Shown here one piece after another: positions 1-64,000 of a stretch of 64,000 nt of DNA (position 1 is the first letter of the stretch; every line of letters starts with the position of its first letter). The position numbers were made by a program, and so were the translations under genes. The stretch comes from Halobacillus amylolyticus (GTDB taxonomy: Bacteria > Bacillota > Bacilli > Bacillales > Halobacillaceae): contig NZ_CP095075.1 of the NCBI RefSeq assembly GCF_022921115.1, positions 558,001-622,000 on the forward strand, given 5' to 3'. The notes below the pieces were generated by a model, which saw nothing but the letters and a program-made list of their open reading frames with translations, was not told where the DNA came from and searched no databases.

Positions 1-1
1 T

Positions 2-241
2 AACAAAGAATATGAAGGACCCTACCAATTCCGAGCGAAGGATCAATTTCTTATCGAACATTCGGATGGTTGTCTGTTGCTGTATGATGAAGATACTCCA
101 GGTACTCCACAATATTTTTTAAAACTGGTTAAAACCTTTCAGGAGCATCACACTTATGATATTTTATACATAACACCCAGTGATTTGGATGAAACCGTTG
201 AGGAAATTCGAATGTCTCACCACGATTTTTGGGAGCAATAA
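2..241 (+). CDS. ypsA: YpsA family protein (SLOG fold), C-terminal part
   Basis: This is the last 79 residues of a gene that begins outside the window, ending with TAA at 239-241. The segment EHSDGCLLLYDEDTPGTP and the ending HDFWEQ match the C-terminus of YpsA, a small Rossmann-like (SLOG superfamily, DUF1273) protein linked to cell division in Firmicutes. In B. subtilis ypsA lies directly upstream of gpsB, and the same order is seen here. The exact biochemical role of the family is not settled. The identification rests on both sequence memory and synteny. Confidence 0.85.
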   Translation, partial: NKEYEGPYQFRAKDQFLIEHSDGCLLLYDEDTPGTPQYFLKLVKTFQEHHTYDILYITPSDLDETVEEIRMSHHDFWEQ

Positions 242-325
242 TCGTTTTATGGGGAACGGATTAAATTGACAATCGAGCCAGCTTTTGAAAAAATATAGGT
301 AATGTGCTGAACAGAGGTGAGAGTA

Positions 326-649
326 ATGAGCGAAGAGAAATTTCATTTAGATGGGAAGACAATTTTAGAAAAAGATTTTAAAACGTCCATGAGAGGGTAT
401 AATCAAGAAGAGGTGGACGAGTTCTTGGATTTAGTCATCCAGGATTATGAAGCATTTAATAAAGAGATCGAAAGACTGGGCAATGAAAATGATCGTTTAA
501 AAAAAGCTCCTTCTCGAGAGGCGGCACCTGCCCAGCGGTCAAGGCAAACTCAGACGGCCAATCATAATCATCAGGTAAATTACGATATTTTAAAAAGAGT
601 TTCTAATTTAGAAAAAGCTGTATTTGGGAAAAAATATGCAGAAGAGTAA
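326..649 (+). CDS. gpsB: cell division regulator GpsB
   Basis: GpsB is a small coiled-coil adaptor that shuttles between septum and side wall and coordinates penicillin-binding proteins with division. The 107-residue product starts MSEEKFHLDGKTI and carries the DivIVA-type N-terminal module (KDFKTSMRGYNQEEVDEFLD, about residues 17-36). This is followed by a coiled coil to about residue 65, a variable linker rich in Q, A and R, and a short conserved tail. The frame is open from a GTG at 317, but the ATG at 326 follows a GAGGTGAG ribosome site with proper spacing and gives the usual family start. It sits between ypsA and rnpB as in Bacillus. Confidence 0.95.
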   Translation: MSEEKFHLDGKTILEKDFKTSMRGYNQEEVDEFLDLVIQDYEAFNKEIERLGNENDRLKKAPSREAAPAQRSRQTQTANHNHQVNYDILKRVSNLEKAVFGKKYAEE

Positions 650-737
650 GTGTATATATTTACCTGGTGACATGGCACGTTCTTTTTGCTATGATAATAG
701 AACGTGACTATTAAACGAGTTACGCTTAAAATGCACA

Positions 738-1132
738 TTTGAATACTCGGGTAATCGCTGTATTGCATCTGTGATACAGAGGAAAGTCCATGCTCGCACA
801 AGCTGAGATGCTTGTAGTGTTCGTGCCTGACGAAACCATAAGTCAGGGTAACTTTTAAGTTAACGGCAGGGAAGATACCTACGTCCCTTAGGGGATAGGG
901 TATTGCTACCTTGAAAGTGCCACAGTGACGGAGCCAGAATAGAAATATTCTGGGTGGAACGAGGTAAACCCCGCGAGCGAGCAACCCAAATTAAGGTAGG
1001 GGCACTTTTTGAAGGGAATTCAACCCGATAAGAGGTCGCGTTATGCGGCAGATAGATGGTTACCACCGGAGTACGAGGTTGACCGCCGTTTGTAGTACGA
1101 TGGAACAGAACATGGCTTACAGAGTATTCAAA
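738..1132 (+). ncRNA. rnpB: RNase P RNA (type B)
   Basis: This is the catalytic RNA of ribonuclease P, which trims tRNA 5' ends. The universally conserved core segments are present: CGGGTAATCGCTG near the 5' end, GAGGAAAGTCCATGCTCGCAC, the GAAAGTGCCACAGTGACG region, GTGGAACGAGGTAAACCCC, and TACGATGGAACAGAACATGG near the 3' end. The terminal P1 helix is visible as TTTGAATACTC (738-748) pairing with GAGTATTCAAA (1122-1132). Length (about 395 nt) and layout are those of the Bacillus-type (type B) molecule. The boundaries are set by P1 and are good to a few bases. Confidence 0.96.
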
Positions 1133-1154
1133 GGTCATTGATTCAACATGTTAT

Positions 1155-1208
1155 AACACCCTTCTACTTAAGCCTGATCGCTTTGATGGAAGGGTGTTTT
1201 ATTTTTAT
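1155..1208 (+). terminator. intrinsic terminator of rnpB
   Basis: A 10-bp stem AACACCCTTC / GAAGGGTGTT encloses an internal stretch and is followed by TTTTATTTTT. It lies just downstream of RNase P RNA. Confidence 0.9.
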
Positions 1209-1221
1209 CGATAATAGAGGT

Positions 1222-1367
1222 TGTTCAAAAAGTCACCCAATGATAAACGGCGAATTTCTTCGTTGCTCGGTTTTTCCGGTCCTCACGTATGAAAGGCATA
1301 CGGCTTGCGGTCCTCAAAACTTTCGCGCCTCGAACTTCTTGTTTCTAATTTGGAAACTTTTTGAACA
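1222..1367. repeat. 146-bp dispersed repeat with 12-bp inverted ends
   Basis: The segment is bounded by TGTTCAAAAAGT (1222-1233) and its exact reverse complement ACTTTTTGAACA (1356-1367), with a GC-richer interior containing TTTCTTCGTTGCTCGG and TTTCGCGCCTCGAACTTC. From memory, near-identical short elements are scattered through Bacillaceae genomes, which makes this a non-autonomous (MITE-like) repeat. It carries no convincing gene. It ends a few bases before the ribosome site of the next gene, so it may supply or separate that gene's promoter. Confidence 0.65.
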
Positions 1368-1388
1368 CTCGGTATTAGGAGGATCATC

Positions 1389-2528
1389 ATGCCACAAAAT
1401 GTAACCTTGATTGCTACAGCTGCTATGGGATTAGAAGCGATTGTTGCACGAGAAGTTCGTGCATTAGGCTATGAAGATGTGCAAGTAGAAAACGGAAGAG
1501 TAGTGTTTACAGCTCCAGTATCAGCGATTCCCCGTACTAATTTATGGCTTCGGACTGCTGACCGAGTAAAATTGGTAGTCGGTAGGTTTAAAGCCTATAG
1601 CTTTGATGAACTATTTGAAAAAACAAAAGCATTGCCATGGGAAACGTTTATCACCGAAGAAGGTGAATTCCCTGTGATAGGAAAATCGGTGAAGTCGAAG
1701 CTCTATAGCGTACCCGATTGTCAATCAATTGTGAAGAAGGCGATTGTTGAACGTTTGAAACAAAAATACGGCGTCGCGTCTATTTTGAAAGAATCCGGTG
1801 ATGATTTTTATCGAGTTGAAGTCGCTATACATAAAGATGAGGCATTGCTCACACTCGATACTTCAGGGAGCGGTTTGCACAAAAGAGGCTATCGCGTGGG
1901 ACAAGGGGAAGCCCCTTTAAAAGAAACCCTTGCTGCAGCTCTTATTCAAGTCACTAACTGGCATCCAGATCAGCCCTTTGTTGATCCTTTTTGTGGATCG
2001 GGCACAATTGCCATTGAAGCAGCCTTGATTGGACAAAATATCGCTCCAGGTTTCAATCGTGAATTTGCTTCAGAAAATTGGGGTTTTATAGAGCAAAATC
2101 ACTGGGATCAAGCTTTCGAAGAGGCGGAGGATTTTGCCCAGTATGATCAACCTTTAACGATTACGGGCTCGGACATCAGCCATGACATGATCAAAATTGC
2201 TGAAAACAATGCGGTCGAAGCGGGTCTTGGCGATCTCGTACAGTGGAAGCAGATGCAAGTGAAAGATTTACGGCCAAGGCAGGAGAATGGCTATCTTGTG
2301 TCAAATCCTCCCTATGGAGAGCGAATGGGTGAGCGGCCGGAAGTAGAGGAGATGTATCGCGACCTAGGTATGATTATGAGGGATTATCCATCGTGGAGCA
2401 CGTATATATTAACCTCCCATGAAAAATTCGAATTGCTTTACGGAGAAAAAGCCACCAAAAAACGTAAACTCTTCAATGGTTTCATTAAAACCGATTACTA
2501 CCAGTATTTCGGAAAACACGTGAAATAG
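1389..2528 (+). CDS. ypsC: THUMP-domain class I rRNA/RNA methyltransferase (YpsC/RlmL-like)
   Basis: This is a predicted SAM-dependent guanine-N2 RNA methyltransferase of the RlmL N-terminal/YpsC family, acting on 23S rRNA by family analogy. The 379-residue protein has an N-terminal ferredoxin-like segment, a THUMP domain (about 45-160), and a Rossmann methyltransferase with motif I DPFCGSGT near residue 198 and the catalytic motif NPPYGER near residue 306. The ATG at 1389 follows TAGGAGG at 1375-1381. It keeps its Bacillus position downstream of rnpB, though a repeat element has landed in the gap. Older databases label such proteins as adenine-specific DNA methylases, which is probably wrong. 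Confidence 0.9.
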   Translation: MPQNVTLIATAAMGLEAIVAREVRALGYEDVQVENGRVVFTAPVSAIPRTNLWLRTADRVKLVVGRFKAYSFDELFEKTKALPWETFITEEGEFPVIGKSVKSKLYSVPDCQSIVKKAIVERLKQKYGVASILKESGDDFYRVEVAIHKDEALLTLDTSGSGLHKRGYRVGQGEAPLKETLAAALIQVTNWHPDQPFVDPFCGSGTIAIEAALIGQNIAPGFNREFASENWGFIEQNHWDQAFEEAEDFAQYDQPLTITGSDISHDMIKIAENNAVEAGLGDLVQWKQMQVKDLRPRQENGYLVSNPPYGERMGERPEVEEMYRDLGMIMRDYPSWSTYILTSHEKFELLYGEKATKKRKLFNGFIKTDYYQYFGKHVK

Positions 2529-2540
2529 GGGGATGCGAAT

Positions 2541-4034
2541 TTGAGCCAGTCGACAGAACAGAAGTTTATGAATTTATTAAAAGAACAATCATCCTACGAG
2601 GAAGCAATCGGCTTAATGGCATGGGATATGAGAACAAAGGCACCAAAAAAAGCGGTCGAAACAAGATCTGAGGTGCTGGGAGTGCTTTCCCAGAAAGTAC
2701 ATGAAATTCAGACGTCTCAGGAAATGAAAACCTATTTAGATGACCTTGAAGGCAAGGCAGCAAACCCGATTGTCCAAAAGGCAGTTGAGGAAGCGAAGGA
2801 AACGTATGAGCGAACAGCTAAAATTCCAACATCAGAGTACAAAGCCTATGTAACCCTGCAATCGAAAGCAGAATCAATGTGGGCTGAGGCGAAGGAAAAC
2901 AATGATTTTAAGAGTTTCCAACCGTACTTAGAGGAGCTCGTTGCTTATAATCGTCGCTTTGCAGAATACTGGGGTTATGACAAACACAAATATGATGCCC
3001 TGCTTCACAATTACGAGCCCGGAGTTACGGTTGAAATACTCGATCAAGTGTTTCCAAAAGTCCGTAAATCATTAACGGAACTGTTAGAACAAATCAAACA
3101 GGCACCCGTGCAGCCTGATCCTTCTTTGCTGGAAGGACATTTTCCTAAGGACATGCAAGAAGAATTCAGTTATGAAATCTTACAGCGTATGGGCTACGAC
3201 TTCAATGCAGGGCGGTTGGATGAAACAATTCATCCTTTTGCTATTGGTTTGAATCGAAACGATGTGCGCGTAACGACGAAATATGATGAAAAAGATTTTC
3301 GGACAGCTGTTTTTGGGACCATTCATGAAGGTGGTCATGCCCTTTATGAACAAAATATTGATCCTAAATTAGCGTTTACCCCTCTGGCTACAGGCACTTC
3401 AATGGGGATTCATGAATCACAGTCATTATTCTGGGAGAATTTTGTTTCCAGAAGCAGACCATTTTGGGAAAACCATTATGAGCTGTTTCAAAGCCATGCA
3501 CCTGAACGGTTTGAAGCTCTAGCTCTCGATGATTTTTACAAGGCAGTTAATGAAGTGAAACCGTCGATGATTCGTATTGAAGCGGATGAACTAACGTATT
3601 GTCTTCATATTATGGTTCGTTATGAGCTTGAAAAAGCTTTAATTGGCGGGGAAATAGAAGTGAAGGATTTACCACAGCTATGGAATGAGAAAATGGAAGA
3701 CTATCTTGGAGTAACACCTGCGAACGATGCTGAAGGAGTGCTTCAGGATATTCACTGGTCTGGCGGCGATTTTGGTTATTTCCCATCTTACGCGTTAGGA
3801 TATATGTATGCGGCACAATTCCAACATACGATGGAGCAGGATCTTAATTTTAATGAAGTCATTCAAAAAGGGAACTTCAAGCAAATACAAGGCTGGCTTA
3901 CTAAACACATTCACCAGTTTGGCAAGATAAAAAAACCCCTTGAAATTTTGAACGATGTTACGGGAGAAGGCTTGAACCCTGATTATTTAGTAACCTATTT
4001 AACAAATAAGTATAAAGGTATTTACAAGTTTTAG
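2541..4034 (+). CDS. ypwA: M32 family metallocarboxypeptidase
   Basis: This is a cytosolic zinc carboxypeptidase of the Taq carboxypeptidase family, releasing C-terminal residues from peptides. The 497-residue length is typical. The zinc site HEGGH followed by ALYEQN lies at about residues 261-265, and the conserved GTSMGIHESQS and family IRIEADELTY motifs follow. The gene starts with TTG at 2541, 12 nt after the stop of the methyltransferase gene; the ribosome site AGGGGGA overlaps that stop. Close spacing suggests co-transcription with ypsC. Confidence 0.93.
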   Translation: MSQSTEQKFMNLLKEQSSYEEAIGLMAWDMRTKAPKKAVETRSEVLGVLSQKVHEIQTSQEMKTYLDDLEGKAANPIVQKAVEEAKETYERTAKIPTSEYKAYVTLQSKAESMWAEAKENNDFKSFQPYLEELVAYNRRFAEYWGYDKHKYDALLHNYEPGVTVEILDQVFPKVRKSLTELLEQIKQAPVQPDPSLLEGHFPKDMQEEFSYEILQRMGYDFNAGRLDETIHPFAIGLNRNDVRVTTKYDEKDFRTAVFGTIHEGGHALYEQNIDPKLAFTPLATGTSMGIHESQSLFWENFVSRSRPFWENHYELFQSHAPERFEALALDDFYKAVNEVKPSMIRIEADELTYCLHIMVRYELEKALIGGEIEVKDLPQLWNEKMEDYLGVTPANDAEGVLQDIHWSGGDFGYFPSYALGYMYAAQFQHTMEQDLNFNEVIQKGNFKQIQGWLTKHIHQFGKIKKPLEILNDVTGEGLNPDYLVTYLTNKYKGIYKF

Positions 4035-4067
4035 GGACCTGGCTGGGTGCTGTTTGTAGCATTAAAA

Positions 4068-4094
4068 AGCCCAGCTGTTAAAAACAGCTGGGCT
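4068..4094 (-). terminator. intrinsic terminator for the minus-strand lipoprotein gene
   Basis: A perfect 12-bp stem AGCCCAGCTGTT / AACAGCTGGGCT with a 3-nt loop. On the minus strand it is followed by TTTTTAATG, so it serves the lipoprotein gene and may also stop transcription from the carboxypeptidase gene. Confidence 0.85.
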
Positions 4095-4101
4095 ACATAC
4101 A

Positions 4102-4647
4102 TTAAGAGAATTCTTTCATTAGGTCTGTTGTAAGAAGACCTGCGTTTTCATATACAGAATCAACTATTGACTGGAACTCTTTAAACTTCTCATTAGCTGC
4201 TGAAAAGTCGGCATTTTCTAGATCGGCTTCAAGTGCTTTCCCTGCTTCGTCGTAGTATGCTTGAAGGGAAGGTAATGCTTCCTTATACTTTGTTGTAATA
4301 TCCTCAGGAAGATCTGCTTTTATTTCATAGTTGGCAGCTTGTTCAGATGCTTTTTCCGCTGCTGTTTTAGCCTTTTCACCTGCGGTTTTAATTGCTTCCG
4401 CATCTGGCTCTTCCTCACCTACAGCTGTTTGATACGCAGCTATTTTAGAGTGATTGGGTCTGAACGTACTCGCCATGTTCATTTGTGCGTTAAGTATTTC
4501 TTTTTTTACTGCTTTCTCATCAGAGCTTTTTTCTTGGCTGCTTTTCTCTTCCCCATTTGATTTGCTTGCTTCTTCAGATGATGAGCTTCCACAACCAGCT
4601 AGTGCAAGAACCGTTGTTAAACCGAATGCTAGTAACCATTTTTTCAT
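4102..4647 (-). CDS. predicted secreted lipoprotein of unknown function
   Basis: The 181-residue product begins MKKWLLAFGLTTVLALAGC, a clear lipoprotein signal with lipobox LAGC (Cys at residue 19). A serine- and glutamate-rich linker follows (about 20-45). The mature domain is predicted all-helical, rich in A, E and K, and I do not recognise its family. It should be anchored to the outer face of the membrane by diacylglycerol. The AAGGGGG ribosome site lies just upstream of the ATG. It is a monocistronic unit convergent with the carboxypeptidase gene, sharing its terminator. Confidence 0.8.
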   Translation of the reverse strand: MKKWLLAFGLTTVLALAGCGSSSSEEASKSNGEEKSSQEKSSDEKAVKKEILNAQMNMASTFRPNHSKIAAYQTAVGEEEPDAEAIKTAGEKAKTAAEKASEQAANYEIKADLPEDITTKYKEALPSLQAYYDEAGKALEADLENADFSAANEKFKEFQSIVDSVYENAGLLTTDLMKEFS

Positions 4648-4763
4648 CTTATTTCCCCCTTTTGCAAAACTTTACAAAAACTAGTGTAATAGGAACGGTT
4701 GAAAATGTAAAGATTTTGAATAAATGTTACAATATAATGAAAATTCAGTCTTAGGAGGCCGCT

Positions 4764-5531
4764 ATGTATTTACCTAATTTCAGATTAGACAGTCAATTAG
4801 CCGTAGTCACAGGAGCAACGAAAGGCATAGGGAGGGCGATTGCGTTATCCTATGCACAATCAGGGGCAGATGTCATCATTATTGCCAGGAATAAAGAAGA
4901 TCTGGAAAGTACAAAAAACGAAATTGAGGCTTACGGTCAACGAGTTTGGTCTGTACAAGCTGACGTAAATCAATACCAACTAATCACAGAGGAAGTAGAC
5001 AAACTCCGTGCTGGACGACCGATTGATATTTGGGTAAACAATGCGGGGATGAATATCCGGAGTCTGGCGGAAAATGTGACAGAAGAAGAGTGGGAAACAA
5101 TTGTTTCAACCAATATGAAGAGTGCTTTCTTTTTAGCTCAATATGCAGCTAAAACAATGAAGGAAGTAAAGAGAGGGAAAATTATCAATATCTCTTCCGT
5201 GGGTGGTCATACAGCATTACGTACTGGCGTAGTTTATGCCATGACGAAAAGTTCTCTGATTCAGATGACGAAAAACCTAGCATTAGAGTGGGGCCCCTAT
5301 CAGATTAATGTGAATGCAATTGGACCTTGGTATTTTGAAACGGCGTTAACAGAACAGTTATTAAAAAATGAAGACTACGTAGCGGATATATTAGATCGTA
5401 CACCATTGAAAAGAATAGGAAAGCTTGAAGAAATTACTGGTGCGGCAGTTTTTTTGGCATCAGAAGCAGGGAACTATATGACAGGCCAAACCTTATTTGT
5501 AGATGGAGGAATGACAATTTACGGGTTTTGA
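4764..5531 (+). CDS. short-chain dehydrogenase/reductase
   Basis: A 255-residue classical SDR that should use NAD(P)H. The cofactor motif TGATKGIG lies near residues 17-24, NNAG near 92, the active-site pair Y-x3-K in YAMTKSS near 158-162, and the C-terminal FVDGG is typical. The nearest textbook relatives are gluconate 5-dehydrogenase and glucose dehydrogenase-type enzymes, but the substrate cannot be read from sequence. The ATG follows TAGGAGG at 4752-4758. It lies upstream of the polyketide pair with a gap of about 70 nt, so a functional link to it is possible but not shown. Confidence 0.88.
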   Translation: MYLPNFRLDSQLAVVTGATKGIGRAIALSYAQSGADVIIIARNKEDLESTKNEIEAYGQRVWSVQADVNQYQLITEEVDKLRAGRPIDIWVNNAGMNIRSLAENVTEEEWETIVSTNMKSAFFLAQYAAKTMKEVKRGKIINISSVGGHTALRTGVVYAMTKSSLIQMTKNLALEWGPYQINVNAIGPWYFETALTEQLLKNEDYVADILDRTPLKRIGKLEEITGAAVFLASEAGNYMTGQTLFVDGGMTIYGF

Positions 5532-5602
5532 GGATAGGAAAGAGACTATCTTATTATAAATACCTGTAGTTATGGGCATACTGTTATAAAAGAGGTGTAC
5601 CT

Positions 5603-6688
5603 ATGTCTTACATATTATCTACGAGTACCCAGACAGCAGAAAATTGTTATTCTCAGTCAGAAATTCAAAAACTGGTTAATTATGTTTTTCCCCTAAAAGC
5701 ACATGAGAAAAAGAGATTAATGCCAATTTTTGAGCATGCTCATATTAAAGAACGGCAATTCTCTAGCTCTCTGTCCTGGTATCAACAAACTCACTCACTA
5801 AAGGAACGTAATGATTTATATCAAACGTGCGCTGTCGATTACTGTGAGCAGGCGATAAGGAAGTGTTTGAGTAATCCTGAATTTCTCTCAAATTCTATAC
5901 CGGCTCAATCCGTCGATCATATAATCTTTATTTCTTCCACTGGAATTGCGACTCCTACGCTTGATACCTATCTAATCGATAAATTGGGCTGTAAAGATAC
6001 GGTCAAGCGTACACCGATCTTTGGACTCGGTTGTGCAGGAGGAACGAGTGGGATAGCTAAGGCACACGAATACCTTAAAGGTGCACCTGAAAGCAATGTT
6101 CTTATCGTATGTGTGGAACTTTGCAGTTTAACTTTTCAACTGGATGACGCGAGTATTAGTAATTTTGTAGGAACGGCTTTATTTGGTGATGGGGCTTCCG
6201 CTGTCTTGATGGCAGGCGAGAATTCCCACTTACTTAAGCATCAAACTTCAGCCGTTCCTAAAGTAGAACACATAAGTACAAAAACTAAGCCGCATAGTCA
6301 ATCAGTGATGGGGTGGAAAGTCGTTGATACAGGGTTTGAAGTTGTATTTAACAAGAGCATCCCAAATTTAGTGCGTCATTTTTGGAGTGGTCATATAAAA
6401 GATTTTCTTTTGTCTGTTGGCTGGACCGTTGATGAGTTGCCATTTCTTGTTGCACATCCTGGGGGCAAAAAAGTGCTTGAAGCTTATGAAGAAGTGTTGA
6501 GTGTACCTGAATCCGCTTTAACCTTTTCAAGAAATATTCTTAGGGATCATGGGAACATGTCATCACCGACCGTTCATTTTGTTCTCGATCAAGCAATGAG
6601 AAGTAAACCTAAGCGGAAAACTCGGTCCATTATGGCTTCTTTAGGGCCAGGGTTTACTTCAGAGCTTGTCAGTTTGGAGTGGTCTTAA
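5603..6688 (+). CDS. bpsA: type III polyketide synthase (alkylpyrone synthase)
   Basis: This is a chalcone-synthase-fold enzyme that extends long-chain acyl-CoA with malonyl-CoA; in B. subtilis BpsA makes triketide alkylpyrones. At 361 residues it has the usual length. The catalytic triad is visible: Cys in GLGCAGG (about residue 143), His in AHPGGKK (about 284) and Asn in HGNMSSPT (about 317). The start is the ATG at 5603 after AGAGGTG. The next gene, a methyltransferase, starts two bases after this stop, reproducing the bpsA-bpsB pair of B. subtilis. Confidence 0.93.
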   Translation: MSYILSTSTQTAENCYSQSEIQKLVNYVFPLKAHEKKRLMPIFEHAHIKERQFSSSLSWYQQTHSLKERNDLYQTCAVDYCEQAIRKCLSNPEFLSNSIPAQSVDHIIFISSTGIATPTLDTYLIDKLGCKDTVKRTPIFGLGCAGGTSGIAKAHEYLKGAPESNVLIVCVELCSLTFQLDDASISNFVGTALFGDGASAVLMAGENSHLLKHQTSAVPKVEHISTKTKPHSQSVMGWKVVDTGFEVVFNKSIPNLVRHFWSGHIKDFLLSVGWTVDELPFLVAHPGGKKVLEAYEEVLSVPESALTFSRNILRDHGNMSSPTVHFVLDQAMRSKPKRKTRSIMASLGPGFTSELVSLEWS

Positions 6689-6689
6689 T

Positions 6690-7190
6690 ATGCTTGGTTT
6701 GTTATTTGCTCTGATCGTTATGCAAAGATTAGCTGAACTGGTCTTAGCTCGTTCTAATAAGAAATGGATGCTTGCTAATGGCGGAGTAGAATATGAAACA
6801 GGTCATTATCCTCTATTTATTATTCTGCACACGTTGTTTTTTTTAGCGATCATCTATGAATGGCAAGTTTCTAATGTTTATATAGAATGGATCTTTCCGG
6901 TTGCTTTTATTCTCTTTCTTTGCTTGCAGGTTATCAGGGTGTGGTGCATTGTGAGTTTGGGGAGGCGGTGGAACACTCGGATTATTGTCATTCCAAATGA
7001 TCCACTCATTTCTAAAGGTCCTTATAAGTATGTAAAGCATCCAAACTACCTCATAGTTTTTTTTGAACTATCCATCATCCCTCTTATGTTTCATGCTTAT
7101 ATAACTGCTGTGGTTTTTCCTATTCTTCATCTCCTCGTTTTGGCTGTCAGAATACCTGCTGAGGAGAGAGCGCTTCACGGAAAGTTCTGA
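6690..7190 (+). CDS. bpsB: isoprenylcysteine carboxyl methyltransferase-family O-methyltransferase (alkylpyrone methylation)
   Basis: This is a 166-residue integral membrane methyltransferase of the ICMT family with four to five hydrophobic segments. The C-terminal SAM-binding region is recognisable as GRRWNTRI, then GPYKYVKHPNY, and the end motif RIPAEERAL. In B. subtilis BpsB (YpbQ) methylates the alkylpyrones made by BpsA. An upstream TTG at 6666 would extend the frame, but the ATG at 6690 has the TTGGAGTGG ribosome site and sits two bases after the bpsA stop, implying translational coupling. Confidence 0.9.
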   Translation: MLGLLFALIVMQRLAELVLARSNKKWMLANGGVEYETGHYPLFIILHTLFFLAIIYEWQVSNVYIEWIFPVAFILFLCLQVIRVWCIVSLGRRWNTRIIVIPNDPLISKGPYKYVKHPNYLIVFFELSIIPLMFHAYITAVVFPILHLLVLAVRIPAEERALHGKF

Positions 7191-7247
7191 AAATTTCAGC
7201 TGATATATTGATTACCTGTTAGCTCTCTGCTATACTCTAATTATTAA

Positions 7248-7262
7248 TGAAAATCATTATCA
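7248..7262 (+). promoter_or_regulatory. Fur-type operator
   Basis: TGAAAATCATTATCA matches the Bacillus 7-1-7 Fur consensus TGATAATNATTATCA at all but one position. It lies 16 bases upstream of the start of a 47-codon gene and close to its ribosome site, a position suited to iron-dependent repression. Confidence 0.7.
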
Positions 7263-7278
7263 ATTAGGAGACGAGCAT

Positions 7279-7422
7279 ATGGTGATTTTGTTCATTTTAC
7301 TTGTTGTAGCCATCTATACAAGTTTGATGGTATGGGTATTAGCTAAACTTGGGCTAACATCGGCCAAATCGGTGGTAGACGTTCTTAAGCTCCAAACAAA
7401 AAAAGACGTGCTTCAAAACTGA
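7279..7422 (+). CDS. small membrane protein behind a Fur box
   Basis: A 47-residue product, MVILFILLVVAIYTS..., consists of one strong transmembrane helix (about residues 2-25) followed by a short basic and polar tail ending KLQTKKDVLQN. The ribosome site TTAGGAG is ideally placed before the ATG at 7279. A Fur-like operator precedes it and a terminator follows, so it forms a complete small transcription unit. I do not recognise the family. Small Fur-regulated proteins (for example the FbpA, FbpB and FbpC group of B. subtilis) are a functional analogy only. Confidence 0.65.
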   Translation: MVILFILLVVAIYTSLMVWVLAKLGLTSAKSVVDVLKLQTKKDVLQN

Positions 7423-7446
7423 ACATCATACAAACAATCTATTTCG

Positions 7447-7475
7447 GTCAGGTGACATGAACCTGGCTTTTTTTG
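7447..7475 (+). terminator. intrinsic terminator after the small membrane gene
   Basis: A 7-bp stem GTCAGGT / ACCTGGC with one wobble pair, followed by seven T residues (7468-7474). Confidence 0.75.
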
Positions 7476-7555
7476 TTATACTAATGATAATCAAAATTTG
7501 TCGACGGATGTCGCAGGATATGGCAAGGGAGTAATATAGTAACAAGGAGCGAATC

Positions 7556-7867
7556 ATGAAGCAAAATGAATCATTAGCTTATTACTTAGAAGATTTGTGG
7601 TCAAAAGGCTTTAAGCTTTCTGATGAGGATGTACACTTCATCTATGTTGGAAGGAATTCAACGAATGTTGAGGAATGGAAGGTGATGCTTGCCATAAAAG
7701 AGACACTGAAGTTTCAGCAGACTTTCGATCCTAGCTTTTACATCAGTGTGCTTGAGCATCTATCATCTTCAGCCATTACAACAAAGAAATCAGCCTATCG
7801 CGCTTTAGAAAAACGCGGTTTAGATTCTTCGATTAAAAAAACGAATCCAACTGGAATTCTCGAATAG
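7556..7867 (+). CDS. DUF6123-like small protein
   Basis: A 103-residue cytosolic protein, MKQNESLAYYLEDLWSKGF..., with the pattern GFKLSDEDVHFIYVG that I associate with the DUF6123 family of Bacillaceae. Function is unknown. A good ribosome site (AAGGAGCG) precedes the ATG. Its TAG stop abuts the stop of the convergent RNase H-like gene with no gap. An imperfect half-site resembling a Fur box (TGATAATCAAAATTT, near 7484-7498) lies upstream but is too weak to call. Confidence 0.7.
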   Translation: MKQNESLAYYLEDLWSKGFKLSDEDVHFIYVGRNSTNVEEWKVMLAIKETLKFQQTFDPSFYISVLEHLSSSAITTKKSAYRALEKRGLDSSIKKTNPTGILE

Positions 7868-8254
7868 TTATCTTTTAAGTGCAGAGCGCGCCAGGCGGTC
7901 TGCATTTTTATTTGCCTTATCTGGAATCCACTTATAAAAAACGAACGAAAAGGAATCATGAAGGGTGAGAATTTGATTAAGAAGCGGCACAAAGGCAGGA
8001 TTGTTTGTGTAACTTTTATCAACAGTTGTTACGACGACCTGTGAATCAGACCGTATCGATAGAATTTCACCAGGGAATTTTTGTTTACATATTTCCAGCG
8101 CTCGGATCACAGCCAAGAATTCAGCCTCATGATTGGTATGTTCACCAAGGAAGTAACTGTATTCATACTGTTGTTTATTTTGTTTAATATAAATACCGGC
8201 AGCACTTGGACCGGGATTCCCTACAGTAGATGCATCAGTATACACTTCGATCAA
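7868..8254 (-). CDS. RNase H-like (type I) family protein
   Basis: A 128-residue protein with the RNase HI fold. The acidic catalytic set is visible: D in YTDASTVGNPGP, E in NHEAEFLAV, D in RSDSQ and D in NADRLAR. It belongs to the reverse-transcriptase-like/RNase HI group represented in B. subtilis by YpdQ and YpeP and should cleave RNA in RNA-DNA hybrids or be an inactive relative. The frame opens at a GTG at 8263, but the AGGAGG at 8263-8268 favours the TTG at 8254 (8-nt spacing). It is convergent and stop-to-stop with the DUF6123-like gene. Confidence 0.85.
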   Translation of the reverse strand: MIEVYTDASTVGNPGPSAAGIYIKQNKQQYEYSYFLGEHTNHEAEFLAVIRALEICKQKFPGEILSIRSDSQVVVTTVDKSYTNNPAFVPLLNQILTLHDSFSFVFYKWIPDKANKNADRLARSALKR

Positions 8255-8259
8255 CTCTC

Positions 8260-8400
8260 TCACCTCCTGGTCAGATTCATTATAACAACCCGTATGTTTG
8301 CGATGACAGGGGACATCATGCCGACAAATAAATCAGGCTTTCCAAACAACCTGTAGATCTCTAATAATAAACTAAAATTAATGAGGACATAACCACTCAT
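8260..8400 (-). CDS. possible 46-residue hydrophobic protein upstream of the RNase H-like gene
   Basis: An open frame on the minus strand, MSGYVLINFSLLLEIYRLF..., is preceded by GGAGGAAATAAGGTGAG. Its stop TGA overlaps the AGGAGGTGA that serves the RNase H-like gene, so translation could be coupled. The product is moderately hydrophobic with a basic tail. I do not recognise it, and no homologue was checked; it may be chance. Confidence 0.3.
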   Translation of the reverse strand: MSGYVLINFSLLLEIYRLFGKPDLFVGMMSPVIANIRVVIMNLTRR

Positions 8401-8482
8401 TACTCACCTTATTTCCTCCATCACGCCTATAAATATATACTTCAATAGCCATAAATTATACGATGAGTCAGCTTCAAATTCA

Positions 8483-8518
8483 ATAAAAAAAGCACCAACC
8501 TTCTTAAGATTGGCGCTT
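8483..8518 (-). terminator. intrinsic terminator of cspD
   Basis: On the minus strand the 9-bp stem AAGCGCCAA / TTGGTGCTT (one wobble pair) is followed by TTTTTTATT. Confidence 0.85.
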
Positions 8519-8527
8519 TGGTTATAT

Positions 8528-8728
8528 TTATTCTTTTACAACATTTGCAGCTTGAGGTCCACGATCGCCTTCTACAATTTCAAAAGTAACTGTTTGACCC
8601 TCCTCAAGAGACTTAAAACCTTCTTCTTGAATGGCAGAGAAGTGAACAAATACATCGTCTCCACCTTCAACTTGAATAAATCCGTAGCCTTTTTCTGCAT
8701 TAAACCACTTTACTGTACCATTTTCCAT
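8528..8728 (-). CDS. cspD: cold shock protein CspD-like (copy 1)
   Basis: A 66-residue OB-fold nucleic-acid chaperone. Both RNA-binding motifs are intact: KGYGFIQV (RNP1) and DVFVHFSAI (RNP2). The product [17 protein letters not shown]... differs from the second copy at 34875 at only a handful of positions. It binds single-stranded RNA and DNA and aids translation at low temperature. The ribosome site AGGAGG lies shortly before the ATG, and a long leader with a strong hairpin precedes it. Confidence 0.97.
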
Positions 8729-8914
8729 AGCTCATTATCCTCCTAAAATCTTGCACGTAAAACGTGGGAATTACAAATAAGATAGACACAAAAAGCCCAC
8801 AGACCAATGGAATAATAAAATCCAATGTAGGTCTATGGGAGTGTCATGTCCTTTATCATTCCGTTATCTTATTTGCTTATAAAATAATATATCGTATCTA
8901 TTTTTTTTAGTCAA
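8729..8914 (-). promoter_or_regulatory. cspD promoter and structured 5' leader
   Basis: On the minus strand a -35 TTGACT (8909-8914), a 17-bp spacer and a -10 TATATT (8886-8891) predict a start near 8880 and a leader of about 150 nt. The leader holds a hairpin whose arms are CCCATAGACC and GGTCTGTGGG (one wobble pair), extended by a bulged inner stem. Long structured leaders are typical of cold-shock mRNAs and can change conformation with temperature. Confidence 0.7.
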
Positions 8915-9033
8915 TATGAAACAGTACAATTGAAAGAAAATTTAAACTTTTACTATTTTTAGAATTTTTCACTAAGTGTTCCCGGCTGTAAGTTATACTA
9001 TAGTTAATTCAGGAATGGGAAGGGGAACTATAT

Positions 9034-10704
9034 ATGAAGACAGACATTGAAATTGCTTTAGAAGCAGACATGCTGCCTATTGGTGACATTGCTTCACAAC
9101 TATCGTTAACAGCCGAAGATTTTGAACCGTATGGCCATTATAAAGCAAAACTCTCGGACAATTTACTTGATAAACTTTCGTCAAGGTCTGAGGGGAAAGT
9201 AATTTTGACGACTTCGATCAACCCAACATCAGCTGGGGAAGGAAAATCAACCGTCACCGTTGGTTTAGGCCAAGCTTTGAATCGTTTGAATAAACATGCC
9301 ATAATCGCTTTAAGAGAACCATCCCTTGGTCCCACAATGGGAATAAAGGGAGGTGCAGCAGGCGGTGGTTACTCACAGGTTGTTCCGATGCAGGAAATCA
9401 ACCTCCATTTCACTGGCGATATTCACGCGATCACAACGGCTAACAATGCATTATCAGCCTTTATAGACAACCACATCCATCATGGAAATGAACTGCAGAT
9501 CGACCCGAGAAGAGTGGAATGGAAGCGGGTATTAGATATTAATGATAGAGCACTGAGGCAAGTAAATGTAGGTCTTGGCGGGCCTGCAAAAGGGGTTCCG
9601 AGAGAAGATGGTTTTAATATAACAGTAGCTTCTGAAATCATGGCCGTTCTTTGTTTGGCGAACGATCTTCAGGACTTAAAAGCAAGATTAGCAAGGATTG
9701 TCATCGGTTATACATATGATAAAGAACCTGTCACGGTACACCAACTCGGGTTTGAAGGTGCATTAACATTGCTGTTGAAAGATGCGTTTAAACCGAATCT
9801 CGTTCAGACATTGGAAAATACACCTGCTATTATTCATGGGGGTCCGTTTGCTAATATCGCTCATGGGTGTAATAGTGTTATGGCTACAAAGATTGCGGCC
9901 AAATTAGGAGATTATGTAGTTACTGAAGCTGGATTTGGAGCAGATCTTGGCGCTGAAAAGTTTTTAGACATCAAGACAAGAGCCGGATATTTCGAACCCG
10001 ATACAGTTGTCATCGTTGCTACGATCAGGGCCTTAAAATTGCATGGAGGAGTTAACAGGAATCAGCTGACAAAGGAAGACCTGGACGCATTAAAACAAGG
10101 AATGACAAATTTAAAAAAACATATAGAAACAATTGACCAATTTAACTTACCTTATGTTGTTGCGATTAACAAATTCCCGACAGATACAGAGGAAGAGATT
10201 AATTTTCTTAAGGACTGGTGTAAACAAGAGGGAGCGGAAGTGGCCCTGGTTGATGTATTCTCACAAGGTGGTGAAGGCGGAATAGAGCTAGCACAGAAAG
10301 TGATCGAGAGCTGTGAGAAAAAAACTGGTGCGCTATCTTACACCTATGATCTTGATGATTCAATTGAGGAGAAAATCTATAAGATCGTGACTAAGGTATA
10401 TGGTGGGGAGCGTGTGGAATTTTCATCTGCCGCTAAAAAACAGTTAAAACAGTTAGAAAGAGAGGGTCATCATAAACTGCCCATATGTATGGCTAAAACG
10501 CAATACTCATTATCTGATGATCCTGCGTTATTGGGGCGTCCAGAAGGGTTTACGGTTACTGTTCGTGAATTACGTGCTTCAGTAGGGGCTGGTTTTATTG
10601 TAGCATTAACAGGTGATGTCATGACAATGCCCGGACTGCCGAAAAAGCCGGCCGCATTAAATATGGATGTAACAGAAGATGGTGTGATCACAGGATTATT
10701 TTAA
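9034..10704 (+). CDS. fhs: formate--tetrahydrofolate ligase
   Basis: This enzyme activates formate with ATP onto tetrahydrofolate, giving 10-formyl-THF for purine and formyl-Met-tRNA synthesis. The 556-residue length is standard. The nucleotide-binding loop lies in [18 protein letters not shown] near residues 61-78, and the family blocks [18 protein letters not shown] and [14 protein letters not shown] are intact. The ATG at 9034 follows GGAAGGGGA. A terminator follows, so it is a single-gene unit. Confidence 0.97.
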
Positions 10705-10721
10705 ACCATCTCAAACCCATT

Positions 10722-10760
10722 GCTCCTCAGAACATTTTGTCGTCAGAGGGGCTTTTTTTT
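10722..10760 (+). terminator. intrinsic terminator of fhs
   Basis: A 7-bp stem GCTCCTC / GAGGGGC (one wobble pair) is followed by eight T residues (10753-10760). Confidence 0.85.
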
Positions 10761-10845
10761 GATACAATTTGTATAGAAAAGTGAAGAGGGGGCGAAAGTT
10801 TGCCTTTTGCAGCTAGACAATAGAAAAGAGGGAGGAGGAAAACAG

Positions 10846-11700
10846 TTGAGCATTCAAATCGGATTGACTGGTTGGGGAGATCATTCTTCTTTGTATTCAG
10901 ATCATACAAAACCTGAGGATAAGCTGGCAAGCTATGCATCCCACTTCCCGGTTGTTGAAGTTGATACAGCTTTTTACGCGATCCAGCCGGTAAAACATTA
11001 TCAGAAATGGCTGAGCCAGACACCTGAGCGTTTTTCTTTTGTTATTAAAGCATTCCAACAGTTGACGGGGCATGATCGTGAAACTAGAACAATTCAAGAG
11101 GCTAAAGATCTTGTGAAGCGTTATGAAGAATCTATTCAGCCTGTCGCTGAAGCCGGTCAAGTGAATGCCTTACTCTTTCAATTTCCTCCCTGGTTTGATG
11201 TCCGTAAAGAGCACATTAAAAAATTACGCTTGCTTAAAGAGTGGCTTGAACCTTATCCGCTTGCATTGGAGTTTAGAAATCGGACGTGGTTTGATCCGCA
11301 ATATAGAGAGCAAACATTAACTTTTATGCGTGACTATCAGTGGATCCACACGATCTGTGATGAACCTCAGGCCGGCGAAGGGTCCGTTCCATTAGTAGCT
11401 GAACCGACTCATCCATCTAAAACACTGATCCGTTTCCACGGTAGAAATATACATGGTTGGAATAAGAATGGCCGGAAAGACTGGAGAAAAGTACGTTTTC
11501 TTTATCGCTATAATGAACAGGAATTAACTGAATGGAAAGACAGAATCCTTGCACTTGAAAAGAAAACACCTCATATAACGGCATTATTTAATAACAATTC
11601 TGGAGGGGATGCTGCAGATAACGCCAAGCAATTTCAAGAGTTGTTAAATATAAAATATACTGATTTAAATCCAAGACAAATGGATTTATTCCAGTTTTAG
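10846..11700 (+). CDS. DUF72 family protein (YecE/YunF-like)
   Basis: A 284-residue TIM-barrel-like protein of the DUF72 family: IQIGLTGWGDH at the N-terminus, VEVDTAFYAIQ, FSFVIKAFQQLTGH, and LEFRNRTWF. The biochemical role of the family is unknown. The open frame reaches back to a TTG at 10807, but the strong GAGGGAGGAGG at 10829-10838 directs translation to the TTG at 10846, giving the family's normal start. The next gene begins 15 nt after the stop, suggesting an operon with the HD hydrolase and perhaps thyA. Confidence 0.87.
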   Translation: MSIQIGLTGWGDHSSLYSDHTKPEDKLASYASHFPVVEVDTAFYAIQPVKHYQKWLSQTPERFSFVIKAFQQLTGHDRETRTIQEAKDLVKRYEESIQPVAEAGQVNALLFQFPPWFDVRKEHIKKLRLLKEWLEPYPLALEFRNRTWFDPQYREQTLTFMRDYQWIHTICDEPQAGEGSVPLVAEPTHPSKTLIRFHGRNIHGWNKNGRKDWRKVRFLYRYNEQELTEWKDRILALEKKTPHITALFNNNSGGDAADNAKQFQELLNIKYTDLNPRQMDLFQF

Positions 11701-11715
11701 AGGTGTTCTATAAGA

Positions 11716-12306
11716 ATGAGTAGTTTGTTAGCATCCATACAAAATTATGTTCACGAGCATTTTGACAATGATCCAACAGGACATGATTATTATCATATGG
11801 AAAGAGTAGCGCGCTGGGCACGATTGATTGCTGAAAGGGAGGGGGCTGACCCATTTATATGTGAAGTGGCCGGCTGGTTGCACGATATAGGTGATGCAAA
11901 GCTATTTGCTAATCCAAAGGAAGCTAAGGAAAACGTGCTGTGTTTTCTCAGTGAGCAGGGGATAAATGAAGCGTCCTGCAACCAAATTAAAATTGCAATG
12001 GAAGACGTATCCTTCTCTAAAGGCACAATACCTAAGACGTTGGAGGGGAAAATTGTCCAAGATGCTGACAGACTTGATGCCGTCGGGGCAATTGGTATTG
12101 CAAGAACATTTGCTTACGGTGGAGCTCATGGTCAGCTCATTCATAGAGAACAAATAGAAACAGCCACATCTATTCAACATTTCCACGATAAGCTTTTAAA
12201 AATAACTGCCTTGATACATACGTCTAGTGCCAGGAGAGAAGCTGAAAAACGTCATCAATTCATCGTTGAGTATTTGGAGCGTTTTTCATATGAGTGGAAC
12301 ATATAG
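11716..12306 (+). CDS. HD-domain phosphohydrolase (YpgQ-like)
   Basis: A 196-residue metal-dependent HD hydrolase. Metal-binding residues are seen in [10 protein letters not shown] (first His), [10 protein letters not shown] (HD pair) and [14 protein letters not shown] (Asp). It resembles B. subtilis YpgQ, for which (deoxy)nucleotide pyrophosphatase activity has been reported; the substrate here is inferred. The ATG at 11716 follows GAGGTG. Lying between a DUF72 gene and thyA, a nucleotide-pool role would fit the neighbourhood. Confidence 0.85.
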
Positions 12307-12337
12307 AATAAGGTTGATCATTATAGGGGGAACGAAA

Positions 12338-13297
12338 ATGAGTCAGAACGAAGCAAATTATTTGGATTTATGTAGATATGTACTAAACAACGGCACGAAA
12401 AAAGAAGATCGGACAGGGACAGGAACATATTCCACCTTCGGCTATCAAATGAAATTTAATTTACAGGAGGGGTTTCCTTTACTAACAACAAAAAAGGTCC
12501 CTTTCCGCCTGGTAGTCAGTGAATTACTTTGGTTTATTAATGGCGACACAAACATTCGTTATTTATTGCAGTATAACAATAATATTTGGAATGAATGGGC
12601 TTTTGAATCATATGTAACAAGTGAGGAATATCAAGGCCCAGACATGACGGATTTCGGAAGACGCAGCCAAGTTGACCCTGAGTTTAAATCATTGTATGAC
12701 AAAGAGATGAACGCTTTTAAGCAACGGATTCTGGAAGATGATAACTTTAGTGAACGCTTCGGGAATCTAGGGGCCGTATATGGTAAGCAATGGCGTGATT
12801 GGAAAACATCAAGAGGGGATACGATTGATCAGTTGGCTGATGTGATTGAAAATATCAAGAAAAATCCCGATTCGAGAAGGCATATGGTCACAGCTTGGAA
12901 CCCTGAGGATGTGCCATCAAATATGGCGCTGCCTCCATGTCATACGATGTTCCAATTTTACGTAGCAGACGGGCGTCTGTCTTGCCAGCTTTATCAAAGA
13001 AGTGCAGATATTTTCCTAGGTGTGCCTTTTAATATTGCAAGCTATGCATTGCTGACCTATTTAATTGCACATGAATGCGATCTTGAGGTGGGAGAGTTTA
13101 TTCATACCTTGGGGGACGCTCATATTTATAGCAATCATATCGACCAAATTCATAAGCAACTTACGCGTGATCCGCTGCCGTTACCAAAAGTTCACCTTAC
13201 GAGTGAAAAAACCAGTGTTTTTGACTTTAATATGGAGGATATCCAGCTAGAGGGATATGATCCCCACCCAGGTATAAAAGCTCCTGTAGCTGTGTAA
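12338..13297 (+). CDS. thyA: thymidylate synthase
   Basis: This enzyme converts dUMP and methylene-THF to dTMP and DHF. The 319-residue length places it with the longer Lactobacillus casei-type enzymes, which carry an extra segment of about 50 residues after the small domain. Catalytic Cys lies in [11 protein letters not shown] near residue 200; [10 protein letters not shown] and the nucleotide-binding [16 protein letters not shown] are intact. Although the frame is open from 12227, the ATG at 12338 has AGGGGGAACG upstream and the family start. It precedes folA, which regenerates the THF consumed here. Confidence 0.97.
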
Positions 13298-13340
13298 TTT
13301 TAAAACAGGCAGGAGAGAGTCCATTTAAAACCGGGCATAG

Positions 13341-13385
13341 AGGGTGTTCGAACTAAGTTCGGAGTAGGGATAGTTTCAACACCCT
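13341..13385 (+). other. inverted repeat in the thyA-folA gap
   Basis: AGGGTGTT (13341-13348) and AACACCCT (13378-13385) form an 8-bp stem around a 29-nt loop. No T-run follows, so it is more likely an mRNA processing or partial termination structure than a full terminator. Confidence 0.45.
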
Positions 13386-13458
13386 AGTTAAAATAGAAAT
13401 TCGACTAGTATCGGCCGGTCCTGTGCTTCCTATCGCCATAAATTTGAGGAGTGGATAT

Positions 13459-13953
13459 ATGATTTCTTTTGTGTTTGCAATGGATAAGAATCAATTAATC
13501 GGCAAAAATAATGATTTACCTTGGCATATTCCAAACGATTTTAAATTTTTCAAAGAAACAACTTGGGGACATACGATCATTATGGGGAGAAAGACATTTG
13601 AATCTTTTGGTAAGCCTCTTCCTGAGAGAAAGCATATCATACTTACGTCGGATGAAGAGTATGAAGTAGAGAGCTGTGAGATTATTCATTCCATTGATGA
13701 GATTATTAAGCTTAACCAAACATACCCTGAAAAGGAATGGTTTGTGATAGGTGGTGGTGTTTTGTTTGAAGCTATGCTTCCCTATGCAGATCGGATGTAT
13801 ATGACGTATATTGAGCATGTCTTTGAAGGAGATGCTTATTTTCCCGCCTTCGAGGAAGCGGACTGGCGGCTCGTTGAGGAAACTAAGGGGATTAAAAATG
13901 AAAAAAACCCTTACGATTATTATTTTAGAATTTATGATCGTGTGAGAGCATAA
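13459..13953 (+). CDS. folA: dihydrofolate reductase
   Basis: A 164-residue NADPH-dependent DHFR. Hallmarks are IGKNNDLPWHIPNDFKFF (substrate site and Met20 loop region), IMGRKTFESFG and VIGGGVLFEAMLPYADRM (cofactor site). The start is the ATG at 13459 after GAGGAG. Its stop codon shares one base with the ATG of the downstream mobA-like frame. Together with thyA it forms the usual dTMP/folate recycling pair. Confidence 0.97.
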   Translation: MISFVFAMDKNQLIGKNNDLPWHIPNDFKFFKETTWGHTIIMGRKTFESFGKPLPERKHIILTSDEEYEVESCEIIHSIDEIIKLNQTYPEKEWFVIGGGVLFEAMLPYADRMYMTYIEHVFEGDAYFPAFEEADWRLVEETKGIKNEKNPYDYYFRIYDRVRA

Positions 13954-14560
13954 TGAATGTTATCAAACCAATTTGTGGTGCGATTCTTGCTGGCGGCGGT
14001 TCAACAAGAATGGGAACAGACAAAGCTGTCCTTCCTATAGGTGGGCAGACTGTCCTGGAACGTATTATGAATGTCATGGAGCAAGTATGTGATCATGTTG
14101 TCGTCAATCGAAATCAACCGCTCACCAAAATCGTACCAAGAGTCGAATATATTCGTGACGAATATTCGGATGCCGGACCACTTGCGGGTTTGCATGCTGT
14201 TTTAAAAAATACGAAAGAGCCTGCTGTCTTGCTGTCAGCCTGTGACACTCCTTTTATTCAAGAGGATGTTCTGCGCCTTCTCCTAGATAAGCGATCAAAC
14301 GAGACGAGTGCCATTGTTCCAGTACATGGGGGAGGATCCAGCCGCTATCAGCGATTTACCACAGAAATCTTCTTCCTATTATTGAACAGCTTCTAAATGA
14401 AGAAAAAAGAAGTATGCGCTCGTTGTTGGACCAAATCGATGTGCAGTATGTATCGAGTTTCCATTCTATACCGGTGGAACGATTGAACGACCACTTTTTT
14501 AATATGAATACATTGGGTGAGTATGAGCAGGCCAATACTCTTTTTAGAAAATATCAGTAA
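13953..14560 (+). pseudogene. mobA: molybdenum cofactor guanylyltransferase (frameshifted)
   Basis: The first 125 or so codons encode a MobA nucleotidyltransferase N-terminus: GAILAGGGSTRMGTDKAVLPIGG, DEYSDAGPLAGLHAVL and LLSACDTPF. In the G/A run at about 14327-14334 the frame shifts by one missing base. After that the homologous sequence continues in another frame (PLSAIYHRNLLPIIEQLL ... FFNMNTLGEYEQANTLFRKYQ) to the TAA at 14558-14560. The full-length product would be about 200 residues, normal for MobA, which attaches GMP to molybdopterin. This is either a true recent inactivation or a sequencing error in a homopolymer-like stretch. Confidence 0.85.
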
Positions 14561-14716
14561 CTGGAAAGACATTTCGTATAGATCATGATATGATAAGAGC
14601 AAGCTTGCTAGCTTAACACGTTTATCGTAGGCCGTAGCTTTACTATCCAACCTGTAGATTTCATAGCATAATGTTCATAGAAAAGTTTTACTTATTCAAG
14701 AAGGACGGTGAACCTC

Positions 14717-14932
14717 ATGCTCTCAAGTATAGGGATTCCTGGGTTAATACTTATATTACTCGTTGCTCTTGTGGTCTTTGGTCCGAAGAAGCTTCCTGAG
14801 ATCGGAAAAGCAACCGGACAAACATTAAAAGAGTTTAAAAAATCTGCCAGTGATTTAACCGGAGATGTGAAAGAAGAAGTTTCTGAAGCAAACAATATAA
14901 TCAATGATAAAGATTCTAAGAAAAATGATTAA
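14717..14932 (+). CDS. tatA: twin-arginine translocase subunit TatA (copy 1)
   Basis: A 71-residue TatA/E protein: an N-terminal hydrophobic helix ([18 protein letters not shown]), the hinge, then the amphipathic helix [20 protein letters not shown] and a charged tail. It oligomerises in the membrane to form the Tat export pore. The ATG at 14717 is preferred over the in-frame GTG at 14708 because AAGGACGG lies too close to the GTG. It heads a tatA-tatA-tatC cluster. Confidence 0.93.
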
Positions 14933-14955
14933 TCGTTATACTGGGAGTGATATAC

Positions 14956-15138
14956 ATGCTATCTAACATTGGTGTGCCAGGTCTCATTTTGATTTTAATT
15001 ATTGCTCTAGTTATTTTTGGACCATCAAAACTTCCTGAAATCGGGAAGGCTTTTGGCAGCTCACTTAAAGAATTTAAGAAAGCGACCGGGGACATGATGA
15101 GTGACGATCAAGAGTCAAAAAAAGAGGATAAAAAGTAA
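14956..15138 (+). CDS. tatA: twin-arginine translocase subunit TatA (copy 2)
   Basis: A 60-residue paralogue of the preceding gene: [29 protein letters not shown] with the same helix-hinge-helix layout and a shorter acidic and basic tail. The GGGAGTGA ribosome site precedes the ATG at 14956; an upstream GTG at 14947 lies inside that site. The tandem pair may give TatA isoforms or partly redundant pore subunits for the single TatC encoded next. Confidence 0.92.
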
Positions 15139-15149
15139 ATAAAACAGCA

Positions 15150-15178
15150 AGATGTAAGGGATTAACACCCTTACATCT
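15150..15178 (+). terminator. hairpin between tatA copy 2 and tatC
   Basis: A perfect 11-bp stem AGATGTAAGGG / CCCTTACATCT with a 7-nt loop. The following TATTTGTG is only weakly T-rich, so it may attenuate rather than stop transcription, lowering tatC relative to tatA. Confidence 0.6.
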
Positions 15179-15216
15179 TATTTGTGTCAGGCAGTAGACA
15201 GCCTGGAGGTGAAGAG

Positions 15217-15966
15217 ATGTCCGATGAATATAATAGTAAAGATATAGAGATGAACGTGACTGACCATTTAAGTGAATTGAGAAAGCGAATTATATGGACA
15301 TTGGCGACGTTTATCCTCTTCTTTATATTAGGGTTTATTTACGTTAGAGAAATTTATAGTTTTTTTCAAAAAGATATTCCGTTTGAACTTAATATGACAA
15401 GTCCCGGCGAAATTATTTGGATCTTTTTTACGATGGCCAGTCTGGTTGCACTTGTCGCCACATTGCCCATGCTAAGTCTTCAACTTTGGTTATTTGTAAA
15501 ACCCGCCCTTACGCCTAAGGAGCGAAAAGTTTCTTTAGCTTACATACCAGCTGTTTTTTTACTTTTCTTAGCCGGACTAAGTTTTGGCTATACGGTATTT
15601 GTACAACTTATCCTGCCATTTCTATTATCGTTAAATGATGGGATGTTTAATGAATTGTTTACAGTCGAGCGCTATTTTAAATTCGTTTTTCGGGTAACGA
15701 TTCCTTTTGCTCTTCTTTTTGAAATACCTATCATCATAATGTTTCTCACGAGCTTAGGAATCGTCAATCCGGAATGGCTCGTTAAAGTTAGAAAATATGC
15801 TTATTTTGTTCTAATTATTATTGGAACGATGATTTCTCCGCCTGACTTTGTGCTGCAGCTGGTCGTTGCTATCCCGTTAATCATTTTGTATGAAGTGAGT
15901 ATTGTTTTATCCAGGATTGTTTTTCGGAGGAAGATGAAGGCACATCAAGAGTTTATGGATGAATAA
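15217..15966 (+). CDS. tatC: twin-arginine translocase subunit TatC
   Basis: A 249-residue membrane protein with six predicted helices. Family signatures are HLSELRKRI at the N-terminus, FVKPALTPKERK, and the late MISPPDF motif. TatC is the receptor for folded precursors bearing an RR signal. The ATG at 15217 follows TGGAGGTGA; the frame is open further upstream but without a ribosome site. The neighbouring mobA-like gene hints at Tat-exported molybdoenzymes elsewhere in the genome. Confidence 0.95.
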   Translation: MSDEYNSKDIEMNVTDHLSELRKRIIWTLATFILFFILGFIYVREIYSFFQKDIPFELNMTSPGEIIWIFFTMASLVALVATLPMLSLQLWLFVKPALTPKERKVSLAYIPAVFLLFLAGLSFGYTVFVQLILPFLLSLNDGMFNELFTVERYFKFVFRVTIPFALLFEIPIIIMFLTSLGIVNPEWLVKVRKYAYFVLIIIGTMISPPDFVLQLVVAIPLIILYEVSIVLSRIVFRRKMKAHQEFMDE

Positions 15967-15977
15967 TACGAGGATAC

Positions 15978-16011
15978 GGGGACTCTCTGTTTAAGGAGAG
16001 TCCCTTTTGTT
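15978..16011 (+). terminator. intrinsic terminator of the tat cluster
   Basis: A 9-bp stem GGGACTCTC / GAGAGTCCC is followed by TTTTGTTT. Confidence 0.85.
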
Positions 16012-16085
16012 TCAAGATATGTTTTGCTTATATAGGGCGAACGTGATAAAACATAATCAAAGGATTAATGAAAGGAGAGAGGGAT

Positions 16086-16307
16086 ATGAGATCATTTTAT
16101 CATTATATGATGCGTTATCGGGGGAATAAACAGGCAGACGATGAAAAACAGCTGGCCGATTGGATGTTTGAGGATCACAGCTTTCCTAAGCAAGCTACCT
16201 CCTATCATGAATTAAGCAGCTATCTGGAATGGAATATCCCCTTTACGAATGCGTTAGCGGTATTTGACCGCTTATACGATGCTTATCAGATAGAAGAAAA
16301 CGGATAG
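16086..16307 (+). CDS. yozE: YozE family (UPF0346) protein
   Basis: A 73-residue protein MRSFYHYMMRYRGNK... with the family's aromatic-rich N-terminus and the motif DHSFPKQATSYHELSSYLE. UPF0346 proteins form a small three-helix bundle of unknown function. The frame opens at 16068, but the ribosome site AAAGGAGAG lies after that codon, so translation starts at the ATG at 16086. A terminator follows directly. Confidence 0.9.
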   Translation: MRSFYHYMMRYRGNKQADDEKQLADWMFEDHSFPKQATSYHELSSYLEWNIPFTNALAVFDRLYDAYQIEENG

Positions 16308-16312
16308 TTTTT

Positions 16313-16349
16313 AAAAGGTATCTCGCTCACGGGGTATCTTTTATTTTTT
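16313..16349 (+). terminator. intrinsic terminator of yozE
   Basis: A 12-bp stem (16313-16324 with 16331-16342, three G-T pairs) has a 6-nt loop and is followed by ATTTTTTC. Confidence 0.75.
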
Positions 16350-16419
16350 CAAGTTTTTTATCATCTTGTATAATAGTACTTAATAATCTATCAACCTATG
16401 AAAGAAAGCAGGGGTACTC

Positions 16420-17574
16420 GTGAAAATCTTACATACAGCAGATTGGCATTTAGGTAAAATTGTTAATAATGTGTATATGACTGAAGATCAGCAGTATATT
16501 CTTGAACAATTCCTAACCATCGTTGAACAACAACAGCCTGACGTGATCATCATTGCGGGTGATTTATATGATCGTGCTATTCCTCCTAAACAGGCCGTCG
16601 AATTGTTGAATGATACGTTCACTTCGCTCATTAATGATTTCAATATTCCTGTGCTGGCCATTTCCGGCAACCATGACAGTCCAGATAGGTTGGAATTTGG
16701 ATCACAGTTATTTAGAAGGCAGGAGCTATATCTTGATACAAAGCTTACGAAAGATTATCAAGCTGTGACCATTCATGATCACTACGGACCAATCCATTTT
16801 CATTTGATACCTTATGTTGAACCTGCGGAAGTTGCCTATATGTTTGATGATCATGAGATACGCTCCCATCAACAGGCAGCAGCAAAGCTTATTGCTCACA
16901 TTAAAGAAAAATACAGCATGGATGAACGCCATATTTGGATTGGCCATGCTTTTTTAGCGGGGGGGATGGAGTCTGAGTCTGAAGAGCGACTGTCGATGAT
17001 TGGAGGCAGCCCTTATATTGATGCGAAGCTGTTTGAGTCGTTTACGTATGTTGCCTTAGGGCATCTGCATCAATCTCAAAAGGTAGGAAAGGAAAATATT
17101 CGCTATAGTGGTTCGATTTTGAAGTATTCTTTTTCTGAAGTGAATCATAACAAATCTGTCACCGTTGTGGATGTCGATGGAGAAGGGGAGACAGAAATCA
17201 ATAGAGTCCCTCTTTATCCTAAGCGTGATTTCGAACGAATCGAAGGCTATTTTGATGAATTATTGCAGGGAAAATCTGCTGGCAATCAGGAGAGCTATCT
17301 CTATGTGCGTTTACTAGATGATGGGCAACTAATAGACCCGATGGGGAAACTAAGAAAGGTGTATCCCAATATATTGCATCTTGAACGTATGCCTTCAGCT
17401 AACCCTTCGAAACTCGAAGATGCCGGTAAAATGAAGGAACGTCAGCAATTATCTCCTGATACTTTATTCGCTTCCTTTTATCAAGATATTAAGGATGACA
17501 CTATTCCTGATCATCGTCAAAAACTTGTTAAAGAAGCCATTGAAACATTGAAACAGAAAGAAAGGGGGCAGTAA
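16420..17574 (+). CDS. sbcD: exonuclease subunit SbcD
   Basis: This is the nuclease subunit (Mre11 homologue) of the SbcCD complex, which opens hairpins and trims protein-blocked DNA ends. The 384-residue product shows the phosphoesterase motifs DWHLGK, GDLYDRAIPP, GNHDSPDR and GHLHQSQ. The start is GTG at 16420 behind GCAGGGG. A TATAAT (16369-16374) upstream may be its -10 element. sbcC follows with a 2-nt gap. Confidence 0.95.
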   Translation: MKILHTADWHLGKIVNNVYMTEDQQYILEQFLTIVEQQQPDVIIIAGDLYDRAIPPKQAVELLNDTFTSLINDFNIPVLAISGNHDSPDRLEFGSQLFRRQELYLDTKLTKDYQAVTIHDHYGPIHFHLIPYVEPAEVAYMFDDHEIRSHQQAAAKLIAHIKEKYSMDERHIWIGHAFLAGGMESESEERLSMIGGSPYIDAKLFESFTYVALGHLHQSQKVGKENIRYSGSILKYSFSEVNHNKSVTVVDVDGEGETEINRVPLYPKRDFERIEGYFDELLQGKSAGNQESYLYVRLLDDGQLIDPMGKLRKVYPNILHLERMPSANPSKLEDAGKMKERQQLSPDTLFASFYQDIKDDTIPDHRQKLVKEAIETLKQKERGQ

Positions 17575-17576
17575 CG

Positions 17577-20500
17577 ATGAAAGCATTAACGCTAACGATG
17601 AATGCGTTTGGCCCCTATAAGAAGAAACAAGTCATTGATTTCACCGAGCTTGGCGAAGAATCTATATTCTTAATTACGGGACCGACTGGGGCGGGGAAAA
17701 CAACGATCTTTGATGCCATGTGTTTTGCTCTCTACGGTAGGGCCAGTGGAACAGATCGGGATCAGGATACTTTGCGAAGTCACTTCTCTGAACCGAATGA
17801 AACAACCTATGTCAATTTCCATTTTCGTCTGCGGGGAAAAGAATACAGGGTTGTTCGTATGCCGAAACAAGTGAGGAAAAAGGAGCGAGGAGAAGGCTTT
17901 AAAGATGAGCCAACAAGAGCTGAACTGTTTATGATCCTTCCTAACGGTAACGAACAATTACTAGCTTCGAAAATTAAGGAAGTCAATGACCATATAGAGC
18001 AGTTGTTAAGTTTAGATTATGAGCAGTTCCGCAAGATGATCATGATCCCTCAAGGCGAATTTAGAAAGTTAATTTCTGAGAATAGTAAAGAGCGGGAAGA
18101 GATCTTACAACGTATCTTCAGGACCCACTTTTTTGCACAGCTAACCGATTATTTTAAGGAATCTTCAAGGTCCCTAGAAAAAGAAATTGAACGGTTTCAA
18201 TGGAAAATTGATCAGGCCGTGAATCGTATTGATTGGGGAGAAGAGCAAGCTGCTGACTCGAAAAGTGAAGATCCGGATCACATCCTTGAGCGTTTACACA
18301 CACGACTTAGCACACAGCAAAAGGAAAAGGGAGAGCAATCTACACAGGTACAAGCCCTAGTGAAACAAACTGATCAAGCCCAAGAGCAGTACCATGAGGC
18401 GAAAGCCATTGAGGAATTATTTAAAGAACAAGAAGTATTACAAAAGGAGAACAGAGAGCTGAGCAGCCAAAAACAGTCCTTTCAAGCTTTGGAACAAAAA
18501 GTGAAAGCTGCTAAACAAGCGCTTGAAGTTCTGCCTTACGAGCGACAAGTAGAGGACCGTCAATCTGAATATAGAAAGCTTACCGAAGACCAGCAAGAAA
18601 AAGAGAAAATAAAGGACCAACTACAACAAAGTTTTAAGGAAACGGCCGCTAGTTACCAACATGAGGTGGAGAACGAATCACAGAGAGAGCAGTTGAAGGA
18701 ACAATGGAAACGGAAGCAAGAGATGAGGGAAAAACTAGATGAGCTTATCAGTTTAGAAAATGAAGTAGATAAATACGATAAGCTAGTGGCTCAAGAGAAA
18801 AGTAAACTTGATGAAATAAAAGGGAAGAAGGAAAAATTAGAAAAACAAAAGCAGGAGCTGACAAAGAAGTCAGCTAGTGAAAGAGAAACAACAGCTGACA
18901 AATACCGTCATAAAGAGAGAGTTGATGATCTTAAACGTCGAAAGAAGGATGTAATCACCCTTAAGGATGAGTGGAATAAGTTGCACAACTTGCGCTCTCG
19001 TTATCAAACTTTAGCAAAAACCTTTACGGAAATAAAAGAAAAGCGAAAGTTTGCAAAGGACAATTACGATACAGCAGTTGATGAATTAAAGCAACATCAT
19101 GCTTACCATTTAGCTGTTGTATTGAATGATGAAGAGGCTTGCCCTGTATGTGGGGCCCATGAGCATCCATCCTTAGCGACGAAACCACCAGGAGTACAAA
19201 GTGCTGAAGCCATCGATCAACTTAAAACGGCTTATGAATCAATGGACCAGACCTTTCAAGAAAAGCAGGAACAACTGTTGACCCTAAAGGCGGAAGGAGA
19301 GTCACAAAAGCAACTGGTTGAGACCCTTTTCACATCGTTTGAGCCACAAATGGAAGAGCAGTCAACTCAAGCGATTGACAAAGCGTATGCTTATGTAACT
19401 GAACAGCTACAGGACAAAGAACAAAAATTAGCTGAGCTTGATAAGCGGCTTGTTTCTATACAAGAAGCTGCAGAACAACTTGCTTCACTTGAGGAACAAG
19501 TCAATCATGTTGTCAAAGAAGAAGAGGAACACAATAAACAGTATAATTTCTTACTGCAAAAGCGAGTTGGTTTTTCATCACAATTTGATCAAATGAAGCA
19601 GACCTATACGTTTGATACAGTGGACCGTAACCAAATGGATCGCCTTGTTTCGAAGAGCGAGAATCAATACAAGAAAGCTTTGGAAGAATGGGAAGCGATT
19701 CATAGGAATTACCAAAAAATTGAACAAATGCTGCAAGAATCAATTACGGAAGAAAAACAAGTCGAACAATTTGTCCAAAAAGCGCAAAGCTTACTAACTG
19801 ACAAACAACAACAATTTAATCAAACGCTCGACCAATTTCATTTTCAATCCGTTGACGACTATAAAAATGCACTACTGCCTAAGGAAGAGGTCGATTCTCT
19901 CGATCAGAAACTCAATCACTATCATCAGCGACTAGCCATTGTTGAGCAGAGAATGAAGGAAGTAACCAATCGGCTGTCAGACCAGGAAAGGCCACAACTT
20001 GATGAGCTTTATCAAACGTGGCAGTATAAAAAGCAACAAGTCCAAGCAAATCAACAAATCTTGAATGAATTGGAAATCACCTACAAGCAAAACAAGGATC
20101 TGCACGGGAATATGCAGGTATTGCTTGAGGGTCAACGTGATAGAGCCAAGCAATATTATGATCTAGCTGAACTTGCCAATCTTGCAAAAGGGAATAACCA
20201 TTTAAGGCTTTCCTTGGAGCGTTATGTACTTGCATCGTATTTAGACGAAATTTTAATACAGGCAAATTTACGTTTAGATCAAATGAGTGACCATCGTTAT
20301 CAGTTGATAAGGAGTGATGAAATCGCTAAAAAAGGTGCCCAAAGCGGGTTAGATTTGGAGGTGATCGACCATCATACAGGTCAGCGGCGATCTGTTAAAA
20401 CGTTATCAGGGGGAGAAGGATTTAAAGCCAGTTTAAGTTTAGCGCTAGGGATGGCTGATGTTGTCCAGTCCCATGCAGGCGGGGTACAACTGGATACACT

Positions 20501-20696
20501 GTTTATTGACGAAGGTTTCGGCACGTTAGATGAACTGTCGCTTGAACAAGCCATCAACTGTCTAAGAGGATTACAAGATGGAAACCGGATACTCGGCATT
20601 ATTTCCCATGTGCCGCAGTTGAAGGAGGAGATTCCTGCTAAGCTTCATATTCACACAGGAGTTGAAGGTTCAACTGTGCAGTTCAACTTTCAATGA
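17577..20696 (+). CDS. sbcC: exonuclease subunit SbcC
   Basis: This is the Rad50-like SMC ATPase partner of SbcD. The 1039-residue product has the Walker A loop GPTGAGKTT near residues 35-43, a long Q/E/K-rich coiled coil split by the zinc-hook motif CPVCG near residues 522-526, and a C-terminal ATPase half with TLSGGEGFKASLSLALG (signature) and LFIDEGFGTLD (Walker B). The zinc hook dimerises two complexes across DNA. It is translationally coupled to sbcD. Confidence 0.96.
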   Translation: MKALTLTMNAFGPYKKKQVIDFTELGEESIFLITGPTGAGKTTIFDAMCFALYGRASGTDRDQDTLRSHFSEPNETTYVNFHFRLRGKEYRVVRMPKQVRKKERGEGFKDEPTRAELFMILPNGNEQLLASKIKEVNDHIEQLLSLDYEQFRKMIMIPQGEFRKLISENSKEREEILQRIFRTHFFAQLTDYFKESSRSLEKEIERFQWKIDQAVNRIDWGEEQAADSKSEDPDHILERLHTRLSTQQKEKGEQSTQVQALVKQTDQAQEQYHEAKAIEELFKEQEVLQKENRELSSQKQSFQALEQKVKAAKQALEVLPYERQVEDRQSEYRKLTEDQQEKEKIKDQLQQSFKETAASYQHEVENESQREQLKEQWKRKQEMREKLDELISLENEVDKYDKLVAQEKSKLDEIKGKKEKLEKQKQELTKKSASERETTADKYRHKERVDDLKRRKKDVITLKDEWNKLHNLRSRYQTLAKTFTEIKEKRKFAKDNYDTAVDELKQHHAYHLAVVLNDEEACPVCGAHEHPSLATKPPGVQSAEAIDQLKTAYESMDQTFQEKQEQLLTLKAEGESQKQLVETLFTSFEPQMEEQSTQAIDKAYAYVTEQLQDKEQKLAELDKRLVSIQEAAEQLASLEEQVNHVVKEEEEHNKQYNFLLQKRVGFSSQFDQMKQTYTFDTVDRNQMDRLVSKSENQYKKALEEWEAIHRNYQKIEQMLQESITEEKQVEQFVQKAQSLLTDKQQQFNQTLDQFHFQSVDDYKNALLPKEEVDSLDQKLNHYHQRLAIVEQRMKEVTNRLSDQERPQLDELYQTWQYKKQQVQANQQILNELEITYKQNKDLHGNMQVLLEGQRDRAKQYYDLAELANLAKGNNHLRLSLERYVLASYLDEILIQANLRLDQMSDHRYQLIRSDEIAKKGAQSGLDLEVIDHHTGQRRSVKTLSGGEGFKASLSLALGMADVVQSHAGGVQLDTLFIDEGFGTLDELSLEQAINCLRGLQDGNRILGIISHVPQLKEEIPAKLHIHTGVEGSTVQFNFQ

Positions 20697-20776
20697 AAAG
20701 CACTCAAGACACGTGACAGGTCTGCCACTTCAAGCTAGACTATGAATAAATGAAGAATAGAGGAGGGTACATTTTT

Positions 20777-21025
20777 ATGTCTACACCTTTATCGATGGAA
20801 TGGTCGTTAATTACGCAAGGAAACGAGCAAAGAGTCTACTCAAATGATAATTTATTTCAAGTTGTTTTTGATGGATATAAGTTATTTCCGATGAATGAAA
20901 AACTTGACGTACGGAGGACTAGAAAATCTGATCAAATCGGAACAGGAATGATTGAGGAAATTGTGTTAAAAGACAATACAACTATATGCAAATATCGATT
21001 AATTTCACTTTATTCTGTCAATTAG
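20777..21025 (+). CDS. DUF2584 family protein
   Basis: An 82-residue protein, MSTPLSMEWSLITQGNE..., with the DUF2584 pattern NLFQVVFDGYKLFPMNEKLDVRRT and ending YRLISLYSVN. The family is confined to Bacilli and has no assigned function. The strong GAGGAGGG at 20760-20767 sets the ATG at 20777; the upstream in-frame ATG at 20750 lacks a site. Confidence 0.82.
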   Translation: MSTPLSMEWSLITQGNEQRVYSNDNLFQVVFDGYKLFPMNEKLDVRRTRKSDQIGTGMIEEIVLKDNTTICKYRLISLYSVN

Positions 21026-21124
21026 AAGAGCCTGCAGTTACGCACTTTTGTCACTTCCTGCGCTTGCCCGGGAAATAATAATCAACCTACCGTGGAAATA
21101 TTATTTTATAGAAAGGGGATGGGG

Positions 21125-21811
21125 ATGAGAATTTTTCAGAATGACTGGGAGGCCATCCTCGGGGATGAGCTAAATAAACCTTATTACTTACAATTAAGGG
21201 AAAGGTTAAAACAGGAATATCAATCGAACAAGGTGTTTCCTCACATGAATGATATTTATGCAGCCTTTCATGAAACCCCATATCAAGATACAAAGGTTGT
21301 CATTATCGGCCAGGATCCCTACCATGGTGAAAATCAGGCTCATGGGTTTAGTTTTTCCGTGAAACAAGGTGTAACCGTCCCGCCTTCCCTACGTAATATT
21401 TATAAAGAGTTAGAGAATGATTTGGCTATAACACCGCCCAATCACGGCAATCTTTTATCTTGGGCTAGACAAGGTGTCTTGCTACTAAATAATGTCTTAA
21501 CGGTTAGAGCACATCAGGCTCATTCTCATAAAGGAATGGGGTGGGAGCCATTTACGGATCGCGTGATTGAAGCATTAAATGAGAGAGAGAAGCCTGTCGT
21601 TTTTATTCTATGGGGCAATCCTGCCAAACAGAAGGCGGCGTCTGTTGATCGAGACAAACACGAGATCATCCAATCGGTGCACCCTAGTCCTTTATCTGCC
21701 CATCGTGGTTTTTTTGGAAGCCGCCCGTTCTCGAGAGCGAATTCCTTTCTTAAATCAATCGGTGAAACGCCTATTAATTGGGCTATTCCTGACTCAACAA
21801 ATCAATCATAG
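21125..21811 (+). CDS. ung: uracil-DNA glycosylase
   Basis: This family-1 UDG removes uracil from DNA to start base-excision repair. In the 228-residue product the water-activating motif GQDPYHGE lies near residues 62-69, the uracil-binding GFSFSV follows, and the DNA-intercalation loop HPSPLSAHRGFFGS is intact. Three ATGs compete; AGAAAGGGG at 21110-21118 best suits the ATG at 21125, giving MRIFQNDW. A repair glycosylase and an AP endonuclease also lie near the right end of the window. Confidence 0.96.
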   Translation: MRIFQNDWEAILGDELNKPYYLQLRERLKQEYQSNKVFPHMNDIYAAFHETPYQDTKVVIIGQDPYHGENQAHGFSFSVKQGVTVPPSLRNIYKELENDLAITPPNHGNLLSWARQGVLLLNNVLTVRAHQAHSHKGMGWEPFTDRVIEALNEREKPVVFILWGNPAKQKAASVDRDKHEIIQSVHPSPLSAHRGFFGSRPFSRANSFLKSIGETPINWAIPDSTNQS

Positions 21812-21873
21812 CCCACGCAGTATCATATTCTCCCGCATAGGCTATGTTAAAACGAGTGACGGAGGGGTCCAGT

Positions 21874-22368
21874 ATGTTTTATAGAAATCAACCACCATAT
21901 GGCCCAATGGGGATGGGAAGAGGAATGTACCCTGGCTATCAACAGCAGCCACAAGGAGTGAGGAAGTTCTTAGCTCCTTTTTTGAACCGTGGTAGTGCAG
22001 GTGCAAGTGCAAGATCCTTTGGTCCATCATCATTCGGTGCCGGTCCTTTTGCTAACGCGTTTCCTCCCGCTTCTGCAGCCCAAACGGCTGCCAGCGGTGG
22101 AGCGAATTGGCTAGGTAACCTTCAAGGGGCACTGAAGGCGGTTCAGTCTGCGGCTCCAATGGTTCAACAATATGGGCCAATGGTCAAAAATATTCCAGCG
22201 ATGGTCAATATGATGAAGCTAATGAACGAATCAGATGAAGAAACGGAAGAAGAAAAGGATAAGGATGATCAATCATCCAAGAGTGTAAATGGAGAGGTAA
22301 GTTCAAACGATAAACCTAAGATTCAAAAAAAACGACAAGGAACTTCTCAGCCTAAGTTATATATATAG
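21874..22368 (+). CDS. yqfQ: VrrA/YqfQ family protein
   Basis: A 164-residue low-complexity protein: an N-terminal stretch rich in Y, P, G, M and Q ([19 protein letters not shown]), a G/A/S/F middle, the conserved helix block around [22 protein letters not shown], then an acidic E/D/K tail. These features match YqfQ of B. subtilis and VrrA of B. anthracis, where the repeat number varies. Function is unknown, possibly spore-associated. The ATG at 21874 follows GGAGGGG. Confidence 0.8.
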
Positions 22369-22448
22369 GCTGGGCAGGTTTCTTGATTTTTTTTATAAAA
22401 TTAGAAAGAATAAAAGAGAATCAATGTTTCTATTCAAGGAGGTACATG

Positions 22449-23408
22449 ATGAGTCAACAATTACAAAAAGCTACGTTCGCTGGCGGATGCTTTTGGTGTA
22501 TGGTTGAACCTTTCGAGGAAAGACCAGGCATTGAATCCGTTACTTCAGGCTATACAGGCGGCCATACAGAAAACCCAACGTACATGAGTGTCGTAACTGA
22601 ATCTACTGGTCACCGCGAAGCAGTCCAAATCGTATTCAACCCTGAGATTTTTCCATATGAAAGACTAGTTGAAATCTTTTGGCAGCAGATAGACCCGACA
22701 GATGAGCGGGGGCAGTTTGCTGATCGCGGACATTCCTACACCACAGCCATTTACTATCATACAGATGAACAGAAACAAATTGCTGAGGCGAGTAAAGAAA
22801 AGCTGCAAGCATCAGGCAAATTTAAGAAGCCAGTTGTAACTGAGATTTTACCAGCAAATACCTTTTACCAAGCAGAGGACAAGCATCAAGAATATCATAA
22901 GAAGAATGCCTATCATTATAAGCGCTATAAAAAAGGTTCAGGCCGTGCTGATTTTATTAAAGATCACTGGAATTATAAAAAGGATCAAAATGAACTAAAA
23001 TCACGGCTGACAGATGTTCAATATAAAGTCACCCAGGAAAATGAAACCGAACGCCCTTTTCAGAATGAATACAACGATCATGAGGGTGAGGGAATCTATG
23101 TCGATATTGTATCTGGGGAAGCTTTATTCAGTTCAAAGGATAAGTATGATGCTGGTTGTGGATGGCCAAGCTTTACGAAGCCGATTGAGAAACAGCAGGT
23201 GAGGGAACATGTGGATCAGACCCACGGCATGATCAGGACAGAGGTTCGCAGTGATAAAGCAGATTCTCACTTGGGTCATGTGTTTGAAGATGGTCCAAAA
23301 GCAAAAGGCGGGTTACGCTATTGTATTAATTCTGCAGCCTTGAAGTTTATTCCAGTAGAAGATATGAACAATGAAGGGTATGGATATTTGACTCACTTAT
23401 TTAAATAG
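22449..23408 (+). CDS. msrAB: fused peptide-methionine sulfoxide reductase MsrA/MsrB
   Basis: This fusion repairs oxidised methionine of both stereochemistries. The N-terminal MsrA domain (about 1-160) has the catalytic GGCFWC at residues 12-17. The C-terminal MsrB domain (about 175-315) has [15 protein letters not shown] and the catalytic [12 protein letters not shown]. The ribosome site AAGGAGG is at 22436-22442; of the tandem ATGs at 22446 and 22449 the second has the better spacing. Separate msrA and msrB genes are usual in B. subtilis, so the fusion is worth noting but is common in other Firmicutes. Confidence 0.95.
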
Positions 23409-23449
23409 TTAATTTTTGATGCAATTCATATTGATAAGCTTGCTTTAAC

Positions 23450-23476
23450 AACCGCCTTCTCAGGCAGGAGGCGGTT
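23450..23476 (+). terminator. probable terminator hairpin after msrAB
   Basis: The stem AACCGCC / GGCGGTT (7 bp) with a CTCAGGCAG-type loop lies downstream of msrAB. The T-run is poor, so strength is uncertain. Confidence 0.5.
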
Positions 23477-23597
23477 ATCCATATTCATTTACCTTACATA
23501 TTACTTAAAAAGAGCGCAAAAAGAGAATTCTTTATCCTTCATAACCAATATTGGTCGCAAAGGCTAGTATCCGGCTATAGAAAAGGGTGAAATTTAT

Positions 23598-24647
23598 TTG
23601 GATAAAGATTACGTCATAACCTACTTCGTTGCTTTTGCCGGAGGGATGGCTTTTAGTTATTTATCCCTGCCGCTTCCATGGATACTAGGACCTGTAACCA
23701 CGCTTATTCTGTACAAAATGACTGGAGAGCAAAAGACAAGGTCAAGTTCACACTTGCGAGATCTTGGTTTTTGGTTATTGGGTGTACAAATTGGGCTAAC
23801 TTTTCAGGCGGATACATGGGCAAACATTGGGCCATACTTGCTTCCGTACAGCTTTTTCTCATTCACCATTATTGCGATCAGCTTGTTGTTTGCTTATATT
23901 TTATCGAAACAAGTCGATATCGATACAACGACAACAATGATTGGCAGTGTTCCAGGCGGATTATCTGCTATGATCGCTGTTAGTGAATCTTTGCAAGGTA
24001 ATACAGTATTAGTGACCATTTTTCATACGATTCGTTTATTATCTGTGTTATTTATTATTCCTTTTGCAGCAACACATTGGTTAAACATTAGTGAAGCAAA
24101 TCAATCTGCACCACCTGTCTCTCATGCAAGTTCAGGCGATAACTGGACGATTTTCATTTACCTGTTTAGTTTGGCCGTGGGCTACTTTCTCCAAAAGAAA
24201 ATTCCTGCATCACTTATTATCTTACCTATGCTGATCATAGGTGTGTGTCAAACTGTTGGACTTTCACTCTACTCTTTACCTGCCGTCTTTTTTATAGGAG
24301 CACAGCTAACGATAGGGGTACATTTAGGAAATAAAATTGTGATGAAAGATGTATTACGTGCCGGTCGTTACTGTGGGTTCTTTTTTGGCCTTGCCTTGTT
24401 ACTAATTACCTTTTCATTTTTATTTGGACTTTTCTTATCGAAGTGGACAGGTATGGAACTGACCACAGCTATTTTAAGTTTAGCCCCTGGTGGATTAGTA
24501 GAGATGGCACTTACTGCCCAGGATGCCGGCGCGGATCCCGCCATTGTAAGCTCACTGCAAACGGTACGGCTGCTGACGATTGTCTTGTTTATGCCACTGC
24601 TTTTGAAATGGCTGCTTCAAAGACAGTCTAAACGACCGCTCATATGA
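23598..24647 (+). CDS. AbrB-family integral membrane protein (PF05145)
   Basis: A 349-residue membrane protein with about ten hydrophobic helices and two internally similar halves, each containing the family pattern PGGLSAMIAVSE (first) and PGGLVEMALTAQDAGADP (second). The family is called AbrB after an unrelated regulator and is sometimes annotated as ammonia monooxygenase; neither name gives a reliable function, and a transporter is likely. The start is TTG at 23598 after AAAAGGGTGA. Confidence 0.85.
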   Translation: MDKDYVITYFVAFAGGMAFSYLSLPLPWILGPVTTLILYKMTGEQKTRSSSHLRDLGFWLLGVQIGLTFQADTWANIGPYLLPYSFFSFTIIAISLLFAYILSKQVDIDTTTTMIGSVPGGLSAMIAVSESLQGNTVLVTIFHTIRLLSVLFIIPFAATHWLNISEANQSAPPVSHASSGDNWTIFIYLFSLAVGYFLQKKIPASLIILPMLIIGVCQTVGLSLYSLPAVFFIGAQLTIGVHLGNKIVMKDVLRAGRYCGFFFGLALLLITFSFLFGLFLSKWTGMELTTAILSLAPGGLVEMALTAQDAGADPAIVSSLQTVRLLTIVLFMPLLLKWLLQRQSKRPLI

Positions 24648-24747
24648 CTATAGGGTTGATTTTTTCTCAGGGTTTCCATATGGACAAGAATCGATTGAGC
24701 CAATCCGCTGAACGTTGTATACTAATGACAGATAAAGGGGGCTAATC

Positions 24748-24969
24748 ATGATCCATAAAAATTGGGAAAACAATGAAATAATAAAGCAAATTGAATGTAT
24801 CCACAATGATGCTGAGAAATTCGTCGTCAACAATATGTTGACACCTGGTAAAACATATGATGTTAAAAACGAAAGTGAAGAATTTTATTTTATTATTGAT
24901 AACTCAGGACGAGTAGGCGGTTTCTATAAAGAGTATTTTAAAGAATTAACAAACGAGGCTGGCACATAA
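24748..24969 (+). CDS. DUF6501-like small protein
   Basis: A 73-residue protein MIHKNWENNEIIKQIEC..., with the pattern MLTPGKTYDVKNESEEFYFI and DNSGRVGGFYKEYF that I associate with DUF6501 of Bacilli. Its fold looks like a small all-beta domain; function is unknown. AAGGGGGC precedes the ATG. Its last codons form the left arm of a large inverted repeat whose right arm lies beyond an array of repeat elements. Confidence 0.72.
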   Translation: MIHKNWENNEIIKQIECIHNDAEKFVVNNMLTPGKTYDVKNESEEFYFIIDNSGRVGGFYKEYFKELTNEAGT

Positions 24970-25035
24970 GTAAAGCAATGATGTCAAAGGACGAACGATA
25001 AAAAATGAATAGTATAAACGCAGATCATTAGCGTA

Positions 25036-25149
25036 GTCAAAATACGTAGACTCCTGCGGGAACAACGCGAGCCAAAGATCCCGCAGGAAAGCGTCCTTTG
25101 CTTTTCGAGGAAGCTGAGGCCGTGCCCGCGGAAAGCGAAGTGTTTTGAC
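25036..25149. repeat. 114-bp Bacillaceae dispersed repeat
   Basis: The element is bounded by GTCAAAATAC (25036-) and its imperfect complement GTGTTTTGAC (-25149). Its interior GACTCCTGCGGGAACA... and CCCGCGGAAAGCGAAGT is strikingly GC-rich against the surroundings and matches, from memory, a repeat present in many copies in halophilic and alkaliphilic Bacillaceae. The open frames that cross it are artefacts. Confidence 0.7.
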
Positions 25150-25181
25150 GGAGCGATGGTAGAAATCCTTCCTTGGCACAC

Positions 25182-25223
25182 AAATAATCCGAACAGATTT
25201 CACTAGAATCGTTCGGATTATTT
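25182..25223. repeat. inner hairpin of the composite repeat
   Basis: A perfect 13-bp stem AAATAATCCGAAC / GTTCGGATTATTT around a 16-nt loop, lying between the 114-bp repeat and the right arm of the outer inverted repeat. Confidence 0.7.
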
Positions 25224-25420
25224 CATGCCTTATTCAGTTTTGTCCCAGCCTCGTTTTTATGTTCACGCAAATAATCTGAATCCCTAGGTGCAAATACACA
25301 ACACGGATAGATTATTGGATTTTACAGAAAAAAGAACAAATGATCTACCTTTGCTTGTCAATATCTGTTATATCAGCGATAATGGGGGTAAGATAGGCAA
25401 TAAAGGGGGATGGTCCATCC

Positions 25421-25966
25421 ATGGACAAATTAATTCTAGTCCGGCACAGTGAAACAGAAGGCCAACATGAAGACTCACCTTTAACAAAGTTAGGAGTACG
25501 TCAAGCCCAAGTATTATCTACCTTTCTTGAGCATTCTGGTTATAAAATTGATCGAATCATCTCGAGCCCGTTTTTGCGTGCGATCGAGACGATTAAACCG
25601 TTTGCTGAAAATAATAGCATGACGATCGAAAGAGATGAGCGTTTAGAAGAACGCATCTTGAGCCACGATCCTCTTGATGATTGGGAAGAAGTGCTTCATG
25701 ATACCTTCAGAGACCCTGAGCTTAAAATGTCCGGCGGAGAGTCCTCCACTGAAGCAAAAGAACGTGTGTTATCGCTTATCGAAGAACTTCAAGACGAGCA
25801 AGGCAATGTTCTGCTAGTGACCCATGGCAACTTGTTAGCACTACTTCTCCAAAAATTCAATCGTGAAATTGGCTTTGCAGACTGGAAGCGACTCTCACGA
25901 CCCGATATCTTCTTAATACAAAAACAGGGCGGAGAATATACTGTCGAGCGAATTTGGGAAGACTAG
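25421..25966 (+). CDS. histidine phosphatase family protein
   Basis: A 181-residue phosphatase of the phosphoglycerate mutase/histidine phosphatase superfamily. The catalytic histidine lies in LVRHSETEG (the usual RHG is RHS here), with the second arginine in ISSPFLRAIET and the second histidine in LLVTHGNLLA. Substrate is unknown; such proteins dephosphorylate sugars, nucleotides or cofactors. The start is the ATG at 25421 after AAAGGGGGATGG. Confidence 0.87.
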   Translation: MDKLILVRHSETEGQHEDSPLTKLGVRQAQVLSTFLEHSGYKIDRIISSPFLRAIETIKPFAENNSMTIERDERLEERILSHDPLDDWEEVLHDTFRDPELKMSGGESSTEAKERVLSLIEELQDEQGNVLLVTHGNLLALLLQKFNREIGFADWKRLSRPDIFLIQKQGGEYTVERIWED

Positions 25967-26113
25967 TCGTAAAGTAAAATGTAAGGGAATGTTGTCGGGT
26001 AATTGCACTTTTTATCTATAACCGTTATCATAATATGTGGTGTTTATCATTTCCTAAGACTATGTAATAAAATATAAGCACTCGTTCACTTATAAAAGAA
26101 GGAGGAGATACCC

Positions 26114-26353
26114 TTGGCATTTGTTATTACTTCACCTTGTAAAGATGAAAAAGCAGGGGAATGCGTAGATGTCTGCCCAGTCGATTGTATCGAGGAAGGA
26201 AAAGATATGTTCTATATCGATCCAGCGATTTGCATTGACTGCGGGGCGTGTGAGGCGGTCTGCCCTGTTGAGGCCATTTACATTGAAGACGAGGTTCCTG
26301 AAGAGGAAAATAAATACATCGAATTAAATCGTAAGTTTTTTGAAGAACAGTAA
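26114..26353 (+). CDS. fer: 7Fe-type ferredoxin
   Basis: A 79-residue bacterial ferredoxin with eight cysteines: C9, C17, C21 and C25 in the first half and the C40-x2-C43-x2-C46-x3-C50-P cluster motif in the second. The spacing matches the [3Fe-4S][4Fe-4S] type of Bacillus. It transfers low-potential electrons in the cytosol. It starts with TTG at 26114 behind GGAGGAGA and is followed by its own terminator. Confidence 0.93.
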   Translation: MAFVITSPCKDEKAGECVDVCPVDCIEEGKDMFYIDPAICIDCGACEAVCPVEAIYIEDEVPEEENKYIELNRKFFEEQ

Positions 26354-26365
26354 GACACATACGGG

Positions 26366-26400
26366 AAGTCATCTCTGTAAAAAGGAGATGGCTTCTTTTT
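26366..26400 (+). terminator. intrinsic terminator of fer
   Basis: A 10-bp stem AAGTCATCTC / GAGATGGCTT (one wobble pair) followed by CTTTTTC. Confidence 0.88.
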
Positions 26401-26479
26401 CATATTGATTCCTATATCTTATGAATACATTCTAGTTGGATCGGGTACATAAGGGATGTAGTCCTAAGGAGGTTATAAA

Positions 26480-27217
26480 ATGGGGAAACTAACGAATAAA
26501 GCAGCTATTATCACTGGTGCAAGTAGCGGAATTGGTAAATCGATCGCTAGACATCTGGCGAACGAAGGTGCCAACGTAGTCTTAGCTGCCCGAAGGTCTG
26601 AACGTTTGCAGCAACTAGCGGACGACGTGGAGAAAGAATATGACGTTACAGCAAAAGTTGTCGAAACAGACGTGACAAAGCGTGCAGATGTCGAAAACTT
26701 GGTTAAAGAAACAAAAGCCCATTTTGGGAGTGTTGACATTTATATAAATAATGCTGGTGTCATGCTTTTATCTTTCTTGAAAAATGACCATGTTGACGAG
26801 TGGGAGCAAATGGTCGATGTCAATATTAAGGGAGTTCTTTACGGTGTTCATGCATCACTTCCAGAAATGATCGCGCAAGAAGAGGGACATGTTGTAAACG
26901 TATCTTCCGTTGCCGGGCACGAGGTATTCCCATCTAGTACCGTGTATAGTGCAACGAAATATGCTGTACGTGCTTTATCTATGGGCATGGAAAAAGAACT
27001 ATCAAGATCTGGAGTACGTGTAACCAACATTTCACCTGGCGCTGTTGATACAGAGTTGACCGAGCATATTACTGACGGAGACGTCCTTGATATGTTTAAG
27101 CAACAAGAAATGACTCCGCTTCATTCTGAAGATATCGCAAAAGCAGTTGCCTATGCCGTAACCCAGCCTTCCTACGTCAACGTAAATGAAGTCATCGTAA
27201 GACCCATGCACAAGTAA
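26480..27217 (+). CDS. short-chain dehydrogenase/reductase (YdfG-like)
   Basis: A 245-residue classical SDR. ITGASSGIGKSIA near residues 10-22 binds the cofactor, and AARRSERL suggests NADP preference. NNAGV and the catalytic YSATKYAVRALS follow, with NISPGAVDTEL typical of the clade that includes serine/3-hydroxy acid dehydrogenases. Substrate is unknown. The ATG is preceded by AAGGAGG. It is distinct from the SDR at 4764. Confidence 0.88.
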   Translation: MGKLTNKAAIITGASSGIGKSIARHLANEGANVVLAARRSERLQQLADDVEKEYDVTAKVVETDVTKRADVENLVKETKAHFGSVDIYINNAGVMLLSFLKNDHVDEWEQMVDVNIKGVLYGVHASLPEMIAQEEGHVVNVSSVAGHEVFPSSTVYSATKYAVRALSMGMEKELSRSGVRVTNISPGAVDTELTEHITDGDVLDMFKQQEMTPLHSEDIAKAVAYAVTQPSYVNVNEVIVRPMHK

Positions 27218-27280
27218 GAAAAGCGGAAGCACCCCGGTAGACACGACTAGCATAAGCGAAGCGGCGCAGTTTGCGTGCCT
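27218..27280. repeat. partial Bacillaceae AAAAGCGGAAGC-type repeat
   Basis: GAAAAGCGGAAGCACCCCGG followed by GACTAGCATAAGCGAAG begins at the stop of the SDR gene. This wording matches, from memory, the left part of a repeat seen after many genes in Bacillus and relatives; the right part appears lost. Confidence 0.45.
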
Positions 27281-27320
27281 TTCTCACTTTCTTAAAAGGA
27301 AGTACATGAAACATGTTTAA

Positions 27321-27350
27321 TAAAAGACCGCAGAAACCCTTCTGCGGTCC
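27321..27350 (-). terminator. bidirectional terminator between the SDR gene and acyP
   Basis: A perfect 10-bp stem GACCGCAGAA / TTCTGCGGTC with a 4-nt loop. On the minus strand it is followed by TTTTATT and serves acyP; on the plus strand it is followed by CTTCTT. Confidence 0.88.
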
Positions 27351-27353
27351 TTC

Positions 27354-27629
27354 TTAATGGAGAATTTTAAAGTTACTATCCCCCTTTTCGTTTTCCAATA
27401 CATTTACATCAAGGGATTGGACCTTTGCAAAATTGTTTGGTCCTTCTTTTATCGTTTCTATAAAAGAGGAGAGTTCCTTCTCGTTCCCTTCTGCTTCGAT
27501 TTGGACGGTTCCATCAGGTTTATTTTTCACCCACCCTGTAAGCCCATGCTGCTTTGCTAACTGTTCGGTGGTCATACGGAAGCCGACTCCTTGAACTCGG
27601 CCGTGGACAATTATTTGTTTTCGTGTCAT
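27354..27629 (-). CDS. acyP: acylphosphatase
   Basis: A 91-residue enzyme that hydrolyses acyl phosphates. The active-site loop HGRVQGVGFRM provides the phosphate-binding arginine and GWVKNKPDGTVQIEAEG the catalytic asparagine. The frame extends six codons upstream to 27647, but GGGGGTG within that extension serves the ATG at 27629, giving MTRKQIIVHG. Confidence 0.94.
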   Translation of the reverse strand: MTRKQIIVHGRVQGVGFRMTTEQLAKQHGLTGWVKNKPDGTVQIEAEGNEKELSSFIETIKEGPNNFAKVQSLDVNVLENEKGDSNFKILH

Positions 27630-27702
27630 TTCAGTAAACACCCCCATAGATTAAGATTACCTTTTTTACTAAAATAAAAACATAAGAGAAAGGATGAAGC
27701 TT

Positions 27703-28680
27703 GTGAGAGAACTTCCAATCACTTCGATCGCTGGATTTGCTTTTGGCAATGCTGAGAATGAAAAAGCAGGAACGGGCTGTACTACCGTCGTATGTGAACA
27801 AGGGGCGCGGGCAGGTGTATCTGTCCAGGGAGGATCACCTGGGACCCGGGAAACGGATGCATTACAGTCAGAAAATCTGATCGATCAAGTACATGGTGTG
27901 TTTTTATCAGGGGGAAGTGCATTCGGCTTAGATGCAGGATCAGGGGTCATGCATGAGCTTGAGAAGAGGGAAATAGGCTTTGATGTAGGAGTAACTAAAG
28001 TGCCGATTGTGCCTGGTGCTATTTTATTTGACCTGACGGTTGGCGACGCTAATGTTCGTCCTGATCAGCAAATGGGTAAGAAGGCTGCACAGAATGCACT
28101 GCAAGGTCTGCCTTTTTTACAAGGGAACGCTGGCGCCGGGATGGGGGCATCTGTCGGCAAATTACTTGGCCCTTCTACTGCCATGAAAGGTGGGTTAGGA
28201 CATTACGCAATTGAAGTCGACGGATTAAAAATTGGAGCAGTCATTGCGGTGAACAGTTTTGGCGATATCGTCGATCCCACAACTGGTGAACGAATGGCAG
28301 GAGTGTATGATAGAGAGGAACAACGCTTCATAGACAGTGAGCGTGTTCTCGTTGAGCATATGAACAGAAATGAAACAAATCGCTTTAGCGAAAATACTAC
28401 AATTGGTATCATTACATGCAATGCTATGCTGTCGAAACCGCAAGCAAATAAATTGGCCGCTATTGCTCATGACGGTTTTGCCCGGACGATAAAACCCTCA
28501 CATATGTTTGTAGATGGTGATACACTGTTTGCAATGACTACAAATGAAGTGAAGGTAGACTTAAATGCATTAAGCTATTTGGCTTGTTATGTAGTTGAGC
28601 GAGCGGTCCTAGCGGCAGTAAAGTCTGCTGATAGTGCTTATAACTTACTATCCTATTCTGATATAAAAAAGGGTAGATAA
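27703..28680 (+). CDS. P1 family peptidase (DmpA/L-aminopeptidase-esterase type)
   Basis: A 325-residue Ntn-type hydrolase of the DmpA family, expected to cleave itself into two chains at a conserved Asn-Ser bond; AVNSFGD near residue 185 is the likely site. SGGSAFGLDAGSGVM and NAGAGMGASVGK are family blocks. It would release N-terminal residues or open amides. An ATG at 27694 overlaps the GAAAGGA ribosome site, so GTG at 27703 is preferred. Confidence 0.85.
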   Translation: MRELPITSIAGFAFGNAENEKAGTGCTTVVCEQGARAGVSVQGGSPGTRETDALQSENLIDQVHGVFLSGGSAFGLDAGSGVMHELEKREIGFDVGVTKVPIVPGAILFDLTVGDANVRPDQQMGKKAAQNALQGLPFLQGNAGAGMGASVGKLLGPSTAMKGGLGHYAIEVDGLKIGAVIAVNSFGDIVDPTTGERMAGVYDREEQRFIDSERVLVEHMNRNETNRFSENTTIGIITCNAMLSKPQANKLAAIAHDGFARTIKPSHMFVDGDTLFAMTTNEVKVDLNALSYLACYVVERAVLAAVKSADSAYNLLSYSDIKKGR

Positions 28681-28682
28681 TC

Positions 28683-29576
28683 GTGCGTGTTTTTGTTTAT
28701 GGATCCCTATGTATGGGGGAAAAGAATCATGATCTGTTAGTTGACTCAATTTTACTATCAGAACAGGCATGGTTGAGCGGGACGTTGTTACAGAGCGACT
28801 CTTACTATCCTTATCTGAGGCCTTAGGAAACGGACATTACATATGGTGAGATCTATGACGTATCGGATGAGGTGCTTAAAAGTTGGACGTATTAGAGGAT
28901 ATAATGGTGTTAAAACCACATCGTTATTTAACGGCAAATGGTGAGCGTACAAACAGATCAAGGAGCTCTTAGGGCTCTCGTGTATATAGGTACAGAGAAA
29001 GTGAAGGGCGAGCAAATTTTGCCGCACGGAAATTGAAAGTTATCCCAATATCTAAAGCAAGCAGAGGCTTACTATTTTGCCTATGGACCGTGCATGGATA
29101 ATGAACGCTATAAACAATCTAATGTAGAAACTTTTTTCCAAGAGGTACTAGGTGGTGCCATCCTGGATCGGTATCGATTGCGCTTTTCCCACCATGTCCA
29201 TGAGGGGGGAGGGCGGATGTTGAAGAAGAACCGAATTCTTGTGTAGAAGGTATCTTGTATAAGGTGAGCCAGCCAGCAATTGATTATTTGTATGAACGAG
29301 AAGGTGTACACATCGGTGCCTACAGACCTATGATTATCAACGTTTCCTGTCAGGGAATAAACTATAGAGTCTTATCCTTTTCCGTCATCAATAAACAAGA
29401 AGACAAAGTCCCCCCCGCTCCACTATGCTAAAGAAATCTATCTTGACGCGGCACCTTATGTTTCAGAAAGCTATAGGAAGCAACTTATTGAAATGTTTAC
29501 GGCAACACTGCCAGTGGAAGGGATTGAACCGTATATAAGTCAATCAAGCGAGGGGGAATCCTATCATAAAAGATAA
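28683..29576 (+). pseudogene. gamma-glutamylcyclotransferase-like protein, two domains, multiply frameshifted
   Basis: The stretch starts right after the P1 peptidase gene with VRVFVYGSLCMGEKNHDLL, the cyclotransferase fold signature. It soon hits stops and shifts frame. A second copy of the signature appears near 29070 (YFAYGPCMDNERYK), and the sequence continues through VEGILYKVSQPAIDYLYERE to YISQSSEGESYHKR and a TAA at 29574-29576. It looks like a once intact protein of about 290 residues with two tandem GGCT/AIG2-like domains, now inactivated by several indels and a stop. Its loss suggests a dispensable function. Confidence 0.75.
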
Positions 29577-29645
29577 ATGACTTGAGACTAGCTATCAATG
29601 TTGAGTAAACTAGAACTAACTGACAAGTAAAAAGGAGATTTAACG

Positions 29646-32600
29646 ATGTCTGTACCCACCGCAGAAGCGCACACACAAGCGCTCACCCGCCTAGAAAAGC
29701 TTTATAGTGAGCTTGCTAAATATAATTACTTACAAGCTAGAAAAGTATTGGAGCTTATCGAGAAGGTGAATAAGCAGGAAGTGATGCTCGGCTTTGCCGG
29801 CCATTTCTCAGCAGGAAAATCGACGATGATTAACCATATTGTTGGCCATTCACTTCTTCCTTCTAGTCCAATACCAACGAGTGCAAACATAGTGAAATTA
29901 TCAAATGGTTCCCAAGCCACAATAGCCTACTTTAGTGAAGATGATCCGGTTAAGTATGAAGGAGCGGTTGATATCGACACCATCCAAGCGATGTGTCGGG
30001 AAGGCGAGAAAATTACCGGTTTAGATATCTATAGACCTTTAGATGATCTTCCGTCATACGTGAAGATTTTAGATACGCCAGGTGTGGATTCCACTAGAGA
30101 TGCTGATCGCCTAATTACTGAATCTTCCCTGCATTTAATGGATTACATGTATTATGTAATGGATTACAACCATGTACAATCTGAAGTTAACCTGGGCTTT
30201 CTGCTTGAAATGCAACAACGTAAGATCCCGTTTTCAATTATTATCAACCAAATCGATAAACATAATGAAGATGAGCTAACTTTTGAACAGTTTAAAAGTA
30301 GTGTTATTTCCTCTTTAAACGTGTGGGGGATTGTGCCTGAAAACATTTATTATACCTCGTTGAGGGACTTGACTCATCCAGCTAATCAACTAGAGAAAGT
30401 TGTGGCAGGTTTCCATAAACAATTTGATACGACATCCATTGATCAAATGGCTTTAGATCATGCACAAGAGATTATAAAGGAAAGCACAAGAGATTATATG
30501 TCCGATTTTGAGGAACAAATTGATATCTTAAAGAATCAAATTGAACAGGATGAGCGGACGATTGTGGAACAGGAATCTGAGGATTCACAGTCATTGATCG
30601 AAACCCAAAAACAGAGGATCCCTAAGGCAAAAGGCCAATTTGATGAACGGGTCTTAAAGTTTATATCAAATGCCTATTTAATGCCAAGTGAACTGCGTGA
30701 GTATGCACGTTCATATTTAGAAGCAATGCAGCCATCATTTAAAGTCGGATTGATTATGGCTAAGAAAAAAACAGAGGAAGAAAGAAATATTCGATTTGAA
30801 AGTTTTTATAGCAAGCTTGAGGAAATCATTGAAAAGAATGTTACGTGGCCACTGCGTGAACGGATGCTCCGATTAACGGAAGAGTTTGAAATCACAAATA
30901 GCTCCGTCATTCATGAAGTCCAGTCTTTTGAAGTAATATACCCCTCTACACGTTTCCAGGAACTAATTGAATCAGGTGCTTCTGTAACAGGAGAGTATGT
31001 GCTCCGTTATACAGACCAACTGTCTAAAGATATCCAACGGCAAATTAGACAACAATTATACGAATGGTGGGAAGAAGTTGAAGCCGCTTTACAAAAGAGA
31101 AATGAGCAAGAGTCCCTTACACATGAACAACTATTTGCTGCTTACCATAATAAGGCGGATGCTGAGGAAGAACTTGGGAAGCTGAATGCACAGATACAGC
31201 AAGTAAAGCGAAATCTTGAGGGAACTCTTTTTAATAATGATTTGCTTTCTGATGAAACACATCAGCAAGTAATTCAAGCTTTACAAAAACGCAGCTCGCA
31301 AATAAAAGTGCAGTCTAGTCAACAGTTATCCCTTGCCGAGGAGCGACCAGTTGGGTATGAAGAAGAACAGGATGAAGGGCGACCGCTTACGGCACAGAGC
31401 AGGACAAAAAGCGAACTGATCCATAGAAAAGCTGTTGAGGCTCAGGAAATCCTAAAAAATATAGATGGGTTTGAAAATCTCATTTCACAGCTTTATAACA
31501 AGCAGCAGAGACTCGACCACCAACAGTACACGATCGCTTTATTCGGAGCCTTCAGTGCCGGGAAGTCTTCATTTGCCAATGCCTTATTAGGAGAACAAAT
31601 GCTACCCGTCTCTCCTAATCCGACGACAGCAACGATCAATAAAATTACAGCCCCGACAAAGCAGCACCCTCACCAAACGGTGACAGTTAAAGTAAAAGAT
31701 GAGCAGCAACTATTGGAAGATATTGCATTGGTCGGAAAAAAAGTGTTCGAGCGCTATGATAGTTTAGCTTCAGCCTACCAAGGTATTGTTTCTCTACCGG
31801 AAGACCAACTACAAAAGCTTGATCATAAAAAGCGTTCTTTCCTGCACGCTTTTGTAAACGGATATGAAGAGATGAAACAACATGTTAACAAGGAAATAAC
31901 GATTACCCTTGACGATTTCGCTTCTTATGTATCTGAGGAGAAAAAATCGTGTTTCATTGAGTGGATGGAACTTTACTATGATTGTGAGTGGACACGTGCG
32001 GGCATTACGCTTGTTGATACACCTGGGGCGGACTCTGTCAATGCCAGACATACGAATGTGTCCTTCGATTATATAAAAAATGCAGATGCCATTTTATTTG
32101 TCACCTATTATAATCACCCTTTTTCAAAAGCAGATCAATCATTTTTAACTCAGTTGGGACGTGTGAAAGACGCATTCTCGATGGATAAAATGTTCTTTAT
32201 CATCAATGCGGCAGATTTAGCTGAAAATGATGAAGAGAAGCATCAAGTAGAGCACTATTTAAAGGATCAGCTTTCACAATTCCACATTCGTCATCCGCGC
32301 ATTTTTTCGTTATCTAGCTTGCAAGGGTTAAAAGAAAAGCAAACAGCGGAGCGAAACGACAGCGGAATACAGATATTTGAAGATCGTTTTGAGCAGTTTC
32401 TACAGGAAGAATTGACAGAAGTGCTTCAACATTCTATTGAACACGACCTTTCTGAAGCGGTGACTTCTTTAGAATCGGTGATCGAAAACGCTACGTTAAA
32501 TGAGCAGGAAAGAGAAGAGAAGCTAAACGCTGTGATTAATGAGCAACGCCAGGCGAAGCAAATTCTAGAGACCATTTCTGAAGCTCGCGGTCAAAAGGCA

Positions 32601-33266
32601 ATTCCCCAGAAGGTAGAGAAACAGCTTCACTTTGTTCATCAACGAATGATGTTGAACTTTAACGACTACTTTAAAAATCATTTCAATCCTGCAGCCATCC
32701 ATGGTGACAGAGCTGAAGCGAAGGAACAAATATGTGAAGCAGCAGAGGAATTGCTTCAAGAGATAGAATTTGAAATGAATCAGGAACTAAAAGCAGTTAC
32801 GCTTAGAATTGAAGCCTTCATTAAGGAATTGGTGCAACAGTATAAAAAAGATTATGAAGCGGAGCTCAAGCGTGTCAAACGTACACTTGCGCTTAGTGAT
32901 TACGAATGGAATAACGTAGCGCCGCCTAGGATTGAGCAGACATTGCCTCTATCTGGGGCTGATGTTTCTGACATTCTGCGGTTATTTAAGGGGACGAAAT
33001 CGTTTTTTGAACAGAATGCGAAACAAGAAATGAAAGAGCAGCTGAGTGAAAGAGTGGATGTACCGCTCTATGAGCAGATTAATCAAGTAAAAGATGTAAT
33101 AGCAGATCACTATACAGATAAGTGGAGTCACGCTTTACATCAGGCTGTTGATCGTTGGGTGAAGGAATTAGACGATAGCTTTAACAGAGTAAGATACAGC
33201 CTTGAGCATCCAGTCAACGTTTCGGACTTACAAGCACAATATAACAGCCTTAAGAAAATCATCTGA
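29646..33266 (+). CDS. dynA: bacterial dynamin-like protein with two GTPase modules
   Basis: The 1206-residue protein is a head-to-tail fusion of two dynamin-like subunits, as in B. subtilis DynA (YpbR). GTPase 1 has P-loop GHFSAGKST near residue 53-61, DTPGVDST and NQIDK; GTPase 2 has P-loop GAFSAGKSS near residue 635 and DTPGADSV. Long helical stalk regions follow each. DynA tethers and fuses membranes and helps cells survive phage and pore-forming stress. In B. subtilis its gene neighbours bpsA-bpsB; here they are about 22 kb apart. Confidence 0.94.
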   Translation: MSVPTAEAHTQALTRLEKLYSELAKYNYLQARKVLELIEKVNKQEVMLGFAGHFSAGKSTMINHIVGHSLLPSSPIPTSANIVKLSNGSQATIAYFSEDDPVKYEGAVDIDTIQAMCREGEKITGLDIYRPLDDLPSYVKILDTPGVDSTRDADRLITESSLHLMDYMYYVMDYNHVQSEVNLGFLLEMQQRKIPFSIIINQIDKHNEDELTFEQFKSSVISSLNVWGIVPENIYYTSLRDLTHPANQLEKVVAGFHKQFDTTSIDQMALDHAQEIIKESTRDYMSDFEEQIDILKNQIEQDERTIVEQESEDSQSLIETQKQRIPKAKGQFDERVLKFISNAYLMPSELREYARSYLEAMQPSFKVGLIMAKKKTEEERNIRFESFYSKLEEIIEKNVTWPLRERMLRLTEEFEITNSSVIHEVQSFEVIYPSTRFQELIESGASVTGEYVLRYTDQLSKDIQRQIRQQLYEWWEEVEAALQKRNEQESLTHEQLFAAYHNKADAEEELGKLNAQIQQVKRNLEGTLFNNDLLSDETHQQVIQALQKRSSQIKVQSSQQLSLAEERPVGYEEEQDEGRPLTAQSRTKSELIHRKAVEAQEILKNIDGFENLISQLYNKQQRLDHQQYTIALFGAFSAGKSSFANALLGEQMLPVSPNPTTATINKITAPTKQHPHQTVTVKVKDEQQLLEDIALVGKKVFERYDSLASAYQGIVSLPEDQLQKLDHKKRSFLHAFVNGYEEMKQHVNKEITITLDDFASYVSEEKKSCFIEWMELYYDCEWTRAGITLVDTPGADSVNARHTNVSFDYIKNADAILFVTYYNHPFSKADQSFLTQLGRVKDAFSMDKMFFIINAADLAENDEEKHQVEHYLKDQLSQFHIRHPRIFSLSSLQGLKEKQTAERNDSGIQIFEDRFEQFLQEELTEVLQHSIEHDLSEAVTSLESVIENATLNEQEREEKLNAVINEQRQAKQILETISEARGQKAIPQKVEKQLHFVHQRMMLNFNDYFKNHFNPAAIHGDRAEAKEQICEAAEELLQEIEFEMNQELKAVTLRIEAFIKELVQQYKKDYEAELKRVKRTLALSDYEWNNVAPPRIEQTLPLSGADVSDILRLFKGTKSFFEQNAKQEMKEQLSERVDVPLYEQINQVKDVIADHYTDKWSHALHQAVDRWVKELDDSFNRVRYSLEHPVNVSDLQAQYNSLKKII

Positions 33267-33272
33267 GGTCAT

Positions 33273-33310
33273 AAGAAAAGATCCTGGGAACTTGTCCAGG
33301 ATCTTTTCTT
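33273..33310. terminator. bidirectional terminator between dynA and the foldase-like gene
   Basis: A perfect 15-bp stem (33273-33287 with 33296-33310) AAGAAAAGATCCTGG / CCAGGATCTTTTCTT separates two convergent genes. Confidence 0.9.
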
Positions 33311-33319
33311 ATTCTTTGC

Positions 33320-34006
33320 TTATAGTGTTACTTTCACTTCTGCATCTTTACGAAGTTTTTCAACAAGCTGTGTCGTTTTTTGATTTTGCTTTTGTGTCAA
33401 CAACTGTTGTTTAATTTGTTCTTTAGATTTCTCAAAACTAGGAGCCTCTTTTTGACCTTTCATCATTGTATCATATTGTTTCTTAACTTCTTCATCACTC
33501 ACCGTGGCTTCTTCAGTGTTTTCTTTAACATACTTTTGAACTTTTAACTGTTCTTTAAGGTCTTTCTTTAGCTTTCCTTCAGTTAGGCCGTTTTTCTCAA
33601 ACGCTTGTTTTTTTGCGTCTTCAGATGGGAATTGGGCAGTAATTTGTTCATATTGTTTGTCCACTTCCTCATCTGTTACGGTGATTTCTTCTTCAGCTGC
33701 CTTTTGAGTCAGCAACTCTAGACCGATCAATTGATTAACGACTCCTTGTTTAAGTTGTTCTTCTTTCCCTTTTATATCCATGCCCATCTGTTGATACTGC
33801 TGTTTAGTTACTTCAAATTGTTGTGTAAACTCTTTTCGCGGAATTTCTTTTCCATTGACTGTCGCAACAGGTCCTGTCTTGTTTTCGGTACTTTCAGCTT
33901 CCTCTGGTTGGCTTTGGCTCGTTTCTGAATTATCTTCTCCAGAGCACGCAGCTAAACTAAACAAAGCGAGAATGGTCATGATCGCAGTGATCCATGTCTT
34001 CTTCAT
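33320..34006 (-). CDS. SurA N-terminal-domain lipoprotein (foldase-like)
   Basis: A 228-residue lipoprotein: signal MKKTWITAIMTILALFSLAAC with lipobox LAAC, an acidic S/E/T/N linker, then the SurA/PrsA-type chaperone helices (GPVATVNGKEIPRKEFTQQ ... LKEQLKVQKYVKENTEEATVSDEEVKKQYD). The parvulin PPIase domain of PrsA is absent, so it is a chaperone-only relative acting outside the membrane. An upstream extension to 34084 has no ribosome site; AAAGGAGAG precedes the ATG at 34006. Confidence 0.86.
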   Translation of the reverse strand: MKKTWITAIMTILALFSLAACSGEDNSETSQSQPEEAESTENKTGPVATVNGKEIPRKEFTQQFEVTKQQYQQMGMDIKGKEEQLKQGVVNQLIGLELLTQKAAEEEITVTDEEVDKQYEQITAQFPSEDAKKQAFEKNGLTEGKLKKDLKEQLKVQKYVKENTEEATVSDEEVKKQYDTMMKGQKEAPSFEKSKEQIKQQLLTQKQNQKTTQLVEKLRKDAEVKVTL

Positions 34007-34130
34007 AAGAACTCTCCTTTTACTTGTTGAGACATTAAAAGGAGTGTAGCACATCAAATAATCTGTGTAAATTACAATGGACATGTTTCAGGAGTCAGCA
34101 GCATATATTGGTATAAAAGGAGGAGAAGCT

Positions 34131-34631
34131 ATGTATATGAACCAACCTTATCCATACACAAGACCCGCTCATCAGCCTGAACAGGCGAAGGTGAATTTCA
34201 AGGGGAGTCCGTTAGCCCCTAATCTTAGAGGAATCACACAGTTTTATCAACGTCCGTACGGGGTAGAAGTGTTTGTTCAATTAGAAGGACTACCAGATTT
34301 TCAAGTGAAAGACGGTGTTCAGATTGGGCCGCATGGATTTCATATTCATGAAAAGGGTGTATGCGAAATTGGAGATGGAAAGGATCCATTTCAATCTGCC
34401 GGGGGACACTGGAATCCTGATGACCAACCCCACGGTAATCATGCTGGTGACTTTCCAGTGCTGTTTTCTAACCAGGGGCGTTCGCGGATGATCTTTTTCA
34501 CGGATCGCTTTCAAGTGGAAGATATTATTGGGAAATCCGTGATCATTCATCAAGGCCCAGATGATTACCAATCTCAGCCCAGTGGTGATGCAGGAAAAAG
34601 GATTGCGTGTGGGGTAATAGAAAAAGTTTAA
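34131..34631 (+). CDS. Cu/Zn superoxide dismutase family protein
   Basis: A 166-residue Cu/Zn SOD domain: GPHGFHIHEKGVC supplies copper ligands and the disulfide Cys, SAGGHWNPDDQPHGNHAGDFP supplies the bridging and zinc ligands, VIIHQGPDDY a further copper ligand, and GKRIACGVI the second disulfide Cys. B. subtilis YojM is an incomplete lipoprotein homologue; here the ligands look complete but no signal peptide is visible (MYMNQPYPYTRPAHQPEQ). Either it acts inside the cell, in spores, or it is exported unusually. AAAGGAGGAG precedes the ATG at 34131. Confidence 0.88.
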   Translation: MYMNQPYPYTRPAHQPEQAKVNFKGSPLAPNLRGITQFYQRPYGVEVFVQLEGLPDFQVKDGVQIGPHGFHIHEKGVCEIGDGKDPFQSAGGHWNPDDQPHGNHAGDFPVLFSNQGRSRMIFFTDRFQVEDIIGKSVIIHQGPDDYQSQPSGDAGKRIACGVIEKV

Positions 34632-34695
34632 AAAGGTAGTATAAAAATTTGATGTGATGGATATAATGTAAAGAGTAGGTGTTACATCCCTTTGC

Positions 34696-34874
34696 TTGAC
34701 TTCACCGGTGAATTATTGTATGCTAATATTTGTATATTGATTTGTGCCAACAGATAATGAATCACCTATTATAAAGAGTGATCAATGCTTATTGGTACTT
34801 TTTATAATATGTGATTTTTTTCATTATTTATGGAACGCATATTAATTTTAAGGAACATTGGAGGACCCATTTTT
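34696..34874 (+). promoter_or_regulatory. promoter and long leader of the second csp gene
   Basis: TTGACT (34696-34701), a 17-bp spacer and TATGCT (34719-34724) predict transcription from about 34731 and a leader of about 144 nt, close to the length seen for the first csp gene. Confidence 0.65.
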
Positions 34875-35075
34875 ATGAAAACTGGTACAGTGAAATGGTT
34901 TAACGCTGAAAAAGGTTTTGGATTTATCGAAGTAGAAGGCGAAGACGATGTATTTGTACATTTCAGCGCTATTCAAGAAGAAGGATTCAAATCCCTTGAA
35001 GAAGGTCAAACTGTAGAATTTGAGATTACTGAAGGCAACCGCGGACCACAGGCTGCTAATGTAACTAAATTATAA
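34875..35075 (+). CDS. cold shock protein (copy 2)
   Basis: A 66-residue cold-shock OB-fold protein [20 protein letters not shown]... with RNP1 KGFGFIEV and RNP2 DVFVHFSAI. It shares the block [19 protein letters not shown] with the copy at 8528. TTGGAGGA precedes the ATG at 34875; the longer frame from 34830 has no ribosome site. The next gene encodes a cold-induced zinc-binding protein. Confidence 0.96.
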
Positions 35076-35081
35076 GGTGGA

Positions 35082-35116
35082 AAGAGACTGACTCAGATGC
35101 TAGTCAGTCTCTTTTA
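35082..35116 (+). terminator. terminator after the second csp gene
   Basis: A perfect 12-bp stem AAGAGACTGACT / AGTCAGTCTCTT with an 8-nt loop, followed by TTACATAA. Weak T-run, so some readthrough into the next gene is possible. Confidence 0.8.
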
Positions 35117-35151
35117 CATAATTCTCATGTCCAGAGGAGGTTTCGAAACGT

Positions 35152-35358
35152 ATGGCATTCGGTAAAAAGAACCAGGCTGAAATAGTTGAGGAAGAAACAA
35201 AAATTTGGGTATGTAAATCTGAAGATTGCAGCTGCTGGATGAGAGATAACTTTAGAACTAATGAGGAAGCGATTTGTCCCATCTGCAAAAATGAAATGGA
35301 AGCAAGCACCAAAGTACTTCAAGTTGTTGAAAATAATAGCTTATATTATAAGTCATAA
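35152..35358 (+). CDS. YdjO-like cold-inducible zinc-ribbon protein
   Basis: A 68-residue protein MAFGKKNQAEIVEEE... with two cysteine pairs, C-x4-C-x-C in WVCKSEDCSCWMRDNF and CPIC, suggesting one bound zinc. WMRDNF is characteristic of B. subtilis YdjO, described as cold-induced. Placement 76 nt after a csp gene supports a shared cold response. AGAGGAGG precedes the ATG. Confidence 0.8.
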   Translation: MAFGKKNQAEIVEEETKIWVCKSEDCSCWMRDNFRTNEEAICPICKNEMEASTKVLQVVENNSLYYKS

Positions 35359-35365
35359 GGAAGAG

Positions 35366-35392
35366 AGGCTCTCATAATGAGAGTCTTTTTTT
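35366..35392 (+). terminator. intrinsic terminator of the YdjO-like gene
   Basis: A 9-bp stem AGGCTCTCA / TGAGAGTCT (one wobble pair) with a 3-nt loop runs into seven T residues. Confidence 0.8.
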
Positions 35393-35573
35393 GTCTTGAT
35401 AATAAGGTTAAGGTCCTGAATATATAGTTGGAAAGCTCAAAAACTAGTTAATTAGACTTGGTTAATATTGAGTTAGTTCATTAAATGATTAAGAATTTTC
35501 ACACTTTCCATTGACCTCATCCAAGAGACCGCTTACATTAATAGAGTCAAACTAAACAGGGGAGGGTAACTTT

Positions 35574-37043
35574 ATGACGATTAAGAAGAAAGTGTTAGGA
35601 GCAGTGTTTGCAGGGTTTATCCTATCAGGAGGTACATATGGTTTATTCAATGATAAGGTGGACTCTATTTTGAGTGCCGATTCAGAGAAAGAAAAACAGG
35701 AAGTAGTGGATGAGGTCGATAAGCACGCTCCAAAGAATGTAATTGTAATGGTTGGTGATGGTATGGGTGTGGGCCAACTGGAAATTGCTAGACTTATGGA
35801 ACACGGTAAAGACGGGCAACTCTTTATGGAGTCATTAGAAAATGTAGCACTCATGCACACATACTCAGCCAATAACTTTGCTACGGATTCAGCTGCGGCA
35901 GGGACTGCCATTGCAACGGGCGAAAAAACGAATAACGAAAGTATTGGTGTAGACGCAGAAGGAAATGAAGTTGATAGTATCTTAGATTTATACCAGGATG
36001 CTGGTAAGAAGGTCGGTGTCATCTCTACGAACACTGTAACTGATGCTACCCCAGCCGCTTTTACAGGGAGCGCAGCAAATCGTTGGAGCGGCCAGGAAGA
36101 GATCGCGAGACAAATGTTAACTAATGAATACGATGTTCTCTTAGGTGGTGGTGCTTCTTATTTCGGACCTGGTAAACAGAATGGCAAAGATTTAGTCGAA
36201 GCCTTCGAGGATAAGGGATATAGCACTGTGAGTACAGAGGAAGGTTTAGAAAACGTCGAGAATACGGAGAAGCTATTAGGTTTATTTAGCCCTTCTTATA
36301 TGAGCTATAAAACTGATCGTGACGAATTAAATAGTAAGGAACCCTCCTTACAAGAAATGACCGATAAGGCCATTGAAGTTTTATCAAACGATAAAGATGG
36401 ATTTTTTCTTATGGTAGAAGGTGCCCGTATTGATCATGCTGCACATGCAGGGGATGCTACAGGTGTATGGAAGGAAACGATTGAATTTGATCAAACCGTT
36501 AGACAAGTTGTAACGTGGGCAGAACAACGAAAAGATACATTAGTCGTCGTCCTTGCTGATCATGAAACAATGGGGATGTCGGCAACAGAACCTATGAATA
36601 TTGAAGCCTTAAAAGATATTGAAGTATCACCGGAATACATGGCTGGAAAACTAATAAAAGATGGAGAAACACAAACGTTTACTACCGAAAGCGTGAAACA
36701 AGTATTTAAAGAGTATGCCGATATTGAACTGTCAGACGAAGAAGTACAGGAATTTTTAAGTAACGTTAAAAATAATGATGGGGATGTTTATGCTGCGTAT
36801 CGTGTTGGCTGGGAAATCGGATCCGTCATTGCCAGTCACTATCACGTAGGTGTTGTCGATACGGACACTCGTGCAGCAAGTAGTACGGGTGGCCATACTG
36901 GGAATATGGTTCCTGTTTTTGCTACAGGGGCGGGCAGCGACGACTTTGAAGGAGTACTAGATAATACAGAGATTATGGAGAAAATAGCAAACTCAGCAAA
37001 GTTCAAAGCAAAGCTAGCAAAAGAAAACAGCAAAGGTAAGTAA
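35574..37043 (+). CDS. alkaline phosphatase
   Basis: A 489-residue secreted alkaline phosphatase (PhoA superfamily). The N-terminus MTIKKKVLGAVFAGFILSGG is a Sec-type signal or anchor. Metal site GDGMGVGQ, the phosphorylated serine in NNFATDSAAAGTA near residue 105, GARIDHAAHAGD, LADHET and SSTGGHTGN are all present. It releases phosphate from organic phosphomonoesters outside the cell. TTCATT, TTAAGA and TTCACA boxes upstream (35470-35505) loosely recall PhoP sites but spacing is irregular, so Pho control is unproven. Confidence 0.93.
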   Translation: MTIKKKVLGAVFAGFILSGGTYGLFNDKVDSILSADSEKEKQEVVDEVDKHAPKNVIVMVGDGMGVGQLEIARLMEHGKDGQLFMESLENVALMHTYSANNFATDSAAAGTAIATGEKTNNESIGVDAEGNEVDSILDLYQDAGKKVGVISTNTVTDATPAAFTGSAANRWSGQEEIARQMLTNEYDVLLGGGASYFGPGKQNGKDLVEAFEDKGYSTVSTEEGLENVENTEKLLGLFSPSYMSYKTDRDELNSKEPSLQEMTDKAIEVLSNDKDGFFLMVEGARIDHAAHAGDATGVWKETIEFDQTVRQVVTWAEQRKDTLVVVLADHETMGMSATEPMNIEALKDIEVSPEYMAGKLIKDGETQTFTTESVKQVFKEYADIELSDEEVQEFLSNVKNNDGDVYAAYRVGWEIGSVIASHYHVGVVDTDTRAASSTGGHTGNMVPVFATGAGSDDFEGVLDNTEIMEKIANSAKFKAKLAKENSKGK

Positions 37044-37049
37044 TTTTTA

Positions 37050-37083
37050 AACCTCCGATTAATTTAAATCGGGGGTTTTTATT
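37050..37083 (+). terminator. intrinsic terminator of the phosphatase gene
   Basis: A 12-bp stem AAACCTCCGATT / AATCGGGGGTTT (one wobble pair) followed by TTATT. Confidence 0.85.
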
Positions 37084-37153
37084 GCACACTGTTTCTTGCT
37101 AATACAACTGGGGAATACTACATACAGCTTATAAAAAAAGGACGTGAGAAACG

Positions 37154-38491
37154 ATGAAAGAGAATATTAGGAATGAGATTATAGAAACGAAGAAGCTTTT
37201 GAGAAAACAGGTACTTGCTACAATCCTCCAGCAATTTGATGGCAAGCTTATGGGCTTATCACAAGATAATAGGAAGCAGAAGTATGAGAAGATGAGAGAG
37301 AATCCGTACAGCTTTTTCAGAGGAAGTGCGTATTTGTTCTACTATGACGTAACAGATCTTCCGTTTACTTTCCATACACCTGAAGATCAGCCTACATGGT
37401 TGCTCGGGGATTTGCATTTTGATAATATTAGTGCTTTCCAAAATGAGCAGCACGATATTGTGTTTGATGTCGACGATTTTGATGAAGGATACTTTGGTTC
37501 TTATTTGTATGATGTGATGCGTATGGTCGTAAGTATTCGTTTAATGAGTAGTCAACATGGCTATAATGAAGAGGACTCTGATGCATTTGTCGAACGTTTT
37601 TTAGATCATTACATTAAGCAGCTCGAAGACTTTCAATCAGGAACGAATGACCCCGTTCAACTCCAATTTACCAAGACTAACACGAATGAGTCGATTAAGA
37701 GTATTCTTGTTGATCTTGAACAACGCCAGGCGGAACTTAATCTTGATTCATCCGTTAACAATTATGATTCGATCCAATTGCTTATGGAAGATGATCATTT
37801 GATTTCGCTTTCAACTCAAGAAAAAAATGAATTCACTAGTGTTTGGGAGGATTACATTGATTCCGTCACAGCCTCTAAAAAGAAAAAAAGAAATTACTAT
37901 TCAGTTAAGGATGTCATGAAAAAAGCAGGAGCGGGGATCGGATCAACAGGGTTAGAAAGATACTATATCTTAATTGAAGGGGAACATGGGGAGAACATCA
38001 TTTTAGAAGCTAAAGAAGCAAGAGCACCGATACCGGCTTACTTCTTCCCATACGATGAAAAATTCTGGTATGACCATAAGCATCAGGGACGAAGGGTTGT
38101 CCATACTCAGCAATCGATGCATCACCAGGCTGATCCTTATTTGGGTTACTTTACGCTTCAGGGACATGACTTTTACGTCAGAGAGCGGTCCTCCTTAACA
38201 GGCGAACTGAAAGCTCAGGATTTACAAGACCCCAAGTCTATGCTGGAAACGATCAAAACGATGGCTAGAATTACTGCTAAAATCCATGCTCGTGCAGATG
38301 CCGATATCGAAAACGGCCTGATGGATTACCATAGTGAAGAAGCTATTCTAAAGGCGATTCAGCCAAATCAGAAAGAATTCATTCAGCAGCTCAATTTATG
38401 GTCGAAGCATTATCAGCGAGTAGTGGAAGAGGATTTTCTTCTGTTTAATGAATGGTTAGATGGAAATAGTGATTTTTACGGTGAAAAGTAA
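37154..38491 (+). CDS. DUF2252 family protein (kinase-like fold)
   Basis: A 445-residue DUF2252 protein, a family distantly related to aminoglycoside phosphotransferase-like kinases. LLGDLHFDNISAFQN corresponds to the catalytic HxDxxxxN-like loop and IVFDVDDFDEGYFG to the metal-binding region; FFRGSAYLFYYD is the N-terminal family motif. Substrate is unknown. AAGGACGTGAG precedes the ATG. Confidence 0.85.
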   Translation: MKENIRNEIIETKKLLRKQVLATILQQFDGKLMGLSQDNRKQKYEKMRENPYSFFRGSAYLFYYDVTDLPFTFHTPEDQPTWLLGDLHFDNISAFQNEQHDIVFDVDDFDEGYFGSYLYDVMRMVVSIRLMSSQHGYNEEDSDAFVERFLDHYIKQLEDFQSGTNDPVQLQFTKTNTNESIKSILVDLEQRQAELNLDSSVNNYDSIQLLMEDDHLISLSTQEKNEFTSVWEDYIDSVTASKKKKRNYYSVKDVMKKAGAGIGSTGLERYYILIEGEHGENIILEAKEARAPIPAYFFPYDEKFWYDHKHQGRRVVHTQQSMHHQADPYLGYFTLQGHDFYVRERSSLTGELKAQDLQDPKSMLETIKTMARITAKIHARADADIENGLMDYHSEEAILKAIQPNQKEFIQQLNLWSKHYQRVVEEDFLLFNEWLDGNSDFYGEK

Positions 38492-38565
38492 GGGAATACC
38501 TATTCGATTCTAACAATGAATGATATAATTTGAATGTTATAGACTCAAATACTGGAGGATTCGTA

Positions 38566-40185
38566 ATGCTAAATGTAACTAACGTTAGTCTTCGTTTCGG
38601 CGATCAGAAACTATTCGAGGACGTCAATATAAAATTCACACCCGGAAATTGCTACGGTTTAATCGGTGCAAATGGAGCAGGAAAATCAACATTTTTAAAG
38701 ATATTGAGCGGGGAATTAGAACCGCAGACCGGGGACGTTTCCTTAAAAAATGACCAGCGGCTGGCAGTACTTAAACAAAACCACTTCGAGTATGACGAAT
38801 ACAAAGTGCTTGAGACAGTTATTATGGGCCATACAAGACTTTATGAAGTCATGCAGGAAAAAGATGCCATCTATATGAAGGGCGATTTTACAGAAGAGGA
38901 TGGAATGAGAGCAGCTGAACTTGAGGGTGAATTTGCTGAGATGAATGGCTGGGAAGCGGATTCTGAAGCAGCTCGCCTGTTAACGGGGCTCGGAATTAAA
39001 GAGAATTTGCACGACAAGCAAATGACGGAATTAGCTGGTTCTGAAAAGGTTAAAGTCTTGCTGGCCCAAGCACTTTTTGGCAACCCAGATGTCCTTCTTC
39101 TAGATGAGCCGACAAACCATTTGGATATAAAAGCGATTCAATGGCTTGAAGACTTCTTGATTGATTTTGAAAATACTGTGATCGTTGTTTCCCACGACCG
39201 TCACTTCTTAAATAATGTTTGTACCCACATTGCTGACTTAGATTTTGGAAAAATTCAAATCTATGTAGGGAATTATGACTTCTGGTATGAGTCCAGTCAG
39301 CTTGCCCAAAAAATGGCCGAAGAGCAGAATAAGAAAAAAGAAGAAAAAATTAAGGATTTAAAAGAATTCGTAGCCCGCTTTAGCGCGAATGCTTCCAAGT
39401 CGAAGCAAGCAACCTCGAGGAAGAAACTGCTTGAAAAAATTACTTTAGATGATATCCAACCTTCTTCAAGAAAATATCCTTATATTGCGTTTAAAGCAGA
39501 CAGAGAGATTGGAAATGATTTGCTGACTGTTGAGAACCTAACAAAAACGATTGACGGTGTTAAAGTATTAAATAATGTAAGTTTTACAATGAATAAAGAC
39601 GATAAGGTAGCTTTTGTAGGAAGTAATGAGGTGGCCAAAACGACGCTTTTCCAAATCCTTATGGGTGAAGTCGAACCAGACGAAGGAACATTTAAGTGGG
39701 GAGTGACGACATCACAGAGCTACTTTCCAAAAGATAACTCTAAATTCTTTGAGCGTTCTGACATAAACTTAGTGGAGTGGCTGCGTCAATATTCACCTGA
39801 AGATCAAACGGAAACATTCCTTAGAAGCTTCTTAGGCCGGATGTTATTTTCAGGAGAAGAAGCATTGAAACAATCGAATGTGCTCTCAGGGGGAGAGAAG
39901 GTTCGTTGCATGCTTTCTAAAATGATGTTGTCAGGATCCAATGTTCTTTTGCTTGATGAACCAACAAACCACTTGGATCTCGAGTCGATTACATCATTAA
40001 ACAAAGGACTGATTAACTTTAAGGGATCCATCTTATTTGCTTCCCACGACCATGAGTTCATCCAAACGATTGCCAATCGGATCATTGAGCTTACACCTCA
40101 AGGTATTGTTGACAAAGAGATGAGCTATGATGAATATTTACAAGATCCATCTGTTCAAAAACAAGTAGCTGCTTTATCAGAATAA
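38566..40185 (+). CDS. ykpA: ABC-F family ATPase (YkpA-like)
   Basis: A 539-residue protein with two ABC domains and no membrane region, matching the ABC-F family that acts on the ribosome. Domain 1: Walker A GANGAGKST, an altered signature LAGSEKVK and Walker B LLLDEPTNHLD. A charged linker with the KKKEEKIKDLK helix follows. Domain 2: an altered Walker A GSNEVAKTT in which the usual Gly before Lys is Ala, signature LSGGEKVR and Walker B LLLDEPTNHLD. Closest by memory is B. subtilis YkpA. The CTGGAGGA site sets the ATG at 38566. Confidence 0.88.
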   Translation: MLNVTNVSLRFGDQKLFEDVNIKFTPGNCYGLIGANGAGKSTFLKILSGELEPQTGDVSLKNDQRLAVLKQNHFEYDEYKVLETVIMGHTRLYEVMQEKDAIYMKGDFTEEDGMRAAELEGEFAEMNGWEADSEAARLLTGLGIKENLHDKQMTELAGSEKVKVLLAQALFGNPDVLLLDEPTNHLDIKAIQWLEDFLIDFENTVIVVSHDRHFLNNVCTHIADLDFGKIQIYVGNYDFWYESSQLAQKMAEEQNKKKEEKIKDLKEFVARFSANASKSKQATSRKKLLEKITLDDIQPSSRKYPYIAFKADREIGNDLLTVENLTKTIDGVKVLNNVSFTMNKDDKVAFVGSNEVAKTTLFQILMGEVEPDEGTFKWGVTTSQSYFPKDNSKFFERSDINLVEWLRQYSPEDQTETFLRSFLGRMLFSGEEALKQSNVLSGGEKVRCMLSKMMLSGSNVLLLDEPTNHLDLESITSLNKGLINFKGSILFASHDHEFIQTIANRIIELTPQGIVDKEMSYDEYLQDPSVQKQVAALSE

Positions 40186-40207
40186 TAAGAATCAAAATCA
40201 TATTAAT

Positions 40208-40237
40208 AAAAACCTGTCCAATTAGGGCAGGTTTTTT
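40208..40237 (+). terminator. intrinsic terminator of the ABC-F gene
   Basis: Stem AAACCTGTCC / GGGCAGGTTT (one wobble pair) with a 5-nt loop, followed by TTT. Confidence 0.85.
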
Positions 40238-40358
40238 GATTTATGAGGCAATAATATTTATTTTTTCCTATTGAAAAACGAAAAAAAGTGCGCATTATTC
40301 GACTTTTTGAGACTTTTATATAAAAAAGAAAGCCTTTTATAGAACCATAGACCTAGTT

Positions 40359-40375
40359 TGTAACCTGGATGAAAA
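40359..40375 (+). promoter_or_regulatory. candidate WalR-type box upstream of the LysM-3D gene
   Basis: TGTAAC-CTGGA-TGAAAA resembles the WalR consensus TGTWAH-N5-TGTWAH with one mismatch in the second half. yocH is a classic WalR target in B. subtilis. The rest of the 308-nt gap is AT-rich; near its end CTTAATTG and CAATTAAG could pair and partly mask the ribosome site. Confidence 0.4.
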
Positions 40376-40493
40376 GGAAGTGTCATAGTTGCAAAGAAAC
40401 TGTTAGCTTTTTGTTCTTAAAAAAATCTATATATCTGTTAGTATCTTAATTGTGGTTAAAACAACTCATCAATTAAGAGGAGGACACAAACTT

Positions 40494-41324
40494 ATGAAAA
40501 AAACAGTTTTTTCTCTAGCTGCTACCGCTGCATTGACAGGAGCATTCGCAACATCTGTTAGTGCTGAAGAATATACAGTCAATAAAGGTGATACTCTTTG
40601 GGGTATTTCAAACAATAATAATGTAACGGTTGATCAACTAAAAGCTTGGAATAATTTAAATTCAAATTTAATTTACCCTAATCAAAAACTTACTGTAACA
40701 GGTGAAGCCTCAGCTTCAGCAGAAACAAGCACGACATACACAGTAAAATCTGGTGACACATTATCTGGTATTTCTCAACAATATAACATATCAGTCGATC
40801 AGTTGATGGCTTGGAACAACCTTTCTTCTACACTGATTCACCCTGGCGATGAATTTGCATTGAAAGCTCAAGCGGCTTCTGCACCTGCCAAAGCTCCAGA
40901 GAAGGTAGAAAAAGAAGAGGCACCGGCGCCTGCTCCGGCACCTGAACCTGAAAAACAAGAGGCCCCAGCTCCAGAGCCAGTAAGTGCTGAGCCAGAACAA
41001 TCTAGTGAACAGTCAACTAGTAATGATGTTGTAAAAGAGATCACTGCTGAAGCAACAGCTTACACTGCTAACTGCACAGGATGCAGTGGTGTAACGGCAA
41101 CAGGTATTGATTTAAATGCAAACCCTAACCAAAAAGTAATTGCAGTAGATCCAGATGTTATCCCATTAGGTTCTAAAGTATATGTTGAAGGTTATGGCGT
41201 AGCTATTGCTGGTGATACTGGCGGAGCAATTGACGGAAATCGCGTTGATCTATATATGCCAAACCGTCAGGATGCTTTAAACTTCGGTAGACAAAGTGTT
41301 ACTGTACAGGTGTTAAGTCAATAA
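40494..41324 (+). CDS. secreted LysM and 3D-domain cell-wall protein (YocH-like)
   Basis: A 276-residue exported protein. A signal peptide (about 1-23, ending SVSA) precedes two LysM peptidoglycan-binding repeats (EYTVNKGDTLWGISNNNN and TYTVKSGDTLSGISQQYN, each ending in YPNQKL/HPGDEF-type motifs). A proline, alanine and glutamate-rich linker (about 120-185) leads to a C-terminal 3D domain with the three aspartates in GDTGGAIDGNRVDLYM. The fold is that of lytic transglycosylase-like MltA/RpfB enzymes, and B. subtilis YocH has the same plan. AAGAGGAGG precedes the ATG at 40494. Confidence 0.92.
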   Translation: MKKTVFSLAATAALTGAFATSVSAEEYTVNKGDTLWGISNNNNVTVDQLKAWNNLNSNLIYPNQKLTVTGEASASAETSTTYTVKSGDTLSGISQQYNISVDQLMAWNNLSSTLIHPGDEFALKAQAASAPAKAPEKVEKEEAPAPAPAPEPEKQEAPAPEPVSAEPEQSSEQSTSNDVVKEITAEATAYTANCTGCSGVTATGIDLNANPNQKVIAVDPDVIPLGSKVYVEGYGVAIAGDTGGAIDGNRVDLYMPNRQDALNFGRQSVTVQVLSQ

Positions 41325-41360
41325 TAGATAAATAGATCTAAATAATAAAACTAAATGGAA

Positions 41361-41397
41361 AAGCGCACTATTGCCCCCACAATGGTGTGCTTTTTTT
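41361..41397 (+). terminator. intrinsic terminator of the LysM-3D gene
   Basis: A 13-bp stem AAGCGCACTATTG / CAATGGTGTGCTT (two wobble pairs) followed by seven T residues in total. Confidence 0.88.
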
Positions 41398-41565
41398 GTG
41401 CAAAATACTTTTTTCATTATTATAGACGAACAAATTATGTCTTAAGTTTCAAAAAAGCGACATTTCTTTAGTTATAAACAAGATATTGGTAAACTATGAA
41501 AGATAGCATGTTTATGTGAATGAATCATGATAAAAAGCAAACATTTCGAGGTACCATTCTAAAGA

Positions 41566-41590
41566 AGTCAGGTAGTTTAACCTGGCTTTT
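41566..41590 (+). terminator. hairpin immediately upstream of the FlaR-like gene
   Basis: An 8-bp stem AGTCAGGT / ACCTGGCT (one wobble pair) with a 6-nt loop and TTT sits only 18 nt before an ATG. It may end an undetected short leader transcript or insulate the gene. Confidence 0.5.
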
Positions 41591-41608
41591 AAATATGGGG
41601 GGAACGGT

Positions 41609-42124
41609 ATGAAAAGGGTTGTTGTCATTGGTTCAGCTGGTTCGGGAAAGTCGACATTAGCCAAACAAATAGGACAAGCCTATCAGTACGAAGTTATACA
41701 TATGGATCGATTATTCTGGAAACCTGGCTGGCAGGAATCCACTCAAGAAGAGTTAGGAGAGAAGCAGGCTCCTTATTTACAAAAAAACGAATGGGTTATC
41801 GAGGGAAACTACAGTGGGGTTTGGAAGGAAAGGTTAGAACTGGCCGATACCATTATTTTTCTGGATATAAATCGATATGTTTGTCTGTATAGTGCACTTA
41901 AAAGATGGTTGAAAAATATCGGTAAAACAAGAGAAGATATTGGCCCGGGTTGCCCGGAACGAATGGAGTTGGCTTTTCTCAAATACATATGGGATTATCC
42001 TAAAACAAAAAGAAACAAGGCAATAACAGCTATTGAGCAGCATTGCCAACACGCACAAATCTTGATTTTCCCTCATCGAAAAGCGGTGAACTCATTTATT
42101 AAAAAAGTAAACACTCTCTCTTAA
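41609..42124 (+). CDS. P-loop kinase-like protein (topology modulation protein FlaR family)
   Basis: A 171-residue P-loop NTPase with GSAGSGKSTLAKQIG at the N-terminus, HMDRLFWKPGW, VIEGNYSGVW and FLDINRYVCLYSALKRWL. This pattern belongs to the adenylate-kinase-related group often annotated as topology modulation protein or FlaR. The substrate is unknown; a small-molecule kinase is likely. ATATGGGGGG precedes the ATG. Confidence 0.83.
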   Translation: MKRVVVIGSAGSGKSTLAKQIGQAYQYEVIHMDRLFWKPGWQESTQEELGEKQAPYLQKNEWVIEGNYSGVWKERLELADTIIFLDINRYVCLYSALKRWLKNIGKTREDIGPGCPERMELAFLKYIWDYPKTKRNKAITAIEQHCQHAQILIFPHRKAVNSFIKKVNTLS

Positions 42125-42250
42125 AACTTAGTAGTAACTCCGAAACAATCCCCAAACAATCATTAAGCTGAACGAATGTTCGTATAACTAGACAACGCCA
42201 CACCCTTTTAATGTAGAATAAACCTATAACAGGTAAGGGGTGAGGTTACT

Positions 42251-42631
42251 TTGTCTCATAAAAACAATCCAAAAAGATTTGCTTTGAATATGAGTGCCGC
42301 ACAGTTCACTAAATTTTATATTATGCATTTGTTACAAGTTCGTCAACCAATGATAAGTGAGCATTTCAAGGAAGAGTTCCACAAGCTGACAAACAATTGG
42401 ATCCCGGCGCCATCTACATTACTGGATACACTGCATGACATGACAGAAGAGGGATTGCTTAATCGTAAAGATGGTTATAAATCATATGAAAAGAAACGAC
42501 AAAAGGTCTACTGGTATTCTTTAACAGACCAAGGTAAAGAAGAATTTGATGTGCTTAAAAAGAGATACAAAATTTTATTTGAAGAGCAGCTTAATATACT
42601 AAATCAAATTATGAAAGACGTGTATCGTTAA
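42251..42631 (+). CDS. PadR family transcriptional regulator
   Basis: A 126-residue winged-helix protein: the N-terminal recognition region KFYIMHLLQVRQPMISEHFKEE, the PadR wing WIPAPSTLLDTLHDMTEEGLL and VYWYSLTDQGKEEFDVL, with a short dimerisation helix at the end. It starts with TTG at 42251 after AGGGGTGAGG. It lies 67 nt upstream of a flavin-dependent monooxygenase gene, a likely target or partner. Confidence 0.86.
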   Translation: MSHKNNPKRFALNMSAAQFTKFYIMHLLQVRQPMISEHFKEEFHKLTNNWIPAPSTLLDTLHDMTEEGLLNRKDGYKSYEKKRQKVYWYSLTDQGKEEFDVLKKRYKILFEEQLNILNQIMKDVYR

Positions 42632-42698
42632 CATCTAAATACGAGAATAATAAAAGAAGAGCCTCAATAATTAGGAGGTGCCAGAAAGGAAAGTCAAA

Positions 42699-43703
42699 AT
42701 GAAGCTTAGCGTGTTAGATCAAAGCCCTATATCAAAAGGACAAACGGCAGAACAAGCATTACAGCAAACGATCGAATTGGCTCAATGGACAGAATCACTG
42801 GGCTTTAAACGATATTGGGTAGCTGAGCATCACAATACGAACGGTTTAGCCGGCAGTTCACCAGAAGTATTAATATCGCATATTGCCTCAAGAACTTCAA
42901 GAATACGCATTGGTTCAGGCGGTGTACTTCTACCTCAATATAGTCCACTAAAGGTAGCAGAATCGTTCAAAGTCTTACAAGCTCTTTTCCCTGGGCGAAT
43001 TGATTTAGGCTTGGGACGTTCCCCTGGTGGAGGTAAAAAAACGAGGGCAGCTCTGACAGATGGAACCGATAAACCACTAAGTTCTTTTTCAAGACAAGTG
43101 AAAGAGTTACAGGGATTCTTACATGGAACTATTCCAAAGGAGCATGCTTACTATGGAGTGTCTGCCAAGCCCCATACTTCGGATAACCCGGATGTTTGGG
43201 TGTTAGGTCTTTCTGAACGCGGGGCAAGACATGCTGCTATCAATGGTACAGGCTTCACCTTTGGCCATTTCATTAATCCCGACCATGCAGCAGAAACATT
43301 GAAGACTTATCGTGAAAAGTTTAAGCCAACTGCAGGGTTGAAGAAGCCCGAAGTAAATGCCTGTGTATTCGTTGTTTGTGCTGACACCTCAGAGAGAGCG
43401 GAAGAACTTGCCTTAAGTCAGGATATGTGGCTATTGCAAGTAGAGAAAGGTTTAGAAACGAGAGTTCCCTCCATTAGTGAAGTGAAGGGGCATACATTTA
43501 CAGTGAAGGAGCTAGAGAAAATTAAACGTAATCGCAAAAGAGCGATCGTTGGTACACCCGAAACGGTCTATAGAAAACTAAAGCAATTAAGTGAAGCATA
43601 CCAAACGGATGAATTTCTTCTCATCACCAATATTTTTGATTTTGAAGCAAAAAAACATTCCTATAAGTTGCTGGCAGATTATATTGCAAACACTTTAAAT
43701 TAA
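42699..43703 (+). CDS. LLM-class flavin-dependent oxidoreductase (MsnO8-like)
   Basis: A 334-residue luciferase-like TIM-barrel monooxygenase. Family features are KLSVLDQSPISKGQ at the N-terminus, the substrate/flavin-site WVAEHHNTNGLAGSSPEV, RIRIGSGGVLLPQYSPLKVAE and RIDLGLGRSPGG. Flavin would be supplied reduced by a separate reductase. The frame extends to a GTG at 42678 inside the first ribosome site; AGAAAGGA favours the ATG at 42699. The PadR gene upstream may regulate it. Confidence 0.9.
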   Translation: MKLSVLDQSPISKGQTAEQALQQTIELAQWTESLGFKRYWVAEHHNTNGLAGSSPEVLISHIASRTSRIRIGSGGVLLPQYSPLKVAESFKVLQALFPGRIDLGLGRSPGGGKKTRAALTDGTDKPLSSFSRQVKELQGFLHGTIPKEHAYYGVSAKPHTSDNPDVWVLGLSERGARHAAINGTGFTFGHFINPDHAAETLKTYREKFKPTAGLKKPEVNACVFVVCADTSERAEELALSQDMWLLQVEKGLETRVPSISEVKGHTFTVKELEKIKRNRKRAIVGTPETVYRKLKQLSEAYQTDEFLLITNIFDFEAKKHSYKLLADYIANTLN

Positions 43704-43775
43704 TAAATGCTTTTTCTTTACTTACTGATTAAGCTATAATAGAAGGCATTATGAGTGAAAGAGAGTAGGGATTTC

Positions 43776-44642
43776 ATGAATCAAACTAAAATAGGCACGA
43801 TTCAGTCAATGGATGTAATAAAAAGAACAGCAGAAGGTTTTCTTTTATCAGATGGACAAGATGAAATTCTTCTCCCACATGAGCAAGTTGATGGTGAGAT
43901 CGAGGAAATTGGTGAGCATGTCACCGTATTTCTTTATAATGATCGCAAGAAAAATCCAGTAGCGACTATGTTTCTGCCAGAAGTTCGTTTAGATGCTTAT
44001 GGCTGGGCGGAAGTTGCGGAAGTCGTGAAAAATTTAGGTGTTTTTGTGAATATCGGGGTTGACAAAGCTTTCCTTGTTTCAAAAGATCATCTTCCACTAC
44101 TTAAAGAGGTCTGGCCGAAAGAAGGTGACTGGTTATTTGTCAGCTTGGAAAAAGATAAAAAAGGAAGAGTGTTTGCAGAGCCGATTTCAGAGGGAGAAGT
44201 TTTGGAGGATCTTGAAAAGGCTCCAGAAAACCTGCTGAATGAGACCATTGTCGGGCGAATTTACAGATCTACAAAAGCAGGATCATTTATCTTAACGGAA
44301 GAAGGCTACCGTGGCTTTATTCATCCTTATGAACGGAAAACTGAGCCAAGATTAGGTGAAACTATAGAAGGTCGTATTATAGATGTGAAAGAGGATGGCA
44401 CGCTAAACATCTCACTTCGCCCCTTAAAGCAGCATAGCATGGACCCAGATGCTGACCAGATTTACAATTATTTAGTTGACCATGATGGGGTTATGCCATT
44501 TACAGATAAAAGTGATCCAAATGAAATAAGGGATACATTTAAAATTAGTAAATCTGCGTTTAAGCGAGCTATAGGGAAACTTATGAAGGAAGATAAAGTT
44601 ATACAAAAGCAGAATCAGACAGTAATGAAGCACAATGACTAA
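43776..44642 (+). CDS. cvfB: CvfB/YitL family S1-type RNA-binding protein
   Basis: A 288-residue protein made of OB/S1-like domains and a C-terminal winged helix: N-terminal S1-like (about 1-65), two further S1 segments (LGVFVNIGVDKAFLVS and KAGSFILTEEGYRGFIHPYE), then the wHTH ending in IRDTFKISKSAFKRAIGKLMKED. This is the CvfB architecture (YitL in B. subtilis), an RNA-binding protein linked to virulence gene control in S. aureus. The ATG at 43776 is preferred over the upstream GTG at 43755. Confidence 0.9.
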   Translation: MNQTKIGTIQSMDVIKRTAEGFLLSDGQDEILLPHEQVDGEIEEIGEHVTVFLYNDRKKNPVATMFLPEVRLDAYGWAEVAEVVKNLGVFVNIGVDKAFLVSKDHLPLLKEVWPKEGDWLFVSLEKDKKGRVFAEPISEGEVLEDLEKAPENLLNETIVGRIYRSTKAGSFILTEEGYRGFIHPYERKTEPRLGETIEGRIIDVKEDGTLNISLRPLKQHSMDPDADQIYNYLVDHDGVMPFTDKSDPNEIRDTFKISKSAFKRAIGKLMKEDKVIQKQNQTVMKHND

Positions 44643-44745
44643 GTAAGGGGGATATCTAATAAGTAGGGTCTATCCGTTTATAGTTGGTTAACTGGGTTTT
44701 AAATTTCTTTCGGAAGAATGAAAAATTAAGAGGATAATAAAAGGT

Positions 44746-44782
44746 AAAGAAGCTTAGTTGATTTACAACGAGCTTCTTTTTT
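44746..44782 (+). terminator. intrinsic terminator downstream of cvfB
   Basis: A 9-bp stem AAAGAAGCT / AGCTTCTTT with an additional GTTG/CAAC inner pairing, followed by a T-run. The remaining gap (44643-44885) shows nothing else I can name. Confidence 0.8.
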
Positions 44783-44885
44783 ACCAAAAATTAAATTTTT
44801 GTTTGAGAAAATGCCGACAAGTTAGATCCTGAAAAAAATGATACCGTGCCCGAACCTTGACAATTTGAAAATACACATGATATAT

Positions 44886-44905
44886 TTATCTTGAATTAGA
44901 GATAA
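44886..44905 (+). promoter_or_regulatory. MhqR-type operator 1, upstream of mhqR
   Basis: TTATCTTGAATTAGAGATAA has perfect TTATCT/AGATAA arms and a near-symmetric centre, like the TATCTCGAATTCGAGATA operator bound by MhqR in B. subtilis. It lies 23 nt before the mhqR start, consistent with autorepression. Confidence 0.8.
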
Positions 44906-44928
44906 ATGAATTAAGGATATGATATGAA

Positions 44929-45378
44929 ATGGAGCAGCATAATAATACTGATCATGATTCATCATTAAAATCGTTTATCGTGTTATCTCGTGCGTACCAC
45001 GCTGTTGAAGAGAAGATCAGGGAAGACATTCGAACGTATGGGCTGAATCCGACTGAATTCGCAGTATTGGAACTGCTCTACCATAAAGGTGAGCAACCCA
45101 TTCAACAAATTGGCAAGAAAATCTTGCTTGCTAGTGGAAGCATTACGTATGTTGTTGATAAATTAGAAGGAAAGAAACTGTTGCAACGGGTGAGATGTCC
45201 TAAAGACCGACGGGTGATCTATGCTGATATCACGAATGGAGGGGAGAAATTAATGGATGAGATCTTCCCAAAACATCAGGCAACCATTCAAGATATTTTC
45301 GGTGAATTGAGTAAAAATGAACAAAAAACATTGATTATCTTGCTAAAAAGATTGGGTCTTTCGTTAAAGTATTCGTAA
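44929..45378 (+). CDS. mhqR: MarR family repressor of quinone/electrophile response
   Basis: A 149-residue MarR winged helix: dimerisation helix around SRAYHAVEEKIREDIRTYG, LNPTEFAVLELLYHKGEQPIQQIGKKILLASGSITYVVDKLE (recognition region) and the wing RRVIYADITNGG. The sequence style LNPTEFAVLELLYHKG is shared with MhqR (YkvE) of B. subtilis, which represses dioxygenase, esterase and azoreductase genes and is released by quinones. Two matching operators and a dioxygenase-MhqD-WrbA set beside it support the identification. Confidence 0.88.
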   Translation: MEQHNNTDHDSSLKSFIVLSRAYHAVEEKIREDIRTYGLNPTEFAVLELLYHKGEQPIQQIGKKILLASGSITYVVDKLEGKKLLQRVRCPKDRRVIYADITNGGEKLMDEIFPKHQATIQDIFGELSKNEQKTLIILLKRLGLSLKYS

Positions 45379-45393
45379 ATTTTTTTACGCAAA

Positions 45394-45412
45394 TATCCTG
45401 AATTAAAGATAA
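45394..45412 (+). promoter_or_regulatory. MhqR-type operator 2, upstream of the dioxygenase operon
   Basis: TATCCTGAATTAAAGATAA is identical to operator 1 at all but two positions over 19 bases. It lies about 70 nt before the dioxygenase start, placing the dioxygenase-mhqD-wrbA unit under the same repressor. Confidence 0.78.
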
Positions 45413-45480
45413 TTGAACTTAAAGTGTCTTGTCATGAGAGATTCATTATTTGGTTAAGCTAACCATTAAGGAGAATAACG

Positions 45481-46407
45481 ATGAAAAAAACAACTGCTGG
45501 TATCCACCATATTACTGCTATCGTAGGCAATCCACAGGAAAACGTGGATTTTTATGCTGATGTTCTTGGTTTAAGACTAGTTAAGAAAACAGTAAATTTT
45601 GACGACCCGGGTACTTACCATTTGTATTTTGGTAACGAAGGAGGTCAGCCGGGAACGATTATCACCTTCTTTCCCTGGGACGGCGCCCAAAAAGGACGTA
45701 TTGGATCTGGTCAAGTTGGTACTACTACATTCGTTGCTCCAGAGGAATCTCTTAATTTCTGGGAAAAACGACTAGCAAACTTTAGTGTAAAGGTTAGCAA
45801 AGAAACCCGTTTTAATGAAGAGTTCATCCAATTTAAAGATCCCCACGGTCTCCACCTGGAAATTGTCGCTCGGAAGGAAGGGGCAAATAGTAAGTGGGAT
45901 AAAAACAGCATATCCCCAGATAAAGCCATTAAAGGCTTCGGAGGGGCCGTATTAAATACAGCTACACCATATAAGACAGCTAATTTGCTTGAACACGTCA
46001 TGGGGATGGAAAAGGTTGGCCAAGAAGCTGAATATCTTCGGTTTCAATCCTATGGTAACTTAGGAAATATCCTGGATATAAATTTGGCAGCGAGTCCAAG
46101 GGGAATAATGGGAGTAGGCACTGTTCATCACATTGCCTTTCGTGCCAGCGACTTTAACGATCATAAGGAGTGGCAAACGCACCTAGATGAAATTGGATTC
46201 TACCCAACGGATGTAAAGGACCGTGATTACTTTGAAGCTATCTACTTCCGTGAACAGGGTGGATTGTTGTTTGAAATTGCCACAGATCCTCCAGGGTTTA
46301 CTCGCGATGAGTCCTTTACCGAGTTAGGTGAAGAGCTAAAACTTCCCAAATGGCTCGAATCGAAACGATCACAAATTGAAGATCTTCTTACCCCATTCGA
46401 AAATTAA
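45481..46407 (+). CDS. ring-cleaving dioxygenase (MhqA/MhqE/MhqO family)
   Basis: A 308-residue vicinal-oxygen-chelate (glyoxalase fold) protein with two domains. Metal-binding histidines and glutamate are visible in GIHHITAIVG, DPHGLHLEIVAR, GTVHHIAFRA and GGLLFEIATDPPG. In B. subtilis MhqA, MhqE and MhqO are paralogous hydroquinone-type dioxygenases induced by quinones; which one this matches best cannot be told by eye. It starts 103 nt after mhqR behind the second operator and is followed by mhqD with a 14-nt gap. Confidence 0.9.
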   Translation: MKKTTAGIHHITAIVGNPQENVDFYADVLGLRLVKKTVNFDDPGTYHLYFGNEGGQPGTIITFFPWDGAQKGRIGSGQVGTTTFVAPEESLNFWEKRLANFSVKVSKETRFNEEFIQFKDPHGLHLEIVARKEGANSKWDKNSISPDKAIKGFGGAVLNTATPYKTANLLEHVMGMEKVGQEAEYLRFQSYGNLGNILDINLAASPRGIMGVGTVHHIAFRASDFNDHKEWQTHLDEIGFYPTDVKDRDYFEAIYFREQGGLLFEIATDPPGFTRDESFTELGEELKLPKWLESKRSQIEDLLTPFEN

Positions 46408-46421
46408 GGGAGGACCAATAA

Positions 46422-47030
46422 ATGAAACACATTTTTCATAAGGGAACAGACGAAAGGAAGCCAACATTGCTTCTTTTACATGGTACGGGAGGAACGGAAA
46501 CAGATTTATTGCCTGTCGCAGGTATGATTGATGAATCTGCGGCTATTCTAGGCGTACGTGGTAATGTAAGCGAAAATGGCATGCCGCGGTTTTTCAAACG
46601 TTTGGCTGAAGGGGTTTTTGATGAAGAAGACCTTATCACACAAACGAAAGGTCTGGAAGAATTTCTAGGGAATGCAGCAAAAGATCATGGATTTGACAGT
46701 AGTAATATTGTCGCTATTGGGTATTCCAATGGTGCGAATATTGCCGGCAGTCTTTTGTTCCATTATTCAGATGCATTAAAAGGTGCTATCTTACTTCATC
46801 CGATGGTTCCACGAAGAGGTATTACACTGCCTGACTTATCCGGTATTCCTGTGTTTATTGGGGCAGGGACAAATGATCCAATCTGTAAGCCGGAGCAAAC
46901 CGAAGAACTAGCTGAAATGCTTCAGAAAGCTGGAGCAAATGTAGAAGTCCATTGGGAGAATAACGGGCATCAATTGACTCGTGATGAAATTGAAAAAGCC
47001 GCACAATGGTATGCGCATACGGTCAAGTAG
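46422..47030 (+). CDS. mhqD: alpha/beta hydrolase (carboxylesterase) MhqD
   Basis: A 202-residue small serine hydrolase: oxyanion motif LLLHGTGGTETDL, nucleophile elbow AIGYSNGANIAGSLL, acid in GAGTNDPICKPE and the catalytic His in NNGHQLTRDEI. It matches MhqD (YodD) of the B. subtilis mhqED operon and would hydrolyse ester products or adducts made during quinone detoxification. AGGGAGGA precedes the ATG. It sits between the dioxygenase and the quinone reductase genes. Confidence 0.9.
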   Translation: MKHIFHKGTDERKPTLLLLHGTGGTETDLLPVAGMIDESAAILGVRGNVSENGMPRFFKRLAEGVFDEEDLITQTKGLEEFLGNAAKDHGFDSSNIVAIGYSNGANIAGSLLFHYSDALKGAILLHPMVPRRGITLPDLSGIPVFIGAGTNDPICKPEQTEELAEMLQKAGANVEVHWENNGHQLTRDEIEKAAQWYAHTVK

Positions 47031-47154
47031 AATGTCGTTTTCTTTAAACCATAAAGCTTTGATATTACAGGTGAAGAATTGGTCGTGGAATGGTGGTGCT
47101 AAGATGGGGATAGTAGATTTGTTTAAAAAAGATACAAAAAGGAGCGATTCATCA

Positions 47155-47769
47155 ATGGAAAACGTTAAATTAGCAGTGATTTATTACAGTTCAACAGGTA
47201 CAAACTACAAAATGGCAAAATGGGCAGAGGATGGAGCGAAGCAAGCAGGTGCTGAAGTGAAATTGGTTAAAGTCCCAGAGCTTGCCCCACAGGCAGCAAT
47301 TGAACAAAACCCGGCTTGGAAAGCTCATATTGATGCAACAAAAGATGTACCTGAAGTCGCTTTAGATGATCTTGAGTGGGCAGACGCTTATATTTTCAGC
47401 ATGCCAACTCGTTTTGGTAACTTGCCGGCACAAATGAAGCAATTTCTTGATACAACCGGAGGGCTTTGGTTTAATGGGAAACTGATTAACAAAGTAGTTA
47501 GTGGAATGTCTTCAGCGAATAACCCGCACGGCGGTCAGGAAACAACTATCCAAAATCTCTATACAACGATGATGCACTGGGGTGCGATCATCGCCGCTCC
47601 AGGGTATTCAGATCCTGTAACATTCTCTGCAGGCGGTAACCCTTATGGCACAAGTGTTACCGTTGATCAGGAGGGAAATATGCAGGAAGATGTTCAAGAA
47701 GCTGTGAAACATCAAGCCAAACGTACTGCCACTGTTGCTTCTTGGGTGAAGCAGGGCCAACAACAATAA
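47155..47769 (+). CDS. wrbA: NAD(P)H:quinone oxidoreductase, WrbA type
   Basis: A 204-residue flavodoxin-fold enzyme. The FMN phosphate loop is YYSSTGTNYKMA, followed by MPTRFGNLPAQMKQFLDTTGGLW and MHWGAIIAAPGY, all diagnostic of WrbA. It reduces quinones by two electrons, avoiding redox cycling, which fits the MhqR cluster. The frame is open far upstream; an ATG at 47104 is possible, but AAAAAGGAG at 47135-47143 and family alignment favour 47155 (MENVKLAVIYYSSTG). Confidence 0.92.
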   Translation: MENVKLAVIYYSSTGTNYKMAKWAEDGAKQAGAEVKLVKVPELAPQAAIEQNPAWKAHIDATKDVPEVALDDLEWADAYIFSMPTRFGNLPAQMKQFLDTTGGLWFNGKLINKVVSGMSSANNPHGGQETTIQNLYTTMMHWGAIIAAPGYSDPVTFSAGGNPYGTSVTVDQEGNMQEDVQEAVKHQAKRTATVASWVKQGQQQ

Positions 47770-47792
47770 CATGAGCATCATGCAGGTTAAGC

Positions 47793-47830
47793 AAGCCACT
47801 TCTTCTTTGACTGAAGAAGTGGCTTATCTT
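47793..47830 (+). terminator. intrinsic terminator of the mhq cluster
   Basis: A perfect 13-bp stem AAGCCACTTCTTC / GAAGAAGTGGCTT with a 7-nt loop, followed by ATCTTATA. Confidence 0.85.
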
Positions 47831-47869
47831 ATATGGTATAGTCAAATGAAACTAGATACCATGGTTATT

Positions 47870-47909
47870 AAAAGCATCCAGCTTCTTTAGATAAAAGCTG
47901 GATGCTTTC
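47870..47909 (-). terminator. terminator of the CBO0543-like gene
   Basis: Stem AAAGCATCCAGCTT / AAGCTGGATGCTTT (14 bp); on the minus strand it ends in TTTTAATAA. Confidence 0.82.
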
Positions 47910-47927
47910 GAGCAATTTATCAAACCC

Positions 47928-48473
47928 CTAGAAGAACTTCCATTTCTGCGTGTACCTATCAAGTTTATCAACTAACCATTTTACAAATATCCCAATTAAC
48001 ATATATCCAGGGGAAGAGTGCCAGAATTCCCACCAACTTAGGAGTTTATACATACTCAATTTAACAAAAATTGGTTCTGCGACAAAAGCTGCAAATAGGC
48101 AAAACAAGGCAAGTACTATTAAATAAGATTTCCACGATCTAAAATACTGATATAAAAGCATGTACGTTACTGGAATAATGGTTATATCAACCGTATTTAA
48201 TCGGCTTGTAAAGTAGATGACTTTATATGGATAAGTCCAAAGTGCAAGGGAGACGCCGATGTCATCTAGAATAATGGCAAGCTGGCTCGTAATAAATCCC
48301 ACAATTAATATGCTTTTTAATCGTTTTTTATCTACAAGGACCGCCCATAACACCCAAAGAGTAACGGTTATTGTAATGAGAATCCACCATTGATAAGAAA
48401 ATAAAATCTCCTCAAAATAATGGTGCTTTTGTAACTGAGCATTCTCTTTTTGGATTTGAATGATCTTTTCCAT
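47928..48473 (-). CDS. CBO0543-like integral membrane protein
   Basis: A 181-residue membrane protein with five or so hydrophobic helices after a short charged N-terminus (MEKIIQIQKENAQL). Features such as FSYQWWILITITVTLWVLWAVLVDKKR, DIGVSLALWTYPYK and a late YMLIGIFVKWLVDK fit the CBO0543 family, whose function is unknown. Upstream TTG and GTG codons exist, but TTGGAG places translation at the ATG at 48473. Confidence 0.75.
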   Translation of the reverse strand: MEKIIQIQKENAQLQKHHYFEEILFSYQWWILITITVTLWVLWAVLVDKKRLKSILIVGFITSQLAIILDDIGVSLALWTYPYKVIYFTSRLNTVDITIIPVTYMLLYQYFRSWKSYLIVLALFCLFAAFVAEPIFVKLSMYKLLSWWEFWHSSPGYMLIGIFVKWLVDKLDRYTQKWKFF

Positions 48474-48994
48474 ATAGTTAAGCTCCAACCTAGTCACCAA
48501 CCTTTGCCATGTCTAGATGAGATCATATGATTTATGTGCAGGGCGCTCTCATTTTGGTTATGATGTTCTTAGCAGACTTTTTGATATTTTAAATGCAAGT
48601 TTTGGAAGTTACGCGACCTTATCTATTTGCCCTACTTGATCTTTGAATATTCATTTAAACTGTATTCTGTTTTATCTTTGCGTTAATCCCATTCTTTACA
48701 TAGGAGGTGCGATGTATACGACATTCAGTTAAGATGCAATCCGTCTGCATTTTAATACAACGATGAAATTACAGTGGGGGAAGGTGAACCTTTCAAAGTT
48801 ACAGATGAAATATATGGATAATATATAATCAATGAAGTCCTTGAAAATTAATAACAAGCGAACCTGTACATACAGCTAGTTGAAAACACGCATGTATAGT
48901 AAGCTATATAATAGATCCAATTCATTTACAGCAAGCTAAATGAAACAAGGATTGTAAGTAAAAGAGATATCACACCATTGGGGAGGCCGTTCAA
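48474..48994. other. 521-nt gap with a decayed short reading frame
   Basis: No intact gene was found. A good ribosome site TAGGAGGTG at 48702-48710 is followed by an ATG whose frame stops after six codons. Further on the plus strand, out of frame, GEGEPFKVTDEIYG then a TAA and IINEVLEN (about 48776-48852) read like remains of a small conserved protein that I cannot name. AT-rich sequence fills the rest. Confidence 0.4.
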
Positions 48995-49588
48995 ATGGAT
49001 GTTTTAGAAGCAATTAAAACTAGAAGAAGTGTGGGACTTGTCTCGGAGAAACCTGTTCCACAAGATTTATTAGAGCAAATACTAGAAGCTGGTACATGGG
49101 CCCCTTGTCATCACAGAACCGAGCCTTGGCGCTACTTTGTGTTAACAGGAGATGGGAGAAAACCGCTCGGGGAAGCTCTTGCGAAGATTGCGGAAAAAGA
49201 CATGGAGGATCCTTCAACGGAAAATAATCAGAAAAAACTTGCGAAGAGATTAAGAAAGCCATTTCGCGCACCTGCTGTGATTGTTGTAGCAGCAGAACCA
49301 ACCGATGATCCAAAAGTTTTGGCTAAAGAAGAATATGGGGCTGTGTATTCATCGATTCAAAATATGCTTTTAGCAGCACACGCATTAGGTTTAGGTGGGT
49401 TTTGGAGAACCGGTAAACCTACCTATGATCCATTAATGCAAGACTTGTTTGGATTATCTAAAGATGGTGAAGTATTGGGTTTTCTTTATATTGGTTTCCC
49501 TGAAAAAGATATACCTGCGGGGAATAGAAAGCATATTAATGATGTGACAAAATGGATTTCAACTGCTGATGGATTAAAAAGAAACTAG
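48995..49588 (+). CDS. nitroreductase family protein
   Basis: A 197-residue FMN-dependent nitroreductase: the FMN-binding N-terminus AIKTRRSVGLVSEKPVP, EAGTWAPCHHRTEPWRYF, SSIQNMLLAAHALGLGGFWRTG and the phosphate-binding GFLYIGFPEK. It resembles the small YdjA-like branch. Typical activity is NAD(P)H-dependent reduction of nitro or quinone compounds; the physiological substrate is unknown. TGGGGAGG precedes the ATG. A nitronate monooxygenase and a quinone-response cluster lie nearby, but no shared regulation is seen. Confidence 0.9.
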   Translation: MDVLEAIKTRRSVGLVSEKPVPQDLLEQILEAGTWAPCHHRTEPWRYFVLTGDGRKPLGEALAKIAEKDMEDPSTENNQKKLAKRLRKPFRAPAVIVVAAEPTDDPKVLAKEEYGAVYSSIQNMLLAAHALGLGGFWRTGKPTYDPLMQDLFGLSKDGEVLGFLYIGFPEKDIPAGNRKHINDVTKWISTADGLKRN

Positions 49589-49611
49589 GCGATCATGACA
49601 CTATAAACAAA

Positions 49612-49646
49612 GGAGGAGGCTATTCCTAATGAATAGCCTCCTTTAT
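49612..49646. terminator. bidirectional terminator after the nitroreductase gene
   Basis: A perfect 12-bp stem AGGAGGCTATTC / GAATAGCCTCCT with a 5-nt loop and TTATT on the plus side; it separates convergent genes. Confidence 0.85.
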
Positions 49647-49656
49647 TAATTTTACC

Positions 49657-51267
49657 TTACCTTACCTTTCGTGACCAGTGCATTTCTCCAACTTCTGTTT
49701 CTGCAAGCTCAAGAGTAGTTCGATATGGTTTGAAATCTACATGTTTATTAACCGCGTAAATCTTTTGCGGGACACACAGAAATAAAGAGAGTGCTTTTTC
49801 AAATACATATCGGTCCACTTCTTTTGCTGCCGCGAGTAATTCCTCCCGTTGAACTTGATTTGCCATCTTCTTATATATCTGATCGAATCCGGGAAGCTCC
49901 GGACCAGTTCGAAGGGCCCCATCAGAACCAAACATTTCTCGATGGAAAAAAGCAGGGGTTCCCTCATAAAATTGGGTCGTTGTGCTTGCTAATAAAATAT
50001 CCCAACCAGGATTCAGTTTCTTTTCAGCAACCACCCGTTTCCATTTTACTTCTTGATCCTGTGGGACAACGATGGTCGTAACTTGGGTAGATAAAGTTTT
50101 TTGTATTTGAGCTGCCACAACATGCAATAGGCTTTCATGCTTTTTAAAAGCAGCGATTTTCAGAGGTCTATCTTTTGGATAGTTAGACCTCAAAAATAGC
50201 TCACGAGATTTTGTGAAATCGTACTTAATGGGTTCTAAACCCTCTGGAAAATCATAGGCCCATGGCGGTGTTAGTGCTGGAGTTAGTGTCGCCATTCCTT
50301 TATATACATTTTGGACTATTTCTTCACGCTGAATAGCCATATTTAACGAAGCTCTCAGGTCATAACTATCAAAATCGACCTCAGATTGGAAACGGTTAAA
50401 CACACCTGTGACAACCTCATTTCCATCTGAGGTTACCAACCTCGCATACTGAGATGATTCAACCTGCCGCGCATCGTTAGGAGTAAGTTCAGTTACGAGA
50501 TCCACATAGCCTTCTGTTGATGTACAAAGCTTTAACGCCTCTTTTTTTGATAGACCATTCCGAAAAATCACTCTCTTTAACCGTGGCCCTCGTCTGGGTT
50601 CACGATAGTTTAAGTTCGCATTTAAGGTGACGAAAGGGGTTCGCAATTCTTTCTCGGTAAGCCAGGTTCCTGCTAAAGGCTCTTTTTTAATAAATGCAAG
50701 TAGGTTTTCAATAGATGAATACCCCTCTGATAAAACAAACGGTCCGGTACCCCACGGGCCGGGTGCGTCAAGTACTCACCAATGGCCCTCCGCTGAGCCA
50801 AGCTTTCGGTAACCGAAACCAAGATAATTCCAAAAAAGAAAGTTCGCAAAATGGGTGGCTCTCAACTTAGCGACAGCCAATCCATCCGGTTTGGGAAAGT
50901 AAAGTTGAACTGTATAGGAATCAATGACTTTCAAGGTTGTTGGCTTAAAATAATTAAGAAAGGATCCAGGAGGATGAGGCACTAACCAACGTAGCAGTTC
51001 ATGAACACTTTTTTTGACCACCTGTGCCGTAAAAGGCTCGCCATCGTGGAAGGTAACACCTTCTTTTAGTTTAAGTTCTAAAACGGTATCACTTTTCCAT
51101 TCATAATTAGCAAGAGAAGGGATAATTGCACCTGAATGGTCGGCCCTTACAGATTCTTCCATCGTATTGTAGAGTATATACAACCAATTCAACGGTGATG
51201 GATCGACCACATAAATCATGCCTTCCGGTGTTGTAGTTGACACCCCTTCATTCTGCATTTTTTTCAT
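49657..51267 (-). pseudogene. ABC-type peptide-binding protein (SBP family 5), interrupted by an in-frame TGA
   Basis: One continuous frame of 537 codons encodes a family 5 solute-binding domain: WKSDTVLELKLKEGVTFHDGEPFTAQVVKKS near the start, then SAEGHW, TGA at 50776-50778, and immediately in the same frame VLDAPGPWGTGPFVLSEGYS through to MHWSRKVR. Only this stop breaks it, so a TGG-to-TGA change in the family's GHW(W) stretch is likely. GAGGTGATATGA precedes the ATG at 51267. There is no signal peptide and no N-terminal HTH, unlike secreted OppA or SgrR. It is either inactivated or read through. Confidence 0.8.
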
Positions 51268-51546
51268 TCATATCACCTCGGCTTTACACTATATATACTC
51301 CTTGATTTTGAGCGTTATACCTCTTGTTATTTATTAGCAATGACGTCCTAACAGTTGGGAAAACAGTTCTTTTTCTAACCCTCGAATTGGATTATGACTA
51401 TTTTTACACGCAAGCATTTTTCTCTACCAAAAATACAATTTCTATCAATAGCTTACTCTTTTAGGCTCATTCGACAAAAAAACATGATCCAATCTGTTTT
51501 TTCATACGAAAGCTTAGTGAATCAAATTATAAGGAGGAATTTTTTT

Positions 51547-51990
51547 ATGTTTAAAACTGTCGCAACGACAGGGTTAGCTTTAACTTTAGGACTGGGAATC
51601 GTATCATCTGGTACGGTCTTTGCTGCAGAAGGGGACACAGATGTACAAGCCAATACTGCTGTTAATGCCAGCCTGCAGAGTGAAGAAGATTCTTCAAGTA
51701 TTGACTTCGGCTCAGGACTAGGTCTGGACCTAAACCTTGAGGACGAAGGGGATAACAACACTGGTTTAAATGTTGGCACAGTAGTAGAAGGGTCAGTTGA
51801 AAGTGATAATGGATCAGATTCTTCCAGTGTCGATCTAGGAACGGGACTAGGTCTAGACTTAAATCTGGACAGCATTTTTGAGGATGATGAAGACGAGAAT
51901 AATACTAATGTAGATGTTGAAACAGGCGTAGAAGGATCTGTTCAAAGTGATAATGAATCCGACGATGGTTTGTTAAACGACATTCTATAA
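51547..51990 (+). CDS. secreted acidic two-repeat protein of unknown function
   Basis: A 147-residue product. A signal peptide (about 1-26, ending TVFA) is followed by an acidic mature region rich in D, S, N, G and E. It holds two copies of a unit built on SSSIDFGSGLGLDLNL (first) and SSSVDLGTGLGLDLNL (second), each followed by an acidic stretch and a V-GSV-SDN segment. I do not recognise a family. The strong negative charge would suit a protein exposed to high salt or binding cations. AAGGAGGA precedes the ATG; the frame is open upstream without a ribosome site. Confidence 0.75.
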   Translation: MFKTVATTGLALTLGLGIVSSGTVFAAEGDTDVQANTAVNASLQSEEDSSSIDFGSGLGLDLNLEDEGDNNTGLNVGTVVEGSVESDNGSDSSSVDLGTGLGLDLNLDSIFEDDEDENNTNVDVETGVEGSVQSDNESDDGLLNDIL

Positions 51991-52019
51991 GTCAACGTAT
52001 ATTAATAAATATATACCCT

Positions 52020-52060
52020 AAAAAGCCGGCTGCTTCGTTATGAAGTGGCCGGCTTTTATG
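52020..52060 (+). terminator. intrinsic terminator of the acidic protein gene
   Basis: A 10-bp stem AAAAGCCGGC / GCCGGCTTTT with an inner CTTC/GAAG pairing, then ATG-rich sequence. Confidence 0.85.
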
Positions 52061-52151
52061 TAAATCAAAAGCTTACTAACTATTTTCTGTTAATTTAGAT
52101 ATAAACAAGGATAAAGAACTATTTCTGCAAAGAAAATTTGATAAAGAGACA

Positions 52152-52382
52152 TTGGTCAAAGAAAGGAAGAACACATTCTTAAAAATTTATGAAAGTAATG
52201 GTCAAATTAAAGGTGCTTGTGAGGAGATTGAAATACAATTAACAACTTATTATAGATGGTTAAAAATTGATCCTATATTTCGGGATACCATTGAGCAAAT
52301 AAATAAATCACGTATAGAGAAGAGAGATTTAAAGAATAATTTTTATCAGGTTAACATAATATATATTATAGGCACTCATTAA
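52152..52382 (+). pseudogene. fragment of a phage-type helix-turn-helix protein
   Basis: The frame reads FLKIYESNGQIKGACEEIEIQLTTYYRWLKIDPIF, the pattern of the small phage HTH family (phBC6A51-like) that recognises DNA in prophages and transposons. The frame stays open upstream to about 52090 with no start codon or ribosome site, and the C-terminus degenerates after KRDLKNN. It looks like a leftover piece of a mobile element. It lies 0.6 kb left of the Tn3-like unit. Confidence 0.45.
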
Positions 52383-52450
52383 TTGAAAATTAAATCACGT
52401 CTCATTATATGAGTAAACTTCTGATAGTGAGACGCGATCGAAATTCTCTA

Positions 52451-52918
52451 TTAGTTTTCCTTGTATTTAGCTCCAGGTCTAAAGATTGTATTATTTCTGG
52501 ATTGCTCCATAATGTGTGCTGACCACCCGACGATTCGACTAGAACAAAAAATTGGTGTAAATAGATCTGCAGGTATTCCAATAGCTTTCATTAACGCTGC
52601 TGCATAGAACTCGACATTTGCATAAAGATTACGACCAGGCTTTAATTCATCAAGCCAACTAACTGTTTCATTTTCAACTTTTAATGTAAAATCGACCCAA
52701 TCTGGTTTAGGCTTAATTTTCATTAATTGTGCTTTTAATGCTTCAGCTCTAGGATCTTTAGTCTTATAAACGCGATGTCCAAATCCCATTACTTTTTCAC
52801 GGTTAGTCATTTTTTCTCTAATAACTTCTTCAACTGATTGATGTTTTACATCTTCAATATAATCCAACACTCCCGTCGGCGCACCTCCATGTAACGGTCC
52901 TTTTAATGCCCCAATACT
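52451..52918 (-). pseudogene. citrate synthase, C-terminal fragment
   Basis: About 155 codons of a citrate synthase (or 2-methylcitrate synthase) end: SIGALKGPLHGGAPTGVLDYIEDV, then the active-site region GFGHRVYKTKDPRAEALK, NVEFYAAALMKAIGIPADLFTPIFCSSRIVGW and a normal terminus AKYKEN. Homology stops abruptly near 52918, so roughly the first 215 residues are missing. The break lies about 100 bp from the left end of the Tn3-like unit, suggesting a deletion or insertion event. Confidence 0.8.
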
Positions 52919-52960
52919 CTATATAAATATGACCATTTCTATGAGGAGGAATTTTTAACG

Positions 52961-52986
52961 TTTGTAAACCAATTTTTGTTTACAAA
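52961..52986. promoter_or_regulatory. 26-bp inverted repeat, possible operator
   Basis: TTTGTAAAC (52961-52969) and GTTTACAAA (52978-52986) are perfect 9-bp arms separated by 8 nt. A GAGGAGG just to the left has no gene behind it. The arms look like a repressor site left from a lost gene. Confidence 0.35.
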
Positions 52987-53012
52987 TACGATTTAACTAT
53001 AGACTTTTCCAC

Positions 53013-53017
53013 ATTAA
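53013..53017. repeat. 5-bp target duplication, left copy
   Basis: ATTAA directly abuts the outer end of the left Tn3-type inverted repeat; the same five bases abut the right end (56807-56811). Confidence 0.65.
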
Positions 53018-53055
53018 GGGGTCTCGCCAACATTAAAAAAACCCTACGCTAAGCC
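53018..53055 (+). repeat. Tn3-type terminal inverted repeat, left
   Basis: GGGGTCTCGCCAACATT, an A-rich centre and CCCTACGCTAAGCC. Its sequence agrees with the right repeat at most positions, differing by a one-base indel in the A-run. Confidence 0.75.
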
Positions 53056-53111
53056 TCTTTTATCCATTAAAATCCCGGAATTCCTCACGCTAAGGATTTC
53101 CGGGATTAATT

Positions 53112-53180
53112 TTATATATTTAGGTTTCTCAATAGCGTTGTACGGCTTCCTAAGTCAAACGAATACTCACCATGTTAAGG
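53112..53180 (-). pseudogene. Tn3-family transposase, extreme C-terminal remnant (left)
   Basis: On the minus strand HGEYSFDLGSRTTLLRNLNI and a TAA at 53112-53114. The same ending, DYSFDLENRTTPLKNLNIK, occurs at the right end of the unit. A stem with arms AATCCCGGA and TCCGGGATT (53071-53107) follows the stop, probably a terminator, before the inverted repeat. Confidence 0.65.
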
Positions 53181-53212
53181 CTAAAATATGAGAATAGGAT
53201 GATTTTTCAGAT

Positions 53213-54187
53213 TCAGATCTTTTTAACAACACTACGGCTGATTAGATTGTCTCTTGCTTCAAGATATTCTTTATAAAGTTTATCTACAAATTCTGCTGCA
53301 CTAGTAACCTCTTTAATAGCACCAACACCTTGACCGCTTCCCCAAATATTCTTCCATGGCTTGACAGCCTCTTCACCAAAATTCATCTTGGATGGATCAC
53401 TTTCAGGAAGATTGTCAGGATCTAATCCTGCTGCTCGAATGGATGGTTTCAGATAATTTCCATGTACACCAGTGAAAAGACTGCTATAAACAATATCATC
53501 AGACGTACTGTCAACGATTGCTTGCTTATACTCTTCAGAAGCAAGGGCTTCATGCGTTGCGATGAACGGTGAGCCGATATATGCAAAATCAGCCCCCATT
53601 GCTTGGGCAGACAGGATTGCACCTCCCGTAGCAATCGATCCGGACAAAGCAAGTGGACCATCGAACCACTGTCGGATTTCTTGAATGAAAGCAAAAGGGC
53701 TCTTCACACCAGCATGACCGCCAGCTCCTGCGGCAACTGCAATTAAGCCATCTGCACCTTTGTCAATTGCCTTGTGTGCGAAAGTGTTGTTGATTACGTC
53801 GTGCAGAACAATTCCCCCGTAGCTATGTGCTGTATCAAATATTTCCTCACGGGCACCTAAGGACGAAATAATAATGGGAACTTTGTACTTTACACACAAT
53901 TCCATGTCGTGTTCTAACCGTTCATTTGACTTGTGAACAATTTGATTAATAGCAAATGGTGCAGCTGGACGATCTGGATTTTTTGCGTTATAAGCTGCGA
54001 GCTCCTCCGTGATTTCTGCCAACCATTCATCAAGTAAGGATGCGGGTCTAGCATTCAGTGCAGGCATTGATCCAACGATCCCTGCCTTACATTGCTCGAT
54101 CACTAGCTTAGGATTACTAATAATAAACATCGGTGATCCAATTACAGGGATACGCAAATTCTGAAGTGTTGACGGAATTCTTGACAT
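53213..54187 (-). CDS. nitronate monooxygenase family flavoprotein
   Basis: A 324-residue TIM-barrel FMN enzyme of the nitronate monooxygenase (2-nitropropane dioxygenase) family: RIPVIGSPMFIISNP at the N-terminus, NQIVHKSNERLEHD, and the flavin phosphate site around LIAVAAGAGGHAGVKSPF and LSGSIATGGAILSAQAMGADFAYIGSPF. It may oxidise toxic alkyl nitronates or act as an enoyl reductase-like enzyme. GGAGG in the upstream extension sets the ATG at 54187. It is the last gene of the operon inside the Tn3-like unit. Confidence 0.9.
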   Translation of the reverse strand: MSRIPSTLQNLRIPVIGSPMFIISNPKLVIEQCKAGIVGSMPALNARPASLLDEWLAEITEELAAYNAKNPDRPAAPFAINQIVHKSNERLEHDMELCVKYKVPIIISSLGAREEIFDTAHSYGGIVLHDVINNTFAHKAIDKGADGLIAVAAGAGGHAGVKSPFAFIQEIRQWFDGPLALSGSIATGGAILSAQAMGADFAYIGSPFIATHEALASEEYKQAIVDSTSDDIVYSSLFTGVHGNYLKPSIRAAGLDPDNLPESDPSKMNFGEEAVKPWKNIWGSGQGVGAIKEVTSAAEFVDKLYKEYLEARDNLISRSVVKKI

Positions 54188-54340
54188 TTGCTGTTCCTCC
54201 ATTCAATTTTTAGGAATGTAATTTGTGCCTCTATTGTTTTTGAAAAACATGTACTCTGAATTTTAGTAAATCTAAACTGTAGAAAGTGTAAAATCACTCA
54301 TTTTAATTGGTTTCATTCTTAATACTTTTTTTGAAGATCC

Positions 54341-54588
54341 TTACGATTTGCCCCTTTTGCCATCAGCATTTCCTTTTAGAATCATGCACATACTAGTTGA
54401 ATGATCAACAAGACTTCCTTTTTTTATCATATACATGACATTCAACTAAACCAGTAGAACTCCCTTTTTTATAATTTTACTTTCAGCGCGGAGTTTACCT
54501 TCCCAAATCGGTTTTAAGGAAATTTAACTTAGTTTCCACTGTGGTAAATAGTTCACCCTCATCCAGTGTACTAAACAAGGCAGAACCC
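54341..54588 (-). pseudogene. PaaI-type hotdog thioesterase remnant
   Basis: The minus strand reads GSALFSTLDEGELFTTVETKLNFL, then shifts and hits stops, and resumes KKGSSTGLVECHVYDKKGS and HSTSMCMILKGNADGKRG before a TAA at 54341-54343. This is the second half of a 4HBT/PaaI thioesterase; the N-terminal half with the catalytic His-Gly-Gly is gone. It fills the 419-nt gap between the MBL and nitronate monooxygenase genes, so the operon once had a thioesterase here. Confidence 0.7.
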
Positions 54589-54621
54589 GTTAGTTTAAGT
54601 TGAACAAACTACTTACTGGTT

Positions 54622-55428
54622 TTATATAAGCTTCTCATCAGAAATAATGGAAGAGACGATATGCAAAGAGTCCCATTCTCCTCCGGAAACTGCGACAATT
54701 GGATACTTTTTCGGGAAAAGCTTTTTATTGATTTCAGCAATTGGGAGTCCTTCCTTATGTAGACTTTTCACCTCATCACAAAGATTCTCAAGATAATTCA
54801 GCTTTTGTTTTAACATCCTTTTTCCATCCTGTATGTAGCCAGCATGGGAGCAAAACATTGGTCCGAAATCATAAGAGAGCAGCGTTCTGATTGAATTCAT
54901 AATTAGCGGGATCGATTCACTATCCATAATGACCTTTGTCTTCGGTGCCACAAATAAATCACCTGAAAATAACCTCCCTGTTTCTTCATGAAAAAGAGAG
55001 ATATGGTCACCTGCATGACCCGGTGTATAAATCACTTTCCAATCTTGACTTTGAGATTGAATCGTATTTCCAAGCGGTAAGGCTTCAAACTCTTTTCGTA
55101 CTCCCCAAGAAATCTGGCGATACTTTGGATATGGACATGGCTGCGCACATATATTGATCCCTTTAGGATGAATATATATGGGAGCACTCCGGTTCTCTTG
55201 AAACCATGAAGCCGTTCCCGTATGATCCTCATGGCTATGAGTTAATGTGACTAGCTCAATCGAATGATCTTCATAGAAAGGAATTATTTCAGACTCAAGG
55301 CATTTGGGTCCGGTATCAATTAACATGCCGTCTACCAAAAATGCATAAATCGTACCTCCTTTGCGACCAGACCTTACAACTCTCCCCTCTACACAGGTAA
55401 CGTCCTCTTTCTCATACACATCTATCAT
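54622..55428 (-). CDS. MBL-fold metallo-hydrolase
   Basis: A 268-residue metallo-beta-lactamase-fold hydrolase. The metal motif HSHEDH lies at residues 64-69, the second ligand set in TPGHAGDHISLF and the bridging Asp in RLFSGDLFVAP. A C-terminal helical segment with LHKEGLPIAEINKKLFP resembles the tail of hydroxyacylglutathione hydrolase-like MBL proteins. Substrate is unknown; a thioester or lactone fits the thioesterase remnants on both sides. It is the second of two largely intact enzymes in the transposon-borne operon. Confidence 0.88.
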   Translation of the reverse strand: MIDVYEKEDVTCVEGRVVRSGRKGGTIYAFLVDGMLIDTGPKCLESEIIPFYEDHSIELVTLTHSHEDHTGTASWFQENRSAPIYIHPKGINICAQPCPYPKYRQISWGVRKEFEALPLGNTIQSQSQDWKVIYTPGHAGDHISLFHEETGRLFSGDLFVAPKTKVIMDSESIPLIMNSIRTLLSYDFGPMFCSHAGYIQDGKRMLKQKLNYLENLCDEVKSLHKEGLPIAEINKKLFPKKYPIVAVSGGEWDSLHIVSSIISDEKLI

Positions 55429-55463
55429 GGTTTGTTCACACTCCTATCTATTTAGTAATGGTT

Positions 55464-55928
55464 TTACCTTTTACCAATGACCGCCATCGAGCAATGAGAT
55501 ATACAAATCAGCTTTCCAGCTTCATCAGTCATTTTAATATCCAGACCGTTGTATTTGTAAAAAGGGGGGACGGCTGCCGTGACAACGCGATCAATTTTAC
55601 CTGAATCTCGAATATGGTTTGCATTGATTTCCATCCAACTGGGTTAAACTTTTTGGGATTTATTTTGGGATTTATATTGATAGCAGTCGCCATGGTCGCT
55701 GTCATTTCTGCCAAAGCAATAAGATGCCCCTTCATGTAAAATACCAGCTGGTTGCCTTGTTTTAGATCCTACTGGCATAGTCATTACCACACGGTCTGGC
55801 GTGAGTTCCGCATATTCCATTTCAAGTTCTTCAATAAGAGTATGTTTGCTCCTGGACCGTATCTGTTCAGCAAAAGACTCCTCGCCCTATACACCGTATA
55901 AATCTAACACTTCTTGGGAAACGATCAT
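55464..55928 (-). pseudogene. hotdog-fold thioesterase, stop and frameshifts
   Basis: An ATG at 55926-55928 overlaps the stop of the MarR gene (ATGA). The frame MIVSQEVLDLYGV meets a TAG after 13 codons, then continues HTLIEELEMEYAELTPDRVVMTMPVG and QPAGILHEGASY, shifts frame (ALAEMTATMATAININ) and ends ITDEAGKL-like as KMTDEAGKLICISHCSMAVIGKR. This is a YdiI/PaaI-type acyl-CoA thioesterase of about 145 residues, now inactive. It confirms an operon order regulator, thioesterase, MBL, thioesterase, monooxygenase. Confidence 0.78.
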
Positions 55929-56380
55929 TCCAATCCTCTATTCTTGTTTTTTATTCCAATGTCGAAAAGTATTTCCTTAAATTGCTGAAACTCCTCATCA
56001 TCAAAGTCAGACATCACTTCTTCATTCATTTCATCCATCTTCTCGCATAAAGAATGCTCCATAGATCTCCCTTTTTCAGTCAGAAAAATCAGCCTGTTGC
56101 GGCGATCTTTTGGATCAAATTGCCGTTCAATAAACTCGTTTTGTTCCAGTCGGTCAATAATACCTGTTACAGTAGCACTGTCTAGCTGAAGTCTTTCCCC
56201 TAATACAGAACTAAATTGCCCATCATCTTCCTTCCACAGAAAGCGAAGCAACGCATATTGAGCAGGTGTTACACCATACGGGGATAATTTGGATTTACTT
56301 ACTTGGTTTACTTTTTGCAAAGCTGTCCTAAGAAGAAACTGTACACAGATATCGGATTCTTTGATTTCATTCACCCTCAC
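55925..56380 (-). CDS. MarR family transcriptional regulator
   Basis: A 151-residue MarR repressor: dimer helix LLRTALQKVNQVSKSKLSPYGVTPAQYALLRFL, recognition region GERLQLDSATVTGIIDRLEQNEFIER and wing KDRRNRLIFLTEKG. It starts at a GTG at 56380 (a GTG two codons later is also possible). A perfect 22-bp palindrome lies 8 nt upstream of the start, so it most likely represses its own operon and responds to an aromatic or acyl ligand that the downstream enzymes process. Confidence 0.88.
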   Translation of the reverse strand: MRVNEIKESDICVQFLLRTALQKVNQVSKSKLSPYGVTPAQYALLRFLWKEDDGQFSSVLGERLQLDSATVTGIIDRLEQNEFIERQFDPKDRRNRLIFLTEKGRSMEHSLCEKMDEMNEEVMSDFDDEEFQQFKEILFDIGIKNKNRGLE

Positions 56381-56388
56381 TTGACCAA

Positions 56389-56410
56389 ATATTCAAACTA
56401 GTTTGAATAT
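56389..56410. promoter_or_regulatory. perfect 22-bp palindrome, probable MarR operator
   Basis: The half-site ATATTCAAACT is followed by its exact reverse complement with no spacer. A second, looser inverted repeat TGCACA ... TGTGCA (56430-56450) lies just upstream. Position directly before the MarR start codon indicates autoregulation. Confidence 0.75.
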
Positions 56411-56660
56411 AACACGAGTACAATTGATTTGCACACAATTAATTTGTGCACAAGCGATTTAAATGGATTTTAGAAGTTATCGAAATAACCTCCAATAGTG
56501 TAGTAACGCAGGGAATTGTATAGTATTTTATGTTAAAACCTCAAACACGCATCCCCCGTCAAGGACGAGGTTCAAATAAAGGTGTTTAGTTATTGATTAA
56601 ATCGGATTCCTTTTATTGTAATTTTCTATTTAGTTTCCGGAATCGCAGCTTCGCTGGTAT

Positions 56661-56756
56661 TGCCCATTAGATTGGGAGCACATTAGCCTGCTTGGCGATT
56701 ATTCATTTGATTTAGAAAATCGTACAACGCCATTGAAAAACCTAAATATAAAATGA
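56661..56756 (+). pseudogene. Tn3-family transposase, C-terminal remnant (right)
   Basis: The plus strand reads CPLDWEHISLLGDYSFDLEN then RTTPLKNLNIK and a TGA at 56754-56756. Tn3-family transposases end with a SPLGWEHINLTGDY-type motif, which this matches. It is followed 12 nt later by the right inverted repeat, the normal layout for the transposase end of such a transposon. The body of the transposase is absent. Confidence 0.72.
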
Positions 56757-56768
56757 AGCTCAGAAATC

Positions 56769-56806
56769 CTTAGCGTAGGATTTTTTCAAAATGTTGGCGT
56801 GACCTC
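56769..56806 (-). repeat. Tn3-type terminal inverted repeat, right
   Basis: Read inward it is GAGGTCACGCCAACATT, a T/A-run and ATCCTACGCTAAGG. The outermost GGGG has become GAGG, which may have crippled this end. Confidence 0.72.
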
Positions 56807-56811
56807 ATTAA
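56807..56811. repeat. 5-bp target duplication, right copy
   Basis: ATTAA, identical to 53013-53017. Confidence 0.65.
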
Positions 56812-56838
56812 GCACTAATGTTTAATGAAAATAGCTGG

Positions 56839-57095
56839 TTACATAATTAAAGTAAACATCACTAGAAGTAAAATAATAAAAGTAAGAACTAAACACCCTA
56901 TGACAACTTGATTACCGTATTTACTTCTGTAAAATAAATTCAAAAACGTAAAATACATAATCGTTGTGATACAAATGCAAACCACCCCTTTTATAATTTT
57001 ATCGTAGGGTAGCTGTTAAAATACATTATGAAATAGATGAGCCATGAGCCTAAGGACATATATCCAACTAAGGAGAGAAACTTTTTTTCTTCCAT
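56839..57095 (-). pseudogene. small membrane protein, frameshifted
   Basis: GGAGG precedes an ATG at 57093-57095 reading MEEKKFLSLVGYMSLGSWL and IYFIMYF, which stops after 34 codons. In another frame the reading resumes YDKIIKGVVCICITTIMYF ... YRSKYGNQVVIGCLVLTFII and ends at a TAA at 56839-56841. The total length of 257 nt is not divisible by three, in keeping with a single indel. The original would be an approximately 85-residue protein with three helices. It is unrecognised, and lies directly outside the Tn3-like unit. Confidence 0.55.
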
Positions 57096-57169
57096 GGAAA
57101 ACCTCCACCTAATATATACCTAAATAATATACGGCTAAAAGTGGCAAAGGTTTCAGTATGCAGGTAGAA

Positions 57170-57197
57170 AAGGAATTGGTTAATTAACCAATTCCTT
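57170..57197. terminator. 28-bp perfect palindrome, possible terminator
   Basis: AAGGAATTGGTTAA and its exact complement form a 28-bp palindrome between two minus-strand genes. It has little loop and short A/T flanks; it may end the GNAT transcript or be a protein-binding site. Confidence 0.45.
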
Positions 57198-57331
57198 AAT
57201 AGTCCTTTCCTTGAATTTAAAACAACTGATCCAGGTAAGCCATTTGATAAGTCACTGTCTTTTTAGCTTAAGCAAGTCGATTGATTTAGGATTAGACCTA
57301 TAAGCAAAAAAAACCCGAGATCTTCCTGTTC

Positions 57332-57805
57332 CTACATCAAATGTTTAATAAATAGCACCCTATCCTGATCAGGTCCATCGTAATGTGAATGAATTTGTAC
57401 ACTACTTTCTACTTTATCACCTGTTTCAATCTCAAATCCGATTTTTGTATGGTAAGCTATTGAATTTCTATTAACAGGCGAAGTAATACATTTGACAGTT
57501 CTTCTATTATTTTGTTTAACTACTGAAAAGAATTCTTGATAAAGTCGCCTGCCAATATTATGCTTCCTATGTCGAGGGTCAACTCCAGCAAAATGTATGT
57601 ATGCCTCTTCCGAATTAGATTGAGACAGAAAGCCGATTAAAAATCCTACAATCTTTCCATTTTGTTCGGCAATAAAGCTCGTGTCGTTAAAATGTACGAA
57701 GAACAACTTAGGTAACATATCCGACATTTGTCTTCCGCCCCACCATTCGTTAATTAGAGGTGAAAGCACATTATAATCTGTATCTATTACTGATCTAATT
57801 TTCAT
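57332..57805 (-). CDS. GNAT family N-acetyltransferase
   Basis: A 157-residue acetyltransferase. The acetyl-CoA motif is AGVDPRHRKHNIGRRLYQEFF (pattern R-x-x-x-x-G-x-x-L) near residues 72-92, with the upstream strand GKIVGFLIGFLSQ and downstream NRNSIAYHTKIGFEIE. Target is unknown. GGGAGG precedes the ATG at 57805. It is a stand-alone unit. Confidence 0.88.
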   Translation of the reverse strand: MKIRSVIDTDYNVLSPLINEWWGGRQMSDMLPKLFFVHFNDTSFIAEQNGKIVGFLIGFLSQSNSEEAYIHFAGVDPRHRKHNIGRRLYQEFFSVVKQNNRRTVKCITSPVNRNSIAYHTKIGFEIETGDKVESSVQIHSHYDGPDQDRVLFIKHLM

Positions 57806-57852
57806 ATATTAACCTCCCAGGTTAGTTGTTAGTATGGTCTCTCCATAAGGAT

Positions 57853-57890
57853 AAAGAATTCCCATATTGGATTCAATATGGGAATTCTTT
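57853..57890 (-). terminator. terminator of the two-helix membrane protein gene
   Basis: A perfect 16-bp stem (57853-57868 with 57875-57890) containing AAAGAATTCCC / GGGAATTCTTT; followed on the minus strand by ATCC. Confidence 0.8.
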
Positions 57891-57892
57891 AT

Positions 57893-58393
57893 TTAGGCTT
57901 GCACCTCTAGTATATCTTTAATCGTTGCCAAGATTCCTTTGATCTCTGCGTCATTCCCGGATTGAACCAAATTAAACCAAGAAATTCCTGGTATAAATAA
58001 AACAAAACAAATGATAATCACAAAGATTGTCCATTCAGGGAAAGCCGAAGGATCTTTAATCATAACCCCAAGAACTAACGAAATAACTGCAGTAAAAACA
58101 CCTATAATAAAAGGTGATGGAAAGTGAATGTTGTTTACATCGTCAAGATAGGTTATTAAAGAATTAACTTTAATTTTTAACAGTCTCTTCTCTTCAGAAG
58201 TGAGTTTACCTAATTCCTTATCCATAAATTGTATATCCTTAAAAAGAGGCAAATTTATTTTGGCATTCTGTGTCATCGTAAGGTAATTTTGAAGCTTGAG
58301 AAGGAATTTTTCTGTTTCCAATTCTTTTAGAATACTGCTCCATTTCTCACTTGTAACCCCTCTGCTTATCTCCACTTTTACCAACTCCAACAT
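57893..58393 (-). CDS. predicted membrane protein of unknown function
   Basis: A 166-residue protein with a soluble helical N-terminal half (about 1-88, including EKWSSILKELETEKFLLKLQ) and two transmembrane helices (PFIIGVFTAVISLVLGVMI and TIFVIIICFVLFIPGISWF), then a short acidic tail. I do not recognise the family. The ATG at 58393 has only a weak ribosome site. It sits among decayed genes, so expression is uncertain. Confidence 0.6.
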   Translation of the reverse strand: MLELVKVEISRGVTSEKWSSILKELETEKFLLKLQNYLTMTQNAKINLPLFKDIQFMDKELGKLTSEEKRLLKIKVNSLITYLDDVNNIHFPSPFIIGVFTAVISLVLGVMIKDPSAFPEWTIFVIIICFVLFIPGISWFNLVQSGNDAEIKGILATIKDILEVQA

Positions 58394-58994
58394 TGTTATT
58401 AATCATGCGGAAAAATACCCATCAGGTCATTTATGCATGTCCTAATTTCCGACTCTAGTATATAGATATGTCAGCAGTATTTTTATAATCGTAAAATAAC
58501 TAAATAACTTCAAAAGTCCTAATTGATTTTTCAACGAGAACGCAAATTAGCCCCAGGCCTGAGGCTAATTGATTTAATTTTACCGAAGTCAAAATCCTCC
58601 GTCACAACAGTTTCCCTCCCTATTTTACCTAATATCACAAAACCATTCCTATTATTTTCTTACACCAGTCTTCTCTTTCTTCTAAACCTACTTTCTTACC
58701 TCAAGGTGTTTTGCATTTTTAAATCCCTTTCTTCATGCCTTCTTACACATCCCACAATTTGTCCAACCACCGCTCCTTAGAAATAAAATTCAGACTATTT
58801 TAATAACAGATTCGTTATGTCTTTCCCAGGCAAATTAAAAGAAATAGCCTAATAAAAAGTGTTTCAATCGAATGTTAAATTATTATACACAAATTCCCAA
58901 AACTATAAATATAAACACTAAAGTTTGGAATAATAAAACAAAGCTATTGAAACGTGACAGAATGAAATACGATTAAAATGAGGGAATCTCTTTG
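58394..58994. other. 601-nt gap with an unidentified decayed gene
   Basis: No intact gene. On the minus strand a tail NGFVILGKIGRETVVTEDF followed by DFGKIKSISLRPGANLRSR ends in a TGA near 58535, with stops a little upstream, and further up CGMCKK-like and FKNAKHLEVRK fragments in shifting frames. This resembles the end of a lost gene I cannot name. The plus-strand frame across 58523-58780 has no ribosome site and is rejected. Confidence 0.35.
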
Positions 58995-59781
58995 CAAAAT
59001 TATGAGAACACAGATCGGGCCCGATGATATAGAGCCCGTGTTAGTCCTTTAGGCACCACTCAGATCCATTTGAGAAATCCTTATATGATTGCCTGGTGGT
59101 CGGCTGCTTTCCAGGATTTGAACATCTCCTTCTGTCTATATATCTTAGAGGATTTCTCCTGTTTATATGGGAAATTATCATTAATGTTAACTCAAAATTA
59201 AATGTGGCCATGGTTTATACCTTTGGAGGGCAATTTGATATGGCAAGAGATGTTCTTGAGCCGAGATGGTTGCTGCTTTATATTCCTGTTTACATTTAAG
59301 GGATATGGGACAGCTACGTACCTCAGTTAATCTCAATAAAGTTTTTATATTGAGTGAGCGAGAGAATGCAGATTTTATAAATTTTCAAATTACGTCATTA
59401 GAAATCAATTATTTAGACAAAAGAAAACCCTGGGGGGTCGTGATGTGGTCCTTTTTCATGCCTGGAACGGGGCAGCTTTTCATAGGATAGTGGCTGCCTT
59501 TTTCATTGTCAGCTGGACAGTGGTTATCGTTTATATCCAAACTTTCTCCAAAGGGTCCATTATCTTGTCTTAGGAGATATTCATTACGCGGAGTAGAGTG
59601 CTAAATAAGGAATGACTAATGTTTTTTACCCTCCGTTTATTTTTTCTCCATGTATGATGCCTACGTGAATACAATAGTAAATAATAAACTCTTTGATAAT
59701 GAACAAAGCAATTTTTTAAAAAAGAAATACCAAGATAGAAACTTTCGTTTACCCTTAAATCTTGTAAAAAGAGACAGGTGA
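58995..59781 (+). pseudogene. polytopic membrane protein, multiply frameshifted
   Basis: The sequence can be followed across frames: QIHLRNPYMIAWWSAAFPGF, YLRGFLLFIWEIIINVNSKL, DVLEPRWLLLYIPVYI, SYRTSVNLNKVFILSEREN, YLDKRKPWGVVMWSFFMPGT, AAFFIVSWTVVIVY, SMYDAYVNTIVNNKLFDNEQ and a TGA at 59779-59781. It appears to be a conserved Bacillaceae membrane protein of about 260 residues with two repeated halves (each with a WWSAAFPGF/WSFFMPGT motif). At least three frame changes and stops inactivate it. Its stop lies 4 nt before the next intact gene. Confidence 0.65.
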
Positions 59782-59785
59782 TTAC

Positions 59786-60262
59786 ATGTATGTAATGGCT
59801 ACCTTTGAACATTCCGTCTTTTTGGAATTAGGCATCTCAGGCTTGGAGCAATTAAAAGTTCCTTCGGAAAATATTTTGGCTGTTCCCCTTAATAAAAGAA
59901 CGGAAAAAGGCAAGCTCCTTGATTCGATTCATCAGTCAGACGGGATTAGCCTATTTGATCTAGCAGCCGCCCTAGCGACAGCTTGTTCCGTTATTGGCGC
60001 AAGTGTAGGCTTTCATTTAGGATGGGGGCCGATTATATGGGGGATTATTGGCGCCATTAGCGGTTTTGTTTTAGCATTTCTAATTAATATATTAACTGCT
60101 AAAGTAAAGCATGATCGCCAAAGGAAAGTTAGAGAGAAAACATCGGAGCTTATCCTTATCGTCCATTGTGAAAGCCATCAAGTTGAAAAGGTTGAAAAAA
60201 TTCTTTGGGACAATCTTGCATTTGGAGTTGCCATTCTAGATAACGAAGATCAAAGCATATAA
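59786..60262 (+). CDS. membrane protein with central glycine-rich helix pair, unknown function
   Basis: A 158-residue protein with an N-terminal ferredoxin-like stretch (FEHSVFLELGISGLEQLKV), two hydrophobic helices rich in glycine (ALATACSVIGASVGFHLGWG and GIIGAISGFVLAFLINIL) and a C-terminal alpha-beta domain ending ILIVHCESHQVEKVEKILWD. The shape recalls small proteins whose soluble ends pack like an ACT or KOW-type domain, but I cannot assign a family. It is intact although its upstream operon partner is decayed. ACAGGTGA precedes the ATG at 59786. Confidence 0.65.
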   Translation: MYVMATFEHSVFLELGISGLEQLKVPSENILAVPLNKRTEKGKLLDSIHQSDGISLFDLAAALATACSVIGASVGFHLGWGPIIWGIIGAISGFVLAFLINILTAKVKHDRQRKVREKTSELILIVHCESHQVEKVEKILWDNLAFGVAILDNEDQSI

Positions 60263-60337
60263 ACTGAACTTTCAATCATGCCTATACTTTAAATTTAATT
60301 GTTTAACTTTGGCGGTCGTTTTTGAATTCGGAGCACC

Positions 60338-60373
60338 AGGAGAAGGATTAACATTTCTAATTACCCTTCTCCT
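60338..60373 (+). terminator. hairpin downstream of the 59786 gene
   Basis: AGGAGAAGG / CCTTCTCCT, a 9-bp stem with an 18-nt loop and no T-run; a weak terminator at best. The rest of 60263-60476 shows nothing I can name. Confidence 0.45.
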
Positions 60374-60476
60374 CTAAGAAAGGCAAGGCTATTCTTGAAT
60401 ACCAAATTATTTATTTACTTTTTATTTCAAAAAGTGGGTTGGGGTTGGACTAATAACTAATGTTCCCCGTCTCAGC

Positions 60477-60658
60477 TATCCGACTGCCCTGTAATCTTTT
60501 TCTTCTCTATGATCGACTATTTCCTATGTAGCCCAACATATGGTTCGTTCTTTGCAATCCTATTTGTTGATTCCATCGTGAAAAACCATTTTTTCATCAT
60601 TTTGGGGGTTTATCCAAGCATCGAACACTCTTTCTGCAGTTGCATCAAATTTGTAGCA
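60477..60658 (-). pseudogene. SRPBCC/AHSA1-domain protein fragment
   Basis: The minus strand reads FDATAERVFDAWINPQ, then after frame changes INK, NEPYVG, EIVDHREEKDYRAVG before a stop at 60477-60479. These are the hallmarks of the activator-of-Hsp90-like (AHSA1) START-fold family. Only the first third is present and it is broken. Confidence 0.55.
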
Positions 60659-60739
60659 TCAATCAGAAAACCTGATTGTTAATTGTCCTGCCCCACAGCC
60701 TAAGTCAAGAAGCTGCTCCTTTAAATAAATCTCTGCCAT
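60659..60739 (-). pseudogene. SAM-dependent methyltransferase motif I fragment
   Basis: The minus strand reads MAEIYLKEQLLDLGCGAGQLT then IRFSD and a TGA. LLDLGCGAGQ is methyltransferase motif I, but nothing else of the enzyme is left. It abuts the SRPBCC fragment, so two gene pieces were joined by deletions. Confidence 0.5.
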
Positions 60740-60836
60740 ATTCATTCAAATAAAACTCCCCCTGTCTATGCCATTTTGTTTAAGATCTTCTACTTCTTTC
60801 TAGAAGATTCCTTCTTTTATTATTCAGCATAATACC

Positions 60837-61679
60837 TTACTCTCTACCTCCCCACTTTTGCTGCAATTGCTGTATCTCTTCTTTATGTGTAATCCTTTCC
60901 TTAGGTGTTTCTAGAATAAACGGGATATCCTCTAGTTGCGAAGTTTTGATTAACTCTTCAAACTGTGCTTCTTTTATGTATCCACGGCCAAAAATATTAG
61001 CATGGCGATCCTTTCCCGACTCGGTGGCGTATTTTGAGTTGTTAAAATGGATGGCATTAAGATGGTCAAAGTATCCAAGTTCCAATCCTTCTCCCAACAC
61101 TTCAGCCCAATTTTTACCATTCCACAGTCCACTCGAAAAAGCATGGCATGTGTCTAGACAGAACCCTATTTTTTCAGGGGATTCACACAAGTTGCGGACC
61201 TGGACAAGCTCCTCTAATGTAGTTCCGATAGATCCAGGCTTTCCTGCATTGTTTTCAAGGAGGATTTTACATTTCCCTTCCCACTGACCAAGAATCTCAT
61301 TAAGTATTTCAATCATTAAGCGATAGCTCGCAAGTGGATCCTCATTGCTGATCTGTTTTCCGAAGTGCACGACTACACCAATTGAGCCACACGCCTCGGT
61401 GATCTCTAAGTCATTTAACAGGGAGTGTATGACCTGATTTCTCTTGTGATTATCCGTGGCTGTCAATCTTGTCGGGTAAGGGGTATGACTTACGGATTCA
61501 AGTTTATTTTCTTCACAAAATTTTTTGCATAGCATGGCATCTTCTTTATTAAAATCTTTTACGGATAAACTCCGGGGATTTTTAGGGAAATATTGAAAGG
61601 CAGAGGCGTTCATTGATGCTGCGTGTTTCGCAGCACCTAAGTAGCCCTCCCTTATTGAAACGTGACTACCGAATTTCAT
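60837..61679 (-). CDS. nfo: endonuclease IV (deoxyribonuclease IV)
   Basis: A 280-residue AP endonuclease that cuts 5' to abasic sites. MKFGSHVSIREGYLGAAKHA begins the TIM barrel; zinc-binding residues occur in VVVHFGKQ, KILLENNAG, IGFCLDTCHAFSSG, NAIHFNNSK and the late DRHANIFGRG and PFILETPK. The long frame upstream (to 61829) is overlap with the glycosylase gene; AAAGGGG marks the ATG at 61679. It is 44 nt downstream of the Fpg-like glycosylase gene, making a two-step base-excision unit. Confidence 0.94.
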   Translation of the reverse strand: MKFGSHVSIREGYLGAAKHAASMNASAFQYFPKNPRSLSVKDFNKEDAMLCKKFCEENKLESVSHTPYPTRLTATDNHKRNQVIHSLLNDLEITEACGSIGVVVHFGKQISNEDPLASYRLMIEILNEILGQWEGKCKILLENNAGKPGSIGTTLEELVQVRNLCESPEKIGFCLDTCHAFSSGLWNGKNWAEVLGEGLELGYFDHLNAIHFNNSKYATESGKDRHANIFGRGYIKEAQFEELIKTSQLEDIPFILETPKERITHKEEIQQLQQKWGGRE

Positions 61680-61722
61680 AAAAATCCCCTTTCGATCTGT
61701 AGTGGAAGTTACAGTATAAATT

Positions 61723-62532
61723 TTAAGTTTGACATTCTTTACAATAAAACGTTTTTCGAGATGAGAGTTCCTCTTTGATAATTGCTGCACCACAACGCTG
61801 GCATTCTTCTCCTTCACGGTCATAGACATACATCTTCTTGTTATAGCTTCCAGTTTTGGTATCGCCCTTAAATAAAGCCATACTCATATAACCACCATAT
61901 TGGGTAGCTTGCTGAAGGACAAAACGTATTGATTGATACAATTGGACTTTCTGATTATCGTTGAGTTCGTTCATCTTTCGGTCCGGTAGCAGTTGGGAAT
62001 GCCAGGCAATTTCATCTGAATAACAGTTGCCAATTCCTGATAAGAATTCCTGATTTACGAGGGTTGTTTTGATCCTACCTCTTCTATCTTCAATAAGGCT
62101 TAAAAAAGTATCGAGCGAAAAATTTACATCGAGCGGCTCTGGACCTAAATCTGTTAATTCTTGTTCCACTTCTTCCTGTGACAAAAGATGGAGATATCCT
62201 AGTCTTAGGCCAATAAAATAGAGATGCTGATCGCCAAAAGACAACTGTATTTGAACAGTACGATCTGGCTTTTCCTCCTCCTTCCCATAAAACATTAGGC
62301 CCCCGAGCATGAGATGTAATAGTAAAACATAGCCATTTTCAAGATGGAAAAGCAAATGCTTAGCCCTTCTCTCGATAGCTTTGATTTCCTGATTTTGCAC
62401 TCTATTTATAAAATCATCAGGCTTTACATTGATTGATTTTTCCCGGTTGATGAGGATACTTGTGATTGGATGTCCATCAATTTTTTGATTAAGTAAGGTC
62501 TTATAGGTTTCCATTTCTGGTAGTTCTGGCAT
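61723..62532 (-). CDS. Fpg/Nei family DNA glycosylase
   Basis: A 269-residue bifunctional glycosylase/AP lyase with catalytic Pro-Glu at the N-terminus (MPELPEMET), helix-two-turn-helix region LVNQEFLSGIGNCYSDEIAW and a C-terminal zinc finger with four cysteines (C-x2-C ... C-x2-C in CQRCGAA and YCKECQ). It removes oxidised bases. The N-terminal and lesion-loop sequence is divergent from the standard Bacillus MutM, so I leave the symbol open. nfo follows directly. Confidence 0.92.
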   Translation of the reverse strand: MPELPEMETYKTLLNQKIDGHPITSILINREKSINVKPDDFINRVQNQEIKAIERRAKHLLFHLENGYVLLLHLMLGGLMFYGKEEEKPDRTVQIQLSFGDQHLYFIGLRLGYLHLLSQEEVEQELTDLGPEPLDVNFSLDTFLSLIEDRRGRIKTTLVNQEFLSGIGNCYSDEIAWHSQLLPDRKMNELNDNQKVQLYQSIRFVLQQATQYGGYMSMALFKGDTKTGSYNKKMYVYDREGEECQRCGAAIIKEELSSRKTFYCKECQT

Positions 62533-62651
62533 CTTCAGTCCTCCATAGAAAAGCTGTTATCTTAATTATCCCCCAATAAACATAAATCATTAAGACATTA
62601 CTTAATCTCTTAAGAGGTTGTGAAATAGTGTCCCCCTATGATCTGAACATA

Positions 62652-63812
62652 CTATTTTACTTCCTCTAAACGGGATGATATCGATAACTTGTGCGTACTC
62701 ATGACGAAACTAATAGCAGCCGCACCACTACTGATAAAAGGGAGCAACGAATATCCCCAATTTGCCACCACATAACTTCCAATGATTGAACCAAGTGTAA
62801 TCCCGATGTAAAGTGCTGTATTATTCCATGCAAATGCAGTCCCACGATGTTCTTGAAAGTCAGCAGCTAATCGTGCCTGATAGGATGTAAACCCTGCATA
62901 ACCAACCAGTGCCCAAAGAAACAAGATCAAATAGATCCATCCACCTGATGAGAAAAAGACACCTAGAACAATTAAAACGATTGAAAGCAAGGCTAGCGTA
63001 ACTTTGGATATAACACTCTCTCCGAAACGATCAGTCATTTGCCCACTTGTAAGGCTTCCCATAACGGCTCCAATTCCAAAAAATGTAACAGCTAATGAAA
63101 CTTCTGAGGTTGTAAATTTGTTTAGTGAGTAGAGTGCTGCTCCGAGGTAAACATAGAGGGCATACATGGAGATAGCCCAGATTGTTGTTACACTGACCGA
63201 ACCAAGTATTCTAGCCATATTCCCCTTTATAACTTTTCTTCCTGAAGGGATTCTCGGAATTGATTCCCATGTTTTAAAATTGATAACCACTAAAATTGCT
63301 CCCATCAAGGCCATTGCTAGAAATACGAATCGCCAGCCAAGCAAATGCTCCAATAATGCCCCTACAGGAGCACCTGCCCACAAAGCCATTAAATGTCCAG
63401 ATACAACTATGGACAGCCAAGCCCCTCGTCGATCTGAAGGAGCAACATCACCGATAATAGCGTAAATCAAAGGTGTGATCGAAGCGACGGACAAACCAGC
63501 CAAGATTCGACTGCCGATTAACCATGAAAATGAAGGAGCAAGACCTGTCAAAATATTGGCAAGCACGAACAGGAACAAGCCTAGTATAATAAAATATCTT
63601 CGCCCTTTTTTATCAGAAATCCAACCGAAGAAAGGAGCTGAAACAGCGTAGGTTATCGCAAAGACGGTTACCATCCACCCTGCCTCAGCAGAGGTAATAT
63701 GATATTCTTGGGAAATAAAGGGTAACAGAGGGGAGACTACAAACAAATCTGTCCCCATCAAAAACAAGGTAATCCAGCCAACTGTCAAACGTATTCTGCT
63801 TGAATTATCCAT
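62652..63812 (-). CDS. MFS transporter (drug/sugar efflux type)
   Basis: A 386-residue major facilitator with about twelve helices. The family's loop 2-3 motif appears as GWISDKKGRRYFI, and motif B/C-like sequence as SRILAGLSVASITPLIYAI; a second-half loop motif is GQMTDRFGE. It resembles AraJ/PbuE-type exporters. Substrate cannot be read. A GTG at 63815 precedes the ATG at 63812, which has CAGGGGGATA upstream. The last 185 nt of the window beyond it show no gene. Confidence 0.9.
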   Translation of the reverse strand: MDNSSRIRLTVGWITLFLMGTDLFVVSPLLPFISQEYHITSAEAGWMVTVFAITYAVSAPFFGWISDKKGRRYFIILGLFLFVLANILTGLAPSFSWLIGSRILAGLSVASITPLIYAIIGDVAPSDRRGAWLSIVVSGHLMALWAGAPVGALLEHLLGWRFVFLAMALMGAILVVINFKTWESIPRIPSGRKVIKGNMARILGSVSVTTIWAISMYALYVYLGAALYSLNKFTTSEVSLAVTFFGIGAVMGSLTSGQMTDRFGESVISKVTLALLSIVLIVLGVFFSSGGWIYLILFLWALVGYAGFTSYQARLAADFQEHRGTAFAWNNTALYIGITLGSIIGSYVVANWGYSLLPFISSGAAAISFVMSTHKLSISSRLEEVK

Positions 63813-64000
63813 CACCTATCCCCCTGAGAAGCAGTTTTTTATATGTTATTCGCTTGGGGATGGAAATGGTTTCATTATTTGAAAATGAATGTCCGTCGTG
63901 CAGATAATTTAATTCGGCTGTTTATAACAATTGAATGTTAGTGAAAATAGAGTATATTTTTTGAGTCTCTTATGCTCATATTTGGCTTATTTCTAAGTTT

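Follow-up and report, generated by a model that had tools for sequence, protein, structure and literature searches.

In the window, the whole 64-kb stretch of Halobacillus amylolyticus DNA analysed here, a 3,789-bp unit (53018-56806) framed by outward-facing inverted repeats occupies an intergenic site beside a LysR / citrate-synthase gene pair and is a non-autonomous Tn3-family element, comparable to a TIME-COMP or to a Tn3-type mobile insertion cassette. Since the same target stands uninterrupted, with a single ATTAA, in a relative of the same genus (G006), the unit entered as one transposition event.

Terminal repeats, target duplication and empty site

Directly inside the left copy of the target-site duplication (ATTAA, 53013-53017) lies a terminal inverted repeat of 36 bp, GGGGTCTCGCCAACATT...CCTACGCTAAG (53018-53053, plus strand), and its counterpart of 38 bp, CTTAGCGTAGG...GGCGTGACCTC (56769-56806, minus strand), is followed by the right ATTAA (56807-56811; neither copy of the duplication was assigned a strand). 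The first-pass annotation had described two outward-facing Tn3-type repeats of 38 bp at these positions, flanked by five identical bases, and sequence and repeat comparison bear this out, except that the length holds for the right repeat and not for the left. Both repeats end in TAAG, the left beginning with GGGG and the right with GAGG, and 32 of 38 aligned columns are identical between them. Tn3-family ends follow a GGGG...TAAG rule, and with outward repeats of about 38 bp and a 5-bp target duplication the ends of the unit have the form expected of this family. Exact matches to the head pattern TCNCGCCAACATT and to the tail pattern CCTACGCTAAG are confined, within the 64-kb window, to the two unit ends; the shuffle controls for these patterns allowed two and one mismatches, respectively, and are uninformative on exact matches. 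Given the local base composition, the probability that two flanks agree at five of five positions by chance is about 0.0014.

In a genus sample of 11 genomes, host included, the stretch immediately to the right of the insertion point was matched in one of the ten others, G006, and the empty-site evidence comes from this one genome. There the left and right flanks are contiguous at a single ATTAA, without repeats. The check for an empty site in related genomes had been set beforehand as a test of the proposal that the unit moved or became fixed as a single element, and its outcome supports that proposal; the arrangement that would have spoken against it, the operon at the same place without the repeats, is not what G006 has, its operon being located elsewhere (C1:1550399-1554669). 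The same observation rules out the idea that two unrelated solo ends flank the operon by chance with a coincidental pair of ATTAA, to which we assign a negligible probability, although relatives do have solo ends with this kind of repeat: G006 has two of them, and in Bacillus solitudinis a similar end accompanies a relic of the tnpA C-terminus. Precise excision is not known for Tn3 elements, and for this reason we attribute the difference to an insertion on the window's side of the split rather than to a loss in G006. About 1.5 kb has been lost adjoining the left end of the unit, and the citrate synthase fragment at the insertion flank is truncated. The unit was present in one genome alone among those examined, and no donor site for it was found.

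Transposase relics and palindrome in the arms

Both arms are tnpA-proximal ends of about 140-165 bp, each made up of the terminal repeat and the last TnpA codons, so that the association of the repeats with C-terminal codons of a related transposase, noted at first pass, is readable inward of both ends. From a TnpA of about 990 codons at full length, the left arm retains the last 19 and the stop (GEYSFDLGSRTTLLRNLNI; 53112-53171, minus strand; sequence and arm comparison) and the right arm the last 30 and the stop (PLDWEHISLLGDYSFDLENRTTPLKNLNIK; 56664-56756, plus strand; sequence and peptide matches), the part common to both reading GDYSFDLENRTTPLKNLNIK on the right and GEYSFDLGSRTTLLRNLNI on the left. 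The right relic peptide matches the C-termini of Tn3 transposases among plasmid sequences, in 598 records with an E-value of 1 or below, with identities of 53-63%, the best among the matches listed. Two tnpA-proximal ends suggest that the arms are what is left of two related, oppositely oriented transposons whose interiors are gone.

A palindrome, ATCCCGGAATTCCTCACGCTAAGGATTTCCGGGAT, lies sub-terminally in the left arm at 53070-53110 (limits approximate, no strand assigned; pattern search and folding, with folding z of -4.9 and -5.6). Its type, CCGGAATTC...ACGCTAA-type loop...GAATTCCGG, also stands directly inside both repeats of a Tn3 transposon on a plasmid of the same genome, and a pattern search with a widened gap located it at four places in the genome: in the left arm, at C1:2139311 and once at each end of the plasmid transposon; an earlier pattern with too short a gap had given no matches. 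The right arm is without the palindrome, its sequence corresponding to the left arm with 41 bp missing between two ACGCTAAG repeats, and we read this absence as a probable 41-bp deletion between them. Repeat search and pattern search found no inner repeat in either arm, and such repeats may have decayed.

DNA likeness of the left arm to the right extends to about 53182, and an alignment of the two arms has identical bases at 77 of 96 positions (about 80%). This agreement would also fit arms that are copies of one end, produced by an inverted duplication or as two copies of one small element and later diverged: the neutral divergence that has built up after G006 branched off, with a dS of about 0.4 and about 15% difference in the right flank, could cover most of the 20% between the arms, and the palindrome missing on the right would be the 41-bp deletion described above. 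The inner limits of the arms are, on the other hand, about 10 codons apart, and the terminal repeats differ by substitutions and by 2 bp; neither point is strong, and we regard a one-end origin as very unlikely. The divergence between the arms was not accepted as proof of two different parents, as the time since the G006 split suffices for much difference.

Relation to Tn3 transposons

The 145-kb plasmid C2 of the same genome has three intact Tn3 transposase genes, one of which belongs to the transposon mentioned above, about 5.7 kb in length (C2 about 50035-55781), where tnpA comes after a tyrosine recombinase gene (TnpI-type). Its ends are identical to those of the unit in 29 of 40 and 29 of 41 columns; the repeats of the unit are thus not the same as those of this autonomous transposon, and the closest repeat found was a solo end in G006 (36 of 39 columns). 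Within its own genome the exact end pattern occurs solely at the unit itself, and it was present in two of 44 family genomes (host and G006) and in one of 249 order genomes (host), a draw from which G006 was absent. Ends of this type were also found in a named genome collection, in 12 stretches from Clostridium, Alkalihalobacillus, Shimazuella, Bacillus solitudinis, Pseudalkalibacillus and Priestia, mostly as single ends where examined. This recurrence, the likeness to the plasmid Tn3 ends and the adjoining TnpA codons, which match Tn3 TnpA C-termini, together place the repeats in a Tn3-type end family, and the first assignment of the repeats to Tn3-family ends agrees with every one of these comparisons.

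A parent with a full-length transposase, which the same annotation had proposed to look for, was not found in the plasmid collection, the 44 family genomes, the 249 order genomes or the 12 loci. At none of the 12 loci did the DNA examined, mostly 8 kb per locus, contain a partner end, and one of them, in Shimazuella alba, gave a match (24%) to the TnpA proteins of the plasmid. A Tn3 TnpA match was found in six of seven genomes (reached from seven of the 12 loci, plus G006), and the TnpA C-terminal motifs obtained from three of the 11 loci scanned included none closely like the arms of the unit. Searching the plasmid collection by DNA gave zero matches for the left as well as the right arm. In the host genome, no transposase with ends matching the unit was found among those of the three intact TnpA genes whose ends could be delimited, which C2:11016-13487 is not among. 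Because the three plasmid transposases are without demonstrated matching ends, the unit is probably stranded and immobile in this host now.

Proposed course of the relocation

In the explanation that we consider likely, two short tnpA-proximal ends served as substrate for a transposase supplied in trans, which thereby relocated the operon as one unit. Two such ends, in outward orientation, would have come to flank a resident operon of MarR, thioesterase-like, MBL and NMO genes; a transposase of the Tn3 family provided from elsewhere would then have recognised both, and everything between them would have moved by replicative transposition to the LysR / citrate-synthase site, duplicating ATTAA. 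Replicative transposition is the established mechanism of the Tn3 family. The arms would already have been short when the unit moved, a reading favoured because random tnpA breakpoints arising after insertion would be unlikely to leave two such short remnants. An MFS transporter gene would have been lost from the operon before or after the move.

Alternatively, two complete Tn3 copies in opposite orientation may have surrounded the operon and moved it with their own transposase, tnpA, the recombinase gene and the inner ends having been deleted later in place. Both arms are tnpA-proximal, as in an inverted composite, whole-element composites of the Tn3 family are in print (IS1071, Tn3434; in the text available from PMC4133298), and there is decay elsewhere in the region, namely the broken thioesterase-like gene and the sequence lost beside the left end. 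This course would nevertheless require two separate deletions of several kilobases, each stopping no farther than about 60-95 bp from a tnpA stop codon, and sequence comparisons between 53183 and 56640 revealed no remnants of tnpA, recombinase or inner repeat, which makes a full composite unlikely. Under the preferred relocation in trans by short ends, the unit may further be a "same-ended" Tn3 unit, in which two right-hand, tnpA-proximal ends of a Bacillota Tn3 element, of about 140-165 bp at the time of the move, sufficed to relocate a resident metabolic operon within the chromosome, its genes continuing to function after the move; this we put forward only tentatively, as the less probable part of the account.

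Comparison with known elements

The TIME-COMP elements are the nearest published counterparts. As described in the accessible portions of two reports (PMC4133298; PMC13367494), a stretch of ordinary DNA without a transposase is enclosed by a pair of short elements derived from Tn3, which may be direct or inverted relative to each other, with 38-bp ends and 5-bp AT-rich duplications. Sizes range from 1.3 to 11.4 kb (PMC13367494) and are 2.5 and 3.9 kb in the report of 2014 (PMC4133298), the year in which movement was shown experimentally. The unit resembles them in that two short Tn3-derived elements bound transposase-free DNA, with a 5-bp duplication around the whole. It differs in that each TIME, according to the same portions, has repeats at both of its own ends, in contrast to arms without a detected inner repeat; in that the cases published there are from Pseudomonas and Enterobacteriaceae, whereas the unit is a metabolic operon in a Bacillota chromosome; and in that movement was demonstrated in 2014, while the unit is known here from sequence.

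Passenger genes between Tn3-family transposon repeats, without the transposase, are also reported for the TnXax1-like MICs of Xanthomonas (PMC4619425, in the part available), and the unit shares this arrangement, although it probably belongs to another Tn3 subgroup and has other cargo than the elements in that part of the report. It keeps tnpA codons in both arms, for which the available part of PMC4619425 has no mention in the TnXax1-like MICs. The passenger genes of the unit thus stand between Tn3-family repeats without a transposase, the arrangement of a mobile insertion cassette. In Bacillota, MIC231 of Bacillus cereus is a gene cassette between transposon ends without a transposase, built from IS231 of the IS4 family and not from Tn3. 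With the Tn4430 / Tn5401 group, as far as the accessible text describes it, the plasmid transposon of the host shares a tyrosine recombinase gene followed by tnpA, but these elements are autonomous, unlike the unit, which is without TnpI and tnpA genes. In Tn5401 both ends have an additional TnpI site close by (PMC7157771, part available), and the palindrome beside the ends of the unit may parallel it.

Among the open-licence literature, searches found neither a paper that reports this cargo for a Tn3 element nor one on TIME elements together with Bacillaceae; the initial view that a Tn3 carrier of this operon is undescribed agrees with these searches as regards the cargo, but not as regards the kind of element, which is already in print. 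In the portions available, the Tn3-derived composites described so far are mainly plasmid-borne elements of Gram-negative bacteria, with resistance or virulence genes as cargo (PMC4133298, PMC13367494, PMC4619425). The unit and its empty site illustrate that the same process relocates an ordinary operon within a Bacillota chromosome, suggesting that transposase-less relics, which are easily overlooked in annotation, help to reshuffle native genes; it is a clean example and introduces no new principle.

Cargo operon and its history

All four cargo genes are on the minus strand. A nitronate monooxygenase (NMO) / FabK-like FMN protein of 329 aa with an intact frame (53213-54202; Pfam PF03060, E 2e-17; NCBIfam FabK match below cut-off) is separated from an MBL-fold metallo-hydrolase of 268 aa, also intact (54622-55428; PF00753, E 7.8e-17), by the place of the missing MFS transporter gene (54357-54612, no strand assigned), which comparison with the G006 operon revealed. 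A broken hotdog-thioesterase-like gene with stops in its main frame (55460-55930) follows, assigned by eye, Pfam having returned no relevant match on its two pieces, and then a MarR-family regulator of 151 aa with a GTG start and an intact frame (55925-56380; PF01047, E 7.8e-15). The MarR-thioesterase-MBL-NMO operon first proposed as cargo is accordingly intact in its MarR, MBL and NMO frames but interrupted in the thioesterase-like gene, and shows no sign of resistance or virulence genes.

The cargo resembles the G006 operon over 53207-56463, with both limits inside the arms, and the border between cargo and arm is thereby located to about 25 bp at the left end and about 200 bp at the right. 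The gene order in G006 is NMO, MFS transporter, MBL, thioesterase-like remnant and MarR, the transporter gene being the one that the unit is without. In the 14 kb around the G006 operon (L033), no ends of the type found in the unit were detected, and this neighbourhood is mostly absent from the host genome. In two further genomes of the comparison (G005 and G003), NMO and MBL occur at separate places.

Between window and G006, dS is 0.41 for MBL and 0.34 for MarR, close to that of four ordinary loci (an RlmCD-like gene, 0.40; two right-flank genes, 0.33 and 0.40; the citrate synthase fragment, 0.59), so that the MBL-MarR part fits vertical descent from a common ancestor and subsequent relocation, and the cargo looks native to the lineage. 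For NMO, dS is lower than for the other cargo genes (0.19 to G006 and 0.24 to G005, to which the RlmCD-like gene gives 1.24), and the cargo genes are thus without one common history, an exchange of NMO between members of the genus being probable. For the cargo, pairwise dN/dS is 0.12-0.20 against the nearest homologues in G006 and G005, as compared with 0.02-0.03 for the RlmCD-like control, and is consistent with working genes. As proof of working cargo at the new place these values were rejected, since they also cover the period that preceded the move, and since the citrate synthase fragment, truncated and necessarily dead, likewise gives a low value, 0.07.

An NMO fragment at G000:C1:2062712-2063103 was considered as the remnant of a donor copy and is disfavoured, with 84% identity to the NMO of the unit as against 90% for the G006 copy. 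Separately, a gene 2.4 kb from this fragment matches G006 at about 18 kb from the G006 operon.

Divergence of the nitronate monooxygenase gene

The nitronate monooxygenase (NMO) genes of the window and of two other genomes of the genus, G005 and G006, differed pairwise by a dS of 0.18-0.24, whereas the RlmCD-like gene, taken as an ordinary control locus, gave a far higher dS of 1.24-1.27 when G005 was compared with the window and with G006, and this disparity suggests that NMO has been exchanged within the genus. A second, broken NMO copy, with 84% identity to that of the Tn3-bounded unit, lies elsewhere on the same chromosome (G000:C1:2062712-2063103; L019 ~2213-2604), flanked by a lipase-like gene on one side and an RlmCD-like gene on the other.

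Related transposon ends and neighboring rearrangements

The plasmid C2 carries a complete Tn3 transposon (~50035-55781; L017) that encodes a tyrosine recombinase and bears a palindrome within each of its ends; no 5-bp duplication was seen at its flanks (TTGTT versus TACAT). On the chromosome, the palindrome type of the unit's left arm recurs beside a degenerate end-like sequence (G000:C1:2139311-2139339; L018), perhaps another remnant of this palindrome-bearing transposon type. In Bacillus solitudinis (L085) a lone tnpA C-terminal relic is followed by an end of the unit's type, resembling a single arm of the unit standing alone.

Window 52340-52996 lacks ~1.5 kb relative to its counterpart in G006 (L032 4079-6256), which joins a LysR gene's 3' end to the 3' portion of a citrate synthase gene some 20-100 bp to the left of the unit; both genes are complete in G006. 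Further to the left, on the minus strand of window 49657-51267, two ORFs of 329 and 163 aa read, by eye, like pieces of a single solute-binding or SgrR-like protein separated by a frame break.
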